Source of the DNA: a bacterium HR19
Lineage (GTDB): Bacteria; Calescibacteriota; Calescibacteriia; Calescibacteriales; Calescibacteriaceae
Length of the DNA: 64,000 nucleotides
Assembly: GCA_002898315.1 (NCBI GenBank)
Contig: BEHV01000009.1
Span: 20,697-84,696, forward strand
Direction: 5' to 3'
Made by a program: the position numbers and the translations under genes
Part shown: piece after piece, positions 1 to 64,000 of the stretch
Position numbering within the stretch: position 1 is the first letter of the stretch
Layout of the letters: each line of letters begins with the position of its first letter
The notes under the pieces: model-generated
The model's database searches: none
The model's input: only the letters and a program-made list of their open reading frames with translations
What the model was told of the DNA's origin: nothing

Positions 1-964
1 GATTTTCTATATTCTGAATTATTTCCTCTAAGGCCTCAAAAGAACTAAAATTCCACACTTTTTCAATCCTATCTCTGTTTCCCGAAACAAAAAGATGTAT
101 CTCTTTACCTGTACCGAACGGAGTTCTCAAAGATGGTTCGGCTTTCGGGAAAACATAAACTCCCGGCACCTCAACCACATCTGAAAACAGCATAACTTTC
201 TGCAAAAAATAGAAATCTTCCCCGGCTTTTCGCACACTCATTCCCATGCTCACAACATAAACCAAAGCTCTGAAAGCAAAAAGAGAACCAATAGGATAGA
301 AAGCATTCTTATACCCGCAAACTCTCAGAGAATTTTTCCAATACCTCAAAAATAGTTCCCAAACTATTCCTGCTTCCTTTACATCTTCTCTTTCGGAAAA
401 CCTGTGAGCAAAAGACATTATTCCAAAATCAGCTTCCCTTAAATCAACAAAATCAAGAGCAGAAAAATAGTTTTTTGAAACTGTTGAATCCGAATCAAGA
501 GAAAATATAAACTTCCGATGTAAAAGCTCATAAAGTTCGTCTTTTCTTTTGCACTTTTTGGAAATTGAGCATATCGCTTCATCCATAAGAACTCTTCTTG
601 CAAAACCCACTCCTGCAACATTTTTTGGAACGGACCTTATATGCCTTACCTCAACCATCAGATTATCTCGTTCATATCTTTTGGATACACGCAAAAGCTC
701 TTCAAAAATTTTTCTGTTTTCCTCTTTTATATTTTCACACGCATCTTCTGATTCATTCAGTAAAACCGCCACAACCACATTTTTGCCAAATGTATCACAC
801 TCCGAAACAGATTCAAGAGTTGAAAAAATCTCACGATCAGCCATAACAGGAATAGCGACAAAAATATCAAAGTCCCTTTCAATCCCCAAACATATATGCC
901 GGGAGATTATCTCCGATACATTCTTTTCAAGTTTTTCCCGACTGGTAGTAAATCTTCTATGCAT
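1..964 (-). CDS. GT-A fold glycosyltransferase, partial (C-terminus beyond the window)
   Basis: An open frame runs from ATG 964 off the left edge, giving about 321 residues. Near the N-terminus it reads FVAIPVMADREIF, like the nucleotide-sugar-binding start of GT2-like enzymes. Mid-protein is a DxD-type motif in FSLDSDSTVSKNYF, and later comes AGEDFYFLQ, which resembles the catalytic-base (ED) region. It probably transfers a sugar to a lipid, polysaccharide or small-molecule acceptor; the acceptor cannot be told. The ATG lies 8 nt after the mutS stop on the same strand, so the two are likely co-transcribed. No Shine-Dalgarno site is clear. The family assignment rests on motifs only. Confidence 0.7.
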   Translation of the reverse strand, partial: MHRRFTTSREKLEKNVSEIISRHICLGIERDFDIFVAIPVMADREIFSTLESVSECDTFGKNVVVAVLLNESEDACENIKEENRKIFEELLRVSKRYERDNLMVEVRHIRSVPKNVAGVGFARRVLMDEAICSISKKCKRKDELYELLHRKFIFSLDSDSTVSKNYFSALDFVDLREADFGIMSFAHRFSEREDVKEAGIVWELFLRYWKNSLRVCGYKNAFYPIGSLFAFRALVYVVSMGMSVRKAGEDFYFLQKVMLFSDVVEVPGVYVFPKAEPSLRTPFGTGKEIHLFVSGNRDRIEKVWNFSSFEALEEIIQNIEN

Positions 965-972
965 AATGTTTT

Positions 973-3471
973 TTATTGTTCGGCAAGTTTTTTAAGCTCC
1001 GAAAGTATATTCAAAGCTTCAACGGGAGTGAGCGAGTTTATATCTATTTTTTTCAACTCCTGTCTTATCGGGTCAGATTTATATGTTGAAGCAGAGAAAA
1101 GAGAAATCTGCAAAGGTATTCCTGAAATCTTTTTTATAACATCTCCTATTTTTCCCTGTTCAAGAGCAATAAGAATTTTTTCAGCTTTTTGTATTATTTC
1201 ATCTGGTATTCCGGCGAGGCGAGCGACATCTATTCCCCAAGATTTTCCGGCAGGACCTCTTTTTATCTTTCTCACAAAAACCAAATTTCCACCTATTCTT
1301 TCAGCAGAAAAATGCATATTTTTTATACCTTTGAGGTTCAGTTCAAGAAAAGAAAGCTCGTGAAAATGAGTTGCGAAAAGACATCTTACCTTTCTTTTAT
1401 TTATAAATTCAGCAGTAGCCCAGGCAATAGATATACCATCAAAAGTTGATGTTCCCCTGCCGACCTCATCAAGAAAAACGAGCGACTTTTCTGTCATACT
1501 TTTGAGTATCTGAGATAATTCCTCCATCTCAACAAAAAAAGTGCTCCTCCCTCTTGCTATATCATCCGACGCACCGGTTCTGAAAAATATCTTGTCTGCT
1601 ATGCCTATTTTAGCTTCTTTTGCTGGAACAAAACTACCAACCTGAGCAAGAAGAGTTATAAGAGCACATTGCTTTAGAAAAACTGATTTCCCCGCCATGT
1701 TTGGACCGGTTATAATCCACATAAAATCATTTTCATCAAGTTCAACTGAGTTTGGAATAAACTTCTCGTCTTTGAGCATAAGTTCTAAGGAAGGATGTCT
1801 TCCCTCTTTTATGTAGAGAACCTTTTCATCTGTAATTTGCGGTTTGACCCAGTCATATTTAAAAGCGGTCTGAGCAAAAGAAAATATGACATCTAACAGA
1901 GCTATTGCTCTTGAAGCTTGGAGCAAATCAACACAAAATCTCTGCAGGTCTTCTATAAGCTGATTATAAATCTCCTGATTGAGAGCTTTTTCTCTTTCAG
2001 AAGCAGAGGAGATTTCAACCGCAATTCTTTCAAGTTCTTCTGTGGTAAACCTTTCAGCGTTTGCGAGCGTCTGCTTCCTCTTGAAATAACCCGGAACTTT
2101 CCCAAGATGAACCTTTGAAACCTCTATGTAGTATCCGAAAACCTGATTATATCCTATCTTCAAAGGGATACCAGTTCTTGCTCTTTCTCTTTCTTCATAC
2201 TCTATGAGAATTTTCTCGGAATTCTCTTTTATCTCTCTTACTCTGTCAAGCTCTTGTGATATACCTTTTTTTATCGCTCCATCTTGTGCTTTGAGCGGCG
2301 GTGGTTCAACTATATACCTTTCCACAATATCTACAAACTCCCAGAGGTCTGGAATATCATCGGATAACTTTCTTATCAGTTTTGATGAGAATTCGCTGAG
2401 TTTATCTTTCGTAGCCATTGTTTTTTTTGCTGATTCTTTCAGAGAAACAAGTTCTTTCGGATTAATTATTTTTCTCATCAATCTTATCGCTAATCTCTCC
2501 ATATCTGCAATTCCTTCAAGGTCAATCTCTTCATACGCTTTTTTTGAAATCACCTCTTCAACCGCGTCAAGTCTTTCTCTTATCTTTTCTATATCTGCAA
2601 GAGGAGAACTTATGATGTTTCTGAGCTTCCGCTTACCCATAGGTGTCTTTGTGCTGTCTAATACCCAAAGCAAACTTCCTTTCTTTCCCTCATAGGTTTT
2701 GAAAACATCAAGGTTATCAAGAGTTCTTGAGTCAATCTGGACAGCCCACGAATCGTCTTCAATTTCTGGTTTCTCAATCCTTATCTCTATATCTTTTATG
2801 TTCTCCCTTATATATTTTATGAGAGAGGCAAAAGGAACTTTCAGGACATCTGTGATAGAATCAAAGTTTTCAGCCAAAATTTCTCGCACTTCGGAATCAT
2901 TTGGAAAGTCAATCTTCGTGAATTTATACTCCGGGAAAATATTCACATCACTTAGTATCTCTCTTGGAGAAATTTTTCTTATGAGTTCGCTTAACTCAAA
3001 ATCATCTCTTGCTATTTTAGCTTTCACCTCACCGGTCGTTATATCTGCCCAGATTACAATACGCCCCCTTATAACCGCAATAAAATTGTTCTCATCTGGG
3101 GAGACAAAACTCAACTCGGTCACAAGTCCCGGAGTTATAACTCTCACAACACCCCTTTTGACTATGCCCTTTGCTTTTGATGGGTCTTCAAGTTGCTCAC
3201 ATATCGCAACTTTAAAACCTTCTTTGACGAGACGAGAAATATAAGATTCCGCTGCGTGATGCGGAAACCCAGCCATAGGAATTGAACCATCTTTTGATGT
3301 CAAAACAATGTCAAGAGTTCGCGAAGCAATTACAGCATCTTCAAAAAAGAGTTCGTAAAAATCTCCTATCCTGAAAAGCAAAAGACAATCGGGATACTCC
3401 GATTTTATCTGAAGGTATTGCCTCATAGCAGGAGTCAATCTCTCAAAACCTTCTTTCCCTCCCCTATCCAT
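973..3471 (-). CDS. mutS: DNA mismatch repair protein MutS
   Basis: This 832-residue protein recognises base mismatches and recruits the repair machinery. The mismatch-reading Phe-x-Glu motif is seen in FRIGDFYELFFEDA near residue 40. The ABC-type ATPase follows, with Walker A GPNMAGKS near residue 588 and Walker B LVFLDEVGRGTSTFDG near 660. Length matches the bacterial MutS1 family. The frame stays open to an ATG at 3576 and another at 3501. I chose the ATG at 3471 because family members begin about ten residues before LTPAMRQYL and the upstream residues look like translated AT-rich intergenic sequence. A divergent epimerase gene starts at 3537, so both promoters share a very short space. 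Confidence 0.95.
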   Translation of the reverse strand: MDRGGKEGFERLTPAMRQYLQIKSEYPDCLLLFRIGDFYELFFEDAVIASRTLDIVLTSKDGSIPMAGFPHHAAESYISRLVKEGFKVAICEQLEDPSKAKGIVKRGVVRVITPGLVTELSFVSPDENNFIAVIRGRIVIWADITTGEVKAKIARDDFELSELIRKISPREILSDVNIFPEYKFTKIDFPNDSEVREILAENFDSITDVLKVPFASLIKYIRENIKDIEIRIEKPEIEDDSWAVQIDSRTLDNLDVFKTYEGKKGSLLWVLDSTKTPMGKRKLRNIISSPLADIEKIRERLDAVEEVISKKAYEEIDLEGIADMERLAIRLMRKIINPKELVSLKESAKKTMATKDKLSEFSSKLIRKLSDDIPDLWEFVDIVERYIVEPPPLKAQDGAIKKGISQELDRVREIKENSEKILIEYEERERARTGIPLKIGYNQVFGYYIEVSKVHLGKVPGYFKRKQTLANAERFTTEELERIAVEISSASEREKALNQEIYNQLIEDLQRFCVDLLQASRAIALLDVIFSFAQTAFKYDWVKPQITDEKVLYIKEGRHPSLELMLKDEKFIPNSVELDENDFMWIITGPNMAGKSVFLKQCALITLLAQVGSFVPAKEAKIGIADKIFFRTGASDDIARGRSTFFVEMEELSQILKSMTEKSLVFLDEVGRGTSTFDGISIAWATAEFINKRKVRCLFATHFHELSFLELNLKGIKNMHFSAERIGGNLVFVRKIKRGPAGKSWGIDVARLAGIPDEIIQKAEKILIALEQGKIGDVIKKISGIPLQISLFSASTYKSDPIRQELKKIDINSLTPVEALNILSELKKLAEQ

Positions 3472-3521
3472 AAAACACAAATAATTTATTCGTTTTTTCA
3501 TTCTTAGGAAATTTTGAAATT

Positions 3522-3527
3522 TATATT
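3522..3527 (+). promoter_or_regulatory. -10-like hexamer for a leaderless epimerase transcript
   Basis: TATATT sits 9 nt before ATG 3537 and no Shine-Dalgarno sequence is present. The spacing would put the transcription start at or next to the start codon. No clear -35 box is visible. Confidence 0.4.
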
Positions 3528-3536
3528 TTCTCAAAT

Positions 3537-4277
3537 ATGAGTGAGCTTGAAAGAGAAATGAAACTTCTGGAGTCAATTCTCTCTCCTTACTTCAAAATAA
3601 CAAAAAAAGGAGCGGATTACCTTGTAGCTGAAAAAGATGGTGAAAAACAATTCTGGACTGCGAAGATAAACTTCCCAACCCCGGCTTCTGTTGAGATTCT
3701 CGCAGGAGAAGTAATATCAATAAAACCCAAGAGCGTTTTTGTTGTCTCACAGTTTGAAGATTGGCAGACCGCATTAACCGACTCCCTCAAAGAAAAAGGA
3801 TTTTCATGCGAAGTCCAGAGAATATCACCCATAGATATAGGAGCCATGACCGCAGGGTTTCTTCCTTTCTCTGAACACATAGGAGTCGCAGTGAATAACC
3901 TTGAAGAAGCGGAGAAGAAATTTGAAGAAGTCCTTGGCGTAAAACCTTCGGGAAGACACAGAGTAGAAACAGAAGGTCTAACTGCCTCCTTTATCTGGGT
4001 TGGCTCAACAAGAATAGAGCTTTTAGAACCTTTTTCCAGCGACTCCGCAGTAAAATCATTCCTTGAAAAAAAAGGAGAAGGAATACACCACATAGCAGTA
4101 CAAGTTGATGAATTTGACAGAAAATTAGAAGAACTGAAAAACAAAGGTTATAGAATAATTGGACCAAGAGTAGGAGCGACAGGGAAGAGAGTTTTCTTCA
4201 TACATCCAAAAGATTTCCTTGGCATACTCCTTGAAATAGTTGAAAAAGGTTATAGAGAAAGAGCTTTTGAAGAATAA
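3537..4277 (+). CDS. mce: Methylmalonyl-CoA epimerase with an extra N-terminal domain
   Basis: Residues 114-238 form a vicinal-oxygen-chelate (glyoxalase-fold) domain of the methylmalonyl-CoA epimerase type. Metal-ligand positions are visible as His in SEHIGVAV, Glu in IELLEP, His in GEGIHHIAVQV and Glu in LLEIVE. The enzyme interconverts (S)- and (R)-methylmalonyl-CoA on the propionyl-CoA/succinyl-CoA route, which needs the B12-dependent mutase; cbiB lies elsewhere in the window. Typical epimerases are about 130-150 residues, whereas this protein has 246. The first 110 residues are a separate, unrecognised segment. It is transcribed divergently from mutS and converges on proS. Confidence 0.85.
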   Translation: MSELEREMKLLESILSPYFKITKKGADYLVAEKDGEKQFWTAKINFPTPASVEILAGEVISIKPKSVFVVSQFEDWQTALTDSLKEKGFSCEVQRISPIDIGAMTAGFLPFSEHIGVAVNNLEEAEKKFEEVLGVKPSGRHRVETEGLTASFIWVGSTRIELLEPFSSDSAVKSFLEKKGEGIHHIAVQVDEFDRKLEELKNKGYRIIGPRVGATGKRVFFIHPKDFLGILLEIVEKGYRERAFEE

Positions 4278-4306
4278 GAGTTTCCTTTGTGGATTATGTT
4301 TTGACT

Positions 4307-6037
4307 TTATTCGTTCTTATTGAGGTATTTTTCAACTTCTTCTCTCACCCTTTCGGCTTCTACCTCTTTTTTCTCTTTGGTCAACCTGTTGATTATTTCT
4401 ACTTTTCCCTTATCTTTCAGTAGCTTTCCTACGACGATTTTTATCGGCGCTCCCCAGAGGTCGCAATCTGCAAATTTTTCTCCGGGACTTATATCATCTC
4501 TATCATCAAGAAGCGATATATCTTTTAGTTCAGAGTAAATTTTGAATGTGGTCTCCGCTATAAGCTCATCTCTGATATTGACCGGTATTATATGAACCTT
4601 GAAAGGAGCAATCTCTGGGGGAAACGCAACCCCTTTTTCGTCTCCAAACTTCTCAACAATAGATGCGAGAACTCTTGAAACACCTATACCATAGCACCCC
4701 ATAACAACATATTTTTTCGTCTTGTCTTTATCTGTATATGTCAGCTCCATAGGTTCAGAGTATTTTGTCCCAAGATAAAAAACATGCCCGAGTTCAAGAC
4801 CCTTTTTTTCTCTCAACTTTCCTACTCTGCATTTTGGGCATATATCACCTTCCTCCGCAAGAGAAATATCTGCAATCTCCTTTACAGGAAAATCTCTTAT
4901 GGGAACAACATTTATGTAGTGGTAGTCGTCTTCGTCAGCTCCTGCAACTCCATCTTTGCAGTAAAGAACAGTTCTATCAACGATAATCCTTCCCCTGTAT
5001 CTTAAAGGTCCGATAAAACCTTTGCCTGCACCAAATATGCTTCTTACGTCGCTCTCATCTGCGAGTTCAAAATTTTCACCTATGTATTGGGTGAGTTTAT
5101 CTTCTGAAATCTGTCTGTCTCCCCTGACAAGGCAAAGGGCATAATTCCCGCTTTGAGTTTTTATGAAAAACGATTTTATTATTTTTGAAGTCGGGATATT
5201 CAAAAACTTCGCAAGCTCTTCCACTGTGGTCGTCGCAGGAGTATGAACTTTCTTTTTAGGAGCTTCTGACTGATTCTGCGCTTCTTTTATGAGTTCTCCC
5301 ATGAGTTTATCAACATCTACAAAAAAACTTGATATTTCTTTTTTTGATATGAAGTTGCATTTTTCACACTCCATTATTCTGTCTTCGCCATAATCTGTAA
5401 GGAATATGAATTCATGTGAGAATTTTCCCCCAATAGCACCCACCGCCGCTTCAACGGGAATAACATCAAGGTTCAACCTCTCAAAAATCCTCTCGTATGC
5501 TTTATAAAACTTCCAGTATGTATTTTCTGCTTCTTCTTCATTTCTGTCAAATGAGTATGCGTCTTTCATTATGAACTCTCTTGCTCTTATAATCCCAAAG
5601 CGCGGTCTCGCTTCATCTCGGAACTTCGGACCAATCTGGAACAAAGAAAAAGGTAAATCCCTCCATGAATTCACAAAAAATCTCACAAGGTCTGTGATAA
5701 TTTCTTCATGAGTCGGAGCAAGACAGAACTCTCTTTCATTCCTGTCTTTGAACCTTATGAGTTCTTTGCCATAAACATCCCATCTTCCTGTCTCCTTCCA
5801 GAGTTCAGATGGGGTCATAACAGGGAGTCGGACCTCATAGCAGTTTATTTTTGCCATCTCCTCCCTTATCACATCTTCTATTTTTTTCAGGACTTTAAAA
5901 CCGAGTGGTGAGAAATCATAAATTCCTGATGCTACTTTTTTTATGTATCCACCTTTTGTAAGAATAAAATGGCTTTTTGATTCCGCATCTTTCGGCGGTT
6001 CTTTCAGCGAAAAAATAAAAAACTCCGAAACTTTCAT
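4307..6037 (-). CDS. proS: Prolyl-tRNA synthetase (bacterial type)
   Basis: This 576-residue class II aminoacyl-tRNA synthetase charges tRNA-Pro. Motif 2 is seen in FRDEARPRFGIIRAREF, followed by IMKDAYSFDR. Motif 3 is GCYGIGVSRVLASIVEKF. Between them, roughly residues 225-385, lies a YbaK-like editing insertion (INS domain) that clears mischarged Ala-tRNA-Pro, which marks the bacterial ProS1 class. The last 100 residues are the anticodon-binding domain. Length is normal. The start ATG 6037 gives the expected MKVSEFFIFSLKE opening. It is transcribed alone, convergent with the epimerase gene. Confidence 0.96.
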   Translation of the reverse strand: MKVSEFFIFSLKEPPKDAESKSHFILTKGGYIKKVASGIYDFSPLGFKVLKKIEDVIREEMAKINCYEVRLPVMTPSELWKETGRWDVYGKELIRFKDRNEREFCLAPTHEEIITDLVRFFVNSWRDLPFSLFQIGPKFRDEARPRFGIIRAREFIMKDAYSFDRNEEEAENTYWKFYKAYERIFERLNLDVIPVEAAVGAIGGKFSHEFIFLTDYGEDRIMECEKCNFISKKEISSFFVDVDKLMGELIKEAQNQSEAPKKKVHTPATTTVEELAKFLNIPTSKIIKSFFIKTQSGNYALCLVRGDRQISEDKLTQYIGENFELADESDVRSIFGAGKGFIGPLRYRGRIIVDRTVLYCKDGVAGADEDDYHYINVVPIRDFPVKEIADISLAEEGDICPKCRVGKLREKKGLELGHVFYLGTKYSEPMELTYTDKDKTKKYVVMGCYGIGVSRVLASIVEKFGDEKGVAFPPEIAPFKVHIIPVNIRDELIAETTFKIYSELKDISLLDDRDDISPGEKFADCDLWGAPIKIVVGKLLKDKGKVEIINRLTKEKKEVEAERVREEVEKYLNKNE

Positions 6038-6098
6038 CGTAATAATATGTAAGACATCACACTAACCCGTGTTTATTTTTGAATTGTTTTTACTGATT

Positions 6099-6239
6099 TC
6101 ACTTGCCTATTTTTATTTCCCTCAGCTTTTTGGGTTCTTCTACGGTCATCACTTCTCCCGAAACCTTGAATAGAATCAACCCTTTTCTTTTTGCGTATTT
6201 TTCCAATCCTTCTCCAAAGGTCATCCCAGCTATAGCTCC
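6099..6239 (-). pseudogene. Remnant copy of the 3' end of the 7131-7792 gene
   Basis: Bases 6106-6239 are identical to 7150-7283, the 3' part of the coiled-coil gene. In the matching frame this copy encodes the same C-terminal tail, ending EIKIGK and TGA at 6099. Upstream the frame runs only into a Glu/Lys-rich stretch and then a TAA near 6270, with no start codon. It is therefore a headless fragment, not a gene. Confidence 0.85.
6106..6239. repeat. 134-bp direct repeat, left copy
   Basis: Base-by-base comparison shows a perfect match to 7150-7283, offset by 1,044 bp. The first flanking base differs on each side (g versus a on the left, a versus c on the right). Together the copies bracket the toxin-antitoxin pair and tatA. 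Confidence 0.93.
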
Positions 6240-6372
6240 ACCTTTCTCTCCTTCTTCTTTTTCTTCTTCTTAAAGAAGTTGTACCAAAATTTTTCCCGCG
6301 AAGATGCTAAAAACCCTCTACAACCGCCATAGAAAAAAAATTTTATCTTGTGGAAATCTCACAATCTGTTTT

Positions 6373-6378
6373 TAAATT
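6373..6378 (+). promoter_or_regulatory. -10-like hexamer for the toxin-antitoxin operon
   Basis: TAAATT lies 9 nt before ATG 6388. Only a weak purine run (aagaag) separates them, so a leaderless or near-leaderless transcript is likely. Confidence 0.4.
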
Positions 6379-6387
6379 TAAAGAAGA

Positions 6388-6594
6388 ATGGAAATAAAGG
6401 GCACAACAAAAGTAAAAGATTTAACAGTTGAAGAACTCAAAACTTTGATATTAGAAATAGTCAAAGAAAGTATTGAAGACATAATTGAAGATATTTTGGC
6501 ACTTTCAAGTGAAGAATATCTGCGCTCAATTGAAGAAGCAAGAAAAGATTATAAAGAGGGAAGAATAAAACGAATTGAGGAAATAGATGTATAA
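6388..6594 (+). CDS. RelB-type antitoxin
   Basis: This 68-residue acidic protein opens MEIKGTTKVKDLTVEELK and carries the stretch ALSSEEYLRSIEEARKDY, both familiar from small antitoxins paired with RelE toxins in thermophilic bacteria and archaea. It should bind and neutralise the toxin encoded next to it and help repress the operon. Its last 8 bases overlap the toxin start, the usual translational coupling of such pairs. The family is inferred from size, charge and the adjacent toxin. Confidence 0.8.
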   Translation: MEIKGTTKVKDLTVEELKTLILEIVKESIEDIIEDILALSSEEYLRSIEEARKDYKEGRIKRIEEIDV

Positions 6595-6835
6595 AATAAT
6601 TTTTACTCAGAGAGCTCTGAAAGATTGGGAAAAACTTAGTAGAGAAAATCAAAACAGAATTGCTAAAAAACTTAAAGAATATGCCGAAGAACCTCTTAAA
6701 TATGCAAGGAAGTTAATAAACCCAAAAATAGGAACATACAGATTCAGAATAGGTGATTACAGAGTCATATTTGATGTTAATGGAGAAAATATAGTAATTT
6801 TGAGAATCGGCCATAGAAAAGAAATTTATAAATGA
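6587..6835 (+). CDS. RelE-family toxin (mRNA interferase)
   Basis: The 82-residue protein has the RelE/ParE plan: a basic N-terminal helix pair (MYKIIFTQRALKDWEKL) followed by a beta-sheet core. RelE toxins cleave mRNA on the ribosome using basic residues and a late tyrosine. Here the core YRFRIGDYRVIF and the end RIGHRKEIYK supply candidate Arg, Arg/Lys and Tyr residues, so it looks active. It overlaps its antitoxin by 8 nt. The pair sits between two 134-bp direct repeats, which hints at recent rearrangement. Confidence 0.88.
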   Translation: MYKIIFTQRALKDWEKLSRENQNRIAKKLKEYAEEPLKYARKLINPKIGTYRFRIGDYRVIFDVNGENIVILRIGHRKEIYK

Positions 6836-6935
6836 CCAAATCTCATAGATAATTTTACCTATTCAAGTTCGTCAAAACAAAAATTATGTGGTTTGTGATT
6901 GTTCTGCTTCTTCTGAGGGCTATGCCCTCTTTTCC

Positions 6936-7042
6936 TTATGCTTTTTTGAATTCCCGCACCACCTGACCGAGTTCCCTCGCAAGTTCAGGAATTTTTTTGC
7001 ACCAAATAAAAGAGCAATTATAAGAAATCCAAATCCTGCCAT
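6936..7042 (-). pseudogene. tatA: tatA-like gene with a one-base frameshift
   Basis: From ATG 7042 the frame reads MAGFGFLIIALLFGAKK, the transmembrane start of TatA/TatE, the pore-forming part of twin-arginine export. After the A7 run (T7 at 6992-6998 on the plus strand) this frame turns into unrelated residues. Adding one A restores IPELARELGQVVREFKKA and a TAA at 6936, the classic TatA amphipathic helix. The repaired protein is only 35 residues, shorter than usual TatA. A Shine-Dalgarno AGGAAG precedes the ATG by about 11 nt. Whether this is decay, transcriptional slippage or an assembly error cannot be told. Confidence 0.75.
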
Positions 7043-7149
7043 CTTTTTTTCACTTCCTATGAAAAATTTAACAAGCAGAAAATATTTTTCCCGAGTTCGC
7101 ACACACAAGGAATTTTACTTACGATTGATTTTACTTACCTCGGCGCATA

Positions 7150-7283
7150 CCTATTTTTATTTCCCTCAGCTTTTTGGGTTCTTCTACGGTCATCACTTCT
7201 CCCGAAACCTTGAATAGAATCAACCCTTTTCTTTTTGCGTATTTTTCCAATCCTTCTCCAAAGGTCATCCCAGCTATAGCTCC
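7150..7283. repeat. 134-bp direct repeat, right copy
   Basis: Identical to 6106-6239. This copy is the authentic 3' part of the coiled-coil gene, which continues a few codons further (MRRGK) to its own stop at 7131. Confidence 0.93.
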
Positions 7284-7582
7284 CCACAAAGTATAACCCT
7301 TGGAATCCTCTCCCATAAAAAAATCAAAGTTTCTCATGTCTTCAAGAAGGTCATCTACATCTCGGGACCCCGCATGAGTTTTCGCAGATACAAGAAGAAC
7401 TACTTTTTTGTCCTGCGACACAACAAGAGTATCATATTCCGCATTTTTCCCATTCTTTGAGACATTCAGGCGGCGGTGAACACTGATTTCTGAAAGCCCT
7501 TTTTCCCTCATGAATTCTTCAGCAGATGGTGAGACCATACCCTCCACAAATCTGCCCCAGCTATCTGTGAGTTTATTCACCT

Positions 7583-7669
7583 TCTCATCGGTTTTTCTCA
7601 GTTGCTCGTCTGTTTTTCTCAATTGTTCGTCTGTTTTTTCAATTGTTCATCTGTTTTTTTCTGCGCTTC
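7583..7669 (-). repeat. 21-bp tandem repeats encoding TDEQLRK heptads
   Basis: About four imperfect 21-bp units run head to tail and encode the heptad T-D-E-Q-L-R-K of the coiled coil. The unit nearest the N-terminus carries the A6 run where the frame is lost. Such repeats are prone to slippage. Confidence 0.7.
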
Positions 7670-7792
7670 TTTGAGTTCTCTTATCTGCTCAGTTGTTTCC
7701 TTCTGAAATTCCCTGAGTTCTCTTATTTCAACGGCGATTTTTTCCACTAACCTCTCAACCCTTGATAACCTGTCGTTTTTCTTTGAGGGCAT

Positions 7793-7977
7793 ATATTTAT
7801 TTTATTCTGATTTGATTTGAATTTCAAATCAATTGAAAATAGTAGCTTTCTCGGCTTTTTTCCTTTCAAAATCTTTTTGTGAAAATTTTGACACCATTAC
7901 ACTGAAAATCTTCGGTCTGCAAAACTGCAAAACAAAAAAACCTCTCCTCAAATATTTATGCTATTTTGAAAGATATA
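7793..7977. other. AT-rich intergenic region, divergent promoters only
   Basis: The stretch separates a minus-strand and a plus-strand gene. It is very AT-rich and holds no convincing coding frame or hairpin. It presumably contains both promoters. Confidence 0.4.
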
Positions 7978-8163
7978 ATGGAAAAACTCTACAAAATAAG
8001 CGTTTTCCTCCATATCCTTGGATTCGCCTTCTGGGTAGGTGGAATGATGTTTATTTCATTTATCATACGACCCGCAATACAAAAAATGGAAAGTTATCCC
8101 GCTATCCTTGAAAAAATCGCAACATATTTCAGCAAAACAACATGGTTTTTTATAGTTGATTGA
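7978..8163 (+). pseudogene. Truncated CopD-like membrane protein paralogue
   Basis: From ATG 7978 the protein reads MEKLYKISVFLHILGFAFW and stays alignable with the full-length paralogue at 9463-9942 for about 58 residues, up to TTWFFI. It then ends VD and TGA. The later membrane helices of the paralogue are absent. The nucleotide sequence has diverged clearly from 9463, so the two copies are old tandem paralogues. The break point abuts the segment with the inward-facing methyltransferase gene, which suggests the 3' part was replaced by an insertion or deletion. Confidence 0.8.
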
Positions 8164-8383
8164 TCGACTTTTGATTTATTTACCGAATTGTTTTGACACA
8201 ACTATTTCAAGAGATGGTGTAATACAGCAGGAAGAAAAGGTGGTAAAGGTGTTATAAAGGACGGGACCAAATCAAAAACAATATAAGCATCTTATCTTTA
8301 AAATCCTTAATGTATCACTTTATTAGATTAACACGAAATCAAAATAACATGACATAAGCAGCAGTTGAAAGTTGGTAAATTAA
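8164..8383. other. Unassigned sequence at a gene break
   Basis: About 220 bp between the truncated membrane-protein gene and the methyltransferase. I translated the plus strand and found only short broken frames. No terminal inverted repeat or transposase fragment is recognisable. It may be the relic of whatever truncated the upstream gene. Confidence 0.4.
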
Positions 8384-9350
8384 CTATAAGATTTTTTCCA
8401 AAATTAAAGTCCAGCTGTTTTTATTATGATGCCTCAGTGCAATACACCTTTGTTTGCTTTCATTTATCCATTTTTCCAATTCTTGTCGGGATAAGAAATG
8501 TGTTATTGGCGCATTCATCTGATCATAAACAATATTTTGTATCTCTTTAAACGGGAATTTAGAAATATAATCCAAGTAATCTTTGTAAAAGACCTTAACT
8601 GGCATCCTTGAAATAAGGTAAACTAAAATAGAGGGCGGGAGCGGGAAAGACATATAATAAAGTATCTCAGGTTTTATTTTTGAAAGTATTTTCTTCCTCA
8701 GAGGTTCAAAATATTTTATAATCCAATCATTCCCCTCTTGCGCGTATATCCAAATTATTAATATTCCTCTTTTAAATAGAACCGAAGTTAATGATTTGAA
8801 CCCTTCATAAGGGGAAGGTAAATGATGTATTACCCCTATTGAATACACAATATGAAAACATTTCTTAAAGGGTAAAGAGCTAATGTCACCTTGAACTATG
8901 TGAACATTTTCTAAATGTTCCGTATTCATATAAGCTACCTCTACAGAATCACTAATATCTAACCCTATTACTTCTTTTGCGCCAAATTTTTGAACTTGGA
9001 TAAGATGTCTCCCTTTACCACATCCTGCATCAAGAACTACTTTATCTTTGAAATTTTCTGGTTTGAAGGGATATATCCATTTCTAAAAATTGCTTCTCAT
9101 ATAATTCAAAGATATGTTTGTGTAACTTCCATTCCACCCCGAACCTCATCGCAATTTTTCTTTTTTCGTTTGATAGATTTTCTCGATCCAAAATTCGCGG
9201 TATTCCTCTATAAATAGGATAAACTGCTTGGCAATTCTCACAAACTAAACTACCTTCAATTATCTTTTCTTTGTCCCTTTTCTTTGAATATAACTGAAAA
9301 ACTGATTTACACTTTGGACAAGAAAGGAACTTAAGGAGCCTTGGTCTCAT
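8384..9350 (-). pseudogene. Trm112-type zinc domain plus SAM methyltransferase, frameshifted
   Basis: ATG 9350 opens MRPRLLKFLSCPKCKSVF, a Trm112-like zinc ribbon with a second pair CENC. Next comes a class I methyltransferase whose SAM-binding motif VVLDAGCGKGRHL is in a different frame. Removing one base from the GGG at 9068-9070 joins both parts into one 321-residue protein ending at 8384. The later stretch reads YSIGVIHHLPSPYEGF, typical of the UbiE/Methyltransf_11 group. Such enzymes usually sit in surface-polysaccharide or small-molecule clusters; the substrate here is unknown. The gene lies inside a disrupted patch next to a truncated paralogue, so horizontal arrival is plausible. Confidence 0.75.
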
Positions 9351-9462
9351 AATTAGAAAATATTTTTGTAAGTAAAATGTCTTAATAACTTGCAGGAAAA
9401 TTGAAACCGGCATTTCTTACTTTTTTCTACTTCTTAAATTAAGTTTCAAAAATTAAACAGAT

Positions 9463-9942
9463 ATGGAAAAGGTGTACAAAATATCCGTTCTCCTACATAT
9501 ATTGGGATTTTCATTGTGGTATGGGGGAATGTTGTTTATCTCCCTGATTTTGCTCCCGTTTATAAAAACAAAAAGCGATTACCCCGATATACTTGAGAAA
9601 ATAGCAAAAAGGTATAGCAACATAACATGGTTTTTTATTTTTCCTTTAATGCTCGTCACAGGTTTTATAAATGCTTACGCGAGAACCGGAACGATAAACC
9701 CACTCCTCTGGTCCGAATACACAAACGGCAAATACATAGTTTTAAAGCTCCATCTTTTCTTTCTTATCATCATACTAAGCGCTATACATGATTTCTGGTT
9801 AGGACCAAAAGCGGTAAAACTCATGCGGGAAGGAAAAAAAGAAAACATGAGGAAAATTTCAGGTATAATAGGAAGAATAAATTTTATCCTCGCTACACTG
9901 ATGCTCATATTCGGAATATCAACAGTGCGAGGATGCTTATGA
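9463..9942 (+). CDS. CopD/DUF4149-like integral membrane protein
   Basis: This 159-residue protein has four predicted membrane helices. The first reads KISVLLHILGFSLWYGGMLF, resembling the His- and Trp-containing first helix of CopD- and DUF4149-type membrane proteins. The second starts TWFFIFPLMLVTGF, the third LKLHLFFLIIILSAIHDFWLG, and the fourth lies near the C-terminus. Conserved His residues in helices one and three could bind heme or metal; that is inference. It is the intact partner of the truncated copy at 7978. Function unknown. Confidence 0.7.
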   Translation: MEKVYKISVLLHILGFSLWYGGMLFISLILLPFIKTKSDYPDILEKIAKRYSNITWFFIFPLMLVTGFINAYARTGTINPLLWSEYTNGKYIVLKLHLFFLIIILSAIHDFWLGPKAVKLMREGKKENMRKISGIIGRINFILATLMLIFGISTVRGCL

Positions 9943-9994
9943 AAAATTACAAAAAATAAAAATAAAAATTAAATATGAAACGGGAGGGAGAAAA

Positions 9995-10909
9995 ATGAAG
10001 AAAAATAAAGACAGCAAAAAAAATGAATTTGAAGGCAACTGGGTAGCACTTATAACACCATTCAAAGATGGAAAAGTAGATGAAAAATCATTCAAAAAGC
10101 TTATAGATTTTGTGATTGAAAAAGGATGCGACGGAATAGTGCCGTGCGGGACAACAGGAGAAGCAGCTACACTTGACTACGACGAACATATAAGAGTCAT
10201 AGAACTCGCTCTTGAATTTGCAGACCGCAGAGTAAAAGTTATGGCGGGAACCGGCTCAAACTCTACAAAAGAAGCAATAGAACTCACAAAAGAAGCAGAA
10301 AAAAGAGGAGCTGATGCTGTCCTCCTTATCGCTCCATACTACAACAGACCTACTCAAAAAGGACTTTACGAACACTTCAAAAAAATAGCGGAAGAATGTC
10401 AAATCCCGCAATTTCTCTATAATATCCCCACGAGAACCGCCGTAAATATTGAAGCAGAAACAACTTTAAAACTCGCTCACGAGTGCAAAAACATAAAAGG
10501 AATAAAAGAAGCTTCTGGGAACATCAAACAAATTTCAGAAATAATAAAAGGAGCCCCCGACGGATTCTGCGTCCTATCAGGAGATGATATAATGACACTA
10601 CCCATAATGGCAATCGGAGGAAAAGGTGTCATCTCCTCCACAGCAAACATAGTCCCAAAAGAAATGACTGAACTTGTGAAAAACTGCCTTGAAGGGAACT
10701 TCCAAAAAGCAAGAGAAATTCATCTTTACCTGCTCGAACTCTTCAATAACCTCTTCATTGAAACCAACCCCATACCCGTAAAAACAGCTCTATATCTTAT
10801 GGGAATAATAGAAAGCCCAGAACTTCGCCTCCCGCTATCTCCGCTATCAGAAAAGAACTTACCTATACTCAAAGATACCCTGAGAAAATATAAACTTATT
10901 CCGGAATAA
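9995..10909 (+). CDS. dapA: 4-hydroxy-tetrahydrodipicolinate synthase
   Basis: DapA condenses pyruvate with aspartate semialdehyde, the first committed step to lysine and meso-diaminopimelate for peptidoglycan. The 304-residue protein shows the family landmarks: GTTGEAATL for pyruvate binding, the catalytic Tyr in LIAPYYNRPTQKG, the Schiff-base Lys in NIKGIKEASGN, and LSGDD. A strong Shine-Dalgarno GGGAGGG precedes ATG 9995. An ABC ATPase gene follows after 16 nt and may be co-transcribed. Confidence 0.96.
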   Translation: MKKNKDSKKNEFEGNWVALITPFKDGKVDEKSFKKLIDFVIEKGCDGIVPCGTTGEAATLDYDEHIRVIELALEFADRRVKVMAGTGSNSTKEAIELTKEAEKRGADAVLLIAPYYNRPTQKGLYEHFKKIAEECQIPQFLYNIPTRTAVNIEAETTLKLAHECKNIKGIKEASGNIKQISEIIKGAPDGFCVLSGDDIMTLPIMAIGGKGVISSTANIVPKEMTELVKNCLEGNFQKAREIHLYLLELFNNLFIETNPIPVKTALYLMGIIESPELRLPLSPLSEKNLPILKDTLRKYKLIPE

Positions 10910-10925
10910 AAAGTAAAAATAAATC

Positions 10926-11855
10926 ATGCAAGAGCCAATCCTGACCGTAAAAAATCTCTCCGTATCTTTTTCAGATAAAAAAGTCGTTGATTCTGTCAGC
11001 TTTTCAATCCACCGGAAAGAAGTGCTTGGAATCGTCGGAGAATCAGGCTCAGGAAAAACCATGACCGCCCTATCTATATTACGACTCACTCCGCCTAACT
11101 CAAAAGTAGAAGGAGAGATAATCTTTGAAGGCAGAGACATTCTGAAAATCCCGGAAAAAGAAATAGATAAAATAAGAGGTAAGAAAATCTCGCTGATCTT
11201 ACAAAATCCGCATTCAGCTTTTAATCCCGTCCTCAAAGTCGGCTATCAGGTAATAGAACCGCTCATTATTCACAACCGAACTCCAAAAAGTGAAGCTAAA
11301 AAAATGGCTGTAAATGTCTTTAGGTCTGTGGGAATACCTGAACCAGAAATCAGGTTTAACTCATATCCTCACGAACTATCGGGAGGAATGAAACAGAGAG
11401 CAGTTATATCTATTTCAATTCTTTCAGGTGCAGAACTCATAATCGCAGATGAACCAACAACAGCTCTTGACCCAACAATACAATCACAAATACTCAAAAT
11501 CCTCAGAAATTTGGTTGATTCAAAATCTATATCAATGATTTTCATCTCTCACGATATATCTGTGGTTGCATGGATTTCAGATAAAATCGCGGTCATGTAT
11601 GGGGGATGGATAGTAGAGATGGGAGAAACATATGAAGTTCTTCATAATCCACTTCACCCATACACAAAAGCCCTCATCGCGTCTATTCCTCATCAGGGAG
11701 AGAAGGCAAAACCAATTCCCGGTTCTCCTCTTGATATACACTGGAAAGGTTGCAGGTTCGCAAAAAGATGTCCTCTCGCACAAAGTATATGCTTTGAGCA
11801 AACTCCACAAGATAAATACATCAACAGAAGAAAAGTAAAATGTTTCCTCGTCTGA
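10926..11855 (+). CDS. Oligo/dipeptide ABC transporter ATP-binding protein
   Basis: This 309-residue ATPase of the OppD/DppD type carries Walker A GESGSGKT, the signature LSGGMKQR, Walker B LIIADEPTTALD and the switch His in ISHD. The C-terminal extension with the Cys pattern GCRFAKRCPLAQSICF is the oligopeptide/dipeptide-specific tail, which in related proteins binds an iron-sulfur cluster. It would power uptake of peptides or nickel together with permeases and a binding protein. None of those partners is present here, so it is an orphan subunit in this window. Confidence 0.88.
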   Translation: MQEPILTVKNLSVSFSDKKVVDSVSFSIHRKEVLGIVGESGSGKTMTALSILRLTPPNSKVEGEIIFEGRDILKIPEKEIDKIRGKKISLILQNPHSAFNPVLKVGYQVIEPLIIHNRTPKSEAKKMAVNVFRSVGIPEPEIRFNSYPHELSGGMKQRAVISISILSGAELIIADEPTTALDPTIQSQILKILRNLVDSKSISMIFISHDISVVAWISDKIAVMYGGWIVEMGETYEVLHNPLHPYTKALIASIPHQGEKAKPIPGSPLDIHWKGCRFAKRCPLAQSICFEQTPQDKYINRRKVKCFLV

Positions 11856-11878
11856 AAAAAATCAGTTTGAATTCGCAA

Positions 11879-12841
11879 TTATGAGATTGAGATAAAGACA
11901 AGCGGGAATGTTATAGTGATCTCGCTTCCAGTAGCAGGAAACTGCCATCTCTTTATCATTCTGAGGACGCACGAGACCATCTCCTGATCATCTATCGTTG
12001 ATTCCTTCACCGACACGCTTGAGACCTTACCTTCACCATCTATAACTATCTCAACAACTATTTTCCCTTGAAGGTTCGGATTTCTCATCTGGGCTTTCTG
12101 GAAACAATACTTCAAAGATACCTGATTCTTCAAAGCTATTTTCCTCACTGTCTCCTCATCAAGCTGACCGCCTGAAATTTCTGGCTCTTCTGCGGTTATT
12201 TTTGATTGAACCGCCGCAACTTTTTTCTCCTCAAGCTTTACCTCTTTACCACCTCTTGCCGCAAGCGCGCCTATATCTGCTTCCCTTTTCTGTATCCCAC
12301 CCCCACCAAGTTCAAGAGGTTTTAGTTCTTCTCCCTTTTCCGCCACTTTCACTCCACTTATACCACTCAGTATCTCATCTAAATTCTGAACAGCTCCTCC
12401 ACCAAGAAGTTCAGATAGCGGGCTTCCCTCTCCCTCACCCTTCGCTGTAAGAAGAGCTAATACCCCAACCTGTCTTACCTTCTCTCTTATTATCTCTTTC
12501 TTCTGCTCTTTCGTTAGTGTTGATGATTCCTGCTTTTTCTCCCCAGCAACCTCTTTTTTCTCCTCTTTCTTCTCAACTTTCTTCTGTTCCACTTTCTCTT
12601 CTGTTTTTTTCTCTTCAACGAGTTTTGGAACAACAATTTTCGCAAACCTTTCGGGTAATTTCTCTATCTCCACAACATCGTCTCTTATCTCTACCTGTAT
12701 TCTTGATGAGTAAAGAACAAATCCCACCCAGAAAAGCAAAAACAAAAGAACAATAGGAAAGAACCTTTTCCTTTCTTCCTTTCCTTCCTCCTGAGGGACA
12801 AATACTTCGGCTAATTCTCTCAAAGCGCTTTGACCTTCCAT
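11879..12841 (-). CDS. AgmX/TonB-like periplasmic protein with one N-terminal membrane helix
   Basis: The 320-residue protein has a cytoplasmic tail, one membrane helix (FFPIVLLFLLFWVGFVL, residues 27-43), a long Glu/Lys-rich coiled and extended linker, and a C-terminal domain of about 90 residues. That domain has the TonB/AgmX-PglI fold pattern: LKYCFQKAQMRNPNLQGKIV, a GEGKVSS turn, then VSCVLRMIKRWQFPA. Two Cys may pair. Proteins of this plan connect inner-membrane proton channels to the outer membrane, or serve in gliding and adhesion complexes. No ExbB/ExbD genes are adjacent. It converges on the ABC ATPase gene with 23 nt between the stops. Confidence 0.75.
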   Translation of the reverse strand: MEGQSALRELAEVFVPQEEGKEERKRFFPIVLLFLLFWVGFVLYSSRIQVEIRDDVVEIEKLPERFAKIVVPKLVEEKKTEEKVEQKKVEKKEEKKEVAGEKKQESSTLTKEQKKEIIREKVRQVGVLALLTAKGEGEGSPLSELLGGGAVQNLDEILSGISGVKVAEKGEELKPLELGGGGIQKREADIGALAARGGKEVKLEEKKVAAVQSKITAEEPEISGGQLDEETVRKIALKNQVSLKYCFQKAQMRNPNLQGKIVVEIVIDGEGKVSSVSVKESTIDDQEMVSCVLRMIKRWQFPATGSEITITFPLVFISIS

Positions 12842-12971
12842 AATTTCTAATTTTAATACTCCTTGCCTAAAATTTGTATTTTATCTGCTCTTTTTCTATA
12901 AGATTAATTTTTTATTCAACCAGAATTTAAATTTACCTTATTTTATCTTTCTTTCTTTTTTTAACTTCTTT

Positions 12972-13547
12972 ATGGAGTTTTTAGAGAAGATTGGAATATT
13001 CGGAGGGACATTTGACCCACCACACATAGGTCACCTTGTTATGGCGAGAAGAGCCGTTGAACAACTTGAACTCAAAAAAATTTTCTTCGTCCCCGCAAAC
13101 ATTCCTCCACACAAAAACTTACCCGTAGCGTCAGCAGAACATAGATTAAACATGATACGATTGGCAGTCATACCGCACAAAGATTTTGAAGTATCTACAT
13201 GCGAAATAGAAAGAGGAGGCATCTCATACACAATAGATACAATAAGATTTTTTTTAGATAATGTCTGGGCAAAGGAGTTCTACCTCTTGATAGGAGAGGA
13301 TTCAGCAAGAAACTTTTCATCATGGAAAGAAAGCGAAGAGATAAAAAAACTTGTCAAAATATGCTGGTTCCCAAGAATATGCGAAGATAAAAACCCTATA
13401 CCATCTGAATTTATAAAAATAGACGCAGAAATACTTGACATATCTTCATCTAAAATAAGAAAACTTATAAAAGAAGGAAAGTCAGTAAAGTATCTTGTCC
13501 CAGAACCCGTCCTTGAATATATAAAAATAAACAAGCTGTATATTTAG
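12972..13547 (+). CDS. nadD: Nicotinate-nucleotide adenylyltransferase
   Basis: NadD joins nicotinate mononucleotide and ATP to give deamido-NAD in NAD synthesis. The 191-residue protein has the nucleotidyltransferase motif GGTFDPPHIGHL near the start, NIPPHK for substrate binding, and the C-terminal ISSSKIRKLI. Length is normal. The start ATG 12972 has no clear Shine-Dalgarno sequence and is preceded by a T-rich stretch. Confidence 0.95.
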   Translation: MEFLEKIGIFGGTFDPPHIGHLVMARRAVEQLELKKIFFVPANIPPHKNLPVASAEHRLNMIRLAVIPHKDFEVSTCEIERGGISYTIDTIRFFLDNVWAKEFYLLIGEDSARNFSSWKESEEIKKLVKICWFPRICEDKNPIPSEFIKIDAEILDISSSKIRKLIKEGKSVKYLVPEPVLEYIKINKLYI

Positions 13548-13566
13548 AGAAAATTGGAGAGAAATT

Positions 13567-14172
13567 TTATTCTTTCCCGACTTCAAACCTTGCAAACCTT
13601 CTTACTACTATGTTCTCACCGAACTTAGATATCATAAGTTTTATCTGATCTTCAACTTTGCTTTTCCCATCTCGCACCCATATCTGCTCATAAAGGCAGT
13701 TCTCCTCAAAAAACTTTTCAAGCTTACCTTTTGCTATCTTCTCTGCTACATGGTCTGGCTTACCCTCTGCTTTGCTCTGCTCAAAATAAATCTGGAATTC
13801 CTTCTGGACTATCTCTTCGGGGACATCTTCTCTTTTAACCCAACGCGGAGCCATAGCGGCAATCTGCATAGCAATCTCGTGGACAAATCTCTTGAACTCC
13901 TCATTTCTTGCAACAAAGTCGGTCTCACAGTTTACCTCAACAAGAACCCCTATCCTACCACCTATATGTATGTAAGCATCTACTATTCCTTCCTTTGCTT
14001 CACGAGAAAGTCTCTTTTCAGCCCTTGCTATGCCCTTTTTCCTGAGTATCTCAACCGCCTTCTCTAAATCTCCATTTGCTTCTACAAGCGCCTTCCTGCA
14101 CTCTGAAAAACCCGCACCGGTCATCTCTTTCAGTTCCTTCACCTTCTCCATCAAGTTGTCCTTCTGATCCAT
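13567..14172 (-). CDS. tsf: Translation elongation factor Ts
   Basis: EF-Ts exchanges GDP for GTP on EF-Tu. The 201-residue protein begins with the UBA-like helix domain ([19 protein letters not shown]). It continues with the conserved core [17 protein letters not shown] and ends with the short form of the dimerisation region, as in many non-proteobacterial Ts proteins. I chose ATG 14172 because it has the Shine-Dalgarno GGGAGG and the family start; upstream in-frame codons are unlike the family. rplJ lies 26 nt upstream, whereas tsf usually follows rpsB. Confidence 0.95.
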
Positions 14173-14198
14173 TTTCACCCTTCCTCCCTTCTCAAAAA

Positions 14199-14693
14199 CT
14201 AATCTTGCTTTTCCGCCCTCTGTTTCAGAATGTAAATCAAAGATGATGGATACCATAAAAGAGAAGATATAAGTCTATATAATGTGCCGACGAGAGTTCC
14301 AACCACCAAAGCCCTTACCTCTGATAAATCTGGCATCTTCTTGAACGAAACTGTTTCCCCTGCGGAGAAAAACTTACCAGCAACCAGAGAACCCTTTATC
14401 TTACCCTCATCTATAAGCTTTAATAAAACCTTGACCGATTTTATAGGGTCATCTTTGACAGCTATTATACCTGTTGGATCCTCAAATTTGATCCCAAAAA
14501 TCATTTTTATAAAAACATTTTTCGTCACCTTCGTTTCATTTCCTATCTCCTTCATACTATCTCTCAGCTGAACCATCTTCGGAACATCAAGCCCATTGAA
14601 ATTGAAGAATATAAAAGATTCATACCTATCTTTCAGCGATTTTACCTCATCAAATTTTTTCTTTTTCCAATCCTTGTTCTTCTTACCTATCAT
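14199..14693 (-). CDS. rplJ: Ribosomal protein L10
   Basis: This 164-residue protein shows the L10 pattern: [30 protein letters not shown], and a late AGKFFSAGE followed by a helix that would hold L7/L12 dimers. L10 anchors the ribosomal stalk that recruits translation factors. It normally sits in rplK-rplA-rplJ-rplL before rpoB; here none of these is adjacent and tsf follows after 26 nt. The N-terminus is unusually Lys-rich ([11 protein letters not shown]). Assigned with good confidence from the whole-length pattern. Confidence 0.88.
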
Positions 14694-14785
14694 AGCAGTT
14701 AATTTTCAATTATTTAATTGCCTTTGGAAAGATTAAGATTTTTCCTGTATTTTTTGAATTTTTACCGATTTTTGAGTATTTGTAT

Positions 14786-16264
14786 TCAAACCTCAACAGC
14801 CCACTTTTCTAATCCATATTTCGGCTGAACCCTCACATTAATGTTCAACTTCTTTATGTAATCATCTATTATTTTGAAGCTTTCAGGAGAAACCCTTACT
14901 ACCCTACCCTGAAGTTTTGAAAGTTTCACAAGATTTTCATGAATTTTGAGTATATCAGAGTGAATAAAACCATTCCCGCATGTTGGACACCTTGACATAA
15001 GTTGCTTTCTCAGAGAGTATCCTGTTTTTTTTCTTGAAATCTCAAGAAGCCCCAATCTTGTCAGACCAAAAACTCTGGTTTTCTCCCTATCTTTCTCAAC
15101 AAGCTTTTTCACCTCACGCAAAAGATTTGCTTTCAACTGCCTGCTCTTCATATCTATAAAATCAACAATTATTATCCCTCCCAGCTTCCTTAACCTTATC
15201 TGCCTCATTATCTCATAAGCGGCAAGAAGATTCGCCTGATAAGCAGTTATATCAAGATTTTCTGTCCCCGTAAATGAAGCGGTATTTACATCAATTGCTG
15301 TAAAAGCTTCTGTCTCATTAAATATAAGTTTTATTCCACCCTCTATCTCTATCTCATCTTTGAGAGCATTTTGGAACTCTCTCTCTATACCATACTCATG
15401 AAAAACGAAAGGAGATGGAGATAGTTCAAAGCTTACATTTTCCAGAGTATGAGAGAAGAACTCACTGACCAAATCTTTCGCCATCTTCAGCTTTTCTTCC
15501 GAATTGGATACAACTTTCTTGAGATTTGAAGAAGCAAGGTCTCTTATTGTTCTGCGAACTATATCTGAATCAGACCACAGGAGAACCGGCGGGGGATTAT
15601 TTTTTGCCTTCTCCTTTAACTCACGATAAACTTTAAGCAACCTCTCAAAATCTTCCCTTATAAGCTCTTCTGGGACACCCTGCGCCTCAGTTCTCGCAAC
15701 TATGCCAACCTCTTCATCTTTAACGCTTTCAAGAAGCTTTGTTATCAACCTTCTCAACCTGTTCTTCTCATAATTTGACCTTATCTTCTTTGAAATACCC
15801 ACCTTCTTTTCCATAGTAAATACAAGATACTTACCCGGCAAAGTTGGATTATCTGAAACCTTAGCTCCTTTCCCATCTATACTTTCTTTTTTTATCTGGA
15901 CTATAATCTCCTCACCGGATTTATACTTTTCAATTTTTGAGCGAGAAGGAACGAAAAGGTATGCATTTTTTTCTGCCCCTATGTTTATGAATACAGCCTG
16001 CATAGATGGGACAACATCTTCTATTCTACCCTTATATATGTTTCCACTTGAAAAGTCATCACTTCTGCCATTCTTCAATTGCAGGAAAATATCTTGAACT
16101 TTCCCATCCTCTACTACTGCAATCCTTGTCCAATAAGGAAGGTCTTCAATGAATATCTCTTGACCTAACTTCTTTTCCTGCTCAATTAGTTCCCTCTTTA
16201 TCTCCTCCTGAACTTCCTTAGGTAATTGTCTCTCCTTGGAATAAAATTTTTCATCTTCTGCCAT
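14786..16264 (-). CDS. rng: Ribonuclease G/E family protein
   Basis: The 492-residue protein matures rRNA and degrades mRNA. It has an S1 RNA-binding domain near residues 75-130 (GNIYKGRIEDVVPSMQAVF, then EKNAYLFVP). The catalytic Asp pair lies in EAFTAIDVNTASF and GGIIIVDFIDM, and the Zn-link used for dimerisation reads RCPTCGNG. There is no long C-terminal scaffold as in E. coli RNase E, so it is the short RNase G-like form. An extra charged segment of about 45 residues precedes the core. It is transcribed in the same direction as rplJ-tsf, 90 nt away. Confidence 0.93.
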   Translation of the reverse strand: MAEDEKFYSKERQLPKEVQEEIKRELIEQEKKLGQEIFIEDLPYWTRIAVVEDGKVQDIFLQLKNGRSDDFSSGNIYKGRIEDVVPSMQAVFINIGAEKNAYLFVPSRSKIEKYKSGEEIIVQIKKESIDGKGAKVSDNPTLPGKYLVFTMEKKVGISKKIRSNYEKNRLRRLITKLLESVKDEEVGIVARTEAQGVPEELIREDFERLLKVYRELKEKAKNNPPPVLLWSDSDIVRRTIRDLASSNLKKVVSNSEEKLKMAKDLVSEFFSHTLENVSFELSPSPFVFHEYGIEREFQNALKDEIEIEGGIKLIFNETEAFTAIDVNTASFTGTENLDITAYQANLLAAYEIMRQIRLRKLGGIIIVDFIDMKSRQLKANLLREVKKLVEKDREKTRVFGLTRLGLLEISRKKTGYSLRKQLMSRCPTCGNGFIHSDILKIHENLVKLSKLQGRVVRVSPESFKIIDDYIKKLNINVRVQPKYGLEKWAVEV

Positions 16265-16401
16265 TTTTCAAACACCTCTCTTTCGCAAAACATTTTTTTA
16301 TAAATACTGAAATAATTTATTAATGTCAATGCTCTTTCCATTACCACAAAACTATTTTAAAAATCAACTTTAATATTTGTCTATTAAATTTAAGAGATGT
16401 T

Positions 16402-17721
16402 TTAGGTATGGAAGGAAAATTCACAATTTTTCGCGTTGCAAACTTTTCCAAGATGAGACATTACTTCTTCTTTAAAACTGCTAACTATTTTTTTAGCAGG
16501 AAGAGAACCAGCATCAACATGAGCACAAATTGCAGACCCCGGAATAGAAGATGAGACATCAAGCAAAGTCATAACATCTTTTTCTGTCCCCCTTCCATTT
16601 TCTATCTTTTCAAAAAGATACTCTATAAATCTTGTTCCCTCTCTGCAAGTTGTACATTGACCGCACGATTCCTCTGCGTAAAAGTGAGCCATATTCCATC
16701 CAACCCTCACAATACAGTCATGCTCACAAATAACAACACACGAAGCAGTTCCCAAAAAAGAGCCAAAAGATGCAATTGATTCAAAATCAAGAGTCGCTTC
16801 CTCTAATTCATCGGGAGTGAGAGGAGGAGCAGAAGTTCCCCCGGGGATCACCGCTTTTATTTTACCACCACAAGATGTTCCTCCTGCAAGCTCTATAAGT
16901 TTTTTCAAAGGGAATCCCATAGGAAGCTCATAAAGTCCAGGTTTTTTCACTTTCCCAGAAACGCAGAAGAGTTTTGGACCTGTGCTTTTTTCTCTGCCTA
17001 TGCTCTTGAACCAATCTGCTCCCTTATTTATTATGAAAGGAACGCATGCGAGCGTCTCAACATTATTCACACACGTCGGATAACCCATATAACCTTTTTG
17101 AGCAGGATAAGGAGGTCTCGGACGTGGTTGTCCTCTCTTACCTTCCAGCGAGTTCAAAAGCCCCGTCTCTTCTCCGACTATATACGCACCCGCCCCCTGC
17201 ATAACTTTTATATCAAAACTCACACCAAACCTGCTCTTCACATACTCAACCCCCTCCTGAACAGCTTTTTTGAGAATAAAAGCTTCCTCCCAATATTCTC
17301 CTCTTATATATACCAAAATCTCACGAGTGCCAATCGCATAAGCAGATATCATCATCCCTTCTACAAGAAGATGTGGCACAAAAGTTATTATGTATCTATC
17401 TTTGAAAGTTGCTGGCTCACCCTCATCGGCGTTGCAGACCAAAAATTTTCTCTCCGCATCCTTCGGCATAAAACTCCACTTCACTCCCGTCGGAAAACCT
17501 GCCCCACCTCTCCCCCTCAAACCAGACCTCTTGACCTCTTCTATAACTTCATCTGGTCCCATAGAAAGAACCTTCTCCAAAGCTCTATATCCTCCCTCTT
17601 CCAAGTATGATTTCAAAGACGGATCATTTTTCAGAAAAAGTGGAGCAAACACACCTTCAAACCCATCTACTTTCCAGACCCTTATCCTCCCCAAAGATGA
17701 ACTCTGGTTTATCTCCACCAT
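16402..17721 (-). CDS. nuoF: NADH dehydrogenase subunit NuoF (51 kDa type)
   Basis: NuoF carries FMN and the NADH site of complex I, and related forms occur in NAD-linked hydrogenases. In this 439-residue protein FMN/NADH binding is seen in GLRGRGGAGFPTGVKW and CNADEGEPATFKDR. The N3-type 4Fe-4S cluster is ESCGQCTTCREGT plus a later Cys (SAICAHVDAG). It lacks the extra C-terminal ferredoxin domain found in HydB- or HoxF-like versions. No nuoE or nuoG is adjacent, so its complex cannot be confirmed here. A MidA-like methyltransferase gene lies just upstream on the same strand. Confidence 0.9.
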   Translation of the reverse strand: MVEINQSSSLGRIRVWKVDGFEGVFAPLFLKNDPSLKSYLEEGGYRALEKVLSMGPDEVIEEVKRSGLRGRGGAGFPTGVKWSFMPKDAERKFLVCNADEGEPATFKDRYIITFVPHLLVEGMMISAYAIGTREILVYIRGEYWEEAFILKKAVQEGVEYVKSRFGVSFDIKVMQGAGAYIVGEETGLLNSLEGKRGQPRPRPPYPAQKGYMGYPTCVNNVETLACVPFIINKGADWFKSIGREKSTGPKLFCVSGKVKKPGLYELPMGFPLKKLIELAGGTSCGGKIKAVIPGGTSAPPLTPDELEEATLDFESIASFGSFLGTASCVVICEHDCIVRVGWNMAHFYAEESCGQCTTCREGTRFIEYLFEKIENGRGTEKDVMTLLDVSSSIPGSAICAHVDAGSLPAKKIVSSFKEEVMSHLGKVCNAKNCEFSFHT

Positions 17722-17767
17722 ATCAAAACAAAAATGACTCTAAACTCTCTATTTTTGCAGAATAAAT

Positions 17768-18061
17768 TTACTCTAAATAATGGTTGAGAAAATTCACAAA
17801 GAGTTTAGATGCTTTCTGGAAGAAAGGATTTTCACCCGCAGATTCCTTCAAAACACTCTCAACCTTCGGAATATCAGCCCGTGTTATAAACCTCAATTTG
17901 TTATCATTCAGAACTCTCCTCACAAAAGCTAAAATCTGCTCTCTCACTTTTGCATTTCCTCTCACACCCTCTTTCTGCTTCATATACTTTTCAAAGTATT
18001 TCCAAGATAACTTCCAGTCAAATAAAAACGCCTTACTCTTTGATTCAATGTTCACAACCAT
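17768..18061 (-). CDS. Hypothetical protein
   Basis: A 97-residue basic protein with no recognised motif, predicted to be mainly helical. It opens MVVNIESKSKAFLFDW. GGAGGGG lies about 11 nt before the ATG, supporting real translation. It sits between nuoF and the MidA-like gene in the same direction and may be part of that operon. It contains no cysteines and no membrane segment. Confidence 0.6.
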   Translation of the reverse strand: MVVNIESKSKAFLFDWKLSWKYFEKYMKQKEGVRGNAKVREQILAFVRRVLNDNKLRFITRADIPKVESVLKESAGENPFFQKASKLFVNFLNHYLE

Positions 18062-18119
18062 ATCTCAACCTACCCCTCCATCAGAAAAAATCAAAGAAAA
18101 AAATCTTTTTCTTTTTTCT

Positions 18120-19148
18120 TCACCTTTCCAAATTTTCAATTTTTTCCAGAGTTATGACAGAAAAATTCCCCCAACCTTTCAATATATCCATAAGCGACAG
18201 CACATTTGCTATTTTATTGTGTGATTCAAGAAACCTTTCAAAATCTTCCTTGAAGTTCTCTATATTTGAAATCACAAATCGTGAGAGCTTTTGAACCTCT
18301 GCCTTCAATCCCTTCTCCTCTGCTATTTTTTTTATTATATCAAAATCAATAAAAAAAGAAATATCTTTTTTCCCGAAAGAACTTTCCACCTTCTCCCAAG
18401 CTTTTTTAAGGTCATAAAACTCAAGTTTTTCGGTTGAAAAAAACCAGTGAAGGTTTACCGAACCATATCTTAACCTCTCAAAAAAACTGGTATATCCGTA
18501 ATCTGAGAACACAGCTATATCACCCACACGCAGGAGAAAATCAATCACACTTTCAAAATCAGGGGAAACCTCAAAGAAAAAAGCTTCGCCCTGACCAAGA
18601 ATTTCTCCAATTATCTCGGAATAATATCTTTTGAGAAAAACCTCAGTCCTCGGGCTCAAATCAGAGAAAAAAAACTTCTCTCCGTCAGAGTACAACTCCT
18701 CTATCTTTGAATTACAAACCCTTATAACAGAAAAGGGAAGAGAATCAAAAAATTCGTTCCCTATAACTATCAGCAGAGAATCTTCATTCCTTTCACTGTC
18801 AAATTCTATCTCATCAAAATCTCTATATATTTTTATATCTTGATTTTTGAACTTTTGAGATAGTTTTTCTCTTCTTTTCTGACTTCTCTCTACCGCTATG
18901 AGTTTTGCTATATCTAAATCAAAAGTCAAAGATAATTTTTTTATTTTTTGAAGGAGTTCTCCATCTCCCGCACCGAGTTCAATCAAATTCACCTTCTTCC
19001 TTCCGCTTGTCTTTGCTTTTATAAAGCATACCAGTGAAAAAGAAAATACATCTGATACTTTTGGAAGAGTCAGAAAATGCTCATCAGGATTTTGAGTCTC
19101 GTAAAATTTATCTATCCACTCCAAAGATAACTCGTAAAAGCTTTTCAT
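18120..19148 (-). CDS. MidA/NDUFAF7-family SAM-dependent methyltransferase
   Basis: The 342-residue protein has the SAM-binding motif NLIELGAGDGELLQKI and the family hallmark IVIGNEFFDSLPFSVI, followed by VFSDYGYTS. In mitochondria the relative NDUFAF7 methylates an arginine of a complex I subunit during assembly. Neighbouring nuoF makes a similar role in complex I biogenesis attractive, though this is inference. The start ATG overlaps the stop of the upstream HprK-like gene by 4 nt, so the two are translationally coupled. Confidence 0.8.
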   Translation of the reverse strand: MKSFYELSLEWIDKFYETQNPDEHFLTLPKVSDVFSFSLVCFIKAKTSGRKKVNLIELGAGDGELLQKIKKLSLTFDLDIAKLIAVERSQKRREKLSQKFKNQDIKIYRDFDEIEFDSERNEDSLLIVIGNEFFDSLPFSVIRVCNSKIEELYSDGEKFFFSDLSPRTEVFLKRYYSEIIGEILGQGEAFFFEVSPDFESVIDFLLRVGDIAVFSDYGYTSFFERLRYGSVNLHWFFSTEKLEFYDLKKAWEKVESSFGKKDISFFIDFDIIKKIAEEKGLKAEVQKLSRFVISNIENFKEDFERFLESHNKIANVLSLMDILKGWGNFSVITLEKIENLER

Positions 19149-19924
19149 ATCTTAAAAAAACAGGCAGAAGATAATTTATTTATTACCCAAGAAAGCTCTA
19201 TCTTTTTTGCGTTGTATATACTCCTTAACGACATCTCAACTCCTTTATATTTCGGGATTTTTCTTATAAAACCAAGCTCACTTACCTTTGACTCAAGCTC
19301 TTCAAAGTTCTTCACATCTTTCAAATTTTCAGCTATGGACTTTATCTTCATCTTAAAATCAAGATAGTTTTCTGGCTTTCTCTTCAAGAAGAAAAAAACG
19401 ATATTTTTCGGCGGTCTTTTTGGTACTCTTTCAGGTAGAAAAATATTCCAAGTTCTTTTACTCTTTAGCACTATTGGTTTCGGGAAAGGAATAATCCCAC
19501 AACGACCCAAAAACAAAGTATCTTCTGTTATGAAATCAAACCCAGCATCACACATCAGTTTCGCAGAAGTAGATTTCCCATAACCACTTTTACCCAAAAA
19601 TACAAAAGAAAAATTTCTGCTACAAACACATGATGCGTGAAAAATAGCGAAATCTTCCTCAAAAGAAGAAATTATGCAATCTGTAAATTTTTCAATCGCC
19701 TTCCAGAAATCAGTTCTGCTCTTCACAGATATAGCGAAAACCTTTTTATTCCTTGCAGAAATTCTGTTCTGCTTGACTCCAAAATGCTTGAAAAAAACTC
19801 GCAACTTCTCAAAGACCTCCTCCCCCTTCCCAGAAAAATTAAAAATGAAAAGCAAGCCATAGTACTCCACAAAAAAACTCTTTCCTCTCGAAAAATTATC
19901 TCTCAAATTCATCTGAAAAATCAA
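19145..19924 (-). CDS. HprK-like P-loop ATPase
   Basis: This 259-residue protein has a variable N-terminus and a C-terminal P-loop domain with Walker A FLGKSGYGKSTSAKLM, then FITEDTLFLG, the strand and acidic pair seen in HPr kinase/PEP-carboxykinase-fold proteins. The preceding IFHASCV matches the HprK strand that carries a conserved His. Real HPr kinase has a longer conserved region and an HPr partner; neither is seen, so the substrate is unknown. The start could also be ATG 19912. It overlaps the MidA-like gene by 4 nt. Confidence 0.7.
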   Translation of the reverse strand: MIFQMNLRDNFSRGKSFFVEYYGLLFIFNFSGKGEEVFEKLRVFFKHFGVKQNRISARNKKVFAISVKSRTDFWKAIEKFTDCIISSFEEDFAIFHASCVCSRNFSFVFLGKSGYGKSTSAKLMCDAGFDFITEDTLFLGRCGIIPFPKPIVLKSKRTWNIFLPERVPKRPPKNIVFFFLKRKPENYLDFKMKIKSIAENLKDVKNFEELESKVSELGFIRKIPKYKGVEMSLRSIYNAKKIELSWVINKLSSACFFKI

Positions 19925-20003
19925 TCTCTGTCAAACATATAACATTTTGATGGAAAATCTCAAAAAGATTTTTATAATTAAAAGATAGGAGGTCGTCAAG
20001 GTT

Positions 20004-21335
20004 ATGAAAAAGGTAATTTTACCGTTTTTTTTATCTATTTCTTTCATTTTTTTTGGATACAGAGGATACGCCGAACCCCTTGACTTTTACTGCTCCGGTC
20101 CCATATCTCGTATGATGGGATGCGCAGGAATAGCCGGAAAAGGTGGATACGAAAGTGCTTTCTTAAACCCCGCTCTAATATCAGAAAGAAAGTCCCTCGG
20201 AATTGGCTATCTATTTGCTTCACAAAAACCTGAAATCACCCTCAGAGACCAAAAACTTGAAAAAATAGGTAATCCCCTTGAAAATATATCTGACCTGAAT
20301 ATAGGTCTATCCTTCTCATTAGCAGATATACCATTTTTGAAAAAAGAAAAAATTTTTGAACATATAGGCGTTGGACTCGCAGGAGTTCTCCCAACATCAC
20401 CGCAGTTGATAAGAGTCGGGAATGTTATGACAAAAACACCATCTACTTTACTCTATGGGAACAGAAATACGAGATTTTCAATATTTGCTGGACTATCTGG
20501 GAATATACCAATAGGAGAAAACTTTAAAATCTTTATTGGTGGTTCAACTTTTCTTCTTGCAGACCTCCCAATACTGCTTTCCGCTAATCTCTCCCCTGAT
20601 AAAGATTTTGTCGTTGTTGATGGTGCCCTTGAAGGAAGACCGGGATTTCAAGGTGGAATAGCTCTCACTTATTCTTCGGAATCTTTCTATGTTAAAGCGG
20701 GTGGGACAGCCAGAAGTTCAATATACATAAACATTCCAGCAGTTGTAGATGCGTATTTGATCGGTGAAAAGGCACTATCTCTATCAGCATCACTATTTGA
20801 CTCATTTATTCCCTCGCTTTTCGGTGCAGGCATAGGAGGAGGATACACAACTGAAAAACTCGGTCTTCACATTGCTCTTGATTTTTTGAGATACAACTTC
20901 TCAAAATTTAAACTTTCTCTGCTGAGCGTTGATAAAGTAGAGCCAACAGAAGTTGCAAATCTTTTAAAACCACTCCTGCCCAAAACAGAGGTTTCACTGC
21001 AAGACATAAATGTAATAAGGTTAGGTGTAATGGAAGAACTGAACAACCTTATAGGTAAAACAGATGTTATTCTCGGTCAGGGTTTCTCTCTCTTTCCTTC
21101 CCCTCTCAAAAATCAACAGGGAACTGCTCTCGTAGATGCTGATAGAACAATCTTATCTGCTGGAGCGGGACTCCGAGGTCCATCTCCAATACTGTTTCAA
21201 GGAGACATAGAATTTATAATATCAGGACAACTTCACATGCTGAAAAAAACGGAGTTTGATTTTCCTGGAATCGGAAAAAGTTCCATCTCTGGAAACCTGC
21301 CGGTTATATCTGCAATACTGAATATATACTGGTGA
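20004..21335 (+). CDS. Outer-membrane beta-barrel protein (TraF/FadL-like)
   Basis: The 443-residue protein has a signal peptide (MKKVILPFFLSISFIFFGYRGYA) and a mature start SRMMGCAGIAGKGG followed by AFLNPALIS. That opening is characteristic of TraF/PorV/FadL-related barrels, where the N-terminus plugs the pore. The rest alternates polar and hydrophobic residues in strand-length segments and ends with an aromatic residue (NIYW), as outer-membrane proteins do. The cargo is unknown. A good Shine-Dalgarno GGAGGT precedes the ATG. It is convergent with the mer cluster. Confidence 0.8.
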   Translation: MKKVILPFFLSISFIFFGYRGYAEPLDFYCSGPISRMMGCAGIAGKGGYESAFLNPALISERKSLGIGYLFASQKPEITLRDQKLEKIGNPLENISDLNIGLSFSLADIPFLKKEKIFEHIGVGLAGVLPTSPQLIRVGNVMTKTPSTLLYGNRNTRFSIFAGLSGNIPIGENFKIFIGGSTFLLADLPILLSANLSPDKDFVVVDGALEGRPGFQGGIALTYSSESFYVKAGGTARSSIYINIPAVVDAYLIGEKALSLSASLFDSFIPSLFGAGIGGGYTTEKLGLHIALDFLRYNFSKFKLSLLSVDKVEPTEVANLLKPLLPKTEVSLQDINVIRLGVMEELNNLIGKTDVILGQGFSLFPSPLKNQQGTALVDADRTILSAGAGLRGPSPILFQGDIEFIISGQLHMLKKTEFDFPGIGKSSISGNLPVISAILNIYW

Positions 21336-21421
21336 AGGTTCGACTAAAATTTTACAATTTTCGGATGCAGAATAAAACATAAGCTACCCAAACACATTTT
21401 CCAAAAAAGTGCTAAATTCTA

Positions 21422-22165
21422 TCAGAACAGGTTGAGATGTATGTGCAAGTTTATCTTGAAAATCCAAAAATTTGGATTATCAGCTTCAAAAAGAATACCT
21501 CCTTGTAAAGCGAAGTTTTTTATGGAGGGAAAAACGGAGAAACCAAAAAATGCGCTTTCTGTTCTCAGAAACTCAGTGAGTATCACGAGGTCTGGCTGAT
21601 CATATTCCGCGAGATAAGGTCTTATTCCGAATGCCAGTCCAAATGGTATTTCCAATTTTTGAAAAGAGTGAGGGAGTTCGCCTGAAAAAAACGAAAAAAG
21701 ATAAAATCTCCTGCCTTCGCTTGCGAAGGAAATTCCTCCTCTGGATCCTTTAGAAGATACAGCAAAATTAAGCGATAAGCTTTCCTGCAATCCAAAACCA
21801 TCAAATCTGAAAAACCTTATTCTTGTTCCCAAAATGGGATTTATCTCTGAGTTCCCTGCATTTAGGTTGGCTCTAACTGAAATGTTCGGAGTTATTCCGT
21901 AGATTGTTTCAAGTTCAAATGAATTATTTTTGAGAAATTCAAATCCATTTTCTTTTTTCATTTTTTCGTGTTCCCAGCTGAATTCAAGCATGAGCCCTCC
22001 TTTCCACATTGTCCTCGCTCCTTCAACAAAAAGTGGCTCATGGCAAAGAGCATCTCCTGAAAATAAATAAGAACAAGCAAAAAAGCTCAGGAGTAAAATA
22101 TAAGTTCCCCTCAAACACCTTAATGGGAGTTTCATCATTCTATTTGTTTTATTTGCTTTCATCAT
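21422..22165 (-). CDS. Exported protein, probable beta-barrel, end of the mer cluster
   Basis: The 247-residue protein begins with a basic region and a signal peptide (LLLSFFACSYLFSGDALC). The mature part has an opening FVEGARTMWKGGLMLEF, then amphipathic strands and a terminal aromatic residue (HLNLF). This suggests a small outer-membrane barrel, similar in outline to transporter-like proteins near metal-resistance genes. Its start overlaps the stop of the secreted HMA gene by 4 nt, so it belongs to that operon. A role in mercury or metal handling is inferred from context only. Confidence 0.7.
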   Translation of the reverse strand: MMKANKTNRMMKLPLRCLRGTYILLLSFFACSYLFSGDALCHEPLFVEGARTMWKGGLMLEFSWEHEKMKKENGFEFLKNNSFELETIYGITPNISVRANLNAGNSEINPILGTRIRFFRFDGFGLQESLSLNFAVSSKGSRGGISFASEGRRFYLFSFFSGELPHSFQKLEIPFGLAFGIRPYLAEYDQPDLVILTEFLRTESAFFGFSVFPSIKNFALQGGILFEADNPNFWIFKINLHIHLNLF

Positions 22166-22491
22166 TTCTCATCTTTTTCGTTTTCTTCTACTTCTATTAG
22201 CTTTCTCAAACTGAAGCCAGAGTCCTCTACTATTTTTTTCAGGTCATTTGAATCAATATCATTTGAAGCTTCAACAATAACTTTTCCTTCGCTCAAGATT
22301 ATCTTTACATTTTTTATTCCTTCTTTTCTTTTAAGTTTTGATTCAAGACCAAAAGAACAGAGCGGGCAGGAAAGTCCATCAACTTGAAGGATAATTTTTT
22401 TTGCAAAAACATTCTCGGCTTGAAAAAGCATAAAGAAAAAGCATAAAAAAATAAAGAGAAGGAAAGAAAAATGTGCAACTGGACGCACCAT
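22162..22491 (-). CDS. Secreted heavy-metal-associated (HMA) domain protein, MerP-like
   Basis: The 109-residue protein has a hydrophobic signal sequence (about residues 8-30) and a single HMA ferredoxin-like domain with the metal-binding loop GLSCPLCSFGLESKL. MerP has GMTCxxC and passes Hg(II) from the periplasm to MerT. This protein could be that periplasmic carrier, although another HMA domain is fused to MerT in the same operon. The first ATG after the Shine-Dalgarno AGGGAGGG is out of frame; the in-frame ATG 22491 is 4 nt further. It overlaps the following barrel gene by 4 nt. Confidence 0.8.
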   Translation of the reverse strand: MVRPVAHFSFLLFIFLCFFFMLFQAENVFAKKIILQVDGLSCPLCSFGLESKLKRKEGIKNVKIILSEGKVIVEASNDIDSNDLKKIVEDSGFSLRKLIEVEENEKDEK

Positions 22492-22509
22492 CCATTTTTT
22501 CCCTCCCTT

Positions 22510-23916
22510 CTATACACAACATGAAAGCTTTGAAACATCTTTTATAAACGAAAGAGCACATAGTTTCACAGCTTCGGAAAGTGACGGGAAAACAGGGAGT
22601 GTTTCAAGAACATCGTAAATAGTCATCTTACTTTTAACAATCACCATAGCGTAAGAGATAATCTCCCCTGCATTTGGGGCAAGGATGTGAACGCCAAGGA
22701 TTTGCTTTGTATCAGGATGAACAACAAGTTTTACCGCACCTTCTACGCTATCGTTTATTATTGCTCTTGGTACATTGGAAAGTTCCAGCACTCTGCATGA
22801 GCATCTCCCCAACCGTTTCATAAGCTCCGCTTCCGTAAGTCCTACACCAGCAAGTTCTGGGTCTGTAAAGATTGTATAAGGCACAGAACTGTAATCAATT
22901 GATTTCTTTGACCCTGTTAAAGCGTTCTCAGCAGCAATACTTCCTTCTTTTCCAGCGGTCGTCTCAAGCCGTAGGGGTTGATTGATACAATCTCCCGCAG
23001 CATAAATATTTTTGTTTGATGTCTCAAGGTATTCATTAACTACGATTGCCTTCCTCTCATCAATCTCTACACCTGCTCTTTCAAGCCCAAGCCCATCTGT
23101 ATTCGGTACTTTCCCGGCAGCAACAAGAATTTCATCACCGGAGATATTATATTTTTCCCCATCAATCAAATAGGTGAGCACCTTCTTTCCTGATTCCTTC
23201 TTTGCGCTGAGCACCTTCGCATTTGTCTTGATTACTATTCCTTCTTTTTCAAGGATTTTTTGAAGTCGGATAACAATTTCTCTCTCGCCCGGCCCGAAGA
23301 TTGTGGGCTGAAATTCAAGAATGGTAACCCTTGTCCCAAAGCGTGAAAATAGCTGACCAAACTCAAGCCCCATCGGTCCCGCACCAACAATCATCAGTTC
23401 TCGCGGACGATTTTTCAAACTCAATGCTTCAATATGTGTTATGAAGCCGGTTTCCTTCAAACCTTCAATCGGTGGAATTCCTGTCTTTGAGCCCACAGCC
23501 AGAACAAATTTTTCTGCAATATATGTTTCACCATTAACCCTTATCTCCCTTTCCGATAGAAACTCCGCTTTTCCTTCAATAAATTGTACATTCTTCAAAT
23601 TCTTGAGAACATTTATATACTTTTCTTCTCTCATTCTTCTCACAAGCTCAATCTCGTCTGTTATAACTTTTGAAAAATCAAAACTCTCAAGCGATATTTT
23701 GATACCATTGATGCTATTGCTTTTGACAACGTGTAGGATTTGAGCAAGATGGATTAATCTTTTGGATGGGACACATCCTACATTAACGCATGTTCCACCG
23801 ATTGGTAAGCCGGAATTAACCATAAGTGCTTTTGCGCCGAGTTCATTTGCCTTAATTACCGCAGCAAAGCCCGCAGCTCCCCCACCTATAACTATCAAAT
23901 CAAACCCTTTTTTCAT
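22510..23916 (-). CDS. merA: Mercuric reductase MerA
   Basis: The 468-residue flavoprotein reduces Hg(II) to volatile Hg(0) with NADPH. It shows FAD binding (VIGGGAAGFAA), the redox-active pair GGTCVNVGCVPSKRLI, the NADPH Rossmann motif MIVGAGPMGLEFGQLF, the second FAD motif NIYAAGDC, and the MerA-specific C-terminal vicinal Cys pair in KLSCCV, which hands Hg to the active site. It lacks an N-terminal HMA (NmerA) domain. The Shine-Dalgarno AGGAGG fixes ATG 23916; the frame continues upstream without family similarity. Confidence 0.94.
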   Translation of the reverse strand: MKKGFDLIVIGGGAAGFAAVIKANELGAKALMVNSGLPIGGTCVNVGCVPSKRLIHLAQILHVVKSNSINGIKISLESFDFSKVITDEIELVRRMREEKYINVLKNLKNVQFIEGKAEFLSEREIRVNGETYIAEKFVLAVGSKTGIPPIEGLKETGFITHIEALSLKNRPRELMIVGAGPMGLEFGQLFSRFGTRVTILEFQPTIFGPGEREIVIRLQKILEKEGIVIKTNAKVLSAKKESGKKVLTYLIDGEKYNISGDEILVAAGKVPNTDGLGLERAGVEIDERKAIVVNEYLETSNKNIYAAGDCINQPLRLETTAGKEGSIAAENALTGSKKSIDYSSVPYTIFTDPELAGVGLTEAELMKRLGRCSCRVLELSNVPRAIINDSVEGAVKLVVHPDTKQILGVHILAPNAGEIISYAMVIVKSKMTIYDVLETLPVFPSLSEAVKLCALSFIKDVSKLSCCV

Positions 23917-23990
23917 AGCAAAACCTCCTGATACTAATTGAAAAACTTGCCATCGTTCCACACCTGAAAAATACACAACTTTCAAACTTT

Positions 23991-24635
23991 TTAATCTACG
24001 ATTTTCGCTCTGTATCCAGCATCTTCAATAGCACTTATAAATTGCGAAATAGATTTTTCATCTCCTAAAATTTTTATTATGAGAACCTTATTTTTGAAGT
24101 CGGGAAGAAGTTCATACCCTGCTTCTCCGACTTTTTTCTCAATTGACCTTTTTACTGCCTGAAAGCACATCGCACAATCCATACCTTCAACATAAACTTT
24201 ATACTCCTTATAGCGAGCTCTTATGTTTTGGTTTGACTTGCTTTCACTTACCTCTGCTTTTCCTCCTCTCAAAGAAATTGGAAATATAACATGATTGTAT
24301 ATGATAAGTGATAAGACAAGGACTGTCGCAAACCATAAAACGGCATTTGATATTTTTTTGGTTTTCGTGTCAGATGGAACAGCACAGCAATCATCTTCTT
24401 TTTTCTTTTTGTTCCTGAAATTAATTATATGAGCATAAGTCAGAAGCGATAGAGATAAAATACCTAAAATGGTATCAAAGTGAGGGATTTTTCTAAGAGG
24501 AGCGAGGAATCCCAATGAAGCAGATGATACACCTAAAAGAGCAGTAAAAAGCGGAAGACCACAGCATATACCTATACCGAAAACAGCCAGTATAGAAGCG
24601 ACTATTCCCGTTTTATTATTTTTTGTACTAACCAT
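23991..24635 (-). CDS. MerT-MerP fusion mercury importer
   Basis: The 214-residue protein begins with a MerT membrane part carrying the first-helix Cys pair (FGIGICCGLPLF) and a cytoplasmic pair (DDCCAVPS). After a third helix it continues into an HMA domain with VEGMDCAMCFQAVKRSI. MerT and MerP are separate in classical operons; here the Hg-binding domain is fused to the importer. It should pass Hg(II) to MerA, whose gene follows after 74 nt. GAGGTG lies 6 nt before ATG 24635; a GTG at 24644 is possible. Confidence 0.88.
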   Translation of the reverse strand: MVSTKNNKTGIVASILAVFGIGICCGLPLFTALLGVSSASLGFLAPLRKIPHFDTILGILSLSLLTYAHIINFRNKKKKEDDCCAVPSDTKTKKISNAVLWFATVLVLSLIIYNHVIFPISLRGGKAEVSESKSNQNIRARYKEYKVYVEGMDCAMCFQAVKRSIEKKVGEAGYELLPDFKNKVLIIKILGDEKSISQFISAIEDAGYRAKIVD

Positions 24636-24707
24636 ATTGCTCACCTCTTTTTTTTGCTACAACTGCTTTGCTTTTCAATAAGGTTTGCGTTGTTTCACCA
24701 AGAGTTC

Positions 24708-24917
24708 TCAGCTTTTGCTGTTTTTTCCGCAACAACCGCCATGTGCATCTTTCATCATCTCTATCATCTCAATTCCGCAACACTTTGGTGGCGGTTCGCT
24801 TGATCTTGCTTCTTTTTTCATACCACAGCTCGGGCATATATATTTTCTTGTTTCTTCCTCGGTCTTTCTTTCTTTGGTGCCGACACTTTGTTTTTGTTTT
24901 TCCGGCTCTCTGCTCAT
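24708..24917 (-). CDS. Small Cys-rich zinc-ribbon-like protein, first gene of the mer operon
   Basis: The 69-residue soluble protein has three cysteine clusters: YICPSCGMKKEA, PPKCCGIEM and GGCCGKN. This suggests metal binding and possibly direct Hg(II) sequestration. A strong Shine-Dalgarno AAGGAGGTG precedes ATG 24917. It is the promoter-proximal gene of the mer cluster, 72 nt before the MerT-MerP fusion. I do not recognise a named family. Confidence 0.75.
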   Translation of the reverse strand: MSREPEKQKQSVGTKERKTEEETRKYICPSCGMKKEARSSEPPPKCCGIEMIEMMKDAHGGCCGKNSKS

Positions 24918-24974
24918 TTTTGCTCACCTCCTTTCTTTTTCTTAACTATACATAAACTTAATTATGCCAGAACT

Positions 24975-24990
24975 TTATACTCGGGTATAA
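24975..24990. promoter_or_regulatory. MerR-type operator dyad
   Basis: TTATAC-TCGG-GTATAA is a perfect 6-4-6 palindrome in the space between merR and the mer operon. MerR operators are dyads with a 4-bp centre lying inside an over-long promoter spacer. A TATAAT (24986-24991) on the merR strand overlaps it, which fits autoregulation. The base sequence differs from classical mer operators. Operator role inferred from place and symmetry. Confidence 0.6.
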
Positions 24991-25045
24991 TGTTTTACTT
25001 TTGGAAAAATAGAATGCTTTTTTTCAGTACATAATTTATTTTCTG

Positions 25046-25483
25046 ATGCGTATAGCAAAAGGCAACACGAAAGGGGAAAATGAACTCTTTGTAAGCGATA
25101 TTTCAAGAATCTGCAAAATAAATAAGCAGACAATTTACTACTATGAGAGGTTGGGTCTGATAAAACCAAAAAGAAGAACTCCATCTGGTTATAGGGTTTT
25201 TTCTCCTGAAACCTGCGAAAGGATAGAATTTATCAAAAAAGCACAGAAACTGAAAATCAGGTTAAGCGAAATAAGGCAAATACTTAAAGTTGTTGATTCC
25301 GGGAAAAAGCCATGCAGACATGTTTTAGATTTGATAGATGTCAAAATTCAAAGAGCTCAAAAAATCCTCAAAGACATTCAAGATTACATAAGCGAGCTGA
25401 AAAAATTAAAAAGAAAATGGAAAAAAATGGATATTTCTCGTTGCAGACGAAAATACTGCTCAATAATTGAAGAAATAAAATAG
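25046..25483 (+). CDS. merR: MerR-family transcriptional regulator
   Basis: The 145-residue protein has the MerR winged helix-turn-helix (KINKQTIYYYERLGLIKPKR, then SGYRVFS), a coupling helix and a dimer coiled coil. Metal-sensing Cys candidates are C90 (KKPCRHV), C133 and C138 (RCRRKYC). Classical MerR uses three Cys with spacings of 35 and 9; here they are 43 and 5, so the site has drifted. It is divergent from the mer operon and should switch it in response to Hg(II). The start could be a little downstream. Confidence 0.85.
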   Translation: MRIAKGNTKGENELFVSDISRICKINKQTIYYYERLGLIKPKRRTPSGYRVFSPETCERIEFIKKAQKLKIRLSEIRQILKVVDSGKKPCRHVLDLIDVKIQRAQKILKDIQDYISELKKLKRKWKKMDISRCRRKYCSIIEEIK

Positions 25484-25582
25484 AAATACCCAACTTAGAT
25501 TCTAATGAGCTTGACTCCGCTACCCAAGATTATATAGAAGAATCTCCCATTAAATTCAAAGTAAAAACCTCTCAGATTTCCC

Positions 25583-26731
25583 TCACCATAAATCCCATAT
25601 CAACTTATCTTCTCTTGCAGAATAGCGCAGAAATATATCATCTCCCAATCTCTTCAACTCACATAAAGTCAAATTCACCTCTTGCCCGAACAAAAATGAA
25701 TCAGGAAAATCAAAACCTTTCCCGCCACCAAATATTTTGGGAGCTACAAAAACCCATAGCTCATCAAATGCTCTCTCTTTTATAAACCGCCATAGCGTCC
25801 CCGGTCCGCCTTCAACAAGAAGCGATAAACCCCCGTTTTCATACACAAAATTTAAAATGTCATGCGGAGATGTTCTGCTGAGCGATAAAAAAGATACATT
25901 CCTAACTTCACCAGAAGAAAGAAACTCGCTTATCTTCCGAAGTTCCTTTTGAGAACCATTGAAAATAAATACGACATTATTTCCACCTAATATGTTGAGA
26001 TTCGCAAAAGAAGATGGTATCCCCAAAACAATTTTCACAGGAGCAGGAAACTCCCCTCCTATGAGCTTTTTTACTCTCAAAATAACTCTATCTTTGTATC
26101 TTCTTGCATCAAGGTGAGGGTTATCTACCTCCACTGTTTTTTTTCCTACAAGAATGAAATTCACTTTTGCCCTGAGCTTATGCGTGATAAGAAGAGATTT
26201 TTCAGATGAGATATATTTTGACCTTCCTTCTCTATCCGCAAGCTTCCCATCAATTGATTGAGCATACTTCAAAATAACATAAGGTCTCCTCTCCTTCAAA
26301 AATGTGAGGAAAGGCAGAAGAATTCTTTTTCCTTCATCTTCCAGAACTCCACCTATAACCTCTGCACCTTCTATCTCATACTTTCCTTTTATATTAGGGT
26401 CATAAACAGAGAAAAAAACCCTTTTTATGCCATATTTTTGAATTATATGAGTGCAAGGGGGAGTTCTTCCGTAGAAATTGCACGGCTGAAGGGAGACAAA
26501 AATTTCTGCACCTTTTGTGTCAAAACCTTTTTTTACAGCAGATTCTATCGCAGAAACTTCCGCATGAGGGAATCCAGCTCCCTTGTGAAAACCCTCACCT
26601 ATAACCTTGTTTTCTTTTACCAATATTGCTCCTACGGGAGGATTTGGAGCGGTTTTTGTCCCCATATTTTTTGCAAGTTCAAATGTCTTCTTCATAAAAA
26701 ACTCAATCCTTCCTCTTTCAAGGTCTCCCAT
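25583..26731 (-). CDS. ribD: Bifunctional riboflavin deaminase-reductase RibD
   Basis: RibD performs the deaminase and reductase steps of riboflavin synthesis. In this 382-residue protein residues 1-150 are the zinc deaminase with HAEVSA and the PC-x8-PC motif LQPCNFYGRTPPC. Residues 150-380 are the reductase, with LKYAQSIDGKLAD, SLLVEGGPGTLW and the closing KRLGDDIFLRY. Length is normal. The first ATG 26731 is used; an ATG 36 nt further in would also give a family-like start (MKKTFELAKNMG). No other rib genes are nearby. Confidence 0.95.
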   Translation of the reverse strand: MGDLERGRIEFFMKKTFELAKNMGTKTAPNPPVGAILVKENKVIGEGFHKGAGFPHAEVSAIESAVKKGFDTKGAEIFVSLQPCNFYGRTPPCTHIIQKYGIKRVFFSVYDPNIKGKYEIEGAEVIGGVLEDEGKRILLPFLTFLKERRPYVILKYAQSIDGKLADREGRSKYISSEKSLLITHKLRAKVNFILVGKKTVEVDNPHLDARRYKDRVILRVKKLIGGEFPAPVKIVLGIPSSFANLNILGGNNVVFIFNGSQKELRKISEFLSSGEVRNVSFLSLSRTSPHDILNFVYENGGLSLLVEGGPGTLWRFIKERAFDELWVFVAPKIFGGGKGFDFPDSFLFGQEVNLTLCELKRLGDDIFLRYSAREDKLIWDLW

Positions 26732-26786
26732 ACCTTAAAAAATGTATCTAAATTTTTGCTTCCGAGCGAATTTCAGAGAACCAAAT

Positions 26787-26792
26787 TAAATT
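26787..26792 (+). promoter_or_regulatory. -10-like hexamer for a leaderless TlpA-like transcript
   Basis: TAAATT is followed by exactly 8 nt and then ATG 26801, with no Shine-Dalgarno sequence. Confidence 0.4.
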
Positions 26793-26800
26793 TTATTCTA

Positions 26801-27439
26801 ATGAGTGAGAACGGAAAACCCAATGGAGAAAAAAAAGAAGAGATTCTGAAACTATATGAGTCGGGAAAGAAAAAAATTCATCAGATAGAATCAAAGCAGG
26901 AAAAGTTTCTCAAACTCATAAGTGAAATAAATAAAGAAAGAGAGATTCTGAAAGCCAAGCAATCTACCTTTTCCAGAATTTCAAAAATACTTCTTCTCCT
27001 TTTTGTTGTAGGGATAGGAATAATCATAATGTATCTTCCTGAAAAAAACATAGTAGGGAAAAATATTTTTGATTTCGGTCCTCCTCCCGACCTTTATATT
27101 GATATGGAAAAATTCACGGTTATCAATTTCTTTGCATCCTGGTGCGACCCATGCAGAGAAGAAGCGCCAGAACTCGTAAAATTTTATCAAAATTCTTCAT
27201 CAGCAACAGTAGTGGGAGTAGCAGTAGATGATTCAAAAGACAATGTTCAAAAATTCATAAGAGAATACGGAATAAATTTCCCTGTTATCTTTGACAACCA
27301 CACCTTTTCAAAAAAACTTGGAATTTCAGGTCTCCCAACAACAATAATTGTCAGCCCAGATTACAAAATAAAAAAAGTTATTTTCGGACCTGTGACACAG
27401 CAAACCCTTGAAAGATTTATTTCAAACCTTAAAAAATAA
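26801..27439 (+). CDS. Membrane-anchored TlpA/ResA-like thioredoxin
   Basis: The 212-residue protein has a cytoplasmic coiled coil (residues 8-50), one membrane helix (ILLLLFVVGIGIIIMYL) and a periplasmic thioredoxin domain with the active site FFASWCDPCREEAP and the cis-Pro loop GLPTTIIV. Such proteins reduce or isomerise cysteines outside the membrane, often in apocytochrome c maturation, and this fits the CcmC and cytochrome c genes elsewhere in the window. The frame stays open far upstream, antisense to ribD, but real similarity begins at ATG 26801. A long coiled coil before the anchor is unusual. Confidence 0.87.
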   Translation: MSENGKPNGEKKEEILKLYESGKKKIHQIESKQEKFLKLISEINKEREILKAKQSTFSRISKILLLLFVVGIGIIIMYLPEKNIVGKNIFDFGPPPDLYIDMEKFTVINFFASWCDPCREEAPELVKFYQNSSSATVVGVAVDDSKDNVQKFIREYGINFPVIFDNHTFSKKLGISGLPTTIIVSPDYKIKKVIFGPVTQQTLERFISNLKK

Positions 27440-27673
27440 AATTCCAAAAAATCGCTGATTTAAAAAATATGTCAATTCGCACTTTCTGCCTCTGAAAATT
27501 TATATTTTTTATAAAAAGCCGTAAGAGAAGGAGGAGAATAAGCCTTCTTTTGGGAAGAGAAACCAAAAAACGGAGAGTTCAATACGTATGACCCTATATC
27601 AGAAGATGGGGAAAATACAACCTATAAAAACCCATCAAGCGCAAGAAAGAAAATAATAAAAAGAGCAGTACTC

Positions 27674-28213
27674 GTGCTGAACAGAAATTACATACCCTGC
27701 TATATAACAAACCTCCGACACGCCTTCTCTCTCCTTTTCAGAGAATCAGCTCTCGTGCTTGATAATGACTTCAAAACATTTACAATATGGGAATGGATAA
27801 ATATTGAACCCAAAGATGGAGATGATTACATCTCAACAGTCAGCAGAAGAATAAAAATTCCAAAGATAGTCGTTGCAAAAACAGATGTGGAAACAAGGAT
27901 AAGCAGACCAAAGGTGTCAAGAATAGGTGTGTTCATAAGAGATGGATTTACCTGCCAGTACTGCGGGAAAAGATTTTCATATAAAAACCTCACAATAGAC
28001 CACGTTATACCGCGATCCAGAGGTGGCAAAACAGAATGGCTGAATGTCGTGACAAGCTGCATCTCCTGCAACATAAAAAAAGGAGATAGAACCCCAGAAG
28101 AAGCAAAAATAGAACTCATAAAAGAACCTCGCTCGCCCATGATAACAATACTCAATATAAAAGATATTGAGCTGAAATTCTATCCCGAATGGGAACCATA
28201 CATCCTGAGGTGA
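27674..28213 (+). CDS. HNH endonuclease family protein
   Basis: The protein has a zinc-bound HNH fold: FTCQYCGKRF, the His of TIDHVIPRSRGGKTEWLN, and SCISCNIKKGDRTPEE. It belongs to the stand-alone COG1403-like group that usually starts VLVLN and whose cellular role is poorly known. The only canonical in-frame start is GTG 27674, which would cut into the conserved VLVLN segment. The frame stays open upstream to 27542 with protein-like codons. A strong AAGGAGGAG (27528-27536) lies just before 27542, but no ATG, GTG or TTG follows it in frame. Confidence 0.82.
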   Translation: MLNRNYIPCYITNLRHAFSLLFRESALVLDNDFKTFTIWEWINIEPKDGDDYISTVSRRIKIPKIVVAKTDVETRISRPKVSRIGVFIRDGFTCQYCGKRFSYKNLTIDHVIPRSRGGKTEWLNVVTSCISCNIKKGDRTPEEAKIELIKEPRSPMITILNIKDIELKFYPEWEPYILR

Positions 28214-28235
28214 AACCCATCTTCATCTGATAAAA

Positions 28236-29480
28236 TCACCCATAAGATTCCATCAATCTTTTTATATTTCTCATCGCTTGTTTTATTCTCTGGTCATTTT
28301 CAACAAGAGCTAATCTCACATAACCTTCTCCCGACTGTCCAAACGCAACCCCCGGAGCAACCGCAACCTCGGCTTTTTCAAGAAGAAATTCAGAAAACTT
28401 CACCGAACCCATGCTTGCAAACTTTTCAGGTATTTTCGCCCAAATGAACATGCTTCCGCGCGGAGTTTCAAAATCCCAACCAATTTTTTTCAGGTATGAA
28501 GCGACAACATCTCTCCTTTTCCGGTATATCTCTGCTGTTTTTTTAGGATAATCTCCCGCCTCACGGAGAGCAACTATTGCTGCTATCTGCACCGGCTGAA
28601 AAACTCCATACTCCGTCCAACTTTTTATCTTATAAAGAGCCGAAATCAAGGTAGGATTACCAAGAGCAAAACCGACTCTGAACCCAGCCATAGAAAAACC
28701 TTTTGACATTGAATAAAACTCAATCGCTATTTTCTTTGCGTCTTTGACCTCAAAAATAGATGGTGCCTTATATCCATCAAAAACTATATCAGCATAAGCA
28801 AAATCGTGAATCAGCCATATACCCTCCGATAAGCAGAAATCTACAACCTTTTTCAGGAAGTCCAGCTCAACACACCTTGAAGTTGGATTGTTCGGGAAAG
28901 ATATAACGATCGCCTTCGGTCTTGGATATGTTGTTTTTACAACCTTTTCCAGACCCTCAAAAAAATGACCGTTTAACATTGAAAATGTCCTGACATCTGC
29001 TCCTGCAATCATCGGAGCATAAAGATGAAGGGGATAAGCTGGTTCAGGAACGACAACCGCATCTCCATTAGATAAAATCGCAAGCATCAGCTGGAAAAAG
29101 CCCATCTTTGTACCATTCACAACAAGCACTTCGCTCTCCGGATCAAGCTCAACTCCCCAGAGCAATTTATACCTTTTAGCTATCTCTTCCCTGAGCTTTT
29201 TCAACCCTTGAACTACTGAATACCTGTGATTTTTCGGGTCCTCAACCGCCTCTTTCACCTTCCTCACAACTTCCTCGGGAGCAGGAACATTTGGATTGCC
29301 CATCCCAAGGTCTATAACATCAAATCCCCTCTTGCGCATTTCCTGTTTTTTCTGATTTATGACCGCAAGAGCATATGGCGGAAGCCTTTTCAATCTCGGA
29401 AAACTATCAAAAACGAAAAATTCGTTTTCAAACATTTCAGCAGTATCTGATTTTAATAATTTCGCTTTCAGATGTTGCAT
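28236..29480 (-). CDS. Class I aminotransferase (AlaC/LL-DAP aminotransferase-like)
   Basis: The PLP enzyme shows RLKRLPPYALAVIN at the start, then VIDLGMGNPN, the PLP-ring region FPNNPTSRCVE, the phosphate and Schiff-base Lys in YSMSKGFSMAGFRVGF, and a C-terminal substrate Arg in GYVRLALV. The N-terminus matches glutamate-pyruvate transaminase AlaC and the related DapL-like group. It probably makes alanine from pyruvate, but other keto acids are possible. ATG 29480 gives 414 residues; ATG 29435 (MFENEFFVFDS) may be the true start. Confidence 0.88.
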   Translation of the reverse strand: MQHLKAKLLKSDTAEMFENEFFVFDSFPRLKRLPPYALAVINQKKQEMRKRGFDVIDLGMGNPNVPAPEEVVRKVKEAVEDPKNHRYSVVQGLKKLREEIAKRYKLLWGVELDPESEVLVVNGTKMGFFQLMLAILSNGDAVVVPEPAYPLHLYAPMIAGADVRTFSMLNGHFFEGLEKVVKTTYPRPKAIVISFPNNPTSRCVELDFLKKVVDFCLSEGIWLIHDFAYADIVFDGYKAPSIFEVKDAKKIAIEFYSMSKGFSMAGFRVGFALGNPTLISALYKIKSWTEYGVFQPVQIAAIVALREAGDYPKKTAEIYRKRRDVVASYLKKIGWDFETPRGSMFIWAKIPEKFASMGSVKFSEFLLEKAEVAVAPGVAFGQSGEGYVRLALVENDQRIKQAMRNIKRLMESYG

Positions 29481-29523
29481 TTTTTGATTTTCGTTGAAGT
29501 TTCACTATTCCGCAACAAACTTG

Positions 29524-29529
29524 TATAAT
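29524..29529 (+). promoter_or_regulatory. Consensus -10 TATAAT for a leaderless transcript
   Basis: A perfect TATAAT is followed by 8 nt and ATG 29538. A possible -35 (TTTCAC) lies 18 nt upstream. There is no Shine-Dalgarno sequence. Confidence 0.55.
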
Positions 29530-29537
29530 TTGATATT

Positions 29538-30326
29538 ATGGAGTGTATAAACGTTAAAACAAAAAACATAGTTTTTGTTCTATTGACGCCACTTCTTTCT
29601 ATAACTCTTTTCAACTGTTATACAATTTCACGCATCAACTCAAAAGTAGACACAATTGAAGCACGCCAGATAAAAAACGAAGAGTATATTGAAAGTATGA
29701 GAAAAGATCTGGAGTATATAAAGAAAAATCTCGCCAACTTGGATTCAAGAATATCATCTATTGAAGAGAGATTAGCTCGCCAGCAAGGAACATCAAAAGA
29801 TATTGAAAAGCTAACAGCAGATATACAAAAACTTGAAAAGAGAATAAGCTTCCTTGAATCAAAAATAGAAATTATTGAAGCGAGAAACAGCAGTGGAAAA
29901 ACTTCCTCTGTTATCAAGAAAGAGACAATTTCAGCCAAAGATGCACAAGACAAAATATCAAACGCAAAAGAACTGATAATCAACGGTAAAACAGACGAGG
30001 CGATAAAAATTCTGACAGACCTCATTTCATCTGGTTATGATTCCGAAGAGTTGAGATTCACACTTGGAGAAGCTTTTTTCAGAAATGGAGATTACAAATC
30101 TGCAATAAAAGAGTGGCTCTCTGTAATAGAAAAAGAAGGGAAACTAAAAGATGGGACTGAAATTTTCCCGCGAACATATCTTCGTCTTGCACAGGCATTT
30201 ATGAGGATAGGAGATAACAAAAATGCAGAAGTTATGCTCAAAGCCATTCTCATCAAGTATCCAAACAGCCCAGAATCAAAAACAGCAAAAGGACTTCTTG
30301 ATAATATGGGACAGCAGAAAAGATAA
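29538..30326 (+). CDS. CpoB/YbgF-like lipoprotein with coiled coil and TPR
   Basis: The 262-residue protein has a hydrophobic leader ending in a lipobox (ITLFNC, Cys near residue 27). A coiled coil spans about residues 35-125, and three TPR-like helix pairs follow (KELIINGKTDEAIKILTDL, then SEELRFTLGEAFFRNGDYKSA). This is the plan of CpoB, which coordinates Tol-Pal-driven outer-membrane constriction with peptidoglycan synthesis. No tol or pal genes are adjacent. The name is by architecture. Confidence 0.75.
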   Translation: MECINVKTKNIVFVLLTPLLSITLFNCYTISRINSKVDTIEARQIKNEEYIESMRKDLEYIKKNLANLDSRISSIEERLARQQGTSKDIEKLTADIQKLEKRISFLESKIEIIEARNSSGKTSSVIKKETISAKDAQDKISNAKELIINGKTDEAIKILTDLISSGYDSEELRFTLGEAFFRNGDYKSAIKEWLSVIEKEGKLKDGTEIFPRTYLRLAQAFMRIGDNKNAEVMLKAILIKYPNSPESKTAKGLLDNMGQQKR

Positions 30327-30336
30327 AATCAAAAAC

Positions 30337-31284
30337 TCAACTGTGCTTTTTTATGAGCTCGTCTACTTCTTTTTGAAGCTTTTGAACGACTTCGGCAGAC
30401 CTTTTCAGTGCCTGCACCTCATCATCTTTGAGCTTGAACTCCAAAATTTTTTCCACCCCATTTTTTCCAAGAACAACAGGAACACCAACAAAAACACCAT
30501 TTATACCATATTCCCCCTCACATAGCACACAGCACGGAAGAACTCTCTTTCTATCAAAAACAACTGATTCTATCATTTCAAGAACAGCAGCAGAAGGAGC
30601 ATAGTAAGCAGAACCTGTTTTGAGAAGAGAAACTATCTCAGCTCCCGCATTTCTTGTCCTTTCTATTATTTGCTGAAGTTTTTCCTTTGGCAAAAGATTC
30701 TCAACAGGAACACCACCAACATGAGTGTAGCTCAAAACAGGCACCATAGTGTCTCCGTGACTTCCAAGAACAAAAGCAGTTATATCTTTTGGAGAAACTT
30801 TGAGCTCCATAGAGAGAAAAGCTCTGAACCTTGCGGTATCAAGAACTCCTGCCATTCCCATAATTCTGTTTTTTGCAAACCCCGTTATCTTATAAGCTGT
30901 ATATGTCATCGCATCAAGAGGATTTGAAACAACTATGACTATTGAATCTGGACAGAACTTTTTTATTTTCTCTGAAACATCTTTGACTATCTTGAAATTC
31001 ACCTCAAGAAGTTCTTCCCTTGACATTCCCGGTTTTCTCGGAACACCTGATGTTATGACAACTATTTGAGAATCTTTTGCGATGTCCCATGAGTCGCCTC
31101 CCTGTATGTTTATATCGTAGTCCATTATGGGAGCGCTTTGAGCTATATCAAGAGCTTTACCTTTCGCAAGGTCTCCAACTATATCTATGAGGGCAATATC
31201 GGCGAAGTTTTTTTCTGCGAGACGCTGAGCAAGAGTTCCTCCAACCATTCCCGCACCAACTACGGTTATCTTCATCTTCGGCAT
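30337..31284 (-). CDS. mdh: Malate dehydrogenase
   Basis: This 315-residue LDH-like malate dehydrogenase interconverts malate and oxaloacetate. It has the NAD Rossmann motif ITVVGAGMVGGTLAQRL, the substrate loop GVPRKPGMSREELL with the Arg that selects malate, VVSNPLDAMT, the catalytic Asp/Arg region LDTARFRAF and the catalytic His in LGSHGDTMVP. A strong Shine-Dalgarno AGGAGGAGG precedes ATG 31284. It converges on the CpoB-like gene with 10 nt between them and is divergent from the rRNA operon. Confidence 0.95.
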   Translation of the reverse strand: MPKMKITVVGAGMVGGTLAQRLAEKNFADIALIDIVGDLAKGKALDIAQSAPIMDYDINIQGGDSWDIAKDSQIVVITSGVPRKPGMSREELLEVNFKIVKDVSEKIKKFCPDSIVIVVSNPLDAMTYTAYKITGFAKNRIMGMAGVLDTARFRAFLSMELKVSPKDITAFVLGSHGDTMVPVLSYTHVGGVPVENLLPKEKLQQIIERTRNAGAEIVSLLKTGSAYYAPSAAVLEMIESVVFDRKRVLPCCVLCEGEYGINGVFVGVPVVLGKNGVEKILEFKLKDDEVQALKRSAEVVQKLQKEVDELIKKHS

Positions 31285-31504
31285 AACTTTTCCTCCTCCT
31301 TTGAGTTTATTTCATAACTTTATTTTTTCAGTTCGCCACATTTTTATTGAAACTTCAAGAAGATTGAGAGAAAAAATTTTTGTTTTTCGTATTTTGCTGC
31401 AGAGAATTATTATTTTGTTTTGTGTTATTTTAGCGGAAGCCCTCCTTGAAATAGGAGGGCGGAAGCAGAAAATTTTTTCTGAAAGAGAAAATTTTTTCAA
31501 AAAA
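31285..31504. other. Divergent promoter region of mdh and the rRNA operon, with a hairpin
   Basis: No gene is seen. The region is AT-rich except for a perfect 8-bp stem, GCCCTCCT (31439-31446) and AGGAGGGC (31453-31460), with a 6-nt loop. A T-rich run follows on the plus strand, but 14 nt away, so it is not a textbook terminator. Confidence 0.5.
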
Positions 31505-31533
31505 TTGTCTTTCTAAAAAGTCGTGATTAAAAT
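31505..31533 (+). promoter_or_regulatory. rRNA operon promoter
   Basis: TTGTCT (31505-31510) and TAAAAT (31528-31533) are separated by exactly 17 bp, a good sigma-70-type promoter about 170 nt before the 16S gene. It is the clearest two-box promoter in the window. Confidence 0.7.
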
Positions 31534-31540
31534 ATAAAAC

Positions 31541-31579
31541 GCTCTTTCAGATAGCCAGAAGAGCTCCCGAGAGGGAGCT
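31541..31579 (+). promoter_or_regulatory. boxA-like antitermination signal and leader hairpin
   Basis: GCTCTTTCAG (31541-31550) resembles the rrn boxA (TGCTCTTTAA) bound by NusB-S10. It is followed by a perfect 7-bp hairpin with a GAGA tetraloop, AGCTCCC (31562-31568) and GGGAGCT (31573-31579). The arrangement fits rRNA antitermination; function inferred. Confidence 0.5.
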
Positions 31580-31602
31580 TGGAAGGTTGGGAGAAGAGGA
31601 AG

Positions 31603-31618
31603 CGGTCAGAAAAGAGGT
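31603..31618 (+). other. Outer pre-rRNA processing stem, 5' arm
   Basis: This 16-nt arm is perfectly complementary to 33456-33471, which lies just after tRNA-Ala. The stem would enclose the 16S and both tRNAs and is a likely RNase III site. Confidence 0.75.
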
Positions 31619-31633
31619 TTTGAAAAAAGACAC

Positions 31634-31646
31634 TGAGGGTGAAGGT
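31634..31646 (+). other. Inner 16S processing stem, 5' arm
   Basis: TGAGGGTGAAGGT pairs perfectly with 33274-33286, between the 16S 3' end and tRNA-Ile. It nests inside the outer stem and encloses the 16S only. Confidence 0.75.
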
Positions 31647-31699
31647 CTTGCGGCAAAATCATTTCAGAAAGATTTAACCTCTTTGGCAGATTTGATTTA

Positions 31700-33255
<1,556 letters not shown>

Positions 33256-33297
33256 CTTTCTCCTTTTTCAAAAACCTTCACCCTCAAAGATACAAAA

Positions 33298-33371
33298 GGG
33301 CCCATAGCTCAGTCGGCAAGAGCGTACCCCTGATAAGGGTAAGGTCTCCGGTTCGAGTCCGGATGGGCCCA
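33298..33371 (+). tRNA. tRNA-Ile (GAT)
   Basis: A cloverleaf forms with acceptor GGGCCCA/TGGGCCC and anticodon loop CTGATAA (anticodon GAT). The T-loop is GGTTCGAGTCC. It lies in the 16S-23S spacer, the usual place. The 3' CCA is not fully encoded (A-CC-G follows). Confidence 0.95.
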
Positions 33372-33382
33372 CCGAGATTTTT

Positions 33383-33454
33383 GGGGACGTAGCTCAGCGG
33401 GAGAGCGCCCGGTTTGCACCCGGGAGGGCACGGGTTCAAATCCCGTCGTCTCCA
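33383..33454 (+). tRNA. tRNA-Ala (TGC)
   Basis: The cloverleaf has acceptor GGGGACG/CGTCTCC, anticodon loop TTTGCAC (anticodon TGC) and T-loop GGGTTCAAATCCC. It follows tRNA-Ile by 11 nt in the rRNA spacer. CCA is not encoded. Confidence 0.95.
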
Positions 33455-33488
33455 CACCTCTTTTCTGACCGGGGAGAAATTTTGAAAT

Positions 33489-33511
33489 TTGGGAGATAGA
33501 GGTTTTCATGT
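33489..33511 (+). other. 23S processing stem, 5' arm
   Basis: A 23-nt arm is perfectly complementary to 36410-36432 just beyond the 23S 3' end, forming the long stalk that RNase III cuts. It fixes the mature 23S ends to within a few bases. Confidence 0.85.
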
Positions 33512-36409
<2,898 letters not shown>

Positions 36410-36432
36410 ACATGAAAACCTCTATCTCCCAA
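36410..36432 (+). other. 23S processing stem, 3' arm
   Basis: Perfect complement of 33489-33511. The pgi stop codon lies only 27 nt further on the opposite strand. Confidence 0.85.
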
Positions 36433-36458
36433 TATTTTGCTTCACTCTTCTCCCAAAT

Positions 36459-37541
36459 CTATCTCAAACCTCTTCCTCCCCAAATCAAATCTCTTATCCT
36501 CTTCACCTCGGGTTGATCAAAAGGATTTATACCCATAATCTTCCCAGCAACTGCTATCGCTATCTGAAACTGAAATATGAGAGAAAAAATCTCACCCTTG
36601 CTTCTTATCTCAAGCTCAAGAACAGGAATTCTTTCAGAAAACGCCCTCAAAGTCGCTTCCTTCTCCCTCATCAGGTCTCTCTCTGCACCAGACCGAAAAA
36701 TAAAAACCGCACACTTACCTTTTGGATTCGCAAGAATAAGCTGAGCCACAGAATGCTGAAAATGCGGACCCAAAAGAGCAACAGGAGTTAACCCTTTACC
36801 ATCCTTACCCAAACTCTCTGCTATAAGCTGACAAAAATTCTCAGAAAGTTTCACCAAATCCTTTGAATAAAAACACAAAAATATCTCCTGCTTATCTTGA
36901 TTTTCAATAATAAATCTCGCAAGCTTGAAATGCAAACTCTCCTTATCAAAAATCCTCCTTCTCACATTATCTAAATTACTTTTCATAATTTTCAAAATGT
37001 TCCTGTACCTCATCAGAATAGGATAAAGTATAAAAAATGTTGAAAACCTGCCTGAAAGATTGGGCGGAAAATCTATTAATTCTCCTCGGTTCCTTATAAC
37101 TAAATTTGAAATTGGTGAATCCTTATTTGCGGTAATTCCTAAAAAACTCACCGCTTTTTTCCTTTTTGCAATCTTTTCCGCAGTTTTTGATAAAATCAGT
37201 GTCTCAAATGTTTCACCCGATTTTGAAACTATATATAAAGTCGGTCTCTTGCTCTTTTTCATTAATTCGCAAAGCTCTTTCTTTTCCTCCGGCGACTCAA
37301 AAAACTTTATCCCAAGTCCAAAAATTTCAGATATGGCTTTTGGTCCAGATGAAGAGCCACCAATCCCTATCCAGAAAATCTCATCACTAATCATCAAGTT
37401 CCTAAACAAATCTTTTTTACCTTTCAAATAAGATTCTATAACTTTATCCTGAATAAGAAATATCCACTCGGAACTCTCCTTTATACCCTCTGCCTCTTCA
37501 AGAACTTTCTCAATCTCACCCATTATTCCCGATGAACTCAT
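36459..37541 (-). CDS. pgi: Glucose-6-phosphate isomerase (short form)
   Basis: The 360-residue protein has SIS-domain and PGI motifs: IGIGGSSSGPKAI, the phosphate-binding SKSGETFET, GRFSTFFILYP, AESLGKDGKGLTPV, the His of FQHSVAQLIL and the family end GINPFDQPEV. It interconverts glucose-6-P and fructose-6-P. It is shorter than typical bacterial PGI (450-550), mostly at the N-terminus, but the catalytic regions are present. The start may also be ATG 37523 (MGEIEKVLEE). It is convergent with the rRNA operon. Confidence 0.88.
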   Translation of the reverse strand: MSSSGIMGEIEKVLEEAEGIKESSEWIFLIQDKVIESYLKGKKDLFRNLMISDEIFWIGIGGSSSGPKAISEIFGLGIKFFESPEEKKELCELMKKSKRPTLYIVSKSGETFETLILSKTAEKIAKRKKAVSFLGITANKDSPISNLVIRNRGELIDFPPNLSGRFSTFFILYPILMRYRNILKIMKSNLDNVRRRIFDKESLHFKLARFIIENQDKQEIFLCFYSKDLVKLSENFCQLIAESLGKDGKGLTPVALLGPHFQHSVAQLILANPKGKCAVFIFRSGAERDLMREKEATLRAFSERIPVLELEIRSKGEIFSLIFQFQIAIAVAGKIMGINPFDQPEVKRIRDLIWGGRGLR

Positions 37542-37599
37542 CTATTACTTACCTCGTTCTTGCTTAAATTTTATCAAACTGAAATCGCTTTTTTGTCTA

Positions 37600-38364
37600 T
37601 CAAAAATTTGGAATATTTATAACCTTTGGTTCAGAGTAAAAAGAAGACCTCCCATCTTCAAGTTCATACCACACCCTCCAAAAATAAGACCTTGAAAATC
37701 TCGGAAGAGTAAGAGATTGCGGGAAAAACTTGTTATCTTCAATCTCGGAGAAAAACACTGGTTTTAAAAAATTTTCATCAATCGCTATTTCCAAAAAGTA
37801 CTTCTTGGCTTTATCTATTTTCTCCCAAAGAAATAGCGGTATAAAGACCTCTGCATTATCTCGCGGGAAAATTATTTTGACTTCTCTTGGTAAAACATAA
37901 ATCTCTCTTGTCTCCGCAGAGTATCCCTGACCTTTTTTTATTTTGAACTCGTGAAACTTCGCCTCACCATCAATAACCTCAAAAAAAAGTTTACCGTTTG
38001 CATTTATTCTTAACTCTCCGTCTGAAAAAACCAATTCTCTGAAAAAGAAATTGCATTCTTGTGCTTTCAACACAACTACTCCTGAAACAGATTCAAGAAA
38101 AATTCTTATCTCCTTACCACGCCTGAACGCATCACCAATTTTGACATAACTTTTCGGATAAAGTTTTATCAAACAAACTCTCTTATAAAACGGAAAGTTA
38201 ATCAAAACAATCTTTGAACCCGAGAAAAATTCTTTTTTCTCAACATCTGAAAACTCATAAGCAAAATCAGATGAAAAAAACAGATTAGGTCTAACCTCCT
38301 TTTTACATTGAAGCGATAATAAAGAAAGTAAAGGCATAAACCAGAAAACCAAATTACCTCTCAT
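37600..38364 (-). CDS. Lipoprotein with FecR-like domain and a C-terminal Ig/FN3-like domain
   Basis: The 254-residue protein starts with a lipoprotein signal (LLSLLSLQC, Cys at 19). The middle region, KIGDAFRRGKEIRIFLESVSGVVVLK and onward, has the repeating beta pattern of FecR-type domains. The last 90 residues contain PLFLWEKIDKAKKYFLEIAID and YFWRVWYELEDGRSSFYSE, the signature of FN3-like modules that follow FecR domains in many diderm lipoproteins. The gene follows the giant surface protein after only 7 nt and probably works with it. Function unknown. Confidence 0.7.
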   Translation of the reverse strand: MRGNLVFWFMPLLSLLSLQCKKEVRPNLFFSSDFAYEFSDVEKKEFFSGSKIVLINFPFYKRVCLIKLYPKSYVKIGDAFRRGKEIRIFLESVSGVVVLKAQECNFFFRELVFSDGELRINANGKLFFEVIDGEAKFHEFKIKKGQGYSAETREIYVLPREVKIIFPRDNAEVFIPLFLWEKIDKAKKYFLEIAIDENFLKPVFFSEIEDNKFFPQSLTLPRFSRSYFWRVWYELEDGRSSFYSEPKVINIPNF

Positions 38365-38371
38365 AAAATCA

Positions 38372-41300
38372 TCACTCCATTATAATTTTTATTTCAACTC
38401 TCCTGTTCTTCGGACTTCCTTTGCGAGATATATCAACAGGGAAGTTTGCTCCAAAGCCGATTACTTTTACAGGAAAAATAAGCCCTTTGTTAAAAAGAAA
38501 TTTCCTCACCTCATCTGCACGTCTATAAGAAAGCTCCATATTCCATTCATAACCACCCGTGTCATCTGTATGACCCTCTATTCTTATATCCTTTATCTTA
38601 CCGATATTTGATTTTACAAAAGATAGAACTTTTTCAATTTTCAGATACGCATCCTTTGGTAATGTATATGAATTGATCTGGAAATTATCTATAACCTGCT
38701 TGAAAATCACTCCTTCTCGGTCAATATAAACCTCAAGAGCACGAACCTTCGCAATCTCCTCAAGATTTATATCTCCCTCATATCCCTCACTAACACCGAA
38801 ATTCTTTCCTTCAAATTTCTCCTCCCTTTTCCATTCCTTACTTCTTGCTTTCTCTATGACTTTTTCTTCTTGGATTATCTCCGATTTAGATTTCATCACC
38901 TCTCCGCCTTTCACAGTTTTCTCTCCCTCAAATTTTTCCTGACCAGATTGTATATCTGGCTCGGTTTGAAGATTCTCCTTATTGCTCAACGATAATTCTC
39001 TTTCCTTCATAATCACTCCATACCACAGAACTTTTCCATAAGAAACATTTAGAGGATAAAAAGTATCTCCGACCTCTAACTCGTATCTTTCATATCCCTT
39101 TGCGGTAAGGTAATGTGTATCAAAGGAGAAAGATTTTTCTCCAAACTTTATTTTAATTTCTTTTTCTGCTGGCACACCATTTTCATCTGTTGAAAATACC
39201 ACGATTTGCGGGAGTGATCTATGCAAAACAATTTTGACATCTTTCATCTCTTCTGTTATCCATACTCTACCCATAGCGAAACCTTGGCATAATGCTATAA
39301 CTTGCCATGTTCCATAAGGTAAATCTAAAACACACTGCCCATCTTTTACACTATATGTTTTGAAAAGTTTATCAACCTGAACAATACAGTCAGATATTCT
39401 ACTTCCAAACTCATCTTCTAAAATCAAATTCACCTTAAAATATCTTATGTTTTCTATTTGGTATGAAGGGAGAATATTGAATCTTGCTGAAACGGAAAAT
39501 CTGAAATCAGGAACTCCTAAACTTTCGCCAAATCCTTTTCCTGCTCCAAACAGAACTGAAAAATCTTCAAAGTCCAAAAATATTCCTCCTCCAAGTTCAG
39601 CTCCTAAACGAAAATAAGAAAAATCAAAAGGCAAAAAAGAATTTAACTCAAGGACAGGAAAAATGTACTTGGTCAAGCTGTATCTCAAACCAAAAGAAAA
39701 TAAAGATATAAATGATACATCTTTTCCTGCATAAATAAATCCAAAATTGGTATGAAAGTTCTTCAAAGATAGGATGAAAATTCCAGAAGCTGAAAAAGGT
39801 CGGCTCCCAAAAAACTTCCCCTTATCTCCTGTTGGAAAAGATAAAAATGAATCAAAAGAGAAAGAAAAATTTTCCCTTTCAAATATATTTGCTCTTCCCC
39901 CAAAATATATATCTCCTAATGAAAAATTGACAGAATTTTTTGAACTCAAAAAAGAAAAAGGCAAAGATAAGTAAAGATTGATTTTAGGAAAAAGCGAATA
40001 CACAGCTCCAAAAAATAAAGGAAGAGCGTAATTTATGATTTTTTCCCTTGAAACCTCTTCATCACCCTTCAAAACCGCTCTATATAATGGAGAAGATACA
40101 TAAAAAGAAGAAAAATATATACGATATGAATTCTGCGGGAGAAAAGACGATGTCCTCACAAAATTGAACTCATCATACGAAGGCGTAAAAAAATGAAAGT
40201 TCAAAGCCCAAGAGTAAGAAAACAGAAATGTCAAAAATAAAAGAGAAAAGATTAGCAGAGAGAAAAATTTTCTCAAAACCCTGACAGAAAGAAATATTGC
40301 AAAGAAAATAAAGTAAGTGATTAAAAATTGAGTTGTATCAAACAAATGGCATCCACCCCCCCTCCATATTTCCCTTGGTTTCTTAACATAAAACCTTATT
40401 GGAACAGAAAGCTCTGGATTTGAAGGATCATCAGATATAAAGACAATCTCATCAATTATCTCTCCTTCAAGAGAATTCGTAGAAGATATAAGTATCTCAA
40501 GGGGAATAGATTGCCCCGGCTGAATATCAACAGAAGAAAAAGATAACTTTATAATATCACTTTTACCTCTTGTGAAAATTGAATATATCTGTAAAGGAAC
40601 AAGTCCGGTATTCTCCAAAGGAAAAACCAACTTCTTTTTCTCATCACTCCATAGTTCTCCTGCATCAATTTCATATCTTGCCAGACGGAGATAAGGATAG
40701 CCACCCTTACCCGAAACAGAAACAAAAAACCTTCTCATCTCAAATTGAGATAATCTTGAACTATTCGGAAAAAGGAAATCAAACTCAAAATTTGAAACAA
40801 AATCTGTTGCGGAATCCGGTGAAAAAATTACGGGTATGCTGACGCTATCGTTATAGTTCAGAGTCAAAGGTAGTGAGAAAGTTAATGAAAAACTAAAATA
40901 CCTCTGCTCCTCAAGAGATTTCACTCCACTTAAAATAAAAGGGAAATAACCAGAATTAGCAACAAATATATACGACTTTTTCTCTTTTCCAACCCTTGTG
41001 TATCCTAAATCTAAATTTTTTGGGAGAACAAGTTTAGGAAAGTATGCTCTGCCGAAAATTTGAAGTTCATACCGTGGTTCATCAGGAGCAGAAGAAACAA
41101 TAACAAGCTTATCTTCAAAATCCCCCTCTTTATCGGGACGAAAGTAGAGATTAAACGAGAAACTTTCATCAGGTTCAAGAAATATAGGAAACAGAACATC
41201 GTCTATGAAAAAATAAGGAGAACTTGTAGTTATACTCTTTATGATCAGCTTTTCGCCCCCCAAATTCTTTACTTCAACCTTAACAGAAGACGATTCCGAC

Positions 41301-42337
41301 GGGAATATGTATCCGAAATCAACAAATCTTGGTTGAACAGAAATCGTAGGGAAAGGGTTCTCAGTCCCTCTTCCCTTTAACCTCACAGCAAAAGTTCCCG
41401 CATTTGAGTAAAAAACAGAGAAAGAATCAAAGTAATCTGCGGAAACAGGATAAAAATAAACTGGCAGAAAAATTTTTTTTGACGGTAAAACCGAAACAGG
41501 AGAAGAAATCTGAACAGAAAAGCTTTGACTATATACTTTGGCTGATGTTATAACAAGTTCATAATCTCCATCGTTCTCTATCTCAATCAGAGAATTTTTT
41601 ACTCCCCCAACCCTCACCACTCCAAAATCTATCTCTTCACTGTATCTCGGTATGGGGAAGGCACCCTCTCCCGAAAAGTAGAAACTGGCAGAGATAGGAA
41701 ATGAGAAGATTTCAAAATCAGCTTTTAACCTTCCCGAAAAAACCTTACCTCTTCCTGCAAGCTCATACGGGATACGGAATTTAAGAACACATCTTGTAGT
41801 ATCACGCGGACTGATATAAGTTAATTCACATGAAAAAGATATAAACTCAAAGTCACCTTCAAAACCGTAGTTCTTGAAAAACGCGGGTGAGAAAAACGAG
41901 CGATTGTAAAAACTCAAACTCAATTCAAGATTTCCTCCCATAAGAACTTTCCCCAAATATGAAGAAGATGGTTCAGAAAAAACCGAACTTTGAGGGTCTA
42001 TTCCTTCACCTTGCACAAAAAATTTATCTCCAGAAGTAGAAGAGATAGATGCAAAATAAACCGTTTGCTGAGATGGGTAGAATAAGACGGAGATAGGATC
42101 AGAAGACACAAATGTGGTTTCAAGGGTATATGTGGATGAGAAAGAGAAAGCTTGTTCAGGTTGAGAAAGAAAAATCTGAAAACCCGTATTAGAAAATTTT
42201 AACTTGCATTCGTATTGTGTATTTAAAGGTACAGAACCACAGAAAAAATTTGTGTAAGAAAAAGCCAGATGGAATTGGGCAAAACACCCATAAATCGCAA
42301 AACTTATTTTAGCAAAAAAACGGAATATTTTAAGCAT
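38372..42337 (-). CDS. Giant surface protein: ASH/Ig repeats, internal membrane segment, beta-barrel, OmpA domain
   Basis: A protein of about 1,321 residues. It opens with a signal peptide (MLKIFRFFAKISFAIYGCF). Residues to about 650 are repeated Ig-like modules of the ASH/choice-of-anchor-D type (for example FVDFGYIFPSESSSVKVEV). At about residue 663 comes WRGGGCHLF, a hydrophobic helix and RVLRKF, resembling a C-terminal sorting tail. This is followed without a stop by a second signal-like segment (FFSLLIFSLLFLTFLFSYSWA), a beta-barrel region, a PEGA/carboxypeptidase-regulatory-like module, a charged linker and a C-terminal OmpA peptidoglycan-binding domain (RIEGHTDDTGGYEWNMELS). The frame is open to ATG 42364; 42337 best fits the signal peptide. 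Confidence 0.8.
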   Translation of the reverse strand: MLKIFRFFAKISFAIYGCFAQFHLAFSYTNFFCGSVPLNTQYECKLKFSNTGFQIFLSQPEQAFSFSSTYTLETTFVSSDPISVLFYPSQQTVYFASISSTSGDKFFVQGEGIDPQSSVFSEPSSSYLGKVLMGGNLELSLSFYNRSFFSPAFFKNYGFEGDFEFISFSCELTYISPRDTTRCVLKFRIPYELAGRGKVFSGRLKADFEIFSFPISASFYFSGEGAFPIPRYSEEIDFGVVRVGGVKNSLIEIENDGDYELVITSAKVYSQSFSVQISSPVSVLPSKKIFLPVYFYPVSADYFDSFSVFYSNAGTFAVRLKGRGTENPFPTISVQPRFVDFGYIFPSESSSVKVEVKNLGGEKLIIKSITTSSPYFFIDDVLFPIFLEPDESFSFNLYFRPDKEGDFEDKLVIVSSAPDEPRYELQIFGRAYFPKLVLPKNLDLGYTRVGKEKKSYIFVANSGYFPFILSGVKSLEEQRYFSFSLTFSLPLTLNYNDSVSIPVIFSPDSATDFVSNFEFDFLFPNSSRLSQFEMRRFFVSVSGKGGYPYLRLARYEIDAGELWSDEKKKLVFPLENTGLVPLQIYSIFTRGKSDIIKLSFSSVDIQPGQSIPLEILISSTNSLEGEIIDEIVFISDDPSNPELSVPIRFYVKKPREIWRGGGCHLFDTTQFLITYFIFFAIFLSVRVLRKFFSLLIFSLLFLTFLFSYSWALNFHFFTPSYDEFNFVRTSSFLPQNSYRIYFSSFYVSSPLYRAVLKGDEEVSREKIINYALPLFFGAVYSLFPKINLYLSLPFSFLSSKNSVNFSLGDIYFGGRANIFERENFSFSFDSFLSFPTGDKGKFFGSRPFSASGIFILSLKNFHTNFGFIYAGKDVSFISLFSFGLRYSLTKYIFPVLELNSFLPFDFSYFRLGAELGGGIFLDFEDFSVLFGAGKGFGESLGVPDFRFSVSARFNILPSYQIENIRYFKVNLILEDEFGSRISDCIVQVDKLFKTYSVKDGQCVLDLPYGTWQVIALCQGFAMGRVWITEEMKDVKIVLHRSLPQIVVFSTDENGVPAEKEIKIKFGEKSFSFDTHYLTAKGYERYELEVGDTFYPLNVSYGKVLWYGVIMKERELSLSNKENLQTEPDIQSGQEKFEGEKTVKGGEVMKSKSEIIQEEKVIEKARSKEWKREEKFEGKNFGVSEGYEGDINLEEIAKVRALEVYIDREGVIFKQVIDNFQINSYTLPKDAYLKIEKVLSFVKSNIGKIKDIRIEGHTDDTGGYEWNMELSYRRADEVRKFLFNKGLIFPVKVIGFGANFPVDISRKGSPKNRRVEIKIIME

Positions 42338-42370
42338 AGTAGAACTCATATTAAATTTAGTCATTGCGGT

Positions 42371-43045
42371 ATGAAAACTTTTCGCCCACTTATATTTTTT
42401 TTCTTATTTCTCAGTGCGGTTGGAAGTTATCTTGCAATATTTATAGCTCCCCCTGATAAACTGCAAGGAGATGCCCAAAGAATAATGTATATTCATGTTC
42501 CGAGCGCTTGGATTGGACCATCATTCATCATAATATCTGCTATCGCATCAGTAATATATATAACCAAAAAGAGAAACTGGGCTGACTATTTCGCGTGGTC
42601 ATTTGCAAAAGTAGGAGCAGTATTTACATTCATCGCATTAGCCACTGGCTCAATCTGGGGAAGACCCATCTGGGGCGTGTGGTGGGTATGGGAAGCAAGG
42701 TTGACGACAACCCTCATCCTCTTTCTCATATACATAGCATATATACTGAGCGGAATTGAAAAAAGCACAAGGGAGAAAACAAAAAGATTGAGAGCAACTA
42801 TATCTATAATAGGAGCTGCAAATGTTCCCTTGATATGGTTTTCAGTAAAAATATGGAGGACATTACATCAGGAATTTTCTATAATAAGGAAAGGAGGACC
42901 TTCAATCTCTCCTGAAATGCTAAAAGTTCTTCTTTTCAACATCTCGGTAATATTTATATCTGCTGTACTCCTTGCAGTATATGATGCTGTAAAGAATTAC
43001 TCTAAAAACCTCTCGCAAGCTCATCAACAAATGAAACAACTTTAG
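42371..43045 (+). CDS. ccmC: Heme exporter CcmC-like protein
   Basis: The 224-residue protein has six predicted membrane helices, a heme-ligand region IMYIHVPSAWIG, and the WWD-like motif WGRPIWGVWWVWEARLTT. The fifth residue from the end of the classic WGTWWxWD motif is Glu rather than Asp. CcmC transfers heme to CcmE in system I cytochrome c maturation. No other ccm gene is in the window. ATG 42371 opens with the typical first helix; the open frame upstream is antisense to the giant surface gene. Its 3' end overlaps the opposite gene by 44 bp. Confidence 0.88.
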   Translation: MKTFRPLIFFFLFLSAVGSYLAIFIAPPDKLQGDAQRIMYIHVPSAWIGPSFIIISAIASVIYITKKRNWADYFAWSFAKVGAVFTFIALATGSIWGRPIWGVWWVWEARLTTTLILFLIYIAYILSGIEKSTREKTKRLRATISIIGAANVPLIWFSVKIWRTLHQEFSIIRKGGPSISPEMLKVLLFNISVIFISAVLLAVYDAVKNYSKNLSQAHQQMKQL

Positions 43046-44060
43046 AAAATGTCAAGATAAATTCAAAACTCTCATTTGAAGTTGATATGTAATCTCTCAA
43101 AGATTGGAGCGACTCTCTGAAATTTCCTCTCGCAAAGTTTATCTCCCCTATTCTTCTCATAGCTGGCCACATGAAAGGATCACTTTCAAGAGACATAGAA
43201 AGACGGCTCAACTCATTATCGGAAAAATCTCTGTAAAATTGTGAAGCAGTAAAAATCTTTACCGCATCTAATCTTTTAGCAGATTTGCCCGGCAGGAGAA
43301 TGCTCAATATATCACTTGCGACTTTAACCCTTTCATCTTCAACAAATTCATTCTCTGTGATAAAATCCGGTCCCTTTTTCATCAAAAACCGCAAGATACA
43401 AGATAAACCATCATGTATCCTTCCCTTTTCAAGAAAATCAACTCCGATATAAAACCATAAACCAACCTGAGAAGGGTCGCTTACTATGTTCTCTATGGCA
43501 AAGTTAGAATTAATCTTTTCTCCGACCTTCAGCTTCGCAAGAACATCAGAGATTTTGTTTATGCTATCTTGTGGGAAATTATATTTTATCGGATTGAATT
43601 TAGATTTAGCTTTCGCAACCGAAGAAATGTAAAGACGCACCATTCTTGAAACATAAGTTTTCGCTTCATAGATAACCTCAGGCAGAAAAGAAAAGGCAAA
43701 ACTATCTATGATATAGTAATCTTTACCCTTAATAAAACCGCTCTGCTTTGAAAGTATATTGATATAAAATACTATCCTCCTTCCATCTTTACCTCTTTTA
43801 AATTTTGAAAGAACGATAAAATCAGAAGAAGGAAATTTTTCCTCTTCAATAAACTGAGCCGGCAAAGAATCTTTTTTTAGTTCAAGATGAATTGCCCTGC
43901 CAAAAGTTCTTGAAATCCAATCAATATCTTTATCTTGTGAGATATTTTTCGGCAGAGCAACTACAACATCTCCGTTCTGAGCAAAGACATCATCTACCAA
44001 AAACAGAAAAAAACAGAAGAAGATAAAAAAATAGTAAGTTTTCTTTTTCCCATCAAGCAT
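43002..44060 (-). CDS. Secreted protein of unknown function with TPR-like C-terminus
   Basis: The 352-residue protein has a signal peptide (FFIFFCFFLFLVDDVFAQ). The N-terminal half contains a mixed alpha/beta part (VVVALPKNISQDKDIDWISRTFG and DFIVLSKFKRGKDG), loosely like periplasmic CsgG/FlgO-type domains. The C-terminal half is helical with TPR-like repeats (WFYIGVDFLEKGRIHDGLSC, then RRIGEINFARGNFRESLQ). I do not recognise a named family. It converges with ccmC and overlaps it by 44 bp. A TATAAT lies 13 nt before its ATG. Confidence 0.65.
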   Translation of the reverse strand: MLDGKKKTYYFFIFFCFFLFLVDDVFAQNGDVVVALPKNISQDKDIDWISRTFGRAIHLELKKDSLPAQFIEEEKFPSSDFIVLSKFKRGKDGRRIVFYINILSKQSGFIKGKDYYIIDSFAFSFLPEVIYEAKTYVSRMVRLYISSVAKAKSKFNPIKYNFPQDSINKISDVLAKLKVGEKINSNFAIENIVSDPSQVGLWFYIGVDFLEKGRIHDGLSCILRFLMKKGPDFITENEFVEDERVKVASDILSILLPGKSAKRLDAVKIFTASQFYRDFSDNELSRLSMSLESDPFMWPAMRRIGEINFARGNFRESLQSLRDYISTSNESFEFILTFSKVVSFVDELARGF

Positions 44061-44114
44061 ATCAAAAAAATCAATTATAACTCACCTTCAATTACTTTTG
44101 AGTAATAAAAAATT

Positions 44115-45101
44115 ATGAATTACAAAGAAATTTTTGTTTTTTTAGGAGCTTTGATATTTGATATTCTGCTCGGAGAACCTCACATCAAAATCCACCCCGT
44201 ATATATTACCGGAAAAATATTAGAGAAAATTGAAAAGATAGCAACAGATAAAAAAAATGGACAAAAAAAGGAAAGTAGGATTCAGAAAACCTTTGAACTC
44301 CTCTTTGGAGCAATTCTGATAGCAGCAGGAATTTTAATATATTTATCTCTCTACTTGGTCTCAAAAAAAATAGCTCAAAAAATTTGGGAATTAGCAGATA
44401 TAAAAGTGTTTGAAATTTTCGTTGATATATTTTTTCTGAAAACGACATTTTCTATAAAGTCGCTCAAAGACCACGCTCAAGATGTTCTGAACTCTCTCAA
44501 AAAAAACGATATAAAAAAAGCAAGAGAGAACACATCAAAGATAGTCAGCAGGAATACAAAAGAGCTTGAAAAACCACATATTATATCAGCTACGATAGAG
44601 AGTGTTTCGGAAAACCTGGTAGATAGCGTTATAGCCCCTTTATTATTCTTCTTGCTCGCTGGCATAGAAGGAGCAATCATATATAGAGTCATAAACACAC
44701 TTGATGCGATGGTGGGATACAAAAACGAAAAATATAAATATATCGGATTCATTCCAGCAAAGATTGATGATATTTTGAACTTTATTCCCGCAAGAATATC
44801 CGCACTCATTATAATATTTTCTGCAATACTTAAAAAATACGACTGGAAAAGCGGAGTTGAAAATTTGAAAAAGTTCAAGAAATCAACTCCAAGTCCGAAC
44901 TCGTGGATACCGATAACACTCTTTGGAGGAATACTCAAAATAAAACTTGAAAAAATAGGATACTATTCAATAGGTGAATTTGAACTCCCTCAAAGTGAAG
45001 AAAAAATAGAAGAAGCAATAAAACTTATGATGACATCATCGCTGGTATTCATATTCTTCTTTATTGTGCCAATTCTTTTGGTATTAGAGAGCATAAAATA
45101 G
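44115..45101 (+). CDS. cbiB: Adenosylcobinamide-phosphate synthase CbiB/CobD
   Basis: This 328-residue integral membrane protein attaches aminopropanol (or its phosphate) to cobyric acid in B12 synthesis. Family motifs are FDILLGEPHIKIHPV at the start, VSRNTKELEKPHIISATIES, and SENLVDSVIAPLLFF. Four to five hydrophobic segments fit the family, and length is normal. No other cobalamin gene is adjacent. The 54 bp upstream are too short for a cobalamin riboswitch. Confidence 0.93.
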   Translation: MNYKEIFVFLGALIFDILLGEPHIKIHPVYITGKILEKIEKIATDKKNGQKKESRIQKTFELLFGAILIAAGILIYLSLYLVSKKIAQKIWELADIKVFEIFVDIFFLKTTFSIKSLKDHAQDVLNSLKKNDIKKARENTSKIVSRNTKELEKPHIISATIESVSENLVDSVIAPLLFFLLAGIEGAIIYRVINTLDAMVGYKNEKYKYIGFIPAKIDDILNFIPARISALIIIFSAILKKYDWKSGVENLKKFKKSTPSPNSWIPITLFGGILKIKLEKIGYYSIGEFELPQSEEKIEEAIKLMMTSSLVFIFFFIVPILLVLESIK

Positions 45102-45142
45102 ACAGAAAAAGCACAAAAAATAAAAAAACGAACTAAATTTTT

Positions 45143-46957
45143 ATGATGATAGTAAATTGGTTGATAGGTGGTCCCCAGGGAATGGGGGTTGACACCTCAG
45201 CAAACTCGTTTGCAAGGTCCTGCGCATACGCAGGATACTGGGTCTTTGGAAAAAGAGAATATCACTCAAACATAACAGGTGAGCACTCATATTTCATTGT
45301 CACAGTTTCAGACAAACCTGTTCATTCTTTCAGAGATAAGTTAGATGTTCTCTCAACATCTGACGAAAGAACCCTGAGACTACACATAAATGATGTAAAA
45401 AGTGGTGGAGCGGTGATTTATGACGCAGAAATATCTCTTGAAGCGTTGAACATAAAAAGAGATGACTTAGTTTTTGTTCCCATAAAATACAATGAAATCA
45501 TAAAAGAGACAGCTGAAAAATTCGGTCTTGGTGATGTAAAGAAACTTCAGGTTATGAGAAACTCAATATGCGTTTTCGCTTCCGCCGGACTTTTAGAACT
45601 TCCCGCAGAATGTGTTGAGGAATCTATGAAACACATATTCACCGGGAAAAGAACAAAAGTCCTTGAACCAAATAAGTATGCTGGACTTGTAGCGTATAAA
45701 TATGCACAAAGTTTTTCACACAAAATAGAAAAAAAGCTACCCAAAAGAGAAGTAGAAACAAAAAGAGTTATACTGACAGGAACGCAAGCAACAGCACTTG
45801 GGAAACTTGCAGCAGGATGCAGATTTCAGACATACTACCCCATAACCCCAGCAACAGATGAAAGCGAATTTTTGGAGTCAATCGCAAAAAAGTATAACAT
45901 GGTTGTGATTCAAGCAGAAGATGAAATAGCAGCTATAACTATGTCAATAGGTGCATCATTAGCCGGCGCAAGAGCTTCATCTTCAACATCTGGACCAGGC
46001 TTTTCTCTTATGGCAGAAGCATTAGGTTGGGCAGGAATGAACGAGGTACCAATAGTAGTAATAGATTACCAAAGGGGCGGACCGTCAACCGGGCTTCCAA
46101 CAAGACACGAGCAGGGAGACCTCAAATTTGCAATATATGCAGGACACGGTGAATTCCCAAGAATAGTTCTCTCTCCCGGAGATATTGAAGAGGCATTCTA
46201 CATAGTAGTTGACGCCTTCAACCTCGCTGAAAAATATCAGTGCCCAGTTATAGTCCTTGAAGATAAACTTCTCGCAAACAGTGTGAAAACTATAAATCAA
46301 CTTGACCTATCAAAATTGAAAATAGAAAGAGGGAAAATACTCTACGACTCACAAAACGGGAAAATGTTAAAAAAGTTCAAGAGGTTTGAATTCTCAGAAG
46401 ACGGAATATCTCCGCGCGTGTTTTTAGGACATGAAGGATTTATATTCTGGAACTCTGGAGATGAACACGATGAATTTGGACACATAACAGAAGACCCAGA
46501 AAACAGATTGAGAATGCACGAAAAGAGGCTGAAAAAACTCCAAAAAATAGTAGAAGAAACCCCAGTGGAGAAAAAAATAGGAGAATTTGGCAACCCAGAT
46601 AGCAAATTCGTCGTTGTAACATGGGGTTCAACAGTTGGAGTAGCTCTATCAGCATTAGAAGAACTAAAAGAAGAAAAAGGAGTAGAACTCTTTCTCCTTC
46701 AGATAAAAATGATTCACCCACTTGACGCAGAACTCGTAAAGTCAAAAATAAAAGGGAAGGTCAAAATAGCCGTTGAAAATAATTATTCGGGACAGCTCGC
46801 AAGTCATATAACAGAGAAAACGGGAGAGTTCTTTGACCACCTCATCTTGAAGTGGACAGGTCGTCCCATATCTCACGACGAACTCATATCCGCACTTGAA
46901 AAGATAATAAAAATGAACTATAAAGAAAAAAGATTGGTTCTGAGCGCAGGAATATAA
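45143..46957 (+). CDS. korA: 2-oxoacid:ferredoxin oxidoreductase, fused gamma-alpha subunit
   Basis: The 604-residue protein begins with the gamma domain (WLIGGPQGMGVDTSANSFA, residues 5-190) followed by the alpha domain with TYYPITPATDESEFLES and the core GASLAGARASSSTSGPGFSLMAE. It converts 2-oxoglutarate or another 2-oxoacid with CoA to the acyl-CoA while reducing ferredoxin. The fused gamma-alpha layout and the two-gene operon match the KorAB class. The start could be the second of two adjacent ATGs (45146). TAAATT lies just upstream. korB follows after 37 nt. Confidence 0.93.
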   Translation: MMIVNWLIGGPQGMGVDTSANSFARSCAYAGYWVFGKREYHSNITGEHSYFIVTVSDKPVHSFRDKLDVLSTSDERTLRLHINDVKSGGAVIYDAEISLEALNIKRDDLVFVPIKYNEIIKETAEKFGLGDVKKLQVMRNSICVFASAGLLELPAECVEESMKHIFTGKRTKVLEPNKYAGLVAYKYAQSFSHKIEKKLPKREVETKRVILTGTQATALGKLAAGCRFQTYYPITPATDESEFLESIAKKYNMVVIQAEDEIAAITMSIGASLAGARASSSTSGPGFSLMAEALGWAGMNEVPIVVIDYQRGGPSTGLPTRHEQGDLKFAIYAGHGEFPRIVLSPGDIEEAFYIVVDAFNLAEKYQCPVIVLEDKLLANSVKTINQLDLSKLKIERGKILYDSQNGKMLKKFKRFEFSEDGISPRVFLGHEGFIFWNSGDEHDEFGHITEDPENRLRMHEKRLKKLQKIVEETPVEKKIGEFGNPDSKFVVVTWGSTVGVALSALEELKEEKGVELFLLQIKMIHPLDAELVKSKIKGKVKIAVENNYSGQLASHITEKTGEFFDHLILKWTGRPISHDELISALEKIIKMNYKEKRLVLSAGI

Positions 46958-46994
46958 AAGATAGATTTAAAAAAGAGGAAGGAGGTGAAAAAAT

Positions 46995-47888
46995 ATGCAG
47001 AACTTCCAGAGTATATATAGGTCTGATGTTGAGTCAGATTGGTGTCCCGGGTGTGGTGATTTCGGGATACTATCAGCAATAACTCAGGCACTCGGAGAAT
47101 TAGAAATACCTCCGTGGAAATGCGCAATATTTTCTGGAATAGGATGTTCGGGAAAAACACCGCACTTCATAAACGCTTACGGAATCCATACCCTTCACGG
47201 CAGACCGCTCCCATTCGCAATAGGAGCGAAAATGGCAAACCCTTCTCTAACAGTGATAGCTATAAGCGGAGATGGAGATGGCTATGGTATAGGAGCAGGA
47301 CACTTTGTAAATGCGGGTAGAAGAAATGTAGATATAACATATATCGTTCATAATAACGGTGTTTATGGTCTGACAAAAGGGCAGGCATCTCCTACGCTAA
47401 AAAGAGGAGTACAACCAAAATCTTTGAAATACCCAAATCTCAACGATATGGTAAATCCCATAGCACTTGCTCTTGCGTCCGGATACTCCTTCGTTGCAAG
47501 GGGATTTGCCTACAATGTCAAACACCTCAAAGAAATCATAAAACAAGCAGTAATTCACAAGGGATTAGCTCTTATAGATGTCTTGCAACCCTGCCCGGTT
47601 TTCAACACAGTAGATACAAAAGAAAAATATATGGAAAGAATAAAGATTTTAGATGGGAATGAGTTCCCTACAACTGATATAAAAAAGGCATTTGAAAAAG
47701 CACTTGATGAAGAAAACCTGTGGATAGGAATATTTTATAAAAACCCCGAAAAACAGACATACGAAGAAAGATACTCAGAGATTTTAAGTTCATATCCTTC
47801 TGAATGCCCTGCAAATCTGAAAATGTCTGATGAAAAAGGTAACCCCACAACAGATATTTCGGAAGTCCTCAACAACTTCCTATGCTGA
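46995..47888 (+). CDS. korB: 2-oxoacid:ferredoxin oxidoreductase beta subunit
   Basis: The 297-residue TPP-binding subunit has the cluster-ligand Cys in DWCPGCGDFGI and GIGCSGKTPHF. The TPP/Mg motif is GDGDGYGIGAGHFVNAGRRN, followed by NGVYGLTKGQASPT. It completes the enzyme with the upstream gamma-alpha subunit. A very strong Shine-Dalgarno (GGAAGGAGGTG) precedes the ATG. Unlike many Kor/Por complexes, no separate delta ferredoxin gene is present. Confidence 0.95.
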   Translation: MQNFQSIYRSDVESDWCPGCGDFGILSAITQALGELEIPPWKCAIFSGIGCSGKTPHFINAYGIHTLHGRPLPFAIGAKMANPSLTVIAISGDGDGYGIGAGHFVNAGRRNVDITYIVHNNGVYGLTKGQASPTLKRGVQPKSLKYPNLNDMVNPIALALASGYSFVARGFAYNVKHLKEIIKQAVIHKGLALIDVLQPCPVFNTVDTKEKYMERIKILDGNEFPTTDIKKAFEKALDEENLWIGIFYKNPEKQTYEERYSEILSSYPSECPANLKMSDEKGNPTTDISEVLNNFLC

Positions 47889-47895
47889 AAATTTT

Positions 47896-47901
47896 TATAA
47901 T
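47896..47901 (+). promoter_or_regulatory. Consensus -10 TATAAT for a leaderless ftsB-like transcript
   Basis: TATAAT overlaps the end of the korB intergenic space and is followed by exactly 8 nt and ATG 47910. There is no Shine-Dalgarno sequence. Confidence 0.5.
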
Positions 47902-47909
47902 TTATCTTT

Positions 47910-48245
47910 ATGAGAATTCCAAAAATATTTTTCATCTTGTTCTCAATATCGTTTCTCATCTCCCTATACCTTCTGCTTGATGAAGAAGGTATCTTCACAT
48001 TTATTTACCAGAAGAAGAAAATAGAAGAACTTGAAGAAAGAATAACAAGTTTAGAAAATGAAATTTCTGAAATAAAAACAAAAATAGACCTGATCACAAA
48101 AGGAGATTTATTGTACTTAGAACATGTTTTCAGAAAATTCGGATGGGTTAAGAAAGGTGAGAAAATATTGAAGATTGAAGAATCTTCTCCTCCTGCTTAC
48201 GAACAAAATCATGGTCAATACCACGAATTGAAAAATCAAGAGTAA
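47910..48245 (+). CDS. FtsB/DivIC-like septum formation protein
   Basis: The 111-residue protein has one N-terminal membrane helix (FFILFSISFLISLYLLL), a coiled coil (KKKIEELEERITSLENEIS) and the family end box EHVFRKFGWVKKGEKILKI. FtsB and DivIC hold together the FtsQLB cell-division complex. Its last 98 bp overlap the opposite-strand ATPase gene. It is downstream of korB but appears to have its own -10 box. Confidence 0.85.
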   Translation: MRIPKIFFILFSISFLISLYLLLDEEGIFTFIYQKKKIEELEERITSLENEISEIKTKIDLITKGDLLYLEHVFRKFGWVKKGEKILKIEESSPPAYEQNHGQYHELKNQE

Positions 48246-49008
48246 AAACTTCAAATCCAAGTTCGGAATAAATTTGCAAGAACTTTTGAGAGTTTTCATA
48301 AAAGAAATTTTCAAAATCAAGAAGCTGTGAAAGTTGCTTTCTTTCCTTTCTCTTGAGTTTGCCTTCAATTAAAATCATCTCTACCCATTTTCTCTCGTTA
48401 TCGGAAAGCTTTCTTGTGTAAAACTTATTAAGGCAGATAGCTTTGGGTTTGAAACCTTCATTTTTCAAACTTTCAACAACTTCACGCGTCTCCTCATAGG
48501 GCAAAATCTCCGGCAAAGTAGTTATAATAAGGTTTATTTTATATGTAAAATCAATCATCTTCGCCATATCATCTTTTACCGGTCCCCCTATACCAGATTC
48601 AATTCCAACCTTAGGAACTCTGAACATAGATACGATCTGCCCCGTAGGTAATCCATCAAAGACATAAAAGTCGGCAACATTATTATACCAATCATACCAC
48701 ATCTTTCCAAGAAGAATCAGTTCGTAAAATCCGGGAATAACTTTTGAAAAAACCCTGAAAATAGACGAGCGAACAAAAGGGAACCAAAAAAGAAAGAATT
48801 TAAGTTTTATTTTGACATATTCTTTAGCTTCCTTTTCATAATCTATGGGATAGAGAACAACACTTTTTGAAGCAAACTCATAAAGTGGAGAAGGGAACGC
48901 AGATGGGAAGTAAAGAATTGTTTTTCCTTTTCTTGATAGGGAGTTTGCAAGAACAACGCTGAGCAAACTCTTTCCTGTCCCACCTTTCCCGGTCACAAAG
49001 ATGAACAA
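48148..49008 (-). CDS. ArsA/GET3-like P-loop ATPase
   Basis: The 286-residue protein has a deviant Walker A (FVTGKGGTGKSLLS) and switch-like DFYVFDGLPTGQIVSMF. It also has the ArsA-type stretch LIITTLPEILPYEETREVVE followed by a conserved Asn in CLNKFYT. ArsA/GET3 relatives pump oxyanions or shuttle membrane proteins; the function here is unknown. No in-frame ATG fits. The frame upstream runs into tRNA-Arg, so TTG 49008, giving MFIFVTGKGG, is the likely start, only 15 nt after the tRNA. No arsenic genes are adjacent. Its 3' end overlaps the ftsB-like gene by 98 bp. Confidence 0.8.
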   Translation of the reverse strand: MFIFVTGKGGTGKSLLSVVLANSLSRKGKTILYFPSAFPSPLYEFASKSVVLYPIDYEKEAKEYVKIKLKFFLFWFPFVRSSIFRVFSKVIPGFYELILLGKMWYDWYNNVADFYVFDGLPTGQIVSMFRVPKVGIESGIGGPVKDDMAKMIDFTYKINLIITTLPEILPYEETREVVESLKNEGFKPKAICLNKFYTRKLSDNERKWVEMILIEGKLKRKERKQLSQLLDFENFFYENSQKFLQIYSELGFEVFTLDFSIRGIDHDFVRKQEEKILQSSIFSHLS

Positions 49009-49023
49009 AACAGAAAAGTTGAG

Positions 49024-49095
49024 TACGCCCGGCGGGATTTGAACCCGCGACCTCCGGGTCCGCAACCCGGCGTTCTTCCCCTGAACTACGGGCGC
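49024..49095 (-). tRNA. tRNA-Arg (GCG)
   Basis: The minus strand folds into a cloverleaf: acceptor GCGCCCG/CGGGCGT with discriminator A, anticodon stem-loop CCGGG-TTGCGGA-CCCGG and T-arm GCGGGTTCAAATCCCGC. The anticodon is GCG, reading CGC and CGT. Most bacteria instead use ACG (edited to ICG) for these codons. CCA is not encoded. The gene lies immediately upstream of the ArsA-like gene. Confidence 0.93.
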
Positions 49096-49206
49096 TTCAC
49101 AAAACTTATAGTTAAAAACAACTAATCAATCTTTCAAAAATTTCAAAAATAAACTAAACCAAAAACCCAATGATTAAATTTTTGAAAATAATAAGGAGGT
49201 GAAAAA

Positions 49207-49851
49207 ATGTTCCTGAACGAAAAAGATAGAGATTATCTGAGGCAAAGGTTTTCAAAGGAACTAGAAAAGGAAGTCACGTTGAAACTTTTCACACAAGCCA
49301 TAAATTGCGAGTACTGCTTAGAAACAGAAGAACTTCTCAAAGAACTTGCCGAAACTTCTGACAAAATAAAACTTGAAATAATAAACTTCGCAGTAGAAAA
49401 GCAAAAAGCAGAACAAATGAAGGTAGATAAAGTTCCTGCAATAATGATTGGGAACGAAAGAATAAGGTTCTTCGGCATACCAGCCGGATACGAGTTTGCA
49501 GTCCTCATAGAAGATATAATAGAAATATCAAAAGGTGTTCCCTTCCTTTCCCCCGAGTCCGCAAGAAAAATATCAAGAATAAAAAAACCCGTGAACATAA
49601 AAGTTTTCGTAACCCCAACCTGTCCTTATTGCCCGAGAATGGCAAAGTATGCTCACTCCGCAGCCCTTATAAACGAAATGATAACCGCAGAAACAATAGA
49701 AGCAACAGAGTTCCCTGAACTCGCAACAGCTTACTCAGTTTACGGAGTCCCCAAAACAATTATAAACGATACAATAGAGATGGAAGGAGCAGTCCCAGAA
49801 GAACATTTTGTAAATGAATTACTGCGAACCATAGACGGGCTCGCCGAATAA
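49207..49851 (+). CDS. Protein disulfide oxidoreductase (two glutaredoxin folds)
   Basis: The 214-residue protein has two tandem thioredoxin/glutaredoxin-like domains. The first has INCEYCLET near residue 34 and a cis-Pro in KVPAIMIG. The second has TPTCPYCPRM and GVPKTII. This double-fold PDO is best known from thermophilic archaea and bacteria, where it makes or shuffles disulfides in intracellular proteins. AAGGAGGTG is a strong Shine-Dalgarno site. purQ begins at the base after its stop codon. Confidence 0.92.
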   Translation: MFLNEKDRDYLRQRFSKELEKEVTLKLFTQAINCEYCLETEELLKELAETSDKIKLEIINFAVEKQKAEQMKVDKVPAIMIGNERIRFFGIPAGYEFAVLIEDIIEISKGVPFLSPESARKISRIKKPVNIKVFVTPTCPYCPRMAKYAHSAALINEMITAETIEATEFPELATAYSVYGVPKTIINDTIEMEGAVPEEHFVNELLRTIDGLAE

Positions 49852-50511
49852 ATGCCAAGTGCAAACTTCAAAGTCGGAATCATAATTTTTCCCGGGACAA
49901 ATTGCAATATTGAAACCAAAAAAGCAGTTGAACGCGCTGGATTTGAAGCAGAATACATCTGGTATGAAGAAAAAGGGAAAGTAAAAAAATTTGGAGCGGT
50001 AATAATTCCCGGTGGATTCTCATACGGAGATTATCTCAGAGCTGGAAAGATGGCGGTATTTTCACCTGTAATGGAAGATGTAATTGAAATGTCAAAAAAA
50101 GGGAATCCAATTTTGGGAATATGCAACGGTTTCCAGATACTCTGTGAATCAAAAATTCTTCCCGGCACACTTCTGATGAACATCGGAACAAAATTCATAT
50201 GCAGATGGGTAGAACTTGAAGTCGTAGATAACCAAACTCCTTTCACATGCTCTATGCAAAAGGGAGAAAGAATAAAGATGCCAATAGCTCACAGGTTCGG
50301 AAACTATTTTTACGAGAACGAGAATCCAAACATAGTTTTCCGCTATGTCAATAATCCAAATGGTTCAAAAGATAGCATAGCGGGAATCTCAAACGCAAAA
50401 AAAAATATCGTGGGACTTATGCCCCATCCAGAAAGAGCATCTTTTAAGTTCCTCGGAAGTGAAGATGGAATGAAAATTTTCAAATCACTAAAAAAATGGC
50501 TGAAAGAGTAG
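49852..50511 (+). CDS. purQ: Phosphoribosylformylglycinamidine synthase glutaminase subunit PurQ
   Basis: PurQ supplies ammonia to PurL in the fourth step of purine synthesis. The 219-residue class I glutaminase has FPGTNCNIET, IIPGGFSYGDYLRAG, the nucleophile Cys in ILGICNGFQIL and the catalytic His-x-Glu in GLMPHPERAS. Length is normal. ATG 49852 follows directly on the PDO stop codon, so translation is probably coupled. purS and purL are not adjacent. Confidence 0.95.
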   Translation: MPSANFKVGIIIFPGTNCNIETKKAVERAGFEAEYIWYEEKGKVKKFGAVIIPGGFSYGDYLRAGKMAVFSPVMEDVIEMSKKGNPILGICNGFQILCESKILPGTLLMNIGTKFICRWVELEVVDNQTPFTCSMQKGERIKMPIAHRFGNYFYENENPNIVFRYVNNPNGSKDSIAGISNAKKNIVGLMPHPERASFKFLGSEDGMKIFKSLKKWLKE

Positions 50512-50517
50512 AAAAAA

Positions 50518-51330
50518 TTAATCCTTTATTATCAGTCCCGCATACCCTACAACAGAAGTGTAATCACCGGTTACATCACCCGAATTTGAATAGGCAACAA
50601 GTTCAACATTTTTCTTACCCCTTTTTACCGCAGAAAAAAGAAGCACATATATCGGAGCAATACCACAAATCGTTATATTATCTTCAAAAACAATTTCAAT
50701 CAAACCATCATAGTCAAGCGACTTTATCTTTTCAATGGCTTTTTTATCTTTTTTACGAGAGACCTCATCTACCTCGTAGTGGTTCATATCAGAAGAAGCA
50801 ATTAAAAGCACATCAAGATTTTCAGATAACCTCGCTATCAAATCACCCAACGACCTCAGTATTTTTACATTAAGTGTTCGGAGACATATAACAGAAATCT
50901 TCACATTAGGTCTCTTGTAATATAAAAAAGGAACTATAACCTCAGCTGAGTGCTCTCTCAAATGAGCACCCGTATCAAGCTGAAAAATATCACTATTACT
51001 TAAAAGAAAATCGTTGATCTCTTCATCTATCTCAACTGAAAACCCGGGGAAATTCCATACTCCATATGGGAAAAGCGAAACATCAACTCCATAACCCGTG
51101 TGGTTTGGACAGATGATAAGAACCCTCTCTGGAACCTCAATACGAGAAAAAACTTTACCTGCTATTTTTCCAGAATAAACATAACCAGCATGCGGAGATA
51201 TAACTCCAAAGACATTTTCCTTTCTTTCTTCATCACTTATAAGCTCGCTGAGGACAGAAAAAAGTTTATCTTTATCTTTTGGATAAAATAGCCCTGCAAC
51301 CGCTGGATTTCTTTCAACTCTGAATTTCAT
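50518..51330 (-). CDS. MEMO1/AmmeMemoRadiSam system protein B family
   Basis: The 270-residue protein opens RNPAVAGLFYPKDKDKL, then VISPHAGYVYSGKIAGKVF and LIICPNHTGYG. Further His/Asp residues occur in LREHSAEVIVPFL and IASSDMNHYE, matching the MEMO/extradiol-dioxygenase-like fold. Family members often pair with an AMMECR1 protein and a radical-SAM enzyme; neither is adjacent. The exact reaction is not established. TAAATT lies 8 nt before its ATG, suggesting a leaderless transcript. Confidence 0.88.
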   Translation of the reverse strand: MKFRVERNPAVAGLFYPKDKDKLFSVLSELISDEERKENVFGVISPHAGYVYSGKIAGKVFSRIEVPERVLIICPNHTGYGVDVSLFPYGVWNFPGFSVEIDEEINDFLLSNSDIFQLDTGAHLREHSAEVIVPFLYYKRPNVKISVICLRTLNVKILRSLGDLIARLSENLDVLLIASSDMNHYEVDEVSRKKDKKAIEKIKSLDYDGLIEIVFEDNITICGIAPIYVLLFSAVKRGKKNVELVAYSNSGDVTGDYTSVVGYAGLIIKD

Positions 51331-51338
51331 CTCTAACC

Positions 51339-51344
51339 AATTTA
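51339..51344 (-). promoter_or_regulatory. -10-like hexamer for a leaderless MEMO transcript
   Basis: On the minus strand TAAATT is followed by 8 nt (GGTTAGAG) and ATG 51330. Confidence 0.4.
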
Positions 51345-51379
51345 TCTCAACCTAATGTTATACCTTCCCCATCATCTTT

Positions 51380-51852
51380 TCAATTCATATTCATATCTAC
51401 AACTTCCATAAGTTTCTTATTTTTCCGATAGAAAAACACATCATCTTCAACTAACTTTGAAGGGACTTTTAATACCTTCCTGAAACCATATTCAACCAGA
51501 TTAGCATTAAAGTGTGCAGTCATTTTATCATAAGCATTGAAGATCTGATTTTCAATATCTGAACCCATCTTTATCATAAGGAGCATTTCAGCAATCTCGT
51601 GCATGAAGACGACCCACTGTGATTAGGTTTTAAGCTTTTCTTTACCTCAATGACATATTTATTACCTTGTTTATAGAAGCACCCCGGCTGAACATCACCT
51701 GTATAGCGGACTTTATTCACAAGCTTTATCTTCACATCGTCAAGCGAAGGAATTTTGTTTATCCACTTTATTGTTCTTTTCTTGGTTCTCCTTGCCTTAA
51801 CTTTACCGACACTGCTTGCCTTCCCTACTTCACTTGTTTTTTCTTTACTCAT
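51380..51852 (-). pseudogene. HExxE-motif protein broken by a frameshift
   Basis: From ATG 51852 (Shine-Dalgarno GAGGT) the frame encodes a basic, Lys-rich start and about 80 residues ending KKSLKPNHSG, then runs into junk. Adding one base at the CCC of 51613-51615 (GGG on this strand) continues it as VVFMHEIAEMLLMIKMG and on to the stop at 51380, giving 157 residues. HEIAE resembles a zinc-metallopeptidase-like HExxE motif, with a later AHFNANLVEYGF. Family unknown. It could be a real pseudogene or a sequence error. Confidence 0.65.
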
Positions 51853-51951
51853 AGTATTTACCTCATATATAACTAACTTCACAGAACTTCAATTTCTGTC
51901 TACTCCCATTTGATTTTCTTTATCAGCTCTACCGAAATCACATTCTTTTAC

Positions 51952-53094
51952 TTATTCAGATTCTTTTGAAGATTTTCTTCCTCTTTTTCCTCCCTTTTTT
52001 TCCTCGGTTTCTTCTTGGATTTCTTCGCTCTCTTGTGACATAGGAACCATATTCTTCCTCTGGTCGTATATATAGTCAGCAATAAGTTCAGATGAATCTA
52101 ATCCCGCTCCCGCTTTTTCTCTTATCTTTTTCTCTATCTCGCGAGCGATTTGTGGATTTTCTTTGAGAAAAGCTTTCGCCTGCTCTCTGCCCTGTCCCAA
52201 ATTAATATCACCATAAGAAAACCAAGAGCCAGATTTTTCAACTATACCATACTCCAAACCAAGGTCAACAAGCTCTCCTTCATAAGATATTCCCTGACCA
52301 TAGATTATATCTACGAGTGCCTCTCTGAAAGGTGGAGCAACTTTGTTTTTAGCTATCTTTATTTTCACTCTTGACCCAATTGCTTTTTCTCCCTCTTTTA
52401 TAAGGTCCACTTTTCTGACATCAATTCTGACAGAAGCATAAAATTTAAGAGCAACGCCTCCTGTTGTAGTTTCTGGGACACCATACATAGCTCCTATTCC
52501 TATTTTTTGTCTCAGCTGATTTGTGAAAATTATTATTGTTTGGGTTCTTCCTATTGTTGAGACGAGTTTTCGGAGAGCTTGCGACATAAGACGAGCTTGT
52601 AGTCCAACCTGCATATCACCCATACTCCCTTCAAGCTCACTCTTTGGGACAAGAGCAGCGACAGAATCTATAACCACAAGGTCAACAGCACCTGACGAAG
52701 CAAGTTCTTCTGCAATTTCAAGAGCTTGCTCTCCATAATCTGGTTGAGATATAAGAAGTTCATTTACATCAACTCCGAGATTTTTCGCATATATCGGGTC
52801 AAGCGCGTGCTCGGCATCTATAAAAGCAACCTTTCCCCCTTTCCTCTGAACCGAAGCGATGGCATGGAGAGCTATCGTCGTCTTCCCAGATGCCTCAGGA
52901 CCGAAAATCTCTATGAATCTTCCTCTCGGATACCCACCGCAACCTATTGCTATATCTATTGAAAGAGAACCAGAAGAGACAACAGGAATCTTCAGCGACT
53001 CCCTCTCACCTAACTTCATTATTATTCCCTTGCCGAAGGTCTTCTCTAAATTCTTTATCGTTGCTTCAAGGATTTGTTCCTTACTGTCTCCCAT
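51952..53094 (-). CDS. recA: Recombinase RecA
   Basis: RecA drives homologous recombination and the SOS response. The 380-residue protein has Walker [16 protein letters not shown], Walker [18 protein letters not shown], loop L1 after it ([20 protein letters not shown]), and [12 protein letters not shown] leading to loop L2. The C-terminus is long and ends in a Glu/Lys/Arg-rich tail ([14 protein letters not shown]), more basic than the acidic tail of E. coli RecA. AGGAGGTG precedes ATG 53094. comEC lies upstream on the same strand. Confidence 0.97.
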
Positions 53095-53184
53095 AATTTT
53101 TCACCTCCTATAAAAAATGTAATAAAAATTTAGTATGTGATAAAAACAAAGTGTGTTTGTGATGATTTTTCTTTTTTAATTCAT

Positions 53185-54984
53185 TTACCTTATCCTTTCA
53201 AATTGGCACTTTGAATCATCTTTATGGCACAAAACGATATTCCCACTTTTTATCTTTCCTTCCAAATCCAAATCACACATATATATACATGCAACATCTT
53301 TCATCTTTGAAACCTCACTTAAAATCCTATCTATATTTACATTCTGCCTTGTAGGAATAAAGTATAGCTCATATTTTCCGTCATATCTTTTCTCTTTTCT
53401 CACAATAAAGTTTCCGAAAAAATCATATCTTTCAGAAGTTATAAAATGAAAGAAAGGAGGAAAAACCAGAAAGATAATAAGAGCGGTCTGCTTGAAATAC
53501 CTTTTTATCTTTCTCCTCACAAGTATAAGAAAAAGAGCAAACAAGAATACAGCAAATTCAGAAGGAAAATTTATCTTTGAAGAGAAAACAAAGAACTCAG
53601 AAACATAAGAGGAGAACACCTGAGATAAAAATATGAGAAATTTTGATATGAGCAAAGAAAGGTAGATAAATAAAAAACCGAGCGGTTCAAAAAACCATCC
53701 CAAAAACAAAGCGATAACGCAAAAAGATATAATCAGAGAAAAAGTAGGGACAAAAACGAAGTTTGACAGGGGAGAAATAAGAGAAAAAGGCATTCCTGTT
53801 GTTACGCTCACAGGAAAAGTTCCAAGCGAAGCGATAAGGGAAATCCAGAAGAGTTGCTCCACCTTCCCCTTTATCCTAGGTGTAAAAAGAATAAGAAAAA
53901 GAACCGAAGAAAATGAGAGAAGGAAAGACAAACTCCATATATCAAATGGGTTTAAAAGAACTATGAAAAAAGAAGATGCAAAAAGCGAGTTCAGAGCAGA
54001 AAAATTTCTTCCCGAAAAAATTGAAAGAGAAAATATAAAGGTCATCACAAAAGCTCTCAGCGCAGTCACAGGAATTCCGCTCACAAAAAGAAAAAATATC
54101 TGAAACAATATTGAGAATATAATCTTGATGTTCTGCGGCTGAACGATAAAAAATGCTCTGAACAAAAAACGCGATAAAAAAATCAAGAAAATCTCCCCTA
54201 CAAGATAACCCAAAAAAGCTATTACAGCAAAGTGAGAGCCGGAAATAGCAACAACATGTAAAACCCCAAGCTTTGAAAAATCCATCAAAAGCTCTCGGTC
54301 TATGTCATCGCTATCTCCAAAAACCGTAGCTTCTAAAATTTTCAGATCATCACCATAACCACCAGCATCAAAAATCTCCTTGCCCTTCTGTCTCAGGTTA
54401 TAAAGTAAATCCAAAAACCAACCCCTTTCAACTTTCTTGAACAAAAAAGATTTCCTGCATATATACCAACCGCTCTTCAATCTTGAAAAACCTTTGCACC
54501 CTACCACCACCCTATCGTATATATCAAATCTCTCCTCCTCTCCACGATTTATGGACTCGTTATCAGTGAAAACATCTGATTTGCGAACTTTCAGGTATCC
54601 GCCCTTCTTCTCAAAATGTGAGTTCAACTCATCTCTGAACCAGCTTACCGAAACAATATAATACGAAAAAGATGAATTATATATAGTTCCGGCAAAATAT
54701 GCATTTCCTCTCCTGCCATCAATATCTGAAAGATTAGAATAAAAGAAAAAAGAGATAAAAACGAGAAAAAACAAAAGAGAATTCAATGAGAAAAAAATCA
54801 ATGCAAGAAGCAGAGAAAATACGGGCAAAAATAAAAATATCTGTGAAGTGAAAAACCTTCCCAAATCAGCAACTTCTATGCCTAAAACCGCAGAAATAAA
54901 AAGAAACAAAAAAGGATATCTATGAAACAAAGAATCAAACCTGTTCTGTAAAGGTGAAAGCAATCTATGCAAAGACCGAAACAT
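53185..54984 (-). CDS. comEC: ComEC/Rec2-family DNA uptake channel protein
   Basis: The 599-residue membrane protein has an N-terminal helix pair, a DUF4131-like periplasmic region (residues 90-210), and the Competence core with FSKLGVLHVVAISGSHFAVIA followed by about eight helices. It has only a short C-terminal remainder (ending CHKDDSKCQFERIR) in place of the metallo-beta-lactamase domain of long ComEC forms. It should move single-stranded DNA into the cytoplasm; recA directly downstream fits uptake and recombination. The start ATG 54984 overlaps the preceding gene by 20 nt. Confidence 0.88.
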   Translation of the reverse strand: MFRSLHRLLSPLQNRFDSLFHRYPFLFLFISAVLGIEVADLGRFFTSQIFLFLPVFSLLLALIFFSLNSLLFFLVFISFFFYSNLSDIDGRRGNAYFAGTIYNSSFSYYIVSVSWFRDELNSHFEKKGGYLKVRKSDVFTDNESINRGEEERFDIYDRVVVGCKGFSRLKSGWYICRKSFLFKKVERGWFLDLLYNLRQKGKEIFDAGGYGDDLKILEATVFGDSDDIDRELLMDFSKLGVLHVVAISGSHFAVIAFLGYLVGEIFLIFLSRFLFRAFFIVQPQNIKIIFSILFQIFFLFVSGIPVTALRAFVMTFIFSLSIFSGRNFSALNSLFASSFFIVLLNPFDIWSLSFLLSFSSVLFLILFTPRIKGKVEQLFWISLIASLGTFPVSVTTGMPFSLISPLSNFVFVPTFSLIISFCVIALFLGWFFEPLGFLFIYLSLLISKFLIFLSQVFSSYVSEFFVFSSKINFPSEFAVFLFALFLILVRRKIKRYFKQTALIIFLVFPPFFHFITSERYDFFGNFIVRKEKRYDGKYELYFIPTRQNVNIDRILSEVSKMKDVACIYMCDLDLEGKIKSGNIVLCHKDDSKCQFERIR

Positions 54985-55582
54985 AATTCCCCGTACTCGC
55001 TTTTTCCCTGATATTCTGAAATTTCCTTTGCAACTCATCCTCTGAAATCAAACCAGCTAAAAACAACATATAATTCCTCAAAAGCTCATCTCTCAACTCA
55101 TCTCCTCTATCTGTAAATGAAAGCCGTGAGAGAAGAGAAAAAAGTTCTATCTGAAAATTTAATTCAAAATTATCACCATCAGAATTAATCTGACCAGACG
55201 GGAATTCTACTCCTCTATGCTTTACTCTGTCAATAATTTTCGGACTCTCTGATTTTTTTCTTTGAATAGTCGGAAAGTTTTCTGTACCAGAACCCTGAAG
55301 TTGCTCGTTTCTTTTCAGGTATGTGACGGAGGATTTTCCGCCAACACCTATCATTTCAGCTCCGGAGAAGATAAAAGTTACTCCGACCCATGATGTTATC
55401 GGTATATCTCCTTTCCGCAGTGCCTTCTCTTTCATTCTGATAGCGTTCCCTATCTCCCATCCGGCAATCCAACCCGCAGAAAAGAAAGAAGGAACATAGT
55501 TTATACGAAGTCCAAATTCATGAGGCAGAGGGTGAAGCTTTATAATCTTCAGACCCTGCACAAATAAAAATTTAATCTTCAA
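54965..55582 (-). CDS. Hypothetical protein upstream of comEC
   Basis: The 205-residue protein has a beta-rich N-terminal region with repeated Gly and aromatic residues (YVPSFFSAGWIAGWEIGNAI, then TSWVGVTFIFSGAEMIGVGG). A long linker and a helical C-terminus follow (DELRDELLRNYMLFLAGLIS). I see no signal peptide or known catalytic motif. It overlaps comEC by 20 nt and the upstream RidA fusion by 11 nt, so the three form a tight operon. Confidence 0.6.
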   Translation of the reverse strand: MKIKFLFVQGLKIIKLHPLPHEFGLRINYVPSFFSAGWIAGWEIGNAIRMKEKALRKGDIPITSWVGVTFIFSGAEMIGVGGKSSVTYLKRNEQLQGSGTENFPTIQRKKSESPKIIDRVKHRGVEFPSGQINSDGDNFELNFQIELFSLLSRLSFTDRGDELRDELLRNYMLFLAGLISEDELQRKFQNIREKASTGNYVSVFA

Positions 55583-56279
55583 GTGTCTGACTTTCTTTTA
55601 TCTTGTATGACCCGACAAAGTTTTTGAGATAATCTAAAAGTTCATTTTTGTTTTTGGTTTTTAAAAGAAGTTTCAAAATCTGATTCGCTTCTGATTTCGG
55701 AAATCCTTCAAAGGACTTTTTTAAAAGATTCCTGCTGAATTTTCCTTCTTCAAGTTTGATAGCAAAGGCAGAAAGTACGGCAAAGCTTCTGAATATACTT
55801 GCACTTTTCTCTCTTTTTCTTTGAGAAATACGCCATGCTCTCTCAAAAAACTCGTGTGCCTTCATAAAATCACCTGAAACGAAATAGTGTTTCCCTGATT
55901 TGTAAAGAGAGATAGGTGATTTTATAAAAGCTACTGCTTCTATTTCCACGAGAGCCGAGCGAGGTAAGGCAGAAACACCTACAAAACTCCTTGAAGGCAG
56001 CTCTGCTCCGAATTTGCGAAAAAAGTTTTCCCAAACTGTGTTGATCTTATCGGCTTGGTCCAAACGCGTTGTGAATACTGTTGCTTTTACAACATCAGAC
56101 GGAGAAAGTCCAAGATACACCAAAATTTTGTATATGTTTTTGAGAGCTTGATCGGTTTGCGCTTCAAGAGTGTCTTTCAATTCTTTCCCATCAAATCCGA
56201 TCTGCCCGGAAATAAAAACGAAGTCCCCCTCAATGCGGAAAAGTGAATAAGGTCCAAGCGGTTTTAAATCCAGCTCCAT
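55572..56279 (-). CDS. RidA (YjgF) domain fused to a DUF309-like helical domain
   Basis: Residues 1-120 are a RidA domain: GDFVFISGQIGFDGK, ATVFTTRLDQADKINTVWENFF and SRSFVGVSALPRSALVEIEAVA. This includes the Arg of LPSRS and the Glu of VEIEAVAF expected for enamine/imine hydrolysis. Residues 125-235 switch to helices with SGDFMKAHEFFERAWR and a Cys-free two-helix repeat that resembles DUF309 (GRYFEAHEVLE-type). RidA normally stands alone at about 125 residues. The gene overlaps the next by 11 nt. Confidence 0.78.
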   Translation of the reverse strand: MELDLKPLGPYSLFRIEGDFVFISGQIGFDGKELKDTLEAQTDQALKNIYKILVYLGLSPSDVVKATVFTTRLDQADKINTVWENFFRKFGAELPSRSFVGVSALPRSALVEIEAVAFIKSPISLYKSGKHYFVSGDFMKAHEFFERAWRISQRKREKSASIFRSFAVLSAFAIKLEEGKFSRNLLKKSFEGFPKSEANQILKLLLKTKNKNELLDYLKNFVGSYKIKESQTLED

Positions 56280-56364
56280 CAGATGTTCTGATTAATCATT
56301 TCTTTGAGCTTTTTGTAAAAAGATAAAACATGTAGCGGATTTAATATACCAAAGAAGGATTTAA

Positions 56365-56496
56365 ATATTAGAGCTATCTCTTGTGGAAGAACTCGGGAAA
56401 AACGCAAAAGAATATGTAAAGAAAAATTTCTTAATTACAAGATTAATTTCAGATTACTTAGATATTCTTAACGAAGTGATATATGGAAATAAATGA
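56365..56496 (+). pseudogene. C-terminal remnant of a GT4 glycosyltransferase (trehalose-synthase-like)
   Basis: In one frame this stretch reads VEELGKNAKEYVKKNFLITR and then ISDYLDILNEVIYG, closely resembling the last helix of TreT-like and other GT4 glycosyltransferases. A TAA lies just upstream (56362-56364) and there is no start codon. The frame ends inside the mscS start region. It looks like the tail of a deleted gene. Confidence 0.6.
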
Positions 56497-57511
56497 AATA
56501 ATTTTGCCAATAGTTCTTGTCGCAGGGGGATTTTTAATTGGAGTAATTTCCGAAAAAATCATCTTCGGAAAACTCAAAAAAATAGCAGAAAATTCAAAGT
56601 GGGAAGGGACCGATGTAATAATCTCTTCCCTGCAAAAGTTTGTCACCTCCTGGCTGACACTTGCCGGTCTTCAACTTGCTTTTATTTCACTACAACTCAA
56701 AACAAACATACTGAACATCTTGCAAAAAATCATCGTGATTTTATATATTTTGACTATCTCAATAGCGATTTCTAATATAGCAGTTGGCTTACTTAACCTT
56801 TACACCAAAAAAGTAAAAGAGCTAATACCATCAGCATCAATATTTACAAATCTAACAAGAATACTTATCATTCTTATTGGAATTCTCATAATTTTAAATT
56901 TCCTCGGAATATCAATCACACCTATTCTTACCGCCTTGGGGGTTGGAGGACTTGCAGTTGCGCTGGCACTACAAGATACCCTCTCAAACCTCTTCGCAGG
57001 ACTTCATATTATTATGTCAAGAAAAATAAGACCCGGCGATTACATAAAGCTTAGTTCAGGAGAAGAAGGATATGTGGTAGATATATCATGGCGAAATACA
57101 ATGATAAGACAATTGCCAAACAATCTTGTAATTATTCCAAACTCAAAACTTGCTTCCGCCATAGTTATAAATTATCATCTTCCGGAAAAAGATTTAGCAG
57201 TTCTTGTTGAGGTCGGCGTAAGTTATGATAGCGACCTTGAAAAAGTTGAGAAAGTGACAGTTGAGGTGGCAAAAGAGGTGATGAGAGAAGTTCCGGGAGG
57301 CGTTCCCGAATTTGAACCATTTATTCGTTATCACACATTCGGCGATTTCAGCATAAACTTCACCGTAATTTTGAGAGCAAGAGAATTCGTAGACCAATAC
57401 CTCATCAAGCACGAGTTTATCAAAAGATTACACAAAAGATATAATGAAGAGGGCATAGTTATACCCTATCCTATAAGAACGGTTTACCTTTCAGGCAACG
57501 GGAAAAAGTGA
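56483..57511 (+). CDS. Small-conductance mechanosensitive channel (MscS family)
   Basis: The 342-residue protein has four N-terminal hydrophobic helices and the pore helix and hinge ALGVGGLAVALALQDTLSNLFAG. Next comes the beta-domain with RKIRPGDYIKLSSGEEGYV and the NxxxxxPNS motif in NNLVIIPNSKL. The C-terminal domain ends YPIRTVYL, as in MscS/YnaI-type channels. It releases solutes under osmotic downshock. Start ATG 56483 lies inside the remnant of an older gene. Confidence 0.93.
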   Translation: MEINEIILPIVLVAGGFLIGVISEKIIFGKLKKIAENSKWEGTDVIISSLQKFVTSWLTLAGLQLAFISLQLKTNILNILQKIIVILYILTISIAISNIAVGLLNLYTKKVKELIPSASIFTNLTRILIILIGILIILNFLGISITPILTALGVGGLAVALALQDTLSNLFAGLHIIMSRKIRPGDYIKLSSGEEGYVVDISWRNTMIRQLPNNLVIIPNSKLASAIVINYHLPEKDLAVLVEVGVSYDSDLEKVEKVTVEVAKEVMREVPGGVPEFEPFIRYHTFGDFSINFTVILRAREFVDQYLIKHEFIKRLHKRYNEEGIVIPYPIRTVYLSGNGKK

Positions 57512-57548
57512 TCTCATTCCACTCATAGAAAAGGAGCTTCTCGCAATA

Positions 57549-58034
57549 TCACTTTTCCTTTTCAATCTCTTCATTTTTATCTGATGATACGGGTATATTA
57601 TCTTTTCCATCAAAGGGAGGTATAAAAACCACATAGGCGATTGCAGTTTTTGAAGTGTTTTTAAACCAGTGCGGAGTTCCACGAGGAACATAAGCGACAT
57701 CTCCTCTCTTCATCTGAAAAACCATATCTCCTATATGGAACTCTCCACTGCCATATATCAAAAAAACGATAAGGTCGTGTTCTTTATGTATGTGCGGTTT
57801 TTCCTCTGAACTTATCCAGACAACATGAAAACTCATACTTTCAGAAACTATCAGATTCTTTCTCCCTATGCCTTCGCTTTCTGTATCGGGCTTTAGCTCT
57901 CCGAACCTCACCGCTTTACCTTCGTATATCACAACCCGATTGCTTAAAAAACGCTTACCACTACAAGAAAGAAAAAAGCAAAAAGAAAAAACAAAAAAGA
58001 GAAAAACACAAAACCTCTTGAAATCAGCCATCAT
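57549..58034 (-). CDS. Cupin-domain lipoprotein
   Basis: The 161-residue protein has a lipoprotein signal (FCVFLFFVFSFCFFLSC) and a single cupin barrel with KPHIHKEHDLIVFLIYGSG and RGDVAYVPRGTPHWF. These supply the two-His/Glu and the late His metal ligands. Substrate unknown; periplasmic cupins of this kind may bind small carboxylates or sugars. Two adjacent ATGs (58034, 58031) are possible starts, and a third is at 58055. It is convergent with mscS and divergent from the cytochrome gene. Confidence 0.78.
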   Translation of the reverse strand: MMADFKRFCVFLFFVFSFCFFLSCSGKRFLSNRVVIYEGKAVRFGELKPDTESEGIGRKNLIVSESMSFHVVWISSEEKPHIHKEHDLIVFLIYGSGEFHIGDMVFQMKRGDVAYVPRGTPHWFKNTSKTAIAYVVFIPPFDGKDNIPVSSDKNEEIEKEK

Positions 58035-58108
58035 ACCACAAAAAGAAAAACACATAACAAAAAATTTAGAAAAATCTCAAAAAAAACAAAAGTAAAAAAT
58101 TAAATAAA

Positions 58109-59137
58109 ATGAAAGAAGTTATTTGCTTGCTAATCATCATCGCACAAACATCAGAAAACCAAAGCATAAAAGAAAAATTTGAAAAAGCACCACCCTATGA
58201 GATTTTCAGAACTTTCTGCTCAACCTGCCACGGCGAAGATGGAACGGGAAATCCAAATTGGAAAGAATTAGGGCTTGATACTCAACCCCCAAACTTCAAA
58301 GATAAAAAATTCAGTTCAAAAGAACCTCTCATTGATTGGATAAGAGTAATAAGAGATGGTGGAAAAAAACACGGATTCTCAAACTTCATGCCAGCTTTCG
58401 GAGGAACCTTCTCAGAAGAAAAAATAAGAGAAATAGCACAATATCTAAAAAGCTTGGGATACGATGAAAAATATCCTCCCGGCGAACTCAACTTCTTACG
58501 AACACACAATACAAAAAAAGCATTCCCCGAAGATGAACTGATATACATAGCACAAATAAAAAACTCAAAATCCTTCTCACAAACAATATACCTCGCACAA
58601 AGAATAGGAGCAAAAGCTCAATATGAAATAAAAGGAAAGTTGAATAACGAAAACTCAAATCTCTCGGGAGAAATAGAACTGGGCGGAAAATATACAATAC
58701 TCTTTGACAGAAAAAACCTTTACATAATATCTGGTGGATTAGAAGCAGGGATACCGATAAAATCCGAAGAAAGTATAGCAATTACACCTTATCTCGCAGG
58801 AGGAAAAAGTTTAGGGCAAAGATTATCTCTTCAAGCATCACTTAAGACATCGTATCTTCTCAATGAATCAAAAATAATTTCAAGCATCTCTTCTGCTTTG
58901 AATTTCATCACGACCCTGAACTCAAAAAGAGGAGTGTTTCCATCTCTTGAAGGAACTGCCGATTTTGACGGAAAATATGTTTTGCTTTCTCTTATACCAC
59001 AAGCTTACCTCTCACTCACAAGAAGAGGACACATCGCTTTGAATTTAGGGTACCAGATAAATCAAAAAAGCTCCCCTATGATTAAATTCTTCCTGCTCTG
59101 GGAATTTACAGAAGGCGGAATATTAGATGGATGGTGA
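58109..59137 (+). CDS. Cytochrome c domain fused to a predicted beta-barrel
   Basis: The 342-residue protein has a short hydrophobic leader and a monoheme cytochrome c domain: heme site FCSTCHGEDGTG near residue 37 and axial Met in FMPAFGGTFSEEKIREIAQYL near residue 92. From about residue 140 the sequence becomes alternating polar/hydrophobic strands rich in Gly, Ser and Tyr (for example SQTIYLAQRIGAKAQYEIKG and QAYLSLTRRGHIALNLGYQI). It ends in strand LWEFTEGGILDGW, as outer-membrane barrels do. This suggests a heme domain tethered to the outer membrane. The barrel is inferred by pattern only. Confidence 0.72.
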   Translation: MKEVICLLIIIAQTSENQSIKEKFEKAPPYEIFRTFCSTCHGEDGTGNPNWKELGLDTQPPNFKDKKFSSKEPLIDWIRVIRDGGKKHGFSNFMPAFGGTFSEEKIREIAQYLKSLGYDEKYPPGELNFLRTHNTKKAFPEDELIYIAQIKNSKSFSQTIYLAQRIGAKAQYEIKGKLNNENSNLSGEIELGGKYTILFDRKNLYIISGGLEAGIPIKSEESIAITPYLAGGKSLGQRLSLQASLKTSYLLNESKIISSISSALNFITTLNSKRGVFPSLEGTADFDGKYVLLSLIPQAYLSLTRRGHIALNLGYQINQKSSPMIKFFLLWEFTEGGILDGW

Positions 59138-59161
59138 TTAAAAATCTGAATAAACAAGAAA

Positions 59162-60174
59162 ATGCAAAATTATAATTTGTTGTTTTGGGAGTTCCCCTTC
59201 TCCTTTCTTATATCTTTGATTTTACTTCCGAGAAAACAAAAATACCATCTGTTTTGCTTCTTTTTGTTCTTGGAGCAATTTATTTCTCTTGCTTTCCTGA
59301 CTTCTTTTATTTTTCTGATTTTCTCTGATGTTAGGGACTTCAGGAAGATTTTTTTGAATTCCATACCTCTTTGCGTTATAAGCAGTGCCATTGCTATAAC
59401 AAGCGCGCGCAATCTATCAGACAGAGAAAAGGAATTTATAGTTTACGAGAGCAGTTTTTCAGACATAATAGGTATTATGCTTTTTGATTTCATGATTCTG
59501 AATGAGGTTATAAATTTTTCCTCATTCTTGAATTTTTTTCCGCAGATTATTCTCACAGCTGTGATTTCTGTTCTTGGAACGCTTGCGTTGATTTATTTTA
59601 TAGGAAAAATTCAGCACCACGTCAAATTTGTTCCCATCATAATATCTTTATTTTTTATTTATGGGGCTTCAAAACTTCTTCACCTTCCCGCACTGCTCTT
59701 TATTTTATTTTTCGGACTTTCTCTGAACAACATAGATAAAATTGATTTTGCCAGAACAAAACTCAATATAACAGAAATTGAGGGAGAAGTAAAAAGGTTC
59801 AGAAACATTGTATATGAGATAACTTTTTGGTTCACTCTCTTTTTTTCATTCCGTTCGGATATATCATCAGAAATCGGAGAACTTTTTAACTTAAAAAGTT
59901 TATTGCTGTCTATTATAATACTTGCTTTTGTTTATGGTATAAGGTATGTTCAACTCAGGTTCCCCCGTATTCCTGTAAAACCCGTTATTTTCTTCGCACC
60001 TCGGGGACTTATAACAATTGTTCTTTCTGAAAACTTATCACAAGAAAATAGAATTTACCTCTCAACCACTTACTCATAATGCAGATAGTACTTATCACGG
60101 TCATTATAATGGCAATATCAGGATTTACATACAAAGGAGACAAAGTCAAAAAAGAGAGAGAAAATCTGAAATAA
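59162..60174 (+). pseudogene. Cation:proton antiporter-like membrane protein, frameshifted near the end
   Basis: From ATG 59162 about 305 residues of hydrophobic helices run to RIYLSTTYS and a stop at 60079. Inserting one T at the TT of 60070-60071 continues the last helix as LLIMQIVLITVIIMAISGF and a basic tail to TAA 60174, giving 337 residues. The segments ISSAIAITSARNLSD and FFAPRGLITIV resemble the two half-helix regions of CPA-type Na+/H+ antiporters. Transport function is tentative. The loss affects only the last helix, so the truncated protein might still be made. Confidence 0.6.
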
Positions 60175-60193
60175 GATATTTATTCTATGCTTT

Positions 60194-60225
60194 GAGATTT
60201 CACAAGAAAGAGATTTCACAAGAAA
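60194..60225. repeat. 16-bp tandem duplication
   Basis: GAGATTTCACAAGAAA occurs twice head to tail (60194-60209 and 60210-60225) in the gap before the heptose kinase gene. The gap otherwise holds no gene. Confidence 0.85.
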
Positions 60226-60313
60226 ATTTCGGGTCGGAATTGATTCCAAAAATCCATATCTATTCTGGAAAATCACAAAATAGAATTCAGAAAAAATTAT
60301 TTTCTCACTAAAA

Positions 60314-61321
60314 ATGATTGAGGAGTTAGAACTGAAAAGCAACCTTACAGAGATAAAAAAGAAATTTGAGAAGATATTTGAGAACTTCTCAAAACTGAAA
60401 ATAGCAGTTTTAGGAGATGTCATGCTTGACTCATATCTTATAGGAGACACAAAAAGAATATCTCCCGAAGCACCGGTTCCCGTGATTGAAATTTCAAAAA
60501 ACTACAACAAATTAGGTGGAGCAGCAAACACAGCCCTTAACATCAAAAGATTGGGAAACTGCAAAGTAAAGCTGTTTTCTATCGCAGGAAAAGATAATGA
60601 AGGAAAAATTTTAAAGCAACTCCTTGAAAACGAAAAAATAGAACATTTCATTTTAGAAGATGAATCAAGACCAACAACATTGAAAACAAGAATAATAGCA
60701 AGGGGACAGCAGATTTTGAGAATAGATAACGAAAAAACATCTCCAATTTCAGATAAACTTTCTGACCAGATCCTCAAAGAAATAAAAAAAGAAAAATTTG
60801 ATATAATAGTTTTTTCAGATTATGCGAAGGGATTTTTCACAGAAAAAACATCGCTTGCGAAAGAAGAAGGGAAAACAATATGCGACCCCAAACCACAAAA
60901 TGTTGAACTCTTCAAAGGTGTCTATATTCTTCTACCCAACATTTCAGAAGCATACGAGATAAAAAAAATAATAGAAGGAGGGAAAGAAGAAACGCTCTTC
61001 CAGTTAGCGATGAAAATAAAGGAAAAACTCAAAATAGAAAAACTTGTCATAACACAGGGTGAAGAAGGTATGACGGTCTTTTCAGGAAGAAACTTTCACG
61101 TAAAAGCGTTTGCAAAAGATGTTTTTGATGTGACCGGTGCTGGTGATACTGTCACCGCTATGTTCTCACTATGCGAAGGAATCGGACTTGAAGATGAAAA
61201 ATCGGCAATTTTATCATCAATAGCTGCATCGTGCAAAGTATCTCATCTCGGAACATACGCCCCCGAAAAACACGAGATTTATAAATTCCTGAACAATTTG
61301 CTGAATTCGGAAAATTTTTAA
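60314..61321 (+). CDS. hldE: D-beta-D-heptose 7-phosphate kinase (HldE kinase domain only)
   Basis: The 335-residue PfkB-family protein has VLGDVMLDSYLIGDTKRISP, EAPVPVIEI and LGGAANTALNIKRLG. It also has the catalytic GAGDTVTAMFSL motif in VFDVTGAGDTVTA. It phosphorylates heptose-7-phosphate at position 1 on the ADP-heptose route to LPS inner core. The C-terminal cytidylyltransferase half of E. coli HldE is absent, so a separate HldC-type enzyme should exist elsewhere. The gene implies a heptose-containing LPS. dnaN follows after 25 nt. Confidence 0.92.
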   Translation: MIEELELKSNLTEIKKKFEKIFENFSKLKIAVLGDVMLDSYLIGDTKRISPEAPVPVIEISKNYNKLGGAANTALNIKRLGNCKVKLFSIAGKDNEGKILKQLLENEKIEHFILEDESRPTTLKTRIIARGQQILRIDNEKTSPISDKLSDQILKEIKKEKFDIIVFSDYAKGFFTEKTSLAKEEGKTICDPKPQNVELFKGVYILLPNISEAYEIKKIIEGGKEETLFQLAMKIKEKLKIEKLVITQGEEGMTVFSGRNFHVKAFAKDVFDVTGAGDTVTAMFSLCEGIGLEDEKSAILSSIAASCKVSHLGTYAPEKHEIYKFLNNLLNSENF

Positions 61322-61331
61322 CATCTGGAAT

Positions 61332-61337
61332 TAAATT
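61332..61337 (+). promoter_or_regulatory. -10-like hexamer for a leaderless dnaN transcript
   Basis: TAAATT ends 9 nt before ATG 61347, in the 25-nt gap after the kinase gene, with no Shine-Dalgarno sequence. Confidence 0.4.
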
Positions 61338-61346
61338 TTTCTCACC

Positions 61347-62450
61347 ATGAAGATTGAAGTAAAGAGAAAAGATTTTCTGGAAACACTCGGTCAAATTCAA
61401 CATGTGACGGAAAGGAGAGCGCATCAGCCCATACTGTCGCACGTTCTCATAAAAGCAGAGGGAGAAGATATAACTTTTTTCGCAACAGACCTTGAAGTGT
61501 TTGTGAAGGCAAAAAGTAAATGTATAAGTTATGGAAATTTTGAAATCGCGCTCCCAGCAAAAGAACTCTATGAACTCATAAGAGAAATTGAATCAGAAAA
61601 AATAAGCATAGAAATCCTAGACGGCAAAACAGAGATAAAATCAAAAGAAGGTAAATATCGCTTGAACTCTATTTCTCCGTCTCAATATCCTCTACCACCT
61701 GAAAAAGAATGGGTGAATATAACAACTCTACCTGCTCAAACCCTGATCACCCTCATTGAAAAATCTTCTTTTGCTGCATCGCAAGACGAATCAAGATATG
61801 TTCTGACAGGAGTTCTCACAGAGTTCCTCTCAAATTCAATTATATTTGTTGCATCAGATGGACATCGCCTTGCGTATTTTGAAGTTCCACATGAAGTGGA
61901 AAGAGAAGGGAAGTTTGTAATCCCCAAGAACGCGATCTTGGACATAAAAAAGATTCTTGTCGGAAGGCAAAATATCTCCGTAAAGTTCTCCGAGGGGACC
62001 TTATTTCTCTCATCAGAAAAAGGAGATATATCAATCTGGATAAAGGTAATAGACGAGGAGTATCCGGCGTGGAGAGAGGTTATTCCAAGCGATAAAGATA
62101 TGATTTGCCAGTGTGTTGTGAAGAGAGAGGAGCTGAAAAAGACACTCAAACGACTTTCTATTTTTGCCGGCTCAAAGTTTCCTTTTGTAAGCGTAGAGGT
62201 AAGAGATGGGAAAGCCATCTGGAGGAGCGAGTCAGATGAACTTGGTTTTTCGGAGGAGGAGATAGATGCTGATGTAAGCGGGAAAGTTCCCTTCCGCATA
62301 GCATTATCTATTCGGTATTTGCAGGACGCACTTTCCTCAATTGATTCCTCTCTTGTTTCTATGAAGATATTTGGGGAGATGAGTCCGCTTTTTATTGAGC
62401 CAGTCGGGGGAACGGGAGCTAAAAACCTCATAATGCCTATAAAACTATAA
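61347..62450 (+). CDS. dnaN: DNA polymerase III beta subunit (sliding clamp)
   Basis: The 367-residue protein has the three clamp domains: MKIEVKRKDFLETLGQIQHV at the start, the middle EKSSFAASQDESRYVLTGVL with VASDGHRLAYFE, and the late YLQDAL and PLFIEPVGG. The closing NLIMPIKL is the classic LMPx-(R/K)-L end. The dimer forms a ring that holds DNA polymerase on DNA. Usual origin neighbours (dnaA, recF, gyrB) are not within the window, but parS sites begin 20 nt downstream. Confidence 0.96.
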   Translation: MKIEVKRKDFLETLGQIQHVTERRAHQPILSHVLIKAEGEDITFFATDLEVFVKAKSKCISYGNFEIALPAKELYELIREIESEKISIEILDGKTEIKSKEGKYRLNSISPSQYPLPPEKEWVNITTLPAQTLITLIEKSSFAASQDESRYVLTGVLTEFLSNSIIFVASDGHRLAYFEVPHEVEREGKFVIPKNAILDIKKILVGRQNISVKFSEGTLFLSSEKGDISIWIKVIDEEYPAWREVIPSDKDMICQCVVKREELKKTLKRLSIFAGSKFPFVSVEVRDGKAIWRSESDELGFSEEEIDADVSGKVPFRIALSIRYLQDALSSIDSSLVSMKIFGEMSPLFIEPVGGTGAKNLIMPIKL

Positions 62451-62469
62451 TCACTTTCATTCTCCTGAT

Positions 62470-62485
62470 AGTTTCACGTGAAACA
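62470..62485. promoter_or_regulatory. parS centromere site 1
   Basis: AGTTTCACGTGAAACA matches the bacterial parS consensus TGTTTCACGTGAAACA at 15 of 16 bases, including the full palindromic core. It lies between the dnaN and bioA 3' ends. ParB would load here for chromosome segregation. Confidence 0.9.
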
Positions 62486-62509
62486 AATTCCACCAGAAGA
62501 TTTTAACTG

Positions 62510-63916
62510 TTATTTTCTCCCCGATGTTTCACGTGAAACTTTTTTACGAACCCTCATCTGAAAACCCCTGATTGACTCCTCAAGAACATCGCACAGAAAA
62601 TCTATCTCTCTTATCTCAATTGAAAGGGGAAGGTTCAAAATGAGAACATCTCCTATGGGACGGACAAAAACACCCGCTCTCCACATACGAAGCGCAACTT
62701 GCCAACCAGCAAGAACATCAGACCGAAAAGGTTTCTTCCCCCTCTCCACAAATTCTATACCCCACATAAACCCCTTACCTCTCACATCACCTACAATATC
62801 AAACCCAAGAAACTTTTTCAACCTTGACTCAAGATATGATATTTTCTCACCCACCTTTTCCAGAACCTTGTCATTTCTGAATATCTTTATGTTTTCAAGT
62901 GCAAGAGCGCACAAGATTGGATTGCCCGTAAATGTGTGCCCGTGAAAAAAATGTTTCCCCTCCCACTGCTCTCCCTCAAAAACAGAGTAAATTTCATCTT
63001 TGCAAAGCGTAGCCGCAAGCGGAAGATATCCACCAGAAAGTCCCTTACCAAGACACACAATATCTGGCAGATTGCCTTTTCTGTCAAGTTCCCACTCAAA
63101 GCCGAACATCTTCCCGGTCTTGCCAAACCCCGTAGCGACCTCATCTACCACAAGTAAAATCCCCCTCTTTTTCGTCTCATCTCTCAAAAATCTCATGTAG
63201 CCCGGCGGAAAAGGGATTATTCCTCCAGCTCCCTGAACCCCACCCTCTATAAATACCGCAGATAGCCCCCTTTCTCTTTTTATAACTTTCTCTGTTATCT
63301 CAAAACACTCAAAAGAGCACTTTCTCTCCCCCTTCTCCTTTGCTCTGTTGTAGGGACACCTGAAACAGTATATAGAAGCAAGGGGAACCACTCTGAACAT
63401 GATGTCTTTATATTCTCTCGTAAAAGGATTCTCACCCGCAAGAGACATAGCCCCAAGAGTATCACCGTGATAGGAGTTCTGAAGCGAGGCAAACTTCACC
63501 TTCCTCCTCTTCATCTTCCGTCTTGCAAAAGAGAAAGATACTTTCAGAGCGACTTCTACCGCTTCAGCGCCATCCTCACTGAAAAAAACACGAGGAAGCC
63601 CAACAAGCTTTGAAAGCTCTCTTACGAGAAGAATTGACTGAACATTTGCAAGTCCAAGAGTTGTTGCGTGCTGAATCTTATCAGCGGTTCCTTTTATTGA
63701 CTCCACAAGCTCCTTCTTTGAATGACCGTGGATTATACACCATATAGAAGATACAGCGTCAAGATATCTTCTGCCTCTTATATCAACAAGATAGTTTCCC
63801 TCTGCTGATACTATTATTGGTGGTTTTATTTTTCTGTAAAAGCACATTTGAGTATAGGGATGCCAAAAATGCTTTTCATCCCATCTTCTCAGAGTTTTTT
63901 CGGTCCACTTTTCCAT
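62510..63916 (-). CDS. bioA: Adenosylmethionine-8-amino-7-oxononanoate aminotransferase
   Basis: BioA makes 7,8-diaminopelargonate in biotin synthesis using SAM as amino donor. The 468-residue class III aminotransferase begins with HFWHPYTQM, has SSIWCIIHGH and the PLP Asp in ILLVVDEVATGFGKTG. The Schiff-base Lys is in VCLGKGLSGGYLPLAA, then HGHTFTGNPILCALAL. An inserted segment CFRCPYNRAKEKGERKCSFEC has four Cys and could bind zinc or a cluster. One parS site is embedded in its last codons (encoding VSRET). It overlaps the upstream bioF-like gene by 41 bp. Confidence 0.93.
   Translation of the reverse strand: MEKWTEKTLRRWDEKHFWHPYTQMCFYRKIKPPIIVSAEGNYLVDIRGRRYLDAVSSIWCIIHGHSKKELVESIKGTADKIQHATTLGLANVQSILLVRELSKLVGLPRVFFSEDGAEAVEVALKVSFSFARRKMKRRKVKFASLQNSYHGDTLGAMSLAGENPFTREYKDIMFRVVPLASIYCFRCPYNRAKEKGERKCSFECFEITEKVIKRERGLSAVFIEGGVQGAGGIIPFPPGYMRFLRDETKKRGILLVVDEVATGFGKTGKMFGFEWELDRKGNLPDIVCLGKGLSGGYLPLAATLCKDEIYSVFEGEQWEGKHFFHGHTFTGNPILCALALENIKIFRNDKVLEKVGEKISYLESRLKKFLGFDIVGDVRGKGFMWGIEFVERGKKPFRSDVLAGWQVALRMWRAGVFVRPIGDVLILNLPLSIEIREIDFLCDVLEESIRGFQMRVRKKVSRETSGRK
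62525..62540. promoter_or_regulatory. parS centromere site 2 (inside bioA)
   Basis: TGTTTCACGTGAAACT matches the parS consensus at 15 of 16 bases and lies in the 3' coding end of bioA, 55 bp from site 1. Confidence 0.9.
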
Positions 63917-64000
63917 AGCTGAAATCTCCCCGTTTCACGTGAAACATAGTATCAGCAAGAGCTTCAACAAAAAGAGAGATATCTTCTCTGCTATGCTCAG
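63876..64000 (-). CDS. C-terminal end of a bioF-like PLP enzyme, partial
   Basis: A minus-strand frame enters from the right edge and reads EHSREDISLFVEALADTMF before ending at TGA 63876. The pattern matches the last helix of class II aminotransferase-fold enzymes such as 8-amino-7-oxononanoate synthase (BioF). The adjacent bioA supports that name. The last 41 bp overlap the start of bioA in another frame, so the genes are translationally coupled. Only about 41 codons are visible, so the call is tentative. Confidence 0.5.
   Translation of the reverse strand, partial: EHSREDISLFVEALADTMFHVKRGDFSYGKVDRKNSEKMG
63931..63946. promoter_or_regulatory. parS centromere site 3 (inside the bioF-like gene)
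   Basis: CGTTTCACGTGAAACA matches parS at 15 of 16 bases with an intact 14-bp core. It encodes FHVK in the bioF-like frame, just upstream of the bioA start. Confidence 0.9.

Follow-up and report, generated by a model that had tools for sequence, protein, structure and literature searches.

Chromosomal rearrangement mediated by dispersed repeats is known for rRNA operons and insertion sequences. Concerted evolution and gene conversion between dispersed paralogs of prokaryotes are described in PMC6053082. The locus analyzed here resembles both, as copies of a small gene, nuc, exchange sequence within a genome and stand at differing chromosome joints. The window, meaning the entire 64-kb stretch of DNA under analysis, belongs to a draft genome, G000, which is 82% complete in 22 contigs. 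For comparison we used two genomes of the same genus (G001 and G002) and two of the same family (G003 and G004). A protein search identified Candidatus Calescibacterium and bins of its group as relatives.

A perfect direct repeat beside proS

A repeat search of the 64-kb window finds one pair of repeats of at least 30 bp. The segments 6106-6239 and 7150-7283 are identical in direct orientation at 134 of 134 positions and lie 1,044 bp apart; an exact match of this length excludes chance as the origin of the repeat. The features of the locus are as follows.

4307-6037, minus strand: proS (prolyl-tRNA synthetase), the left conserved flank; in G002 the protein is 93% identical and the neighbors are the same
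6095-6099: left edge of the block absent from G002; AATCA (minus strand) fits both the proS side and the tail of the paralog on contig C17
6106-6239, minus strand: left repeat copy, the headless last 44 codons of a nuc gene, with no upstream part
6240-7149: 910-bp segment between the repeats; homolog in the family genomes for the tatA part only
6388-6594, plus strand: putative antitoxin, 68 aa, named from position only
6587-6835, plus strand: predicted toxin of the RelE/ParE superfamily, 82 aa (PF05016 and TIGR02385)
6937-7042, minus strand: tatA remnant, 78% DNA identity to the intact tatA on G000 contig C5
7131-7792, minus strand: nuc gene, N-terminal coiled coil and restriction-endonuclease-like domain, frameshifted at ~7620-7640
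7150-7283, minus strand: right repeat copy, within the nuc gene
7978-8153, plus strand: copD 5' fragment, orthologous and 85% identical to the 5' end of G002 copD, cut at AACATGGTTTTTTAT
8154-9638: second insertion, which contains a frameshifted methyltransferase and terminates in a divergent 5' end of copD; its anatomy resembles the nuc locus

On the minus strand the two repeat copies correspond to one and the same part of nuc, its last 44 codons. The gene that owns the right copy is split into two ORFs (7619-7792 and 7131-7622). A sequence-only reading had described the perfect repeat and had taken the left copy for a headless end of this gene, and both the ORFs and the comparison with paralogs agree with it; that reading does not mention the frameshift in the owning gene. 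Past the repeat the coding tails are short (...GK and stop on the left, ...MRRGK and stop on the right). An attempt to recognize the native copy from these tails gave a clear result at first, which was then equaled by the chance level of AT-rich sequence: shuffles returned values down to 0.0015 even for plain sequence upstream of proS. Because the tails are short and AT-rich, the native copy is not discernible from them, and they likewise do not decide how the 910-bp segment entered.

The same anatomy might be an artefact of assembly or of strain mixture, as the assembly graph, which leads from proS to the repeat, from there through the toxin segment back to the repeat and on into the nuc body, would fit equally well an intact chromosome and a separate molecule, a 1,044-bp circle. 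The genome is a draft, 134 bp is near common k-mer limits, and in G001 and G002 there are contigs that break off within nuc copies. However, the window contig runs straight through both copies into distinct flanks, and mis-joining with the known paralogs is unlikely, since the exact matches of the window nuc elsewhere in its own genome reach no more than 61 and 27 bp. We regard an artefact as quite unlikely. An integrated form, an excised form or a mixture of the two is possible.

An empty site in the sister genome

The alignment to G002, at ~90% identity, extends from window position 1 to 6098 and resumes at 7921, with 14 bp between these points in G002. At the left boundary the homology continues through ACTGATT and then ends. 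G002 lacks the intervening block of ~1.8 kb (6100-7920) altogether, and with it both repeats, nuc, tatA and the toxin pair. In the examined stretches of G001, G003 and G004, nuc is not found beside proS, which makes a gain in G000 the simpler reading: an accessory block with a nuc gene would have been inserted between proS and copD in the G000 lineage.

It follows from the anatomy, as the sequence-only reading had pointed out, that recombination between the two copies would delete 1,044 bp including the toxin pair. The comparison with sister genomes that it had proposed yields no such form: the 1,044-bp deletion is absent from all four family relatives. G002 was considered as a candidate and rejected. 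A deletion product would retain one repeat and nuc, whereas G002 has neither, and is thus an empty site. The natural test of addiction that the sequence-only reading suggested finds no support in these genomes. Should the deletion form come to light, natural populations would allow a comparison of cells that have the toxin pair with cells that lack it.

The two repeat copies differ at 0 of 134 positions, against a divergence of 10.3% in the G002 flanks. This would place their last common copy within less than ~0.22 of the time since the split of G000 and G002 (95%), an estimate that is void if later conversion reset the differences.

Contents of the segment between the repeats

The product of 6587-6835 is a predicted RelE/ParE-type toxin, matching ParE_toxin PF05016 (E 2.7e-16, 60.4 bits, cut-off 23) and RelE/StbE TIGR02385 (30.9 bits, cut-off 27.9). 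The 68-aa ORF overlaps the start of the toxin by 8 bp and has no Pfam or NCBIfam match above cut-off, so that it is called an antitoxin by position alone. The RelBE-type pair proposed earlier therefore stands for the toxin, while its antitoxin half is positional. The tatA of the segment had been described as frameshifted, which holds but says too little: compared with the intact gene, the remnant is also truncated, and its membrane helix is shorter by ~8 residues.

A transposon was rejected given the lack of inverted repeats at the ends of 6240-7149, the lack of a transposase and the size of the duplication, which is 134 bp and not short. The segment could instead derive from a small circle carrying a nuc 3' end, the toxin pair and tatA, integrated by a single (Campbell-type) crossover or by site-specific recombination and able to excise again. 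The arrangement of a complete gene on one side, a headless 3' end on the other and an element between them fits such an event; RelE/ParE relatives are common on plasmids, and the best plasmid relatives of this toxin are ~44% identical. But the ORFs of the 910 bp comprise only the toxin-antitoxin ORFs and the tatA remnant, with no integrase, recombinase, replication or other mobility gene among them, no further copy is present among the family genomes, and the tatA pseudogene suggests old chromosomal debris, which makes circle integration unlikely. In a search of the family genomes for a donor of the segment, tatA alone recurs elsewhere.

A second insertion in copD

The neighboring gene shows a comparable structure. 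At the edges of the copD insertion (8094-8153 and 9579-9638) lies a 60-bp direct repeat of 78% identity whose last 15 bases are identical, and identity to G002 rises from 68% to 88-92% past the divergent copD 5' end. Judging from these alignments, inserts appear to have entered both the intergenic region between proS and copD and the 5' end of copD, each leaving behind part of a gene end as a second copy. A mostly non-coding dispersed repeat (8150-8393) begins at the copD breakpoint, with matches of 74-81% at G000:C17:24535-24752, at two places in G000:C7 and at G002:C23:62097-62198.

The joint at 6239/6240 displays no visible homology, and homologous recombination alone does not account for the segment. 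This observation bears on a further explanation, in which a break in the nuc 3' end was repaired with capture of the 910 bp, the 134 bp being duplicated by fill-in or template switching without involvement of the paralogs. Such an event would explain why the ends of the repeat set both joints exactly and why one joint lacks homology, and the copD insert, with its 15-bp exact repeat at the edge, is alike. However, 134 bp is long for a duplication of this kind, and the wider exchange between nuc copies is left unexplained by it. We consider break repair a possible origin, albeit on the unlikely side.

Sequence exchange between nuc copies

Besides the window copy, G000 carries nuc on contigs C4 (81% identical protein) and C17 (59%). 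In G002, copies are found on C4, C35 and C23, with partial ones at the ends of contigs C7, C29 and C53. The G000 paralogs are 84-90% identical over the 134-bp stretch, against the full identity of the two window copies. Much closer similarity is found between copies within G002: the 3' zones of C4 and C35 are 97.8% identical and include an exact run of 107 bp, and 50-bp bins upstream of the shared block show 50-92% identity. Further exact runs measure 124 bp (G002 C4/C7), 100 bp (G002 C35/C29) and 336 bp (two G001 copies).

These values can be set against those of copies with the same flank in the sister genome. The 3' zone of G002 C35, so similar to that of C4, is 80.6% identical to G000 C17, with which it shares flank C; the 5' zone of G002 C7 is 97.7% identical to G002 C4 and 83.1% to G000 C17, which has the same flank D. 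Overall, nuc copies at matching flanks of G000 and G002 are ~81-86% identical, while the flanks themselves reach 88-91%. Paralogs within a genome are thus closer to each other than copies at orthologous flanks, a pattern that we interpret, from these identities, as concerted evolution by gene conversion.

The copies also stand at chromosome joints that are paired differently in the two genomes (loci L038, L039, L042, L049 and L050). In G000, the C4 copy forms the joint A-nuc-B and the C17 copy the joint C-nuc-D. In G002, the C35 copy forms C-nuc-B, and A-nuc (C53) and nuc-D (C7) lie on contigs ending inside nuc. The polarity of the gene ends is constant, each flank staying at the same 3' or 5' side of nuc. 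The flanks of the C4 and C29 copies of G002 adjoin in G000 C2 with no nuc between them. Mis-joining at short repeats is a lesser concern for the G000 joints, which are reasonably safe given longest common runs of 27-61 bp, than for those of G002, which are less safe; several G002 copies used as parallels sit at contig ends. On G002 C23 (L048:6578-10171), nuc and a chemoreceptor-like gene form a 3.6-kb insert, and the corresponding flanks in G000 C15 are 15 bp apart without it.

The nuc product

The fold was taken from the intact C4 paralog, the model of which has a mean pLDDT of 83.7 and displays a long N-terminal helix followed by a C-terminal domain modeled at ~90 or more over most of its length. 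The top Foldseek matches in the PDB are NucS/EndoMS, SfsA, Card1 and Can2 with modest TM-scores (0.2-0.4), and the C-terminal domain of the model is predicted to adopt the PD-(D/E)XK (restriction-endonuclease-like) fold. The catalytic motif D...(D/E)-x-K is degenerate: most members read E-Y-D ... S-A-K, with S-A-K in place of the usual E-x-K, and the D of E-Y-D is lost in the copies on C17 and G002 C35. Nuclease activity of the product appears doubtful on account of this motif. Two members (L039:6689-7426 and L042, the latter being G002 C35) have D-F-G or D-Y-G in place of E-Y-D, a variant middle segment that lacks a putative catalytic residue. The family falls below the gathering threshold of DUF3782 (PF12644), with 19.8 against 24.4 bits for the C4 paralog and any match at all in 3 of 8 members. 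Viral or phage origin was dropped as a candidate, as nuc has no match in phages or viral contigs. A literature search on DUF3782 and on the mechanism considered here found nothing specific.

One could envisage nuc as a self-promoting recombination system, in which the nuclease-like product, or a relative of it, would promote breakage at nuc copies, carry the gene into new intergenic sites, homogenize the copies and drive chromosome rearrangement in Calescibacterium, the duplicated 3' end around the toxin pair being one by-product. We hold this to be very improbable.

Origin of the repeat

Sequence comparison shows the repeat itself, the empty site in the sister genome, the homogenization of nuc copies within genomes and the placement of nuc at differing joints of G000 and G002. 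Because nuc copies are homogenized within a genome, carry exact runs of 100-336 bp and stand at differing joints, recent recombination among nuc copies is the most likely source of the 134-bp identity. The earlier suggestion of a recent duplication or recombination is supported by the absence of mismatches and by the recent exchange among the other paralogs. On balance, we find it somewhat probable that recent homologous recombination among members of the dispersed nuc family produced the repeats.

Under homologous recombination within the family, a 910-bp segment with the toxin-antitoxin pair and the tatA pseudogene would have been captured and would now lie between two identical copies of the nuc 3' end, one of which would have been recently copied from, or homogenized with, the other. 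The segment might have come in through crossover or conversion at the 3' end of nuc; conceivable routes are a crossover with a donor that carries a nuc 3' end of its own, a break repair that duplicated the target, and integration of a circle. Renewed recombination between the repeats could still remove the segment. We read the locus as a recombination scar of an ordinary kind within accessory sequence, with the toxin pair as a passenger flanked by gene ends that recombine. It offers a clear case of the way in which accessory blocks are built in an uncultivated thermophile lineage: an insertion between conserved genes, gene ends left in duplicate, pseudogenes, and a toxin pair carried along. 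Of more general interest is the nuc family, with its copies exchanging sequence and placed at differing joints of the chromosome.

Comparison with known systems

The toxin locus resembles chromosomal RelBE/ParDE loci in having a RelE/ParE-type toxin preceded by a small ORF with an 8-bp overlap, but the antitoxin has no family match and the pair lies between direct repeats in an accessory block. Like DUF3782 and other restriction-endonuclease-like proteins with an N-terminal coiled coil, nuc combines a coiled coil with a domain close to NucS/EndoMS, Card1 and Can2; it differs by scoring below the DUF3782 gathering threshold and by a serine in place of the E of E-x-K. With the rearrangements mediated by rRNA operons and insertion sequences it shares dispersed repeats at partner-swapped joints of constant polarity, whereas here the repeats are protein-coding, with neither transposase nor rRNA, and the joints come from draft assemblies. 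Compared with concerted evolution as described in PMC6053082, nuc copies are likewise more alike within a genome than at matching flanks of the sister, but the family is a small, nuclease-like one and its homogenization is patchy, being strongest at the gene ends.

Follow-up and report, generated by a model that had tools for sequence, protein, structure and literature searches.

A Predicted Origin-Proximal parS Cluster at dnaN and the Biotin Genes of Calescibacteriota

Introduction

The chromosomal parS sites of Bacillus subtilis, Caulobacter and Hyphomonas follow the consensus sequences TGTTNCACGTGAAACA and TGTTTCACGTGAAACA (PMC7022226, table 1), with position 4 of parS being degenerate, e.g., TGTTNCACGTGAAACA in B. 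subtilis (PMC7022226). In Pseudomonas aeruginosa, nine of the ten parS sites are predicted to lie within coding sequences (PMC4368675). The residues R173 and G201 are absolutely conserved in ParB and are replaced by Q and R, respectively, in Noc (PMC7383237).

Here, we describe parS-like palindromes near one end of a 64-kb window (i.e., the whole stretch of DNA that was analysed) from HR19, a hot-spring bacterium of Candidatus Calescibacteriota. The locus resembles those of B. subtilis, Caulobacter and Hyphomonas in having the same 14-bp core in multiple copies near the origin, in a genome that also encodes a cognate ParB and a ParA; unlike in these systems, parA and parB are unlinked in HR19, the outer bases of the sites are relaxed, and SMC-ScpA was not found. 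Overall, there is strong support for reading the locus as an ordinary parS cluster near the origin. Such clusters are well known, and this one is unusual only in the way it is embedded in the biotin genes and in the partner genes that were searched for without success. To our knowledge, no parS cluster has previously been described from the phylum Calescibacteriota, and its identification pins down where the origin and centromere lie in an uncultured, deep-branching phylum.

Genomes and Gene Calls

The HR19 genome (G000) is a draft of 1.88 Mb in 22 contigs and is 82% complete. Together with four relatives it makes up the set of five genomes compared here: Candidatus Calescibacterium nevadense (G001; contig C22, AWOA01000022.1), which belongs to the same genus as HR19, a sister genome (G002), G003 (contig C7, CALHPK010000007.1), and Candidatus Calescibacterium sp. 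SKYB43 (G004; contig C21, JANXBU010000014.1). Gene calls were based on Pfam and NCBIfam matches, and GC skew was computed on selected stretches of the genomes.

parS Sites in the Window and on a Second Contig

Exact copies of the 14-bp core GTTTCACGTGAAAC are present at 62471–62484, 62526–62539, and 63932–63945, as the original prediction had it, and no other match was found in the window even with up to two mismatches. In shuffled windows, with up to two mismatches likewise allowed, the mean was 0.15 matches and none of 100 reached three. These three cores, and a fourth on contig C12, match the 14–16 bp palindrome tGTTNCACGTGNAACa of chromosomal ParABS centromeres.

Site 1 (62471–62484, strandless like the others) falls in the intergenic space where dnaN and bioA converge. 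The former encodes the DNA polymerase III beta clamp (61347–62450, plus strand; TIGR00663, 248 bits, over the cut-off), and the latter adenosylmethionine-8-amino-7-oxononanoate transaminase (62510–63916, minus strand; Aminotran_3, and TIGR00508 with 402.7 bits, slightly below the cut-off of 405). Site 2 (62526–62539) is written in frame into the last codons of bioA, where GTT TCA CGT GAA ACA encodes VSRET, and site 3 (63932–63945) falls in the C-terminal tail of bioF, where ATG TTT CAC GTG AAA encodes MFHVK. The contig end cuts bioF so that its 3′ end (63876–64000, minus strand) lies in the window, overlapping the start of bioA; this fragment is 87.5% identical over 40 amino acids to the full BioF of G002, for which the top NCBIfam match is TIGR00858 bioF (387 bits, below the cut-off of 426). 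At the level of the 16-mer, AGTTTCACGTGAAACA is present at site 1, recurs in the opposite orientation at site 2, and is also found at the fourth site on C12, while site 3 alone differs (C...A). It had been proposed that each site carries a different outer mismatch; site 3 is indeed distinct, but the proposal is only partly right because site 2 repeats the 16-mer of site 1 in inverted form.

Across the whole 1.88-Mb draft there are four exact cores and no one-mismatch copies, compared with a chance expectation from base composition of about 0.0075 exact cores per genome. The fourth core (C12:55556–55569) lies in the 18 bp separating truA from the gene of a CitMHS-type transporter; dnaA is 3 kb away and the end of contig C12 1.1 kb away. 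The end of the window is also the end of its contig, C9. All exact copies are thus either in the window cluster or near dnaA, with no even scatter around the genome.

Elsewhere in the window, positions 32001–36000 reach 60% G+C in a genome of 37% G+C and contain tRNA-Ile and tRNA-Ala; this stretch is probably a thermophile rRNA operon.

Position of the Origin

In the sister genome G002, all four sites are present on one contig, and the first three are spaced as in G000 (55 and 1406 bp), with a spacing of 5695 bp for the last site in G002. The order there is dnaN, parS, parS, bioA, parS, bioF (which contains a further parS), one gene lacking any Pfam match and one that is START/polyketide-cyclase-like, the transporter gene, parS, truA, a diacylglycerol-kinase-like gene, DnaA boxes, and dnaA, which is 9–10 kb from dnaN. 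From this synteny and the spacings, the origin with its DnaA-box cluster would therefore lie about 8 kb to the right of the window edge. Contigs C9 and C12 would meet at their tails, and the spacings put the gap between them at about 4.5 kb. As the assembly is fragmented, the evidence for this join is the synteny with G002 and G001.

All five genomes have a cluster of DnaA-box-like sequences at the dnaA 3′ end, with four to six of them within 450 bp. In G000, GC skew is negative on C9 toward the right end of the contig and weakly positive where the reversed C12 starts; by itself this is suggestive without being decisive, and it was the longer contigs of the relatives that settled the origin position. 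In G003, where a 117-kb contig spans the region, a clear cumulative GC-skew minimum is located within about 3 kb of dnaA; the minimum lies within about 4 kb of dnaA in G004, and the G001 minimum is shallow and lies several kb away from dnaA, near the parS cluster. As judged from G002 and the other relatives, the distance from the sites to dnaA and its DnaA-box cluster is 2–10 kb, with the skew minimum near. The suggestion that the origin lies close to the right edge of the window is therefore borne out by the fourth site near dnaA, the synteny with G002, the DnaA boxes, and the skew minima of G003 and G004, which fall at dnaA or a few kb past it.

ParB and ParA

A single chromosomal-type ParB is encoded in G000 (C2:143680–144528; PF17762, 120 bits; ParB_N; parB_part, 192.7 bits against a cut-off of 58.45), and its nearest solved structures in the PDB are Spo0J and ParB. 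The sequences of its CTP motifs, GERRLRA and ENIQREDL, are intact, and R173 and G201 (Caulobacter numbering) are found in the ParBs of all five genomes of the family. The protein is thus predicted to be a cognate ParB, having the residues for both CTP binding and parS recognition. A Soj-like ParA, matching AAA_31 with 205.8 bits and scoring below the NCBIfam ParA equivalog cut-off, is encoded at C5:39320–39841. A ParAB system encoded elsewhere had been anticipated, and, in line with this, both genes are on contigs other than those carrying the sites. In all five genomes parA and parB are on separate contigs, and none has the parA-parB operon near the origin that is usual, although not defining; parB on C2 is flanked by unrelated genes, and in G001 about 4 kb separates parA from the parS cluster. 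That parB and parA are adjacent neither to each other nor to the sites, unlike in the usual operon, is evidence against the main reading.

We nevertheless consider it nearly certain, on the sequence evidence, that the three palindromes belong to a chromosomal ParABS system as its parS sites and form the left side of a centromere near the origin, which the fourth site on C12 and probably a fifth in the unsequenced gap would complete. By analogy with known systems, ParB dimers would bind and load at parS, form closed CTP clamps, and slide onto the adjacent DNA, and ParA would move the ParB-covered origin region toward the daughter cells, thereby segregating it.

The ParB of G000 scores 220 bits on TIGR04285 (nucleoid_noc), and the sites might instead serve a Noc-type ParB relative in nucleoid occlusion rather than segregation. 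However, this score is under the cut-off of 315, the proteins have R173 and G201 and not the Q173 and R201 of Noc in five of five cases, the sites are of the parS type and not the Noc site TATTTCCCGGGAAATA (PMC7383237), and a Noc-type scatter across the chromosome is absent; we regard a Noc function as very improbable. We give slightly less credence still to the palindromes being operators of a biotin-gene repressor, even though two of them fall where bioA and bioF end and the bioA start codon follows 16 bp downstream of site 3, since site 1 lies between convergent gene ends and site 4 at the transporter/truA junction, neither of which is a bio promoter, and some of the relatives' sites are deep within bioF, again not at a bio promoter. 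In addition, the sequence is that of the parS consensus, and the genome encodes a ParB with parS-specific residues. A chance 14-mer in AT-rich DNA can practically be dismissed, given the four copies found against 0.0075 expected, all of them clustered and conserved.

Conservation of the Cores and Drift of the Outer Bases

G000 and G002 share all 56 bases of the four cores. By comparison, 29 of 45 positions (64%) are identical in the dnaN-bioA intergenic flank of site 1, whose core is identical at 14 of 14, and 620 of 837 (74%) at the third codon positions of dnaN and bioA, which supports the view that selection kept the sites. Sites are also retained at the same gene junctions in G001, G003, and G004, and in relatives from other genera they occur, as the accepted GTTYCACGTGRAAC variants, inside bioF and at three junctions (dnaN-bioA, bioA-bioF, and transporter-truA). 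The positions of parS thus persist while the genes diverge to 50–60% identity.

The outer bases, by contrast with the constant core, change between G000 and G002 at three of the four sites (A/G at site 1, C/T at site 3, and A/T at site 4). It had been suggested that the outer mismatches may tune ParB affinity, and we rejected this because the outer bases differ between the sister genomes at the same site.

Replication and Segregation Partners

ScpA (PF02616) was identified in none of the five genomes, and full-length SMC in none outside the small G001 contigs C82 and C131, where it is probably foreign, the G001 genome being 5% contaminated. A candidate SMC of 1068 amino acids in G000 (C7:112865) was rejected as SbcC-like. 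It may be that ParABS works without SMC-ScpAB in Calescibacteriota.

The dnaA gene of G000 (C12:51661–52749; L014:6661–7749) encodes a DnaA of about 360 amino acids that starts at the AAA+ domain, with TIGR00362 matched over positions 103–437 only. In G001–G004 the stop-to-stop frames of dnaA are at most 371 amino acids long, and DnaA domain I (PF11638, DnaA_N) was found in none of the five genomes. In Escherichia coli, truncated DnaA lacking domains I–II is not viable (PMC5448010); therefore, helicase loading in Calescibacteriota may be unusual. The absences of SMC-ScpA and of DnaA domain I are apparent ones; if closed genomes bear them out, the phylum would be a natural test of ParABS segregation and helicase loading without the usual partners.

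Sites Within bioA and bioF

Both coding sites of the window are located in the variable C-terminal tails of their proteins: site 2 lies past the aminotransferase domain of BioA (the Aminotran_3 match stops at residue 447 of 468), and site 3 past the conserved domain of BioF (the TIGR00858 match ends at 413 of 439 in the full-length protein of G002). The coding cost is small because both sites fall beyond the conserved domains. The in-frame bioA site does use the rare arginine codon CGT, which accounts for 7% of arginine codons in G000; this codon is forced by the palindrome and makes up 3–7% of arginine codons in the family's genomes. The idea that the sites were kept at the cost of codon choice is thus weakly supported, the rare CGT speaking for it and the position in variable tails against it.

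Further sites are found within bioF in the relatives, including an additional GTTCCACGTGAAAC site in G002. An in-frame site reading VSRGT near codon 50 is exact in three relatives (G002, G003, and G004) and degenerate in the fourth, G001, and another, reading VPRGT, lies within the conserved motif P-x-V-P-x-G-T-x-R-L-R in G001, G003, and G004 and is absent in G002. When 84,980 genomes were scanned for parS in the frame of this BioF motif (VPRGT), 39 loci were recovered, 26 of which are not BioF; the 13 BioF genes comprise three from Calescibacteriota and ten from elsewhere, including Myxococcota and Moraxellaceae, among others. Four of the cases, namely Nannocystis and three Myxococcales/Deltaproteobacteria MAGs (loci L088, L094, L100, and L113), have extra parS within about 1–2 kb, and in Nannocystis, where bioF adjoins an mnmE-like gene, about 2 kb contain four parS. 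The Moraxellaceae BioF cases have no further parS in the surrounding 8 kb. As there is no chance baseline, the recurrence of parS in the BioF motif in other phyla is a lead only. We tentatively suggest, with somewhat less than even confidence, that Calescibacteriota have a standard parS centromere operating without SMC-ScpAB condensin and with a DnaA lacking the helicase-recruiting domain I, that some of its sites have been kept in bioF codons for as long as the phylum has existed, one of them in the conserved VPxGT motif, and that the same coincidence arose separately in Myxococcota.

The parS sites of P. aeruginosa (PMC4368675) are alike in lying within reading frames near oriC. Unlike those, the Calescibacteriota sites are at gene ends and, in the relatives, inside a conserved BioF motif, and they are retained phylum-wide.

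Dense parS arrays were also observed in Myxococcota (loci L083 and L107), with five parS in 1.7 kb in Nannocystis sp. RBIL2 and six sites about 37 bp apart in a Myxococcaceae MAG.
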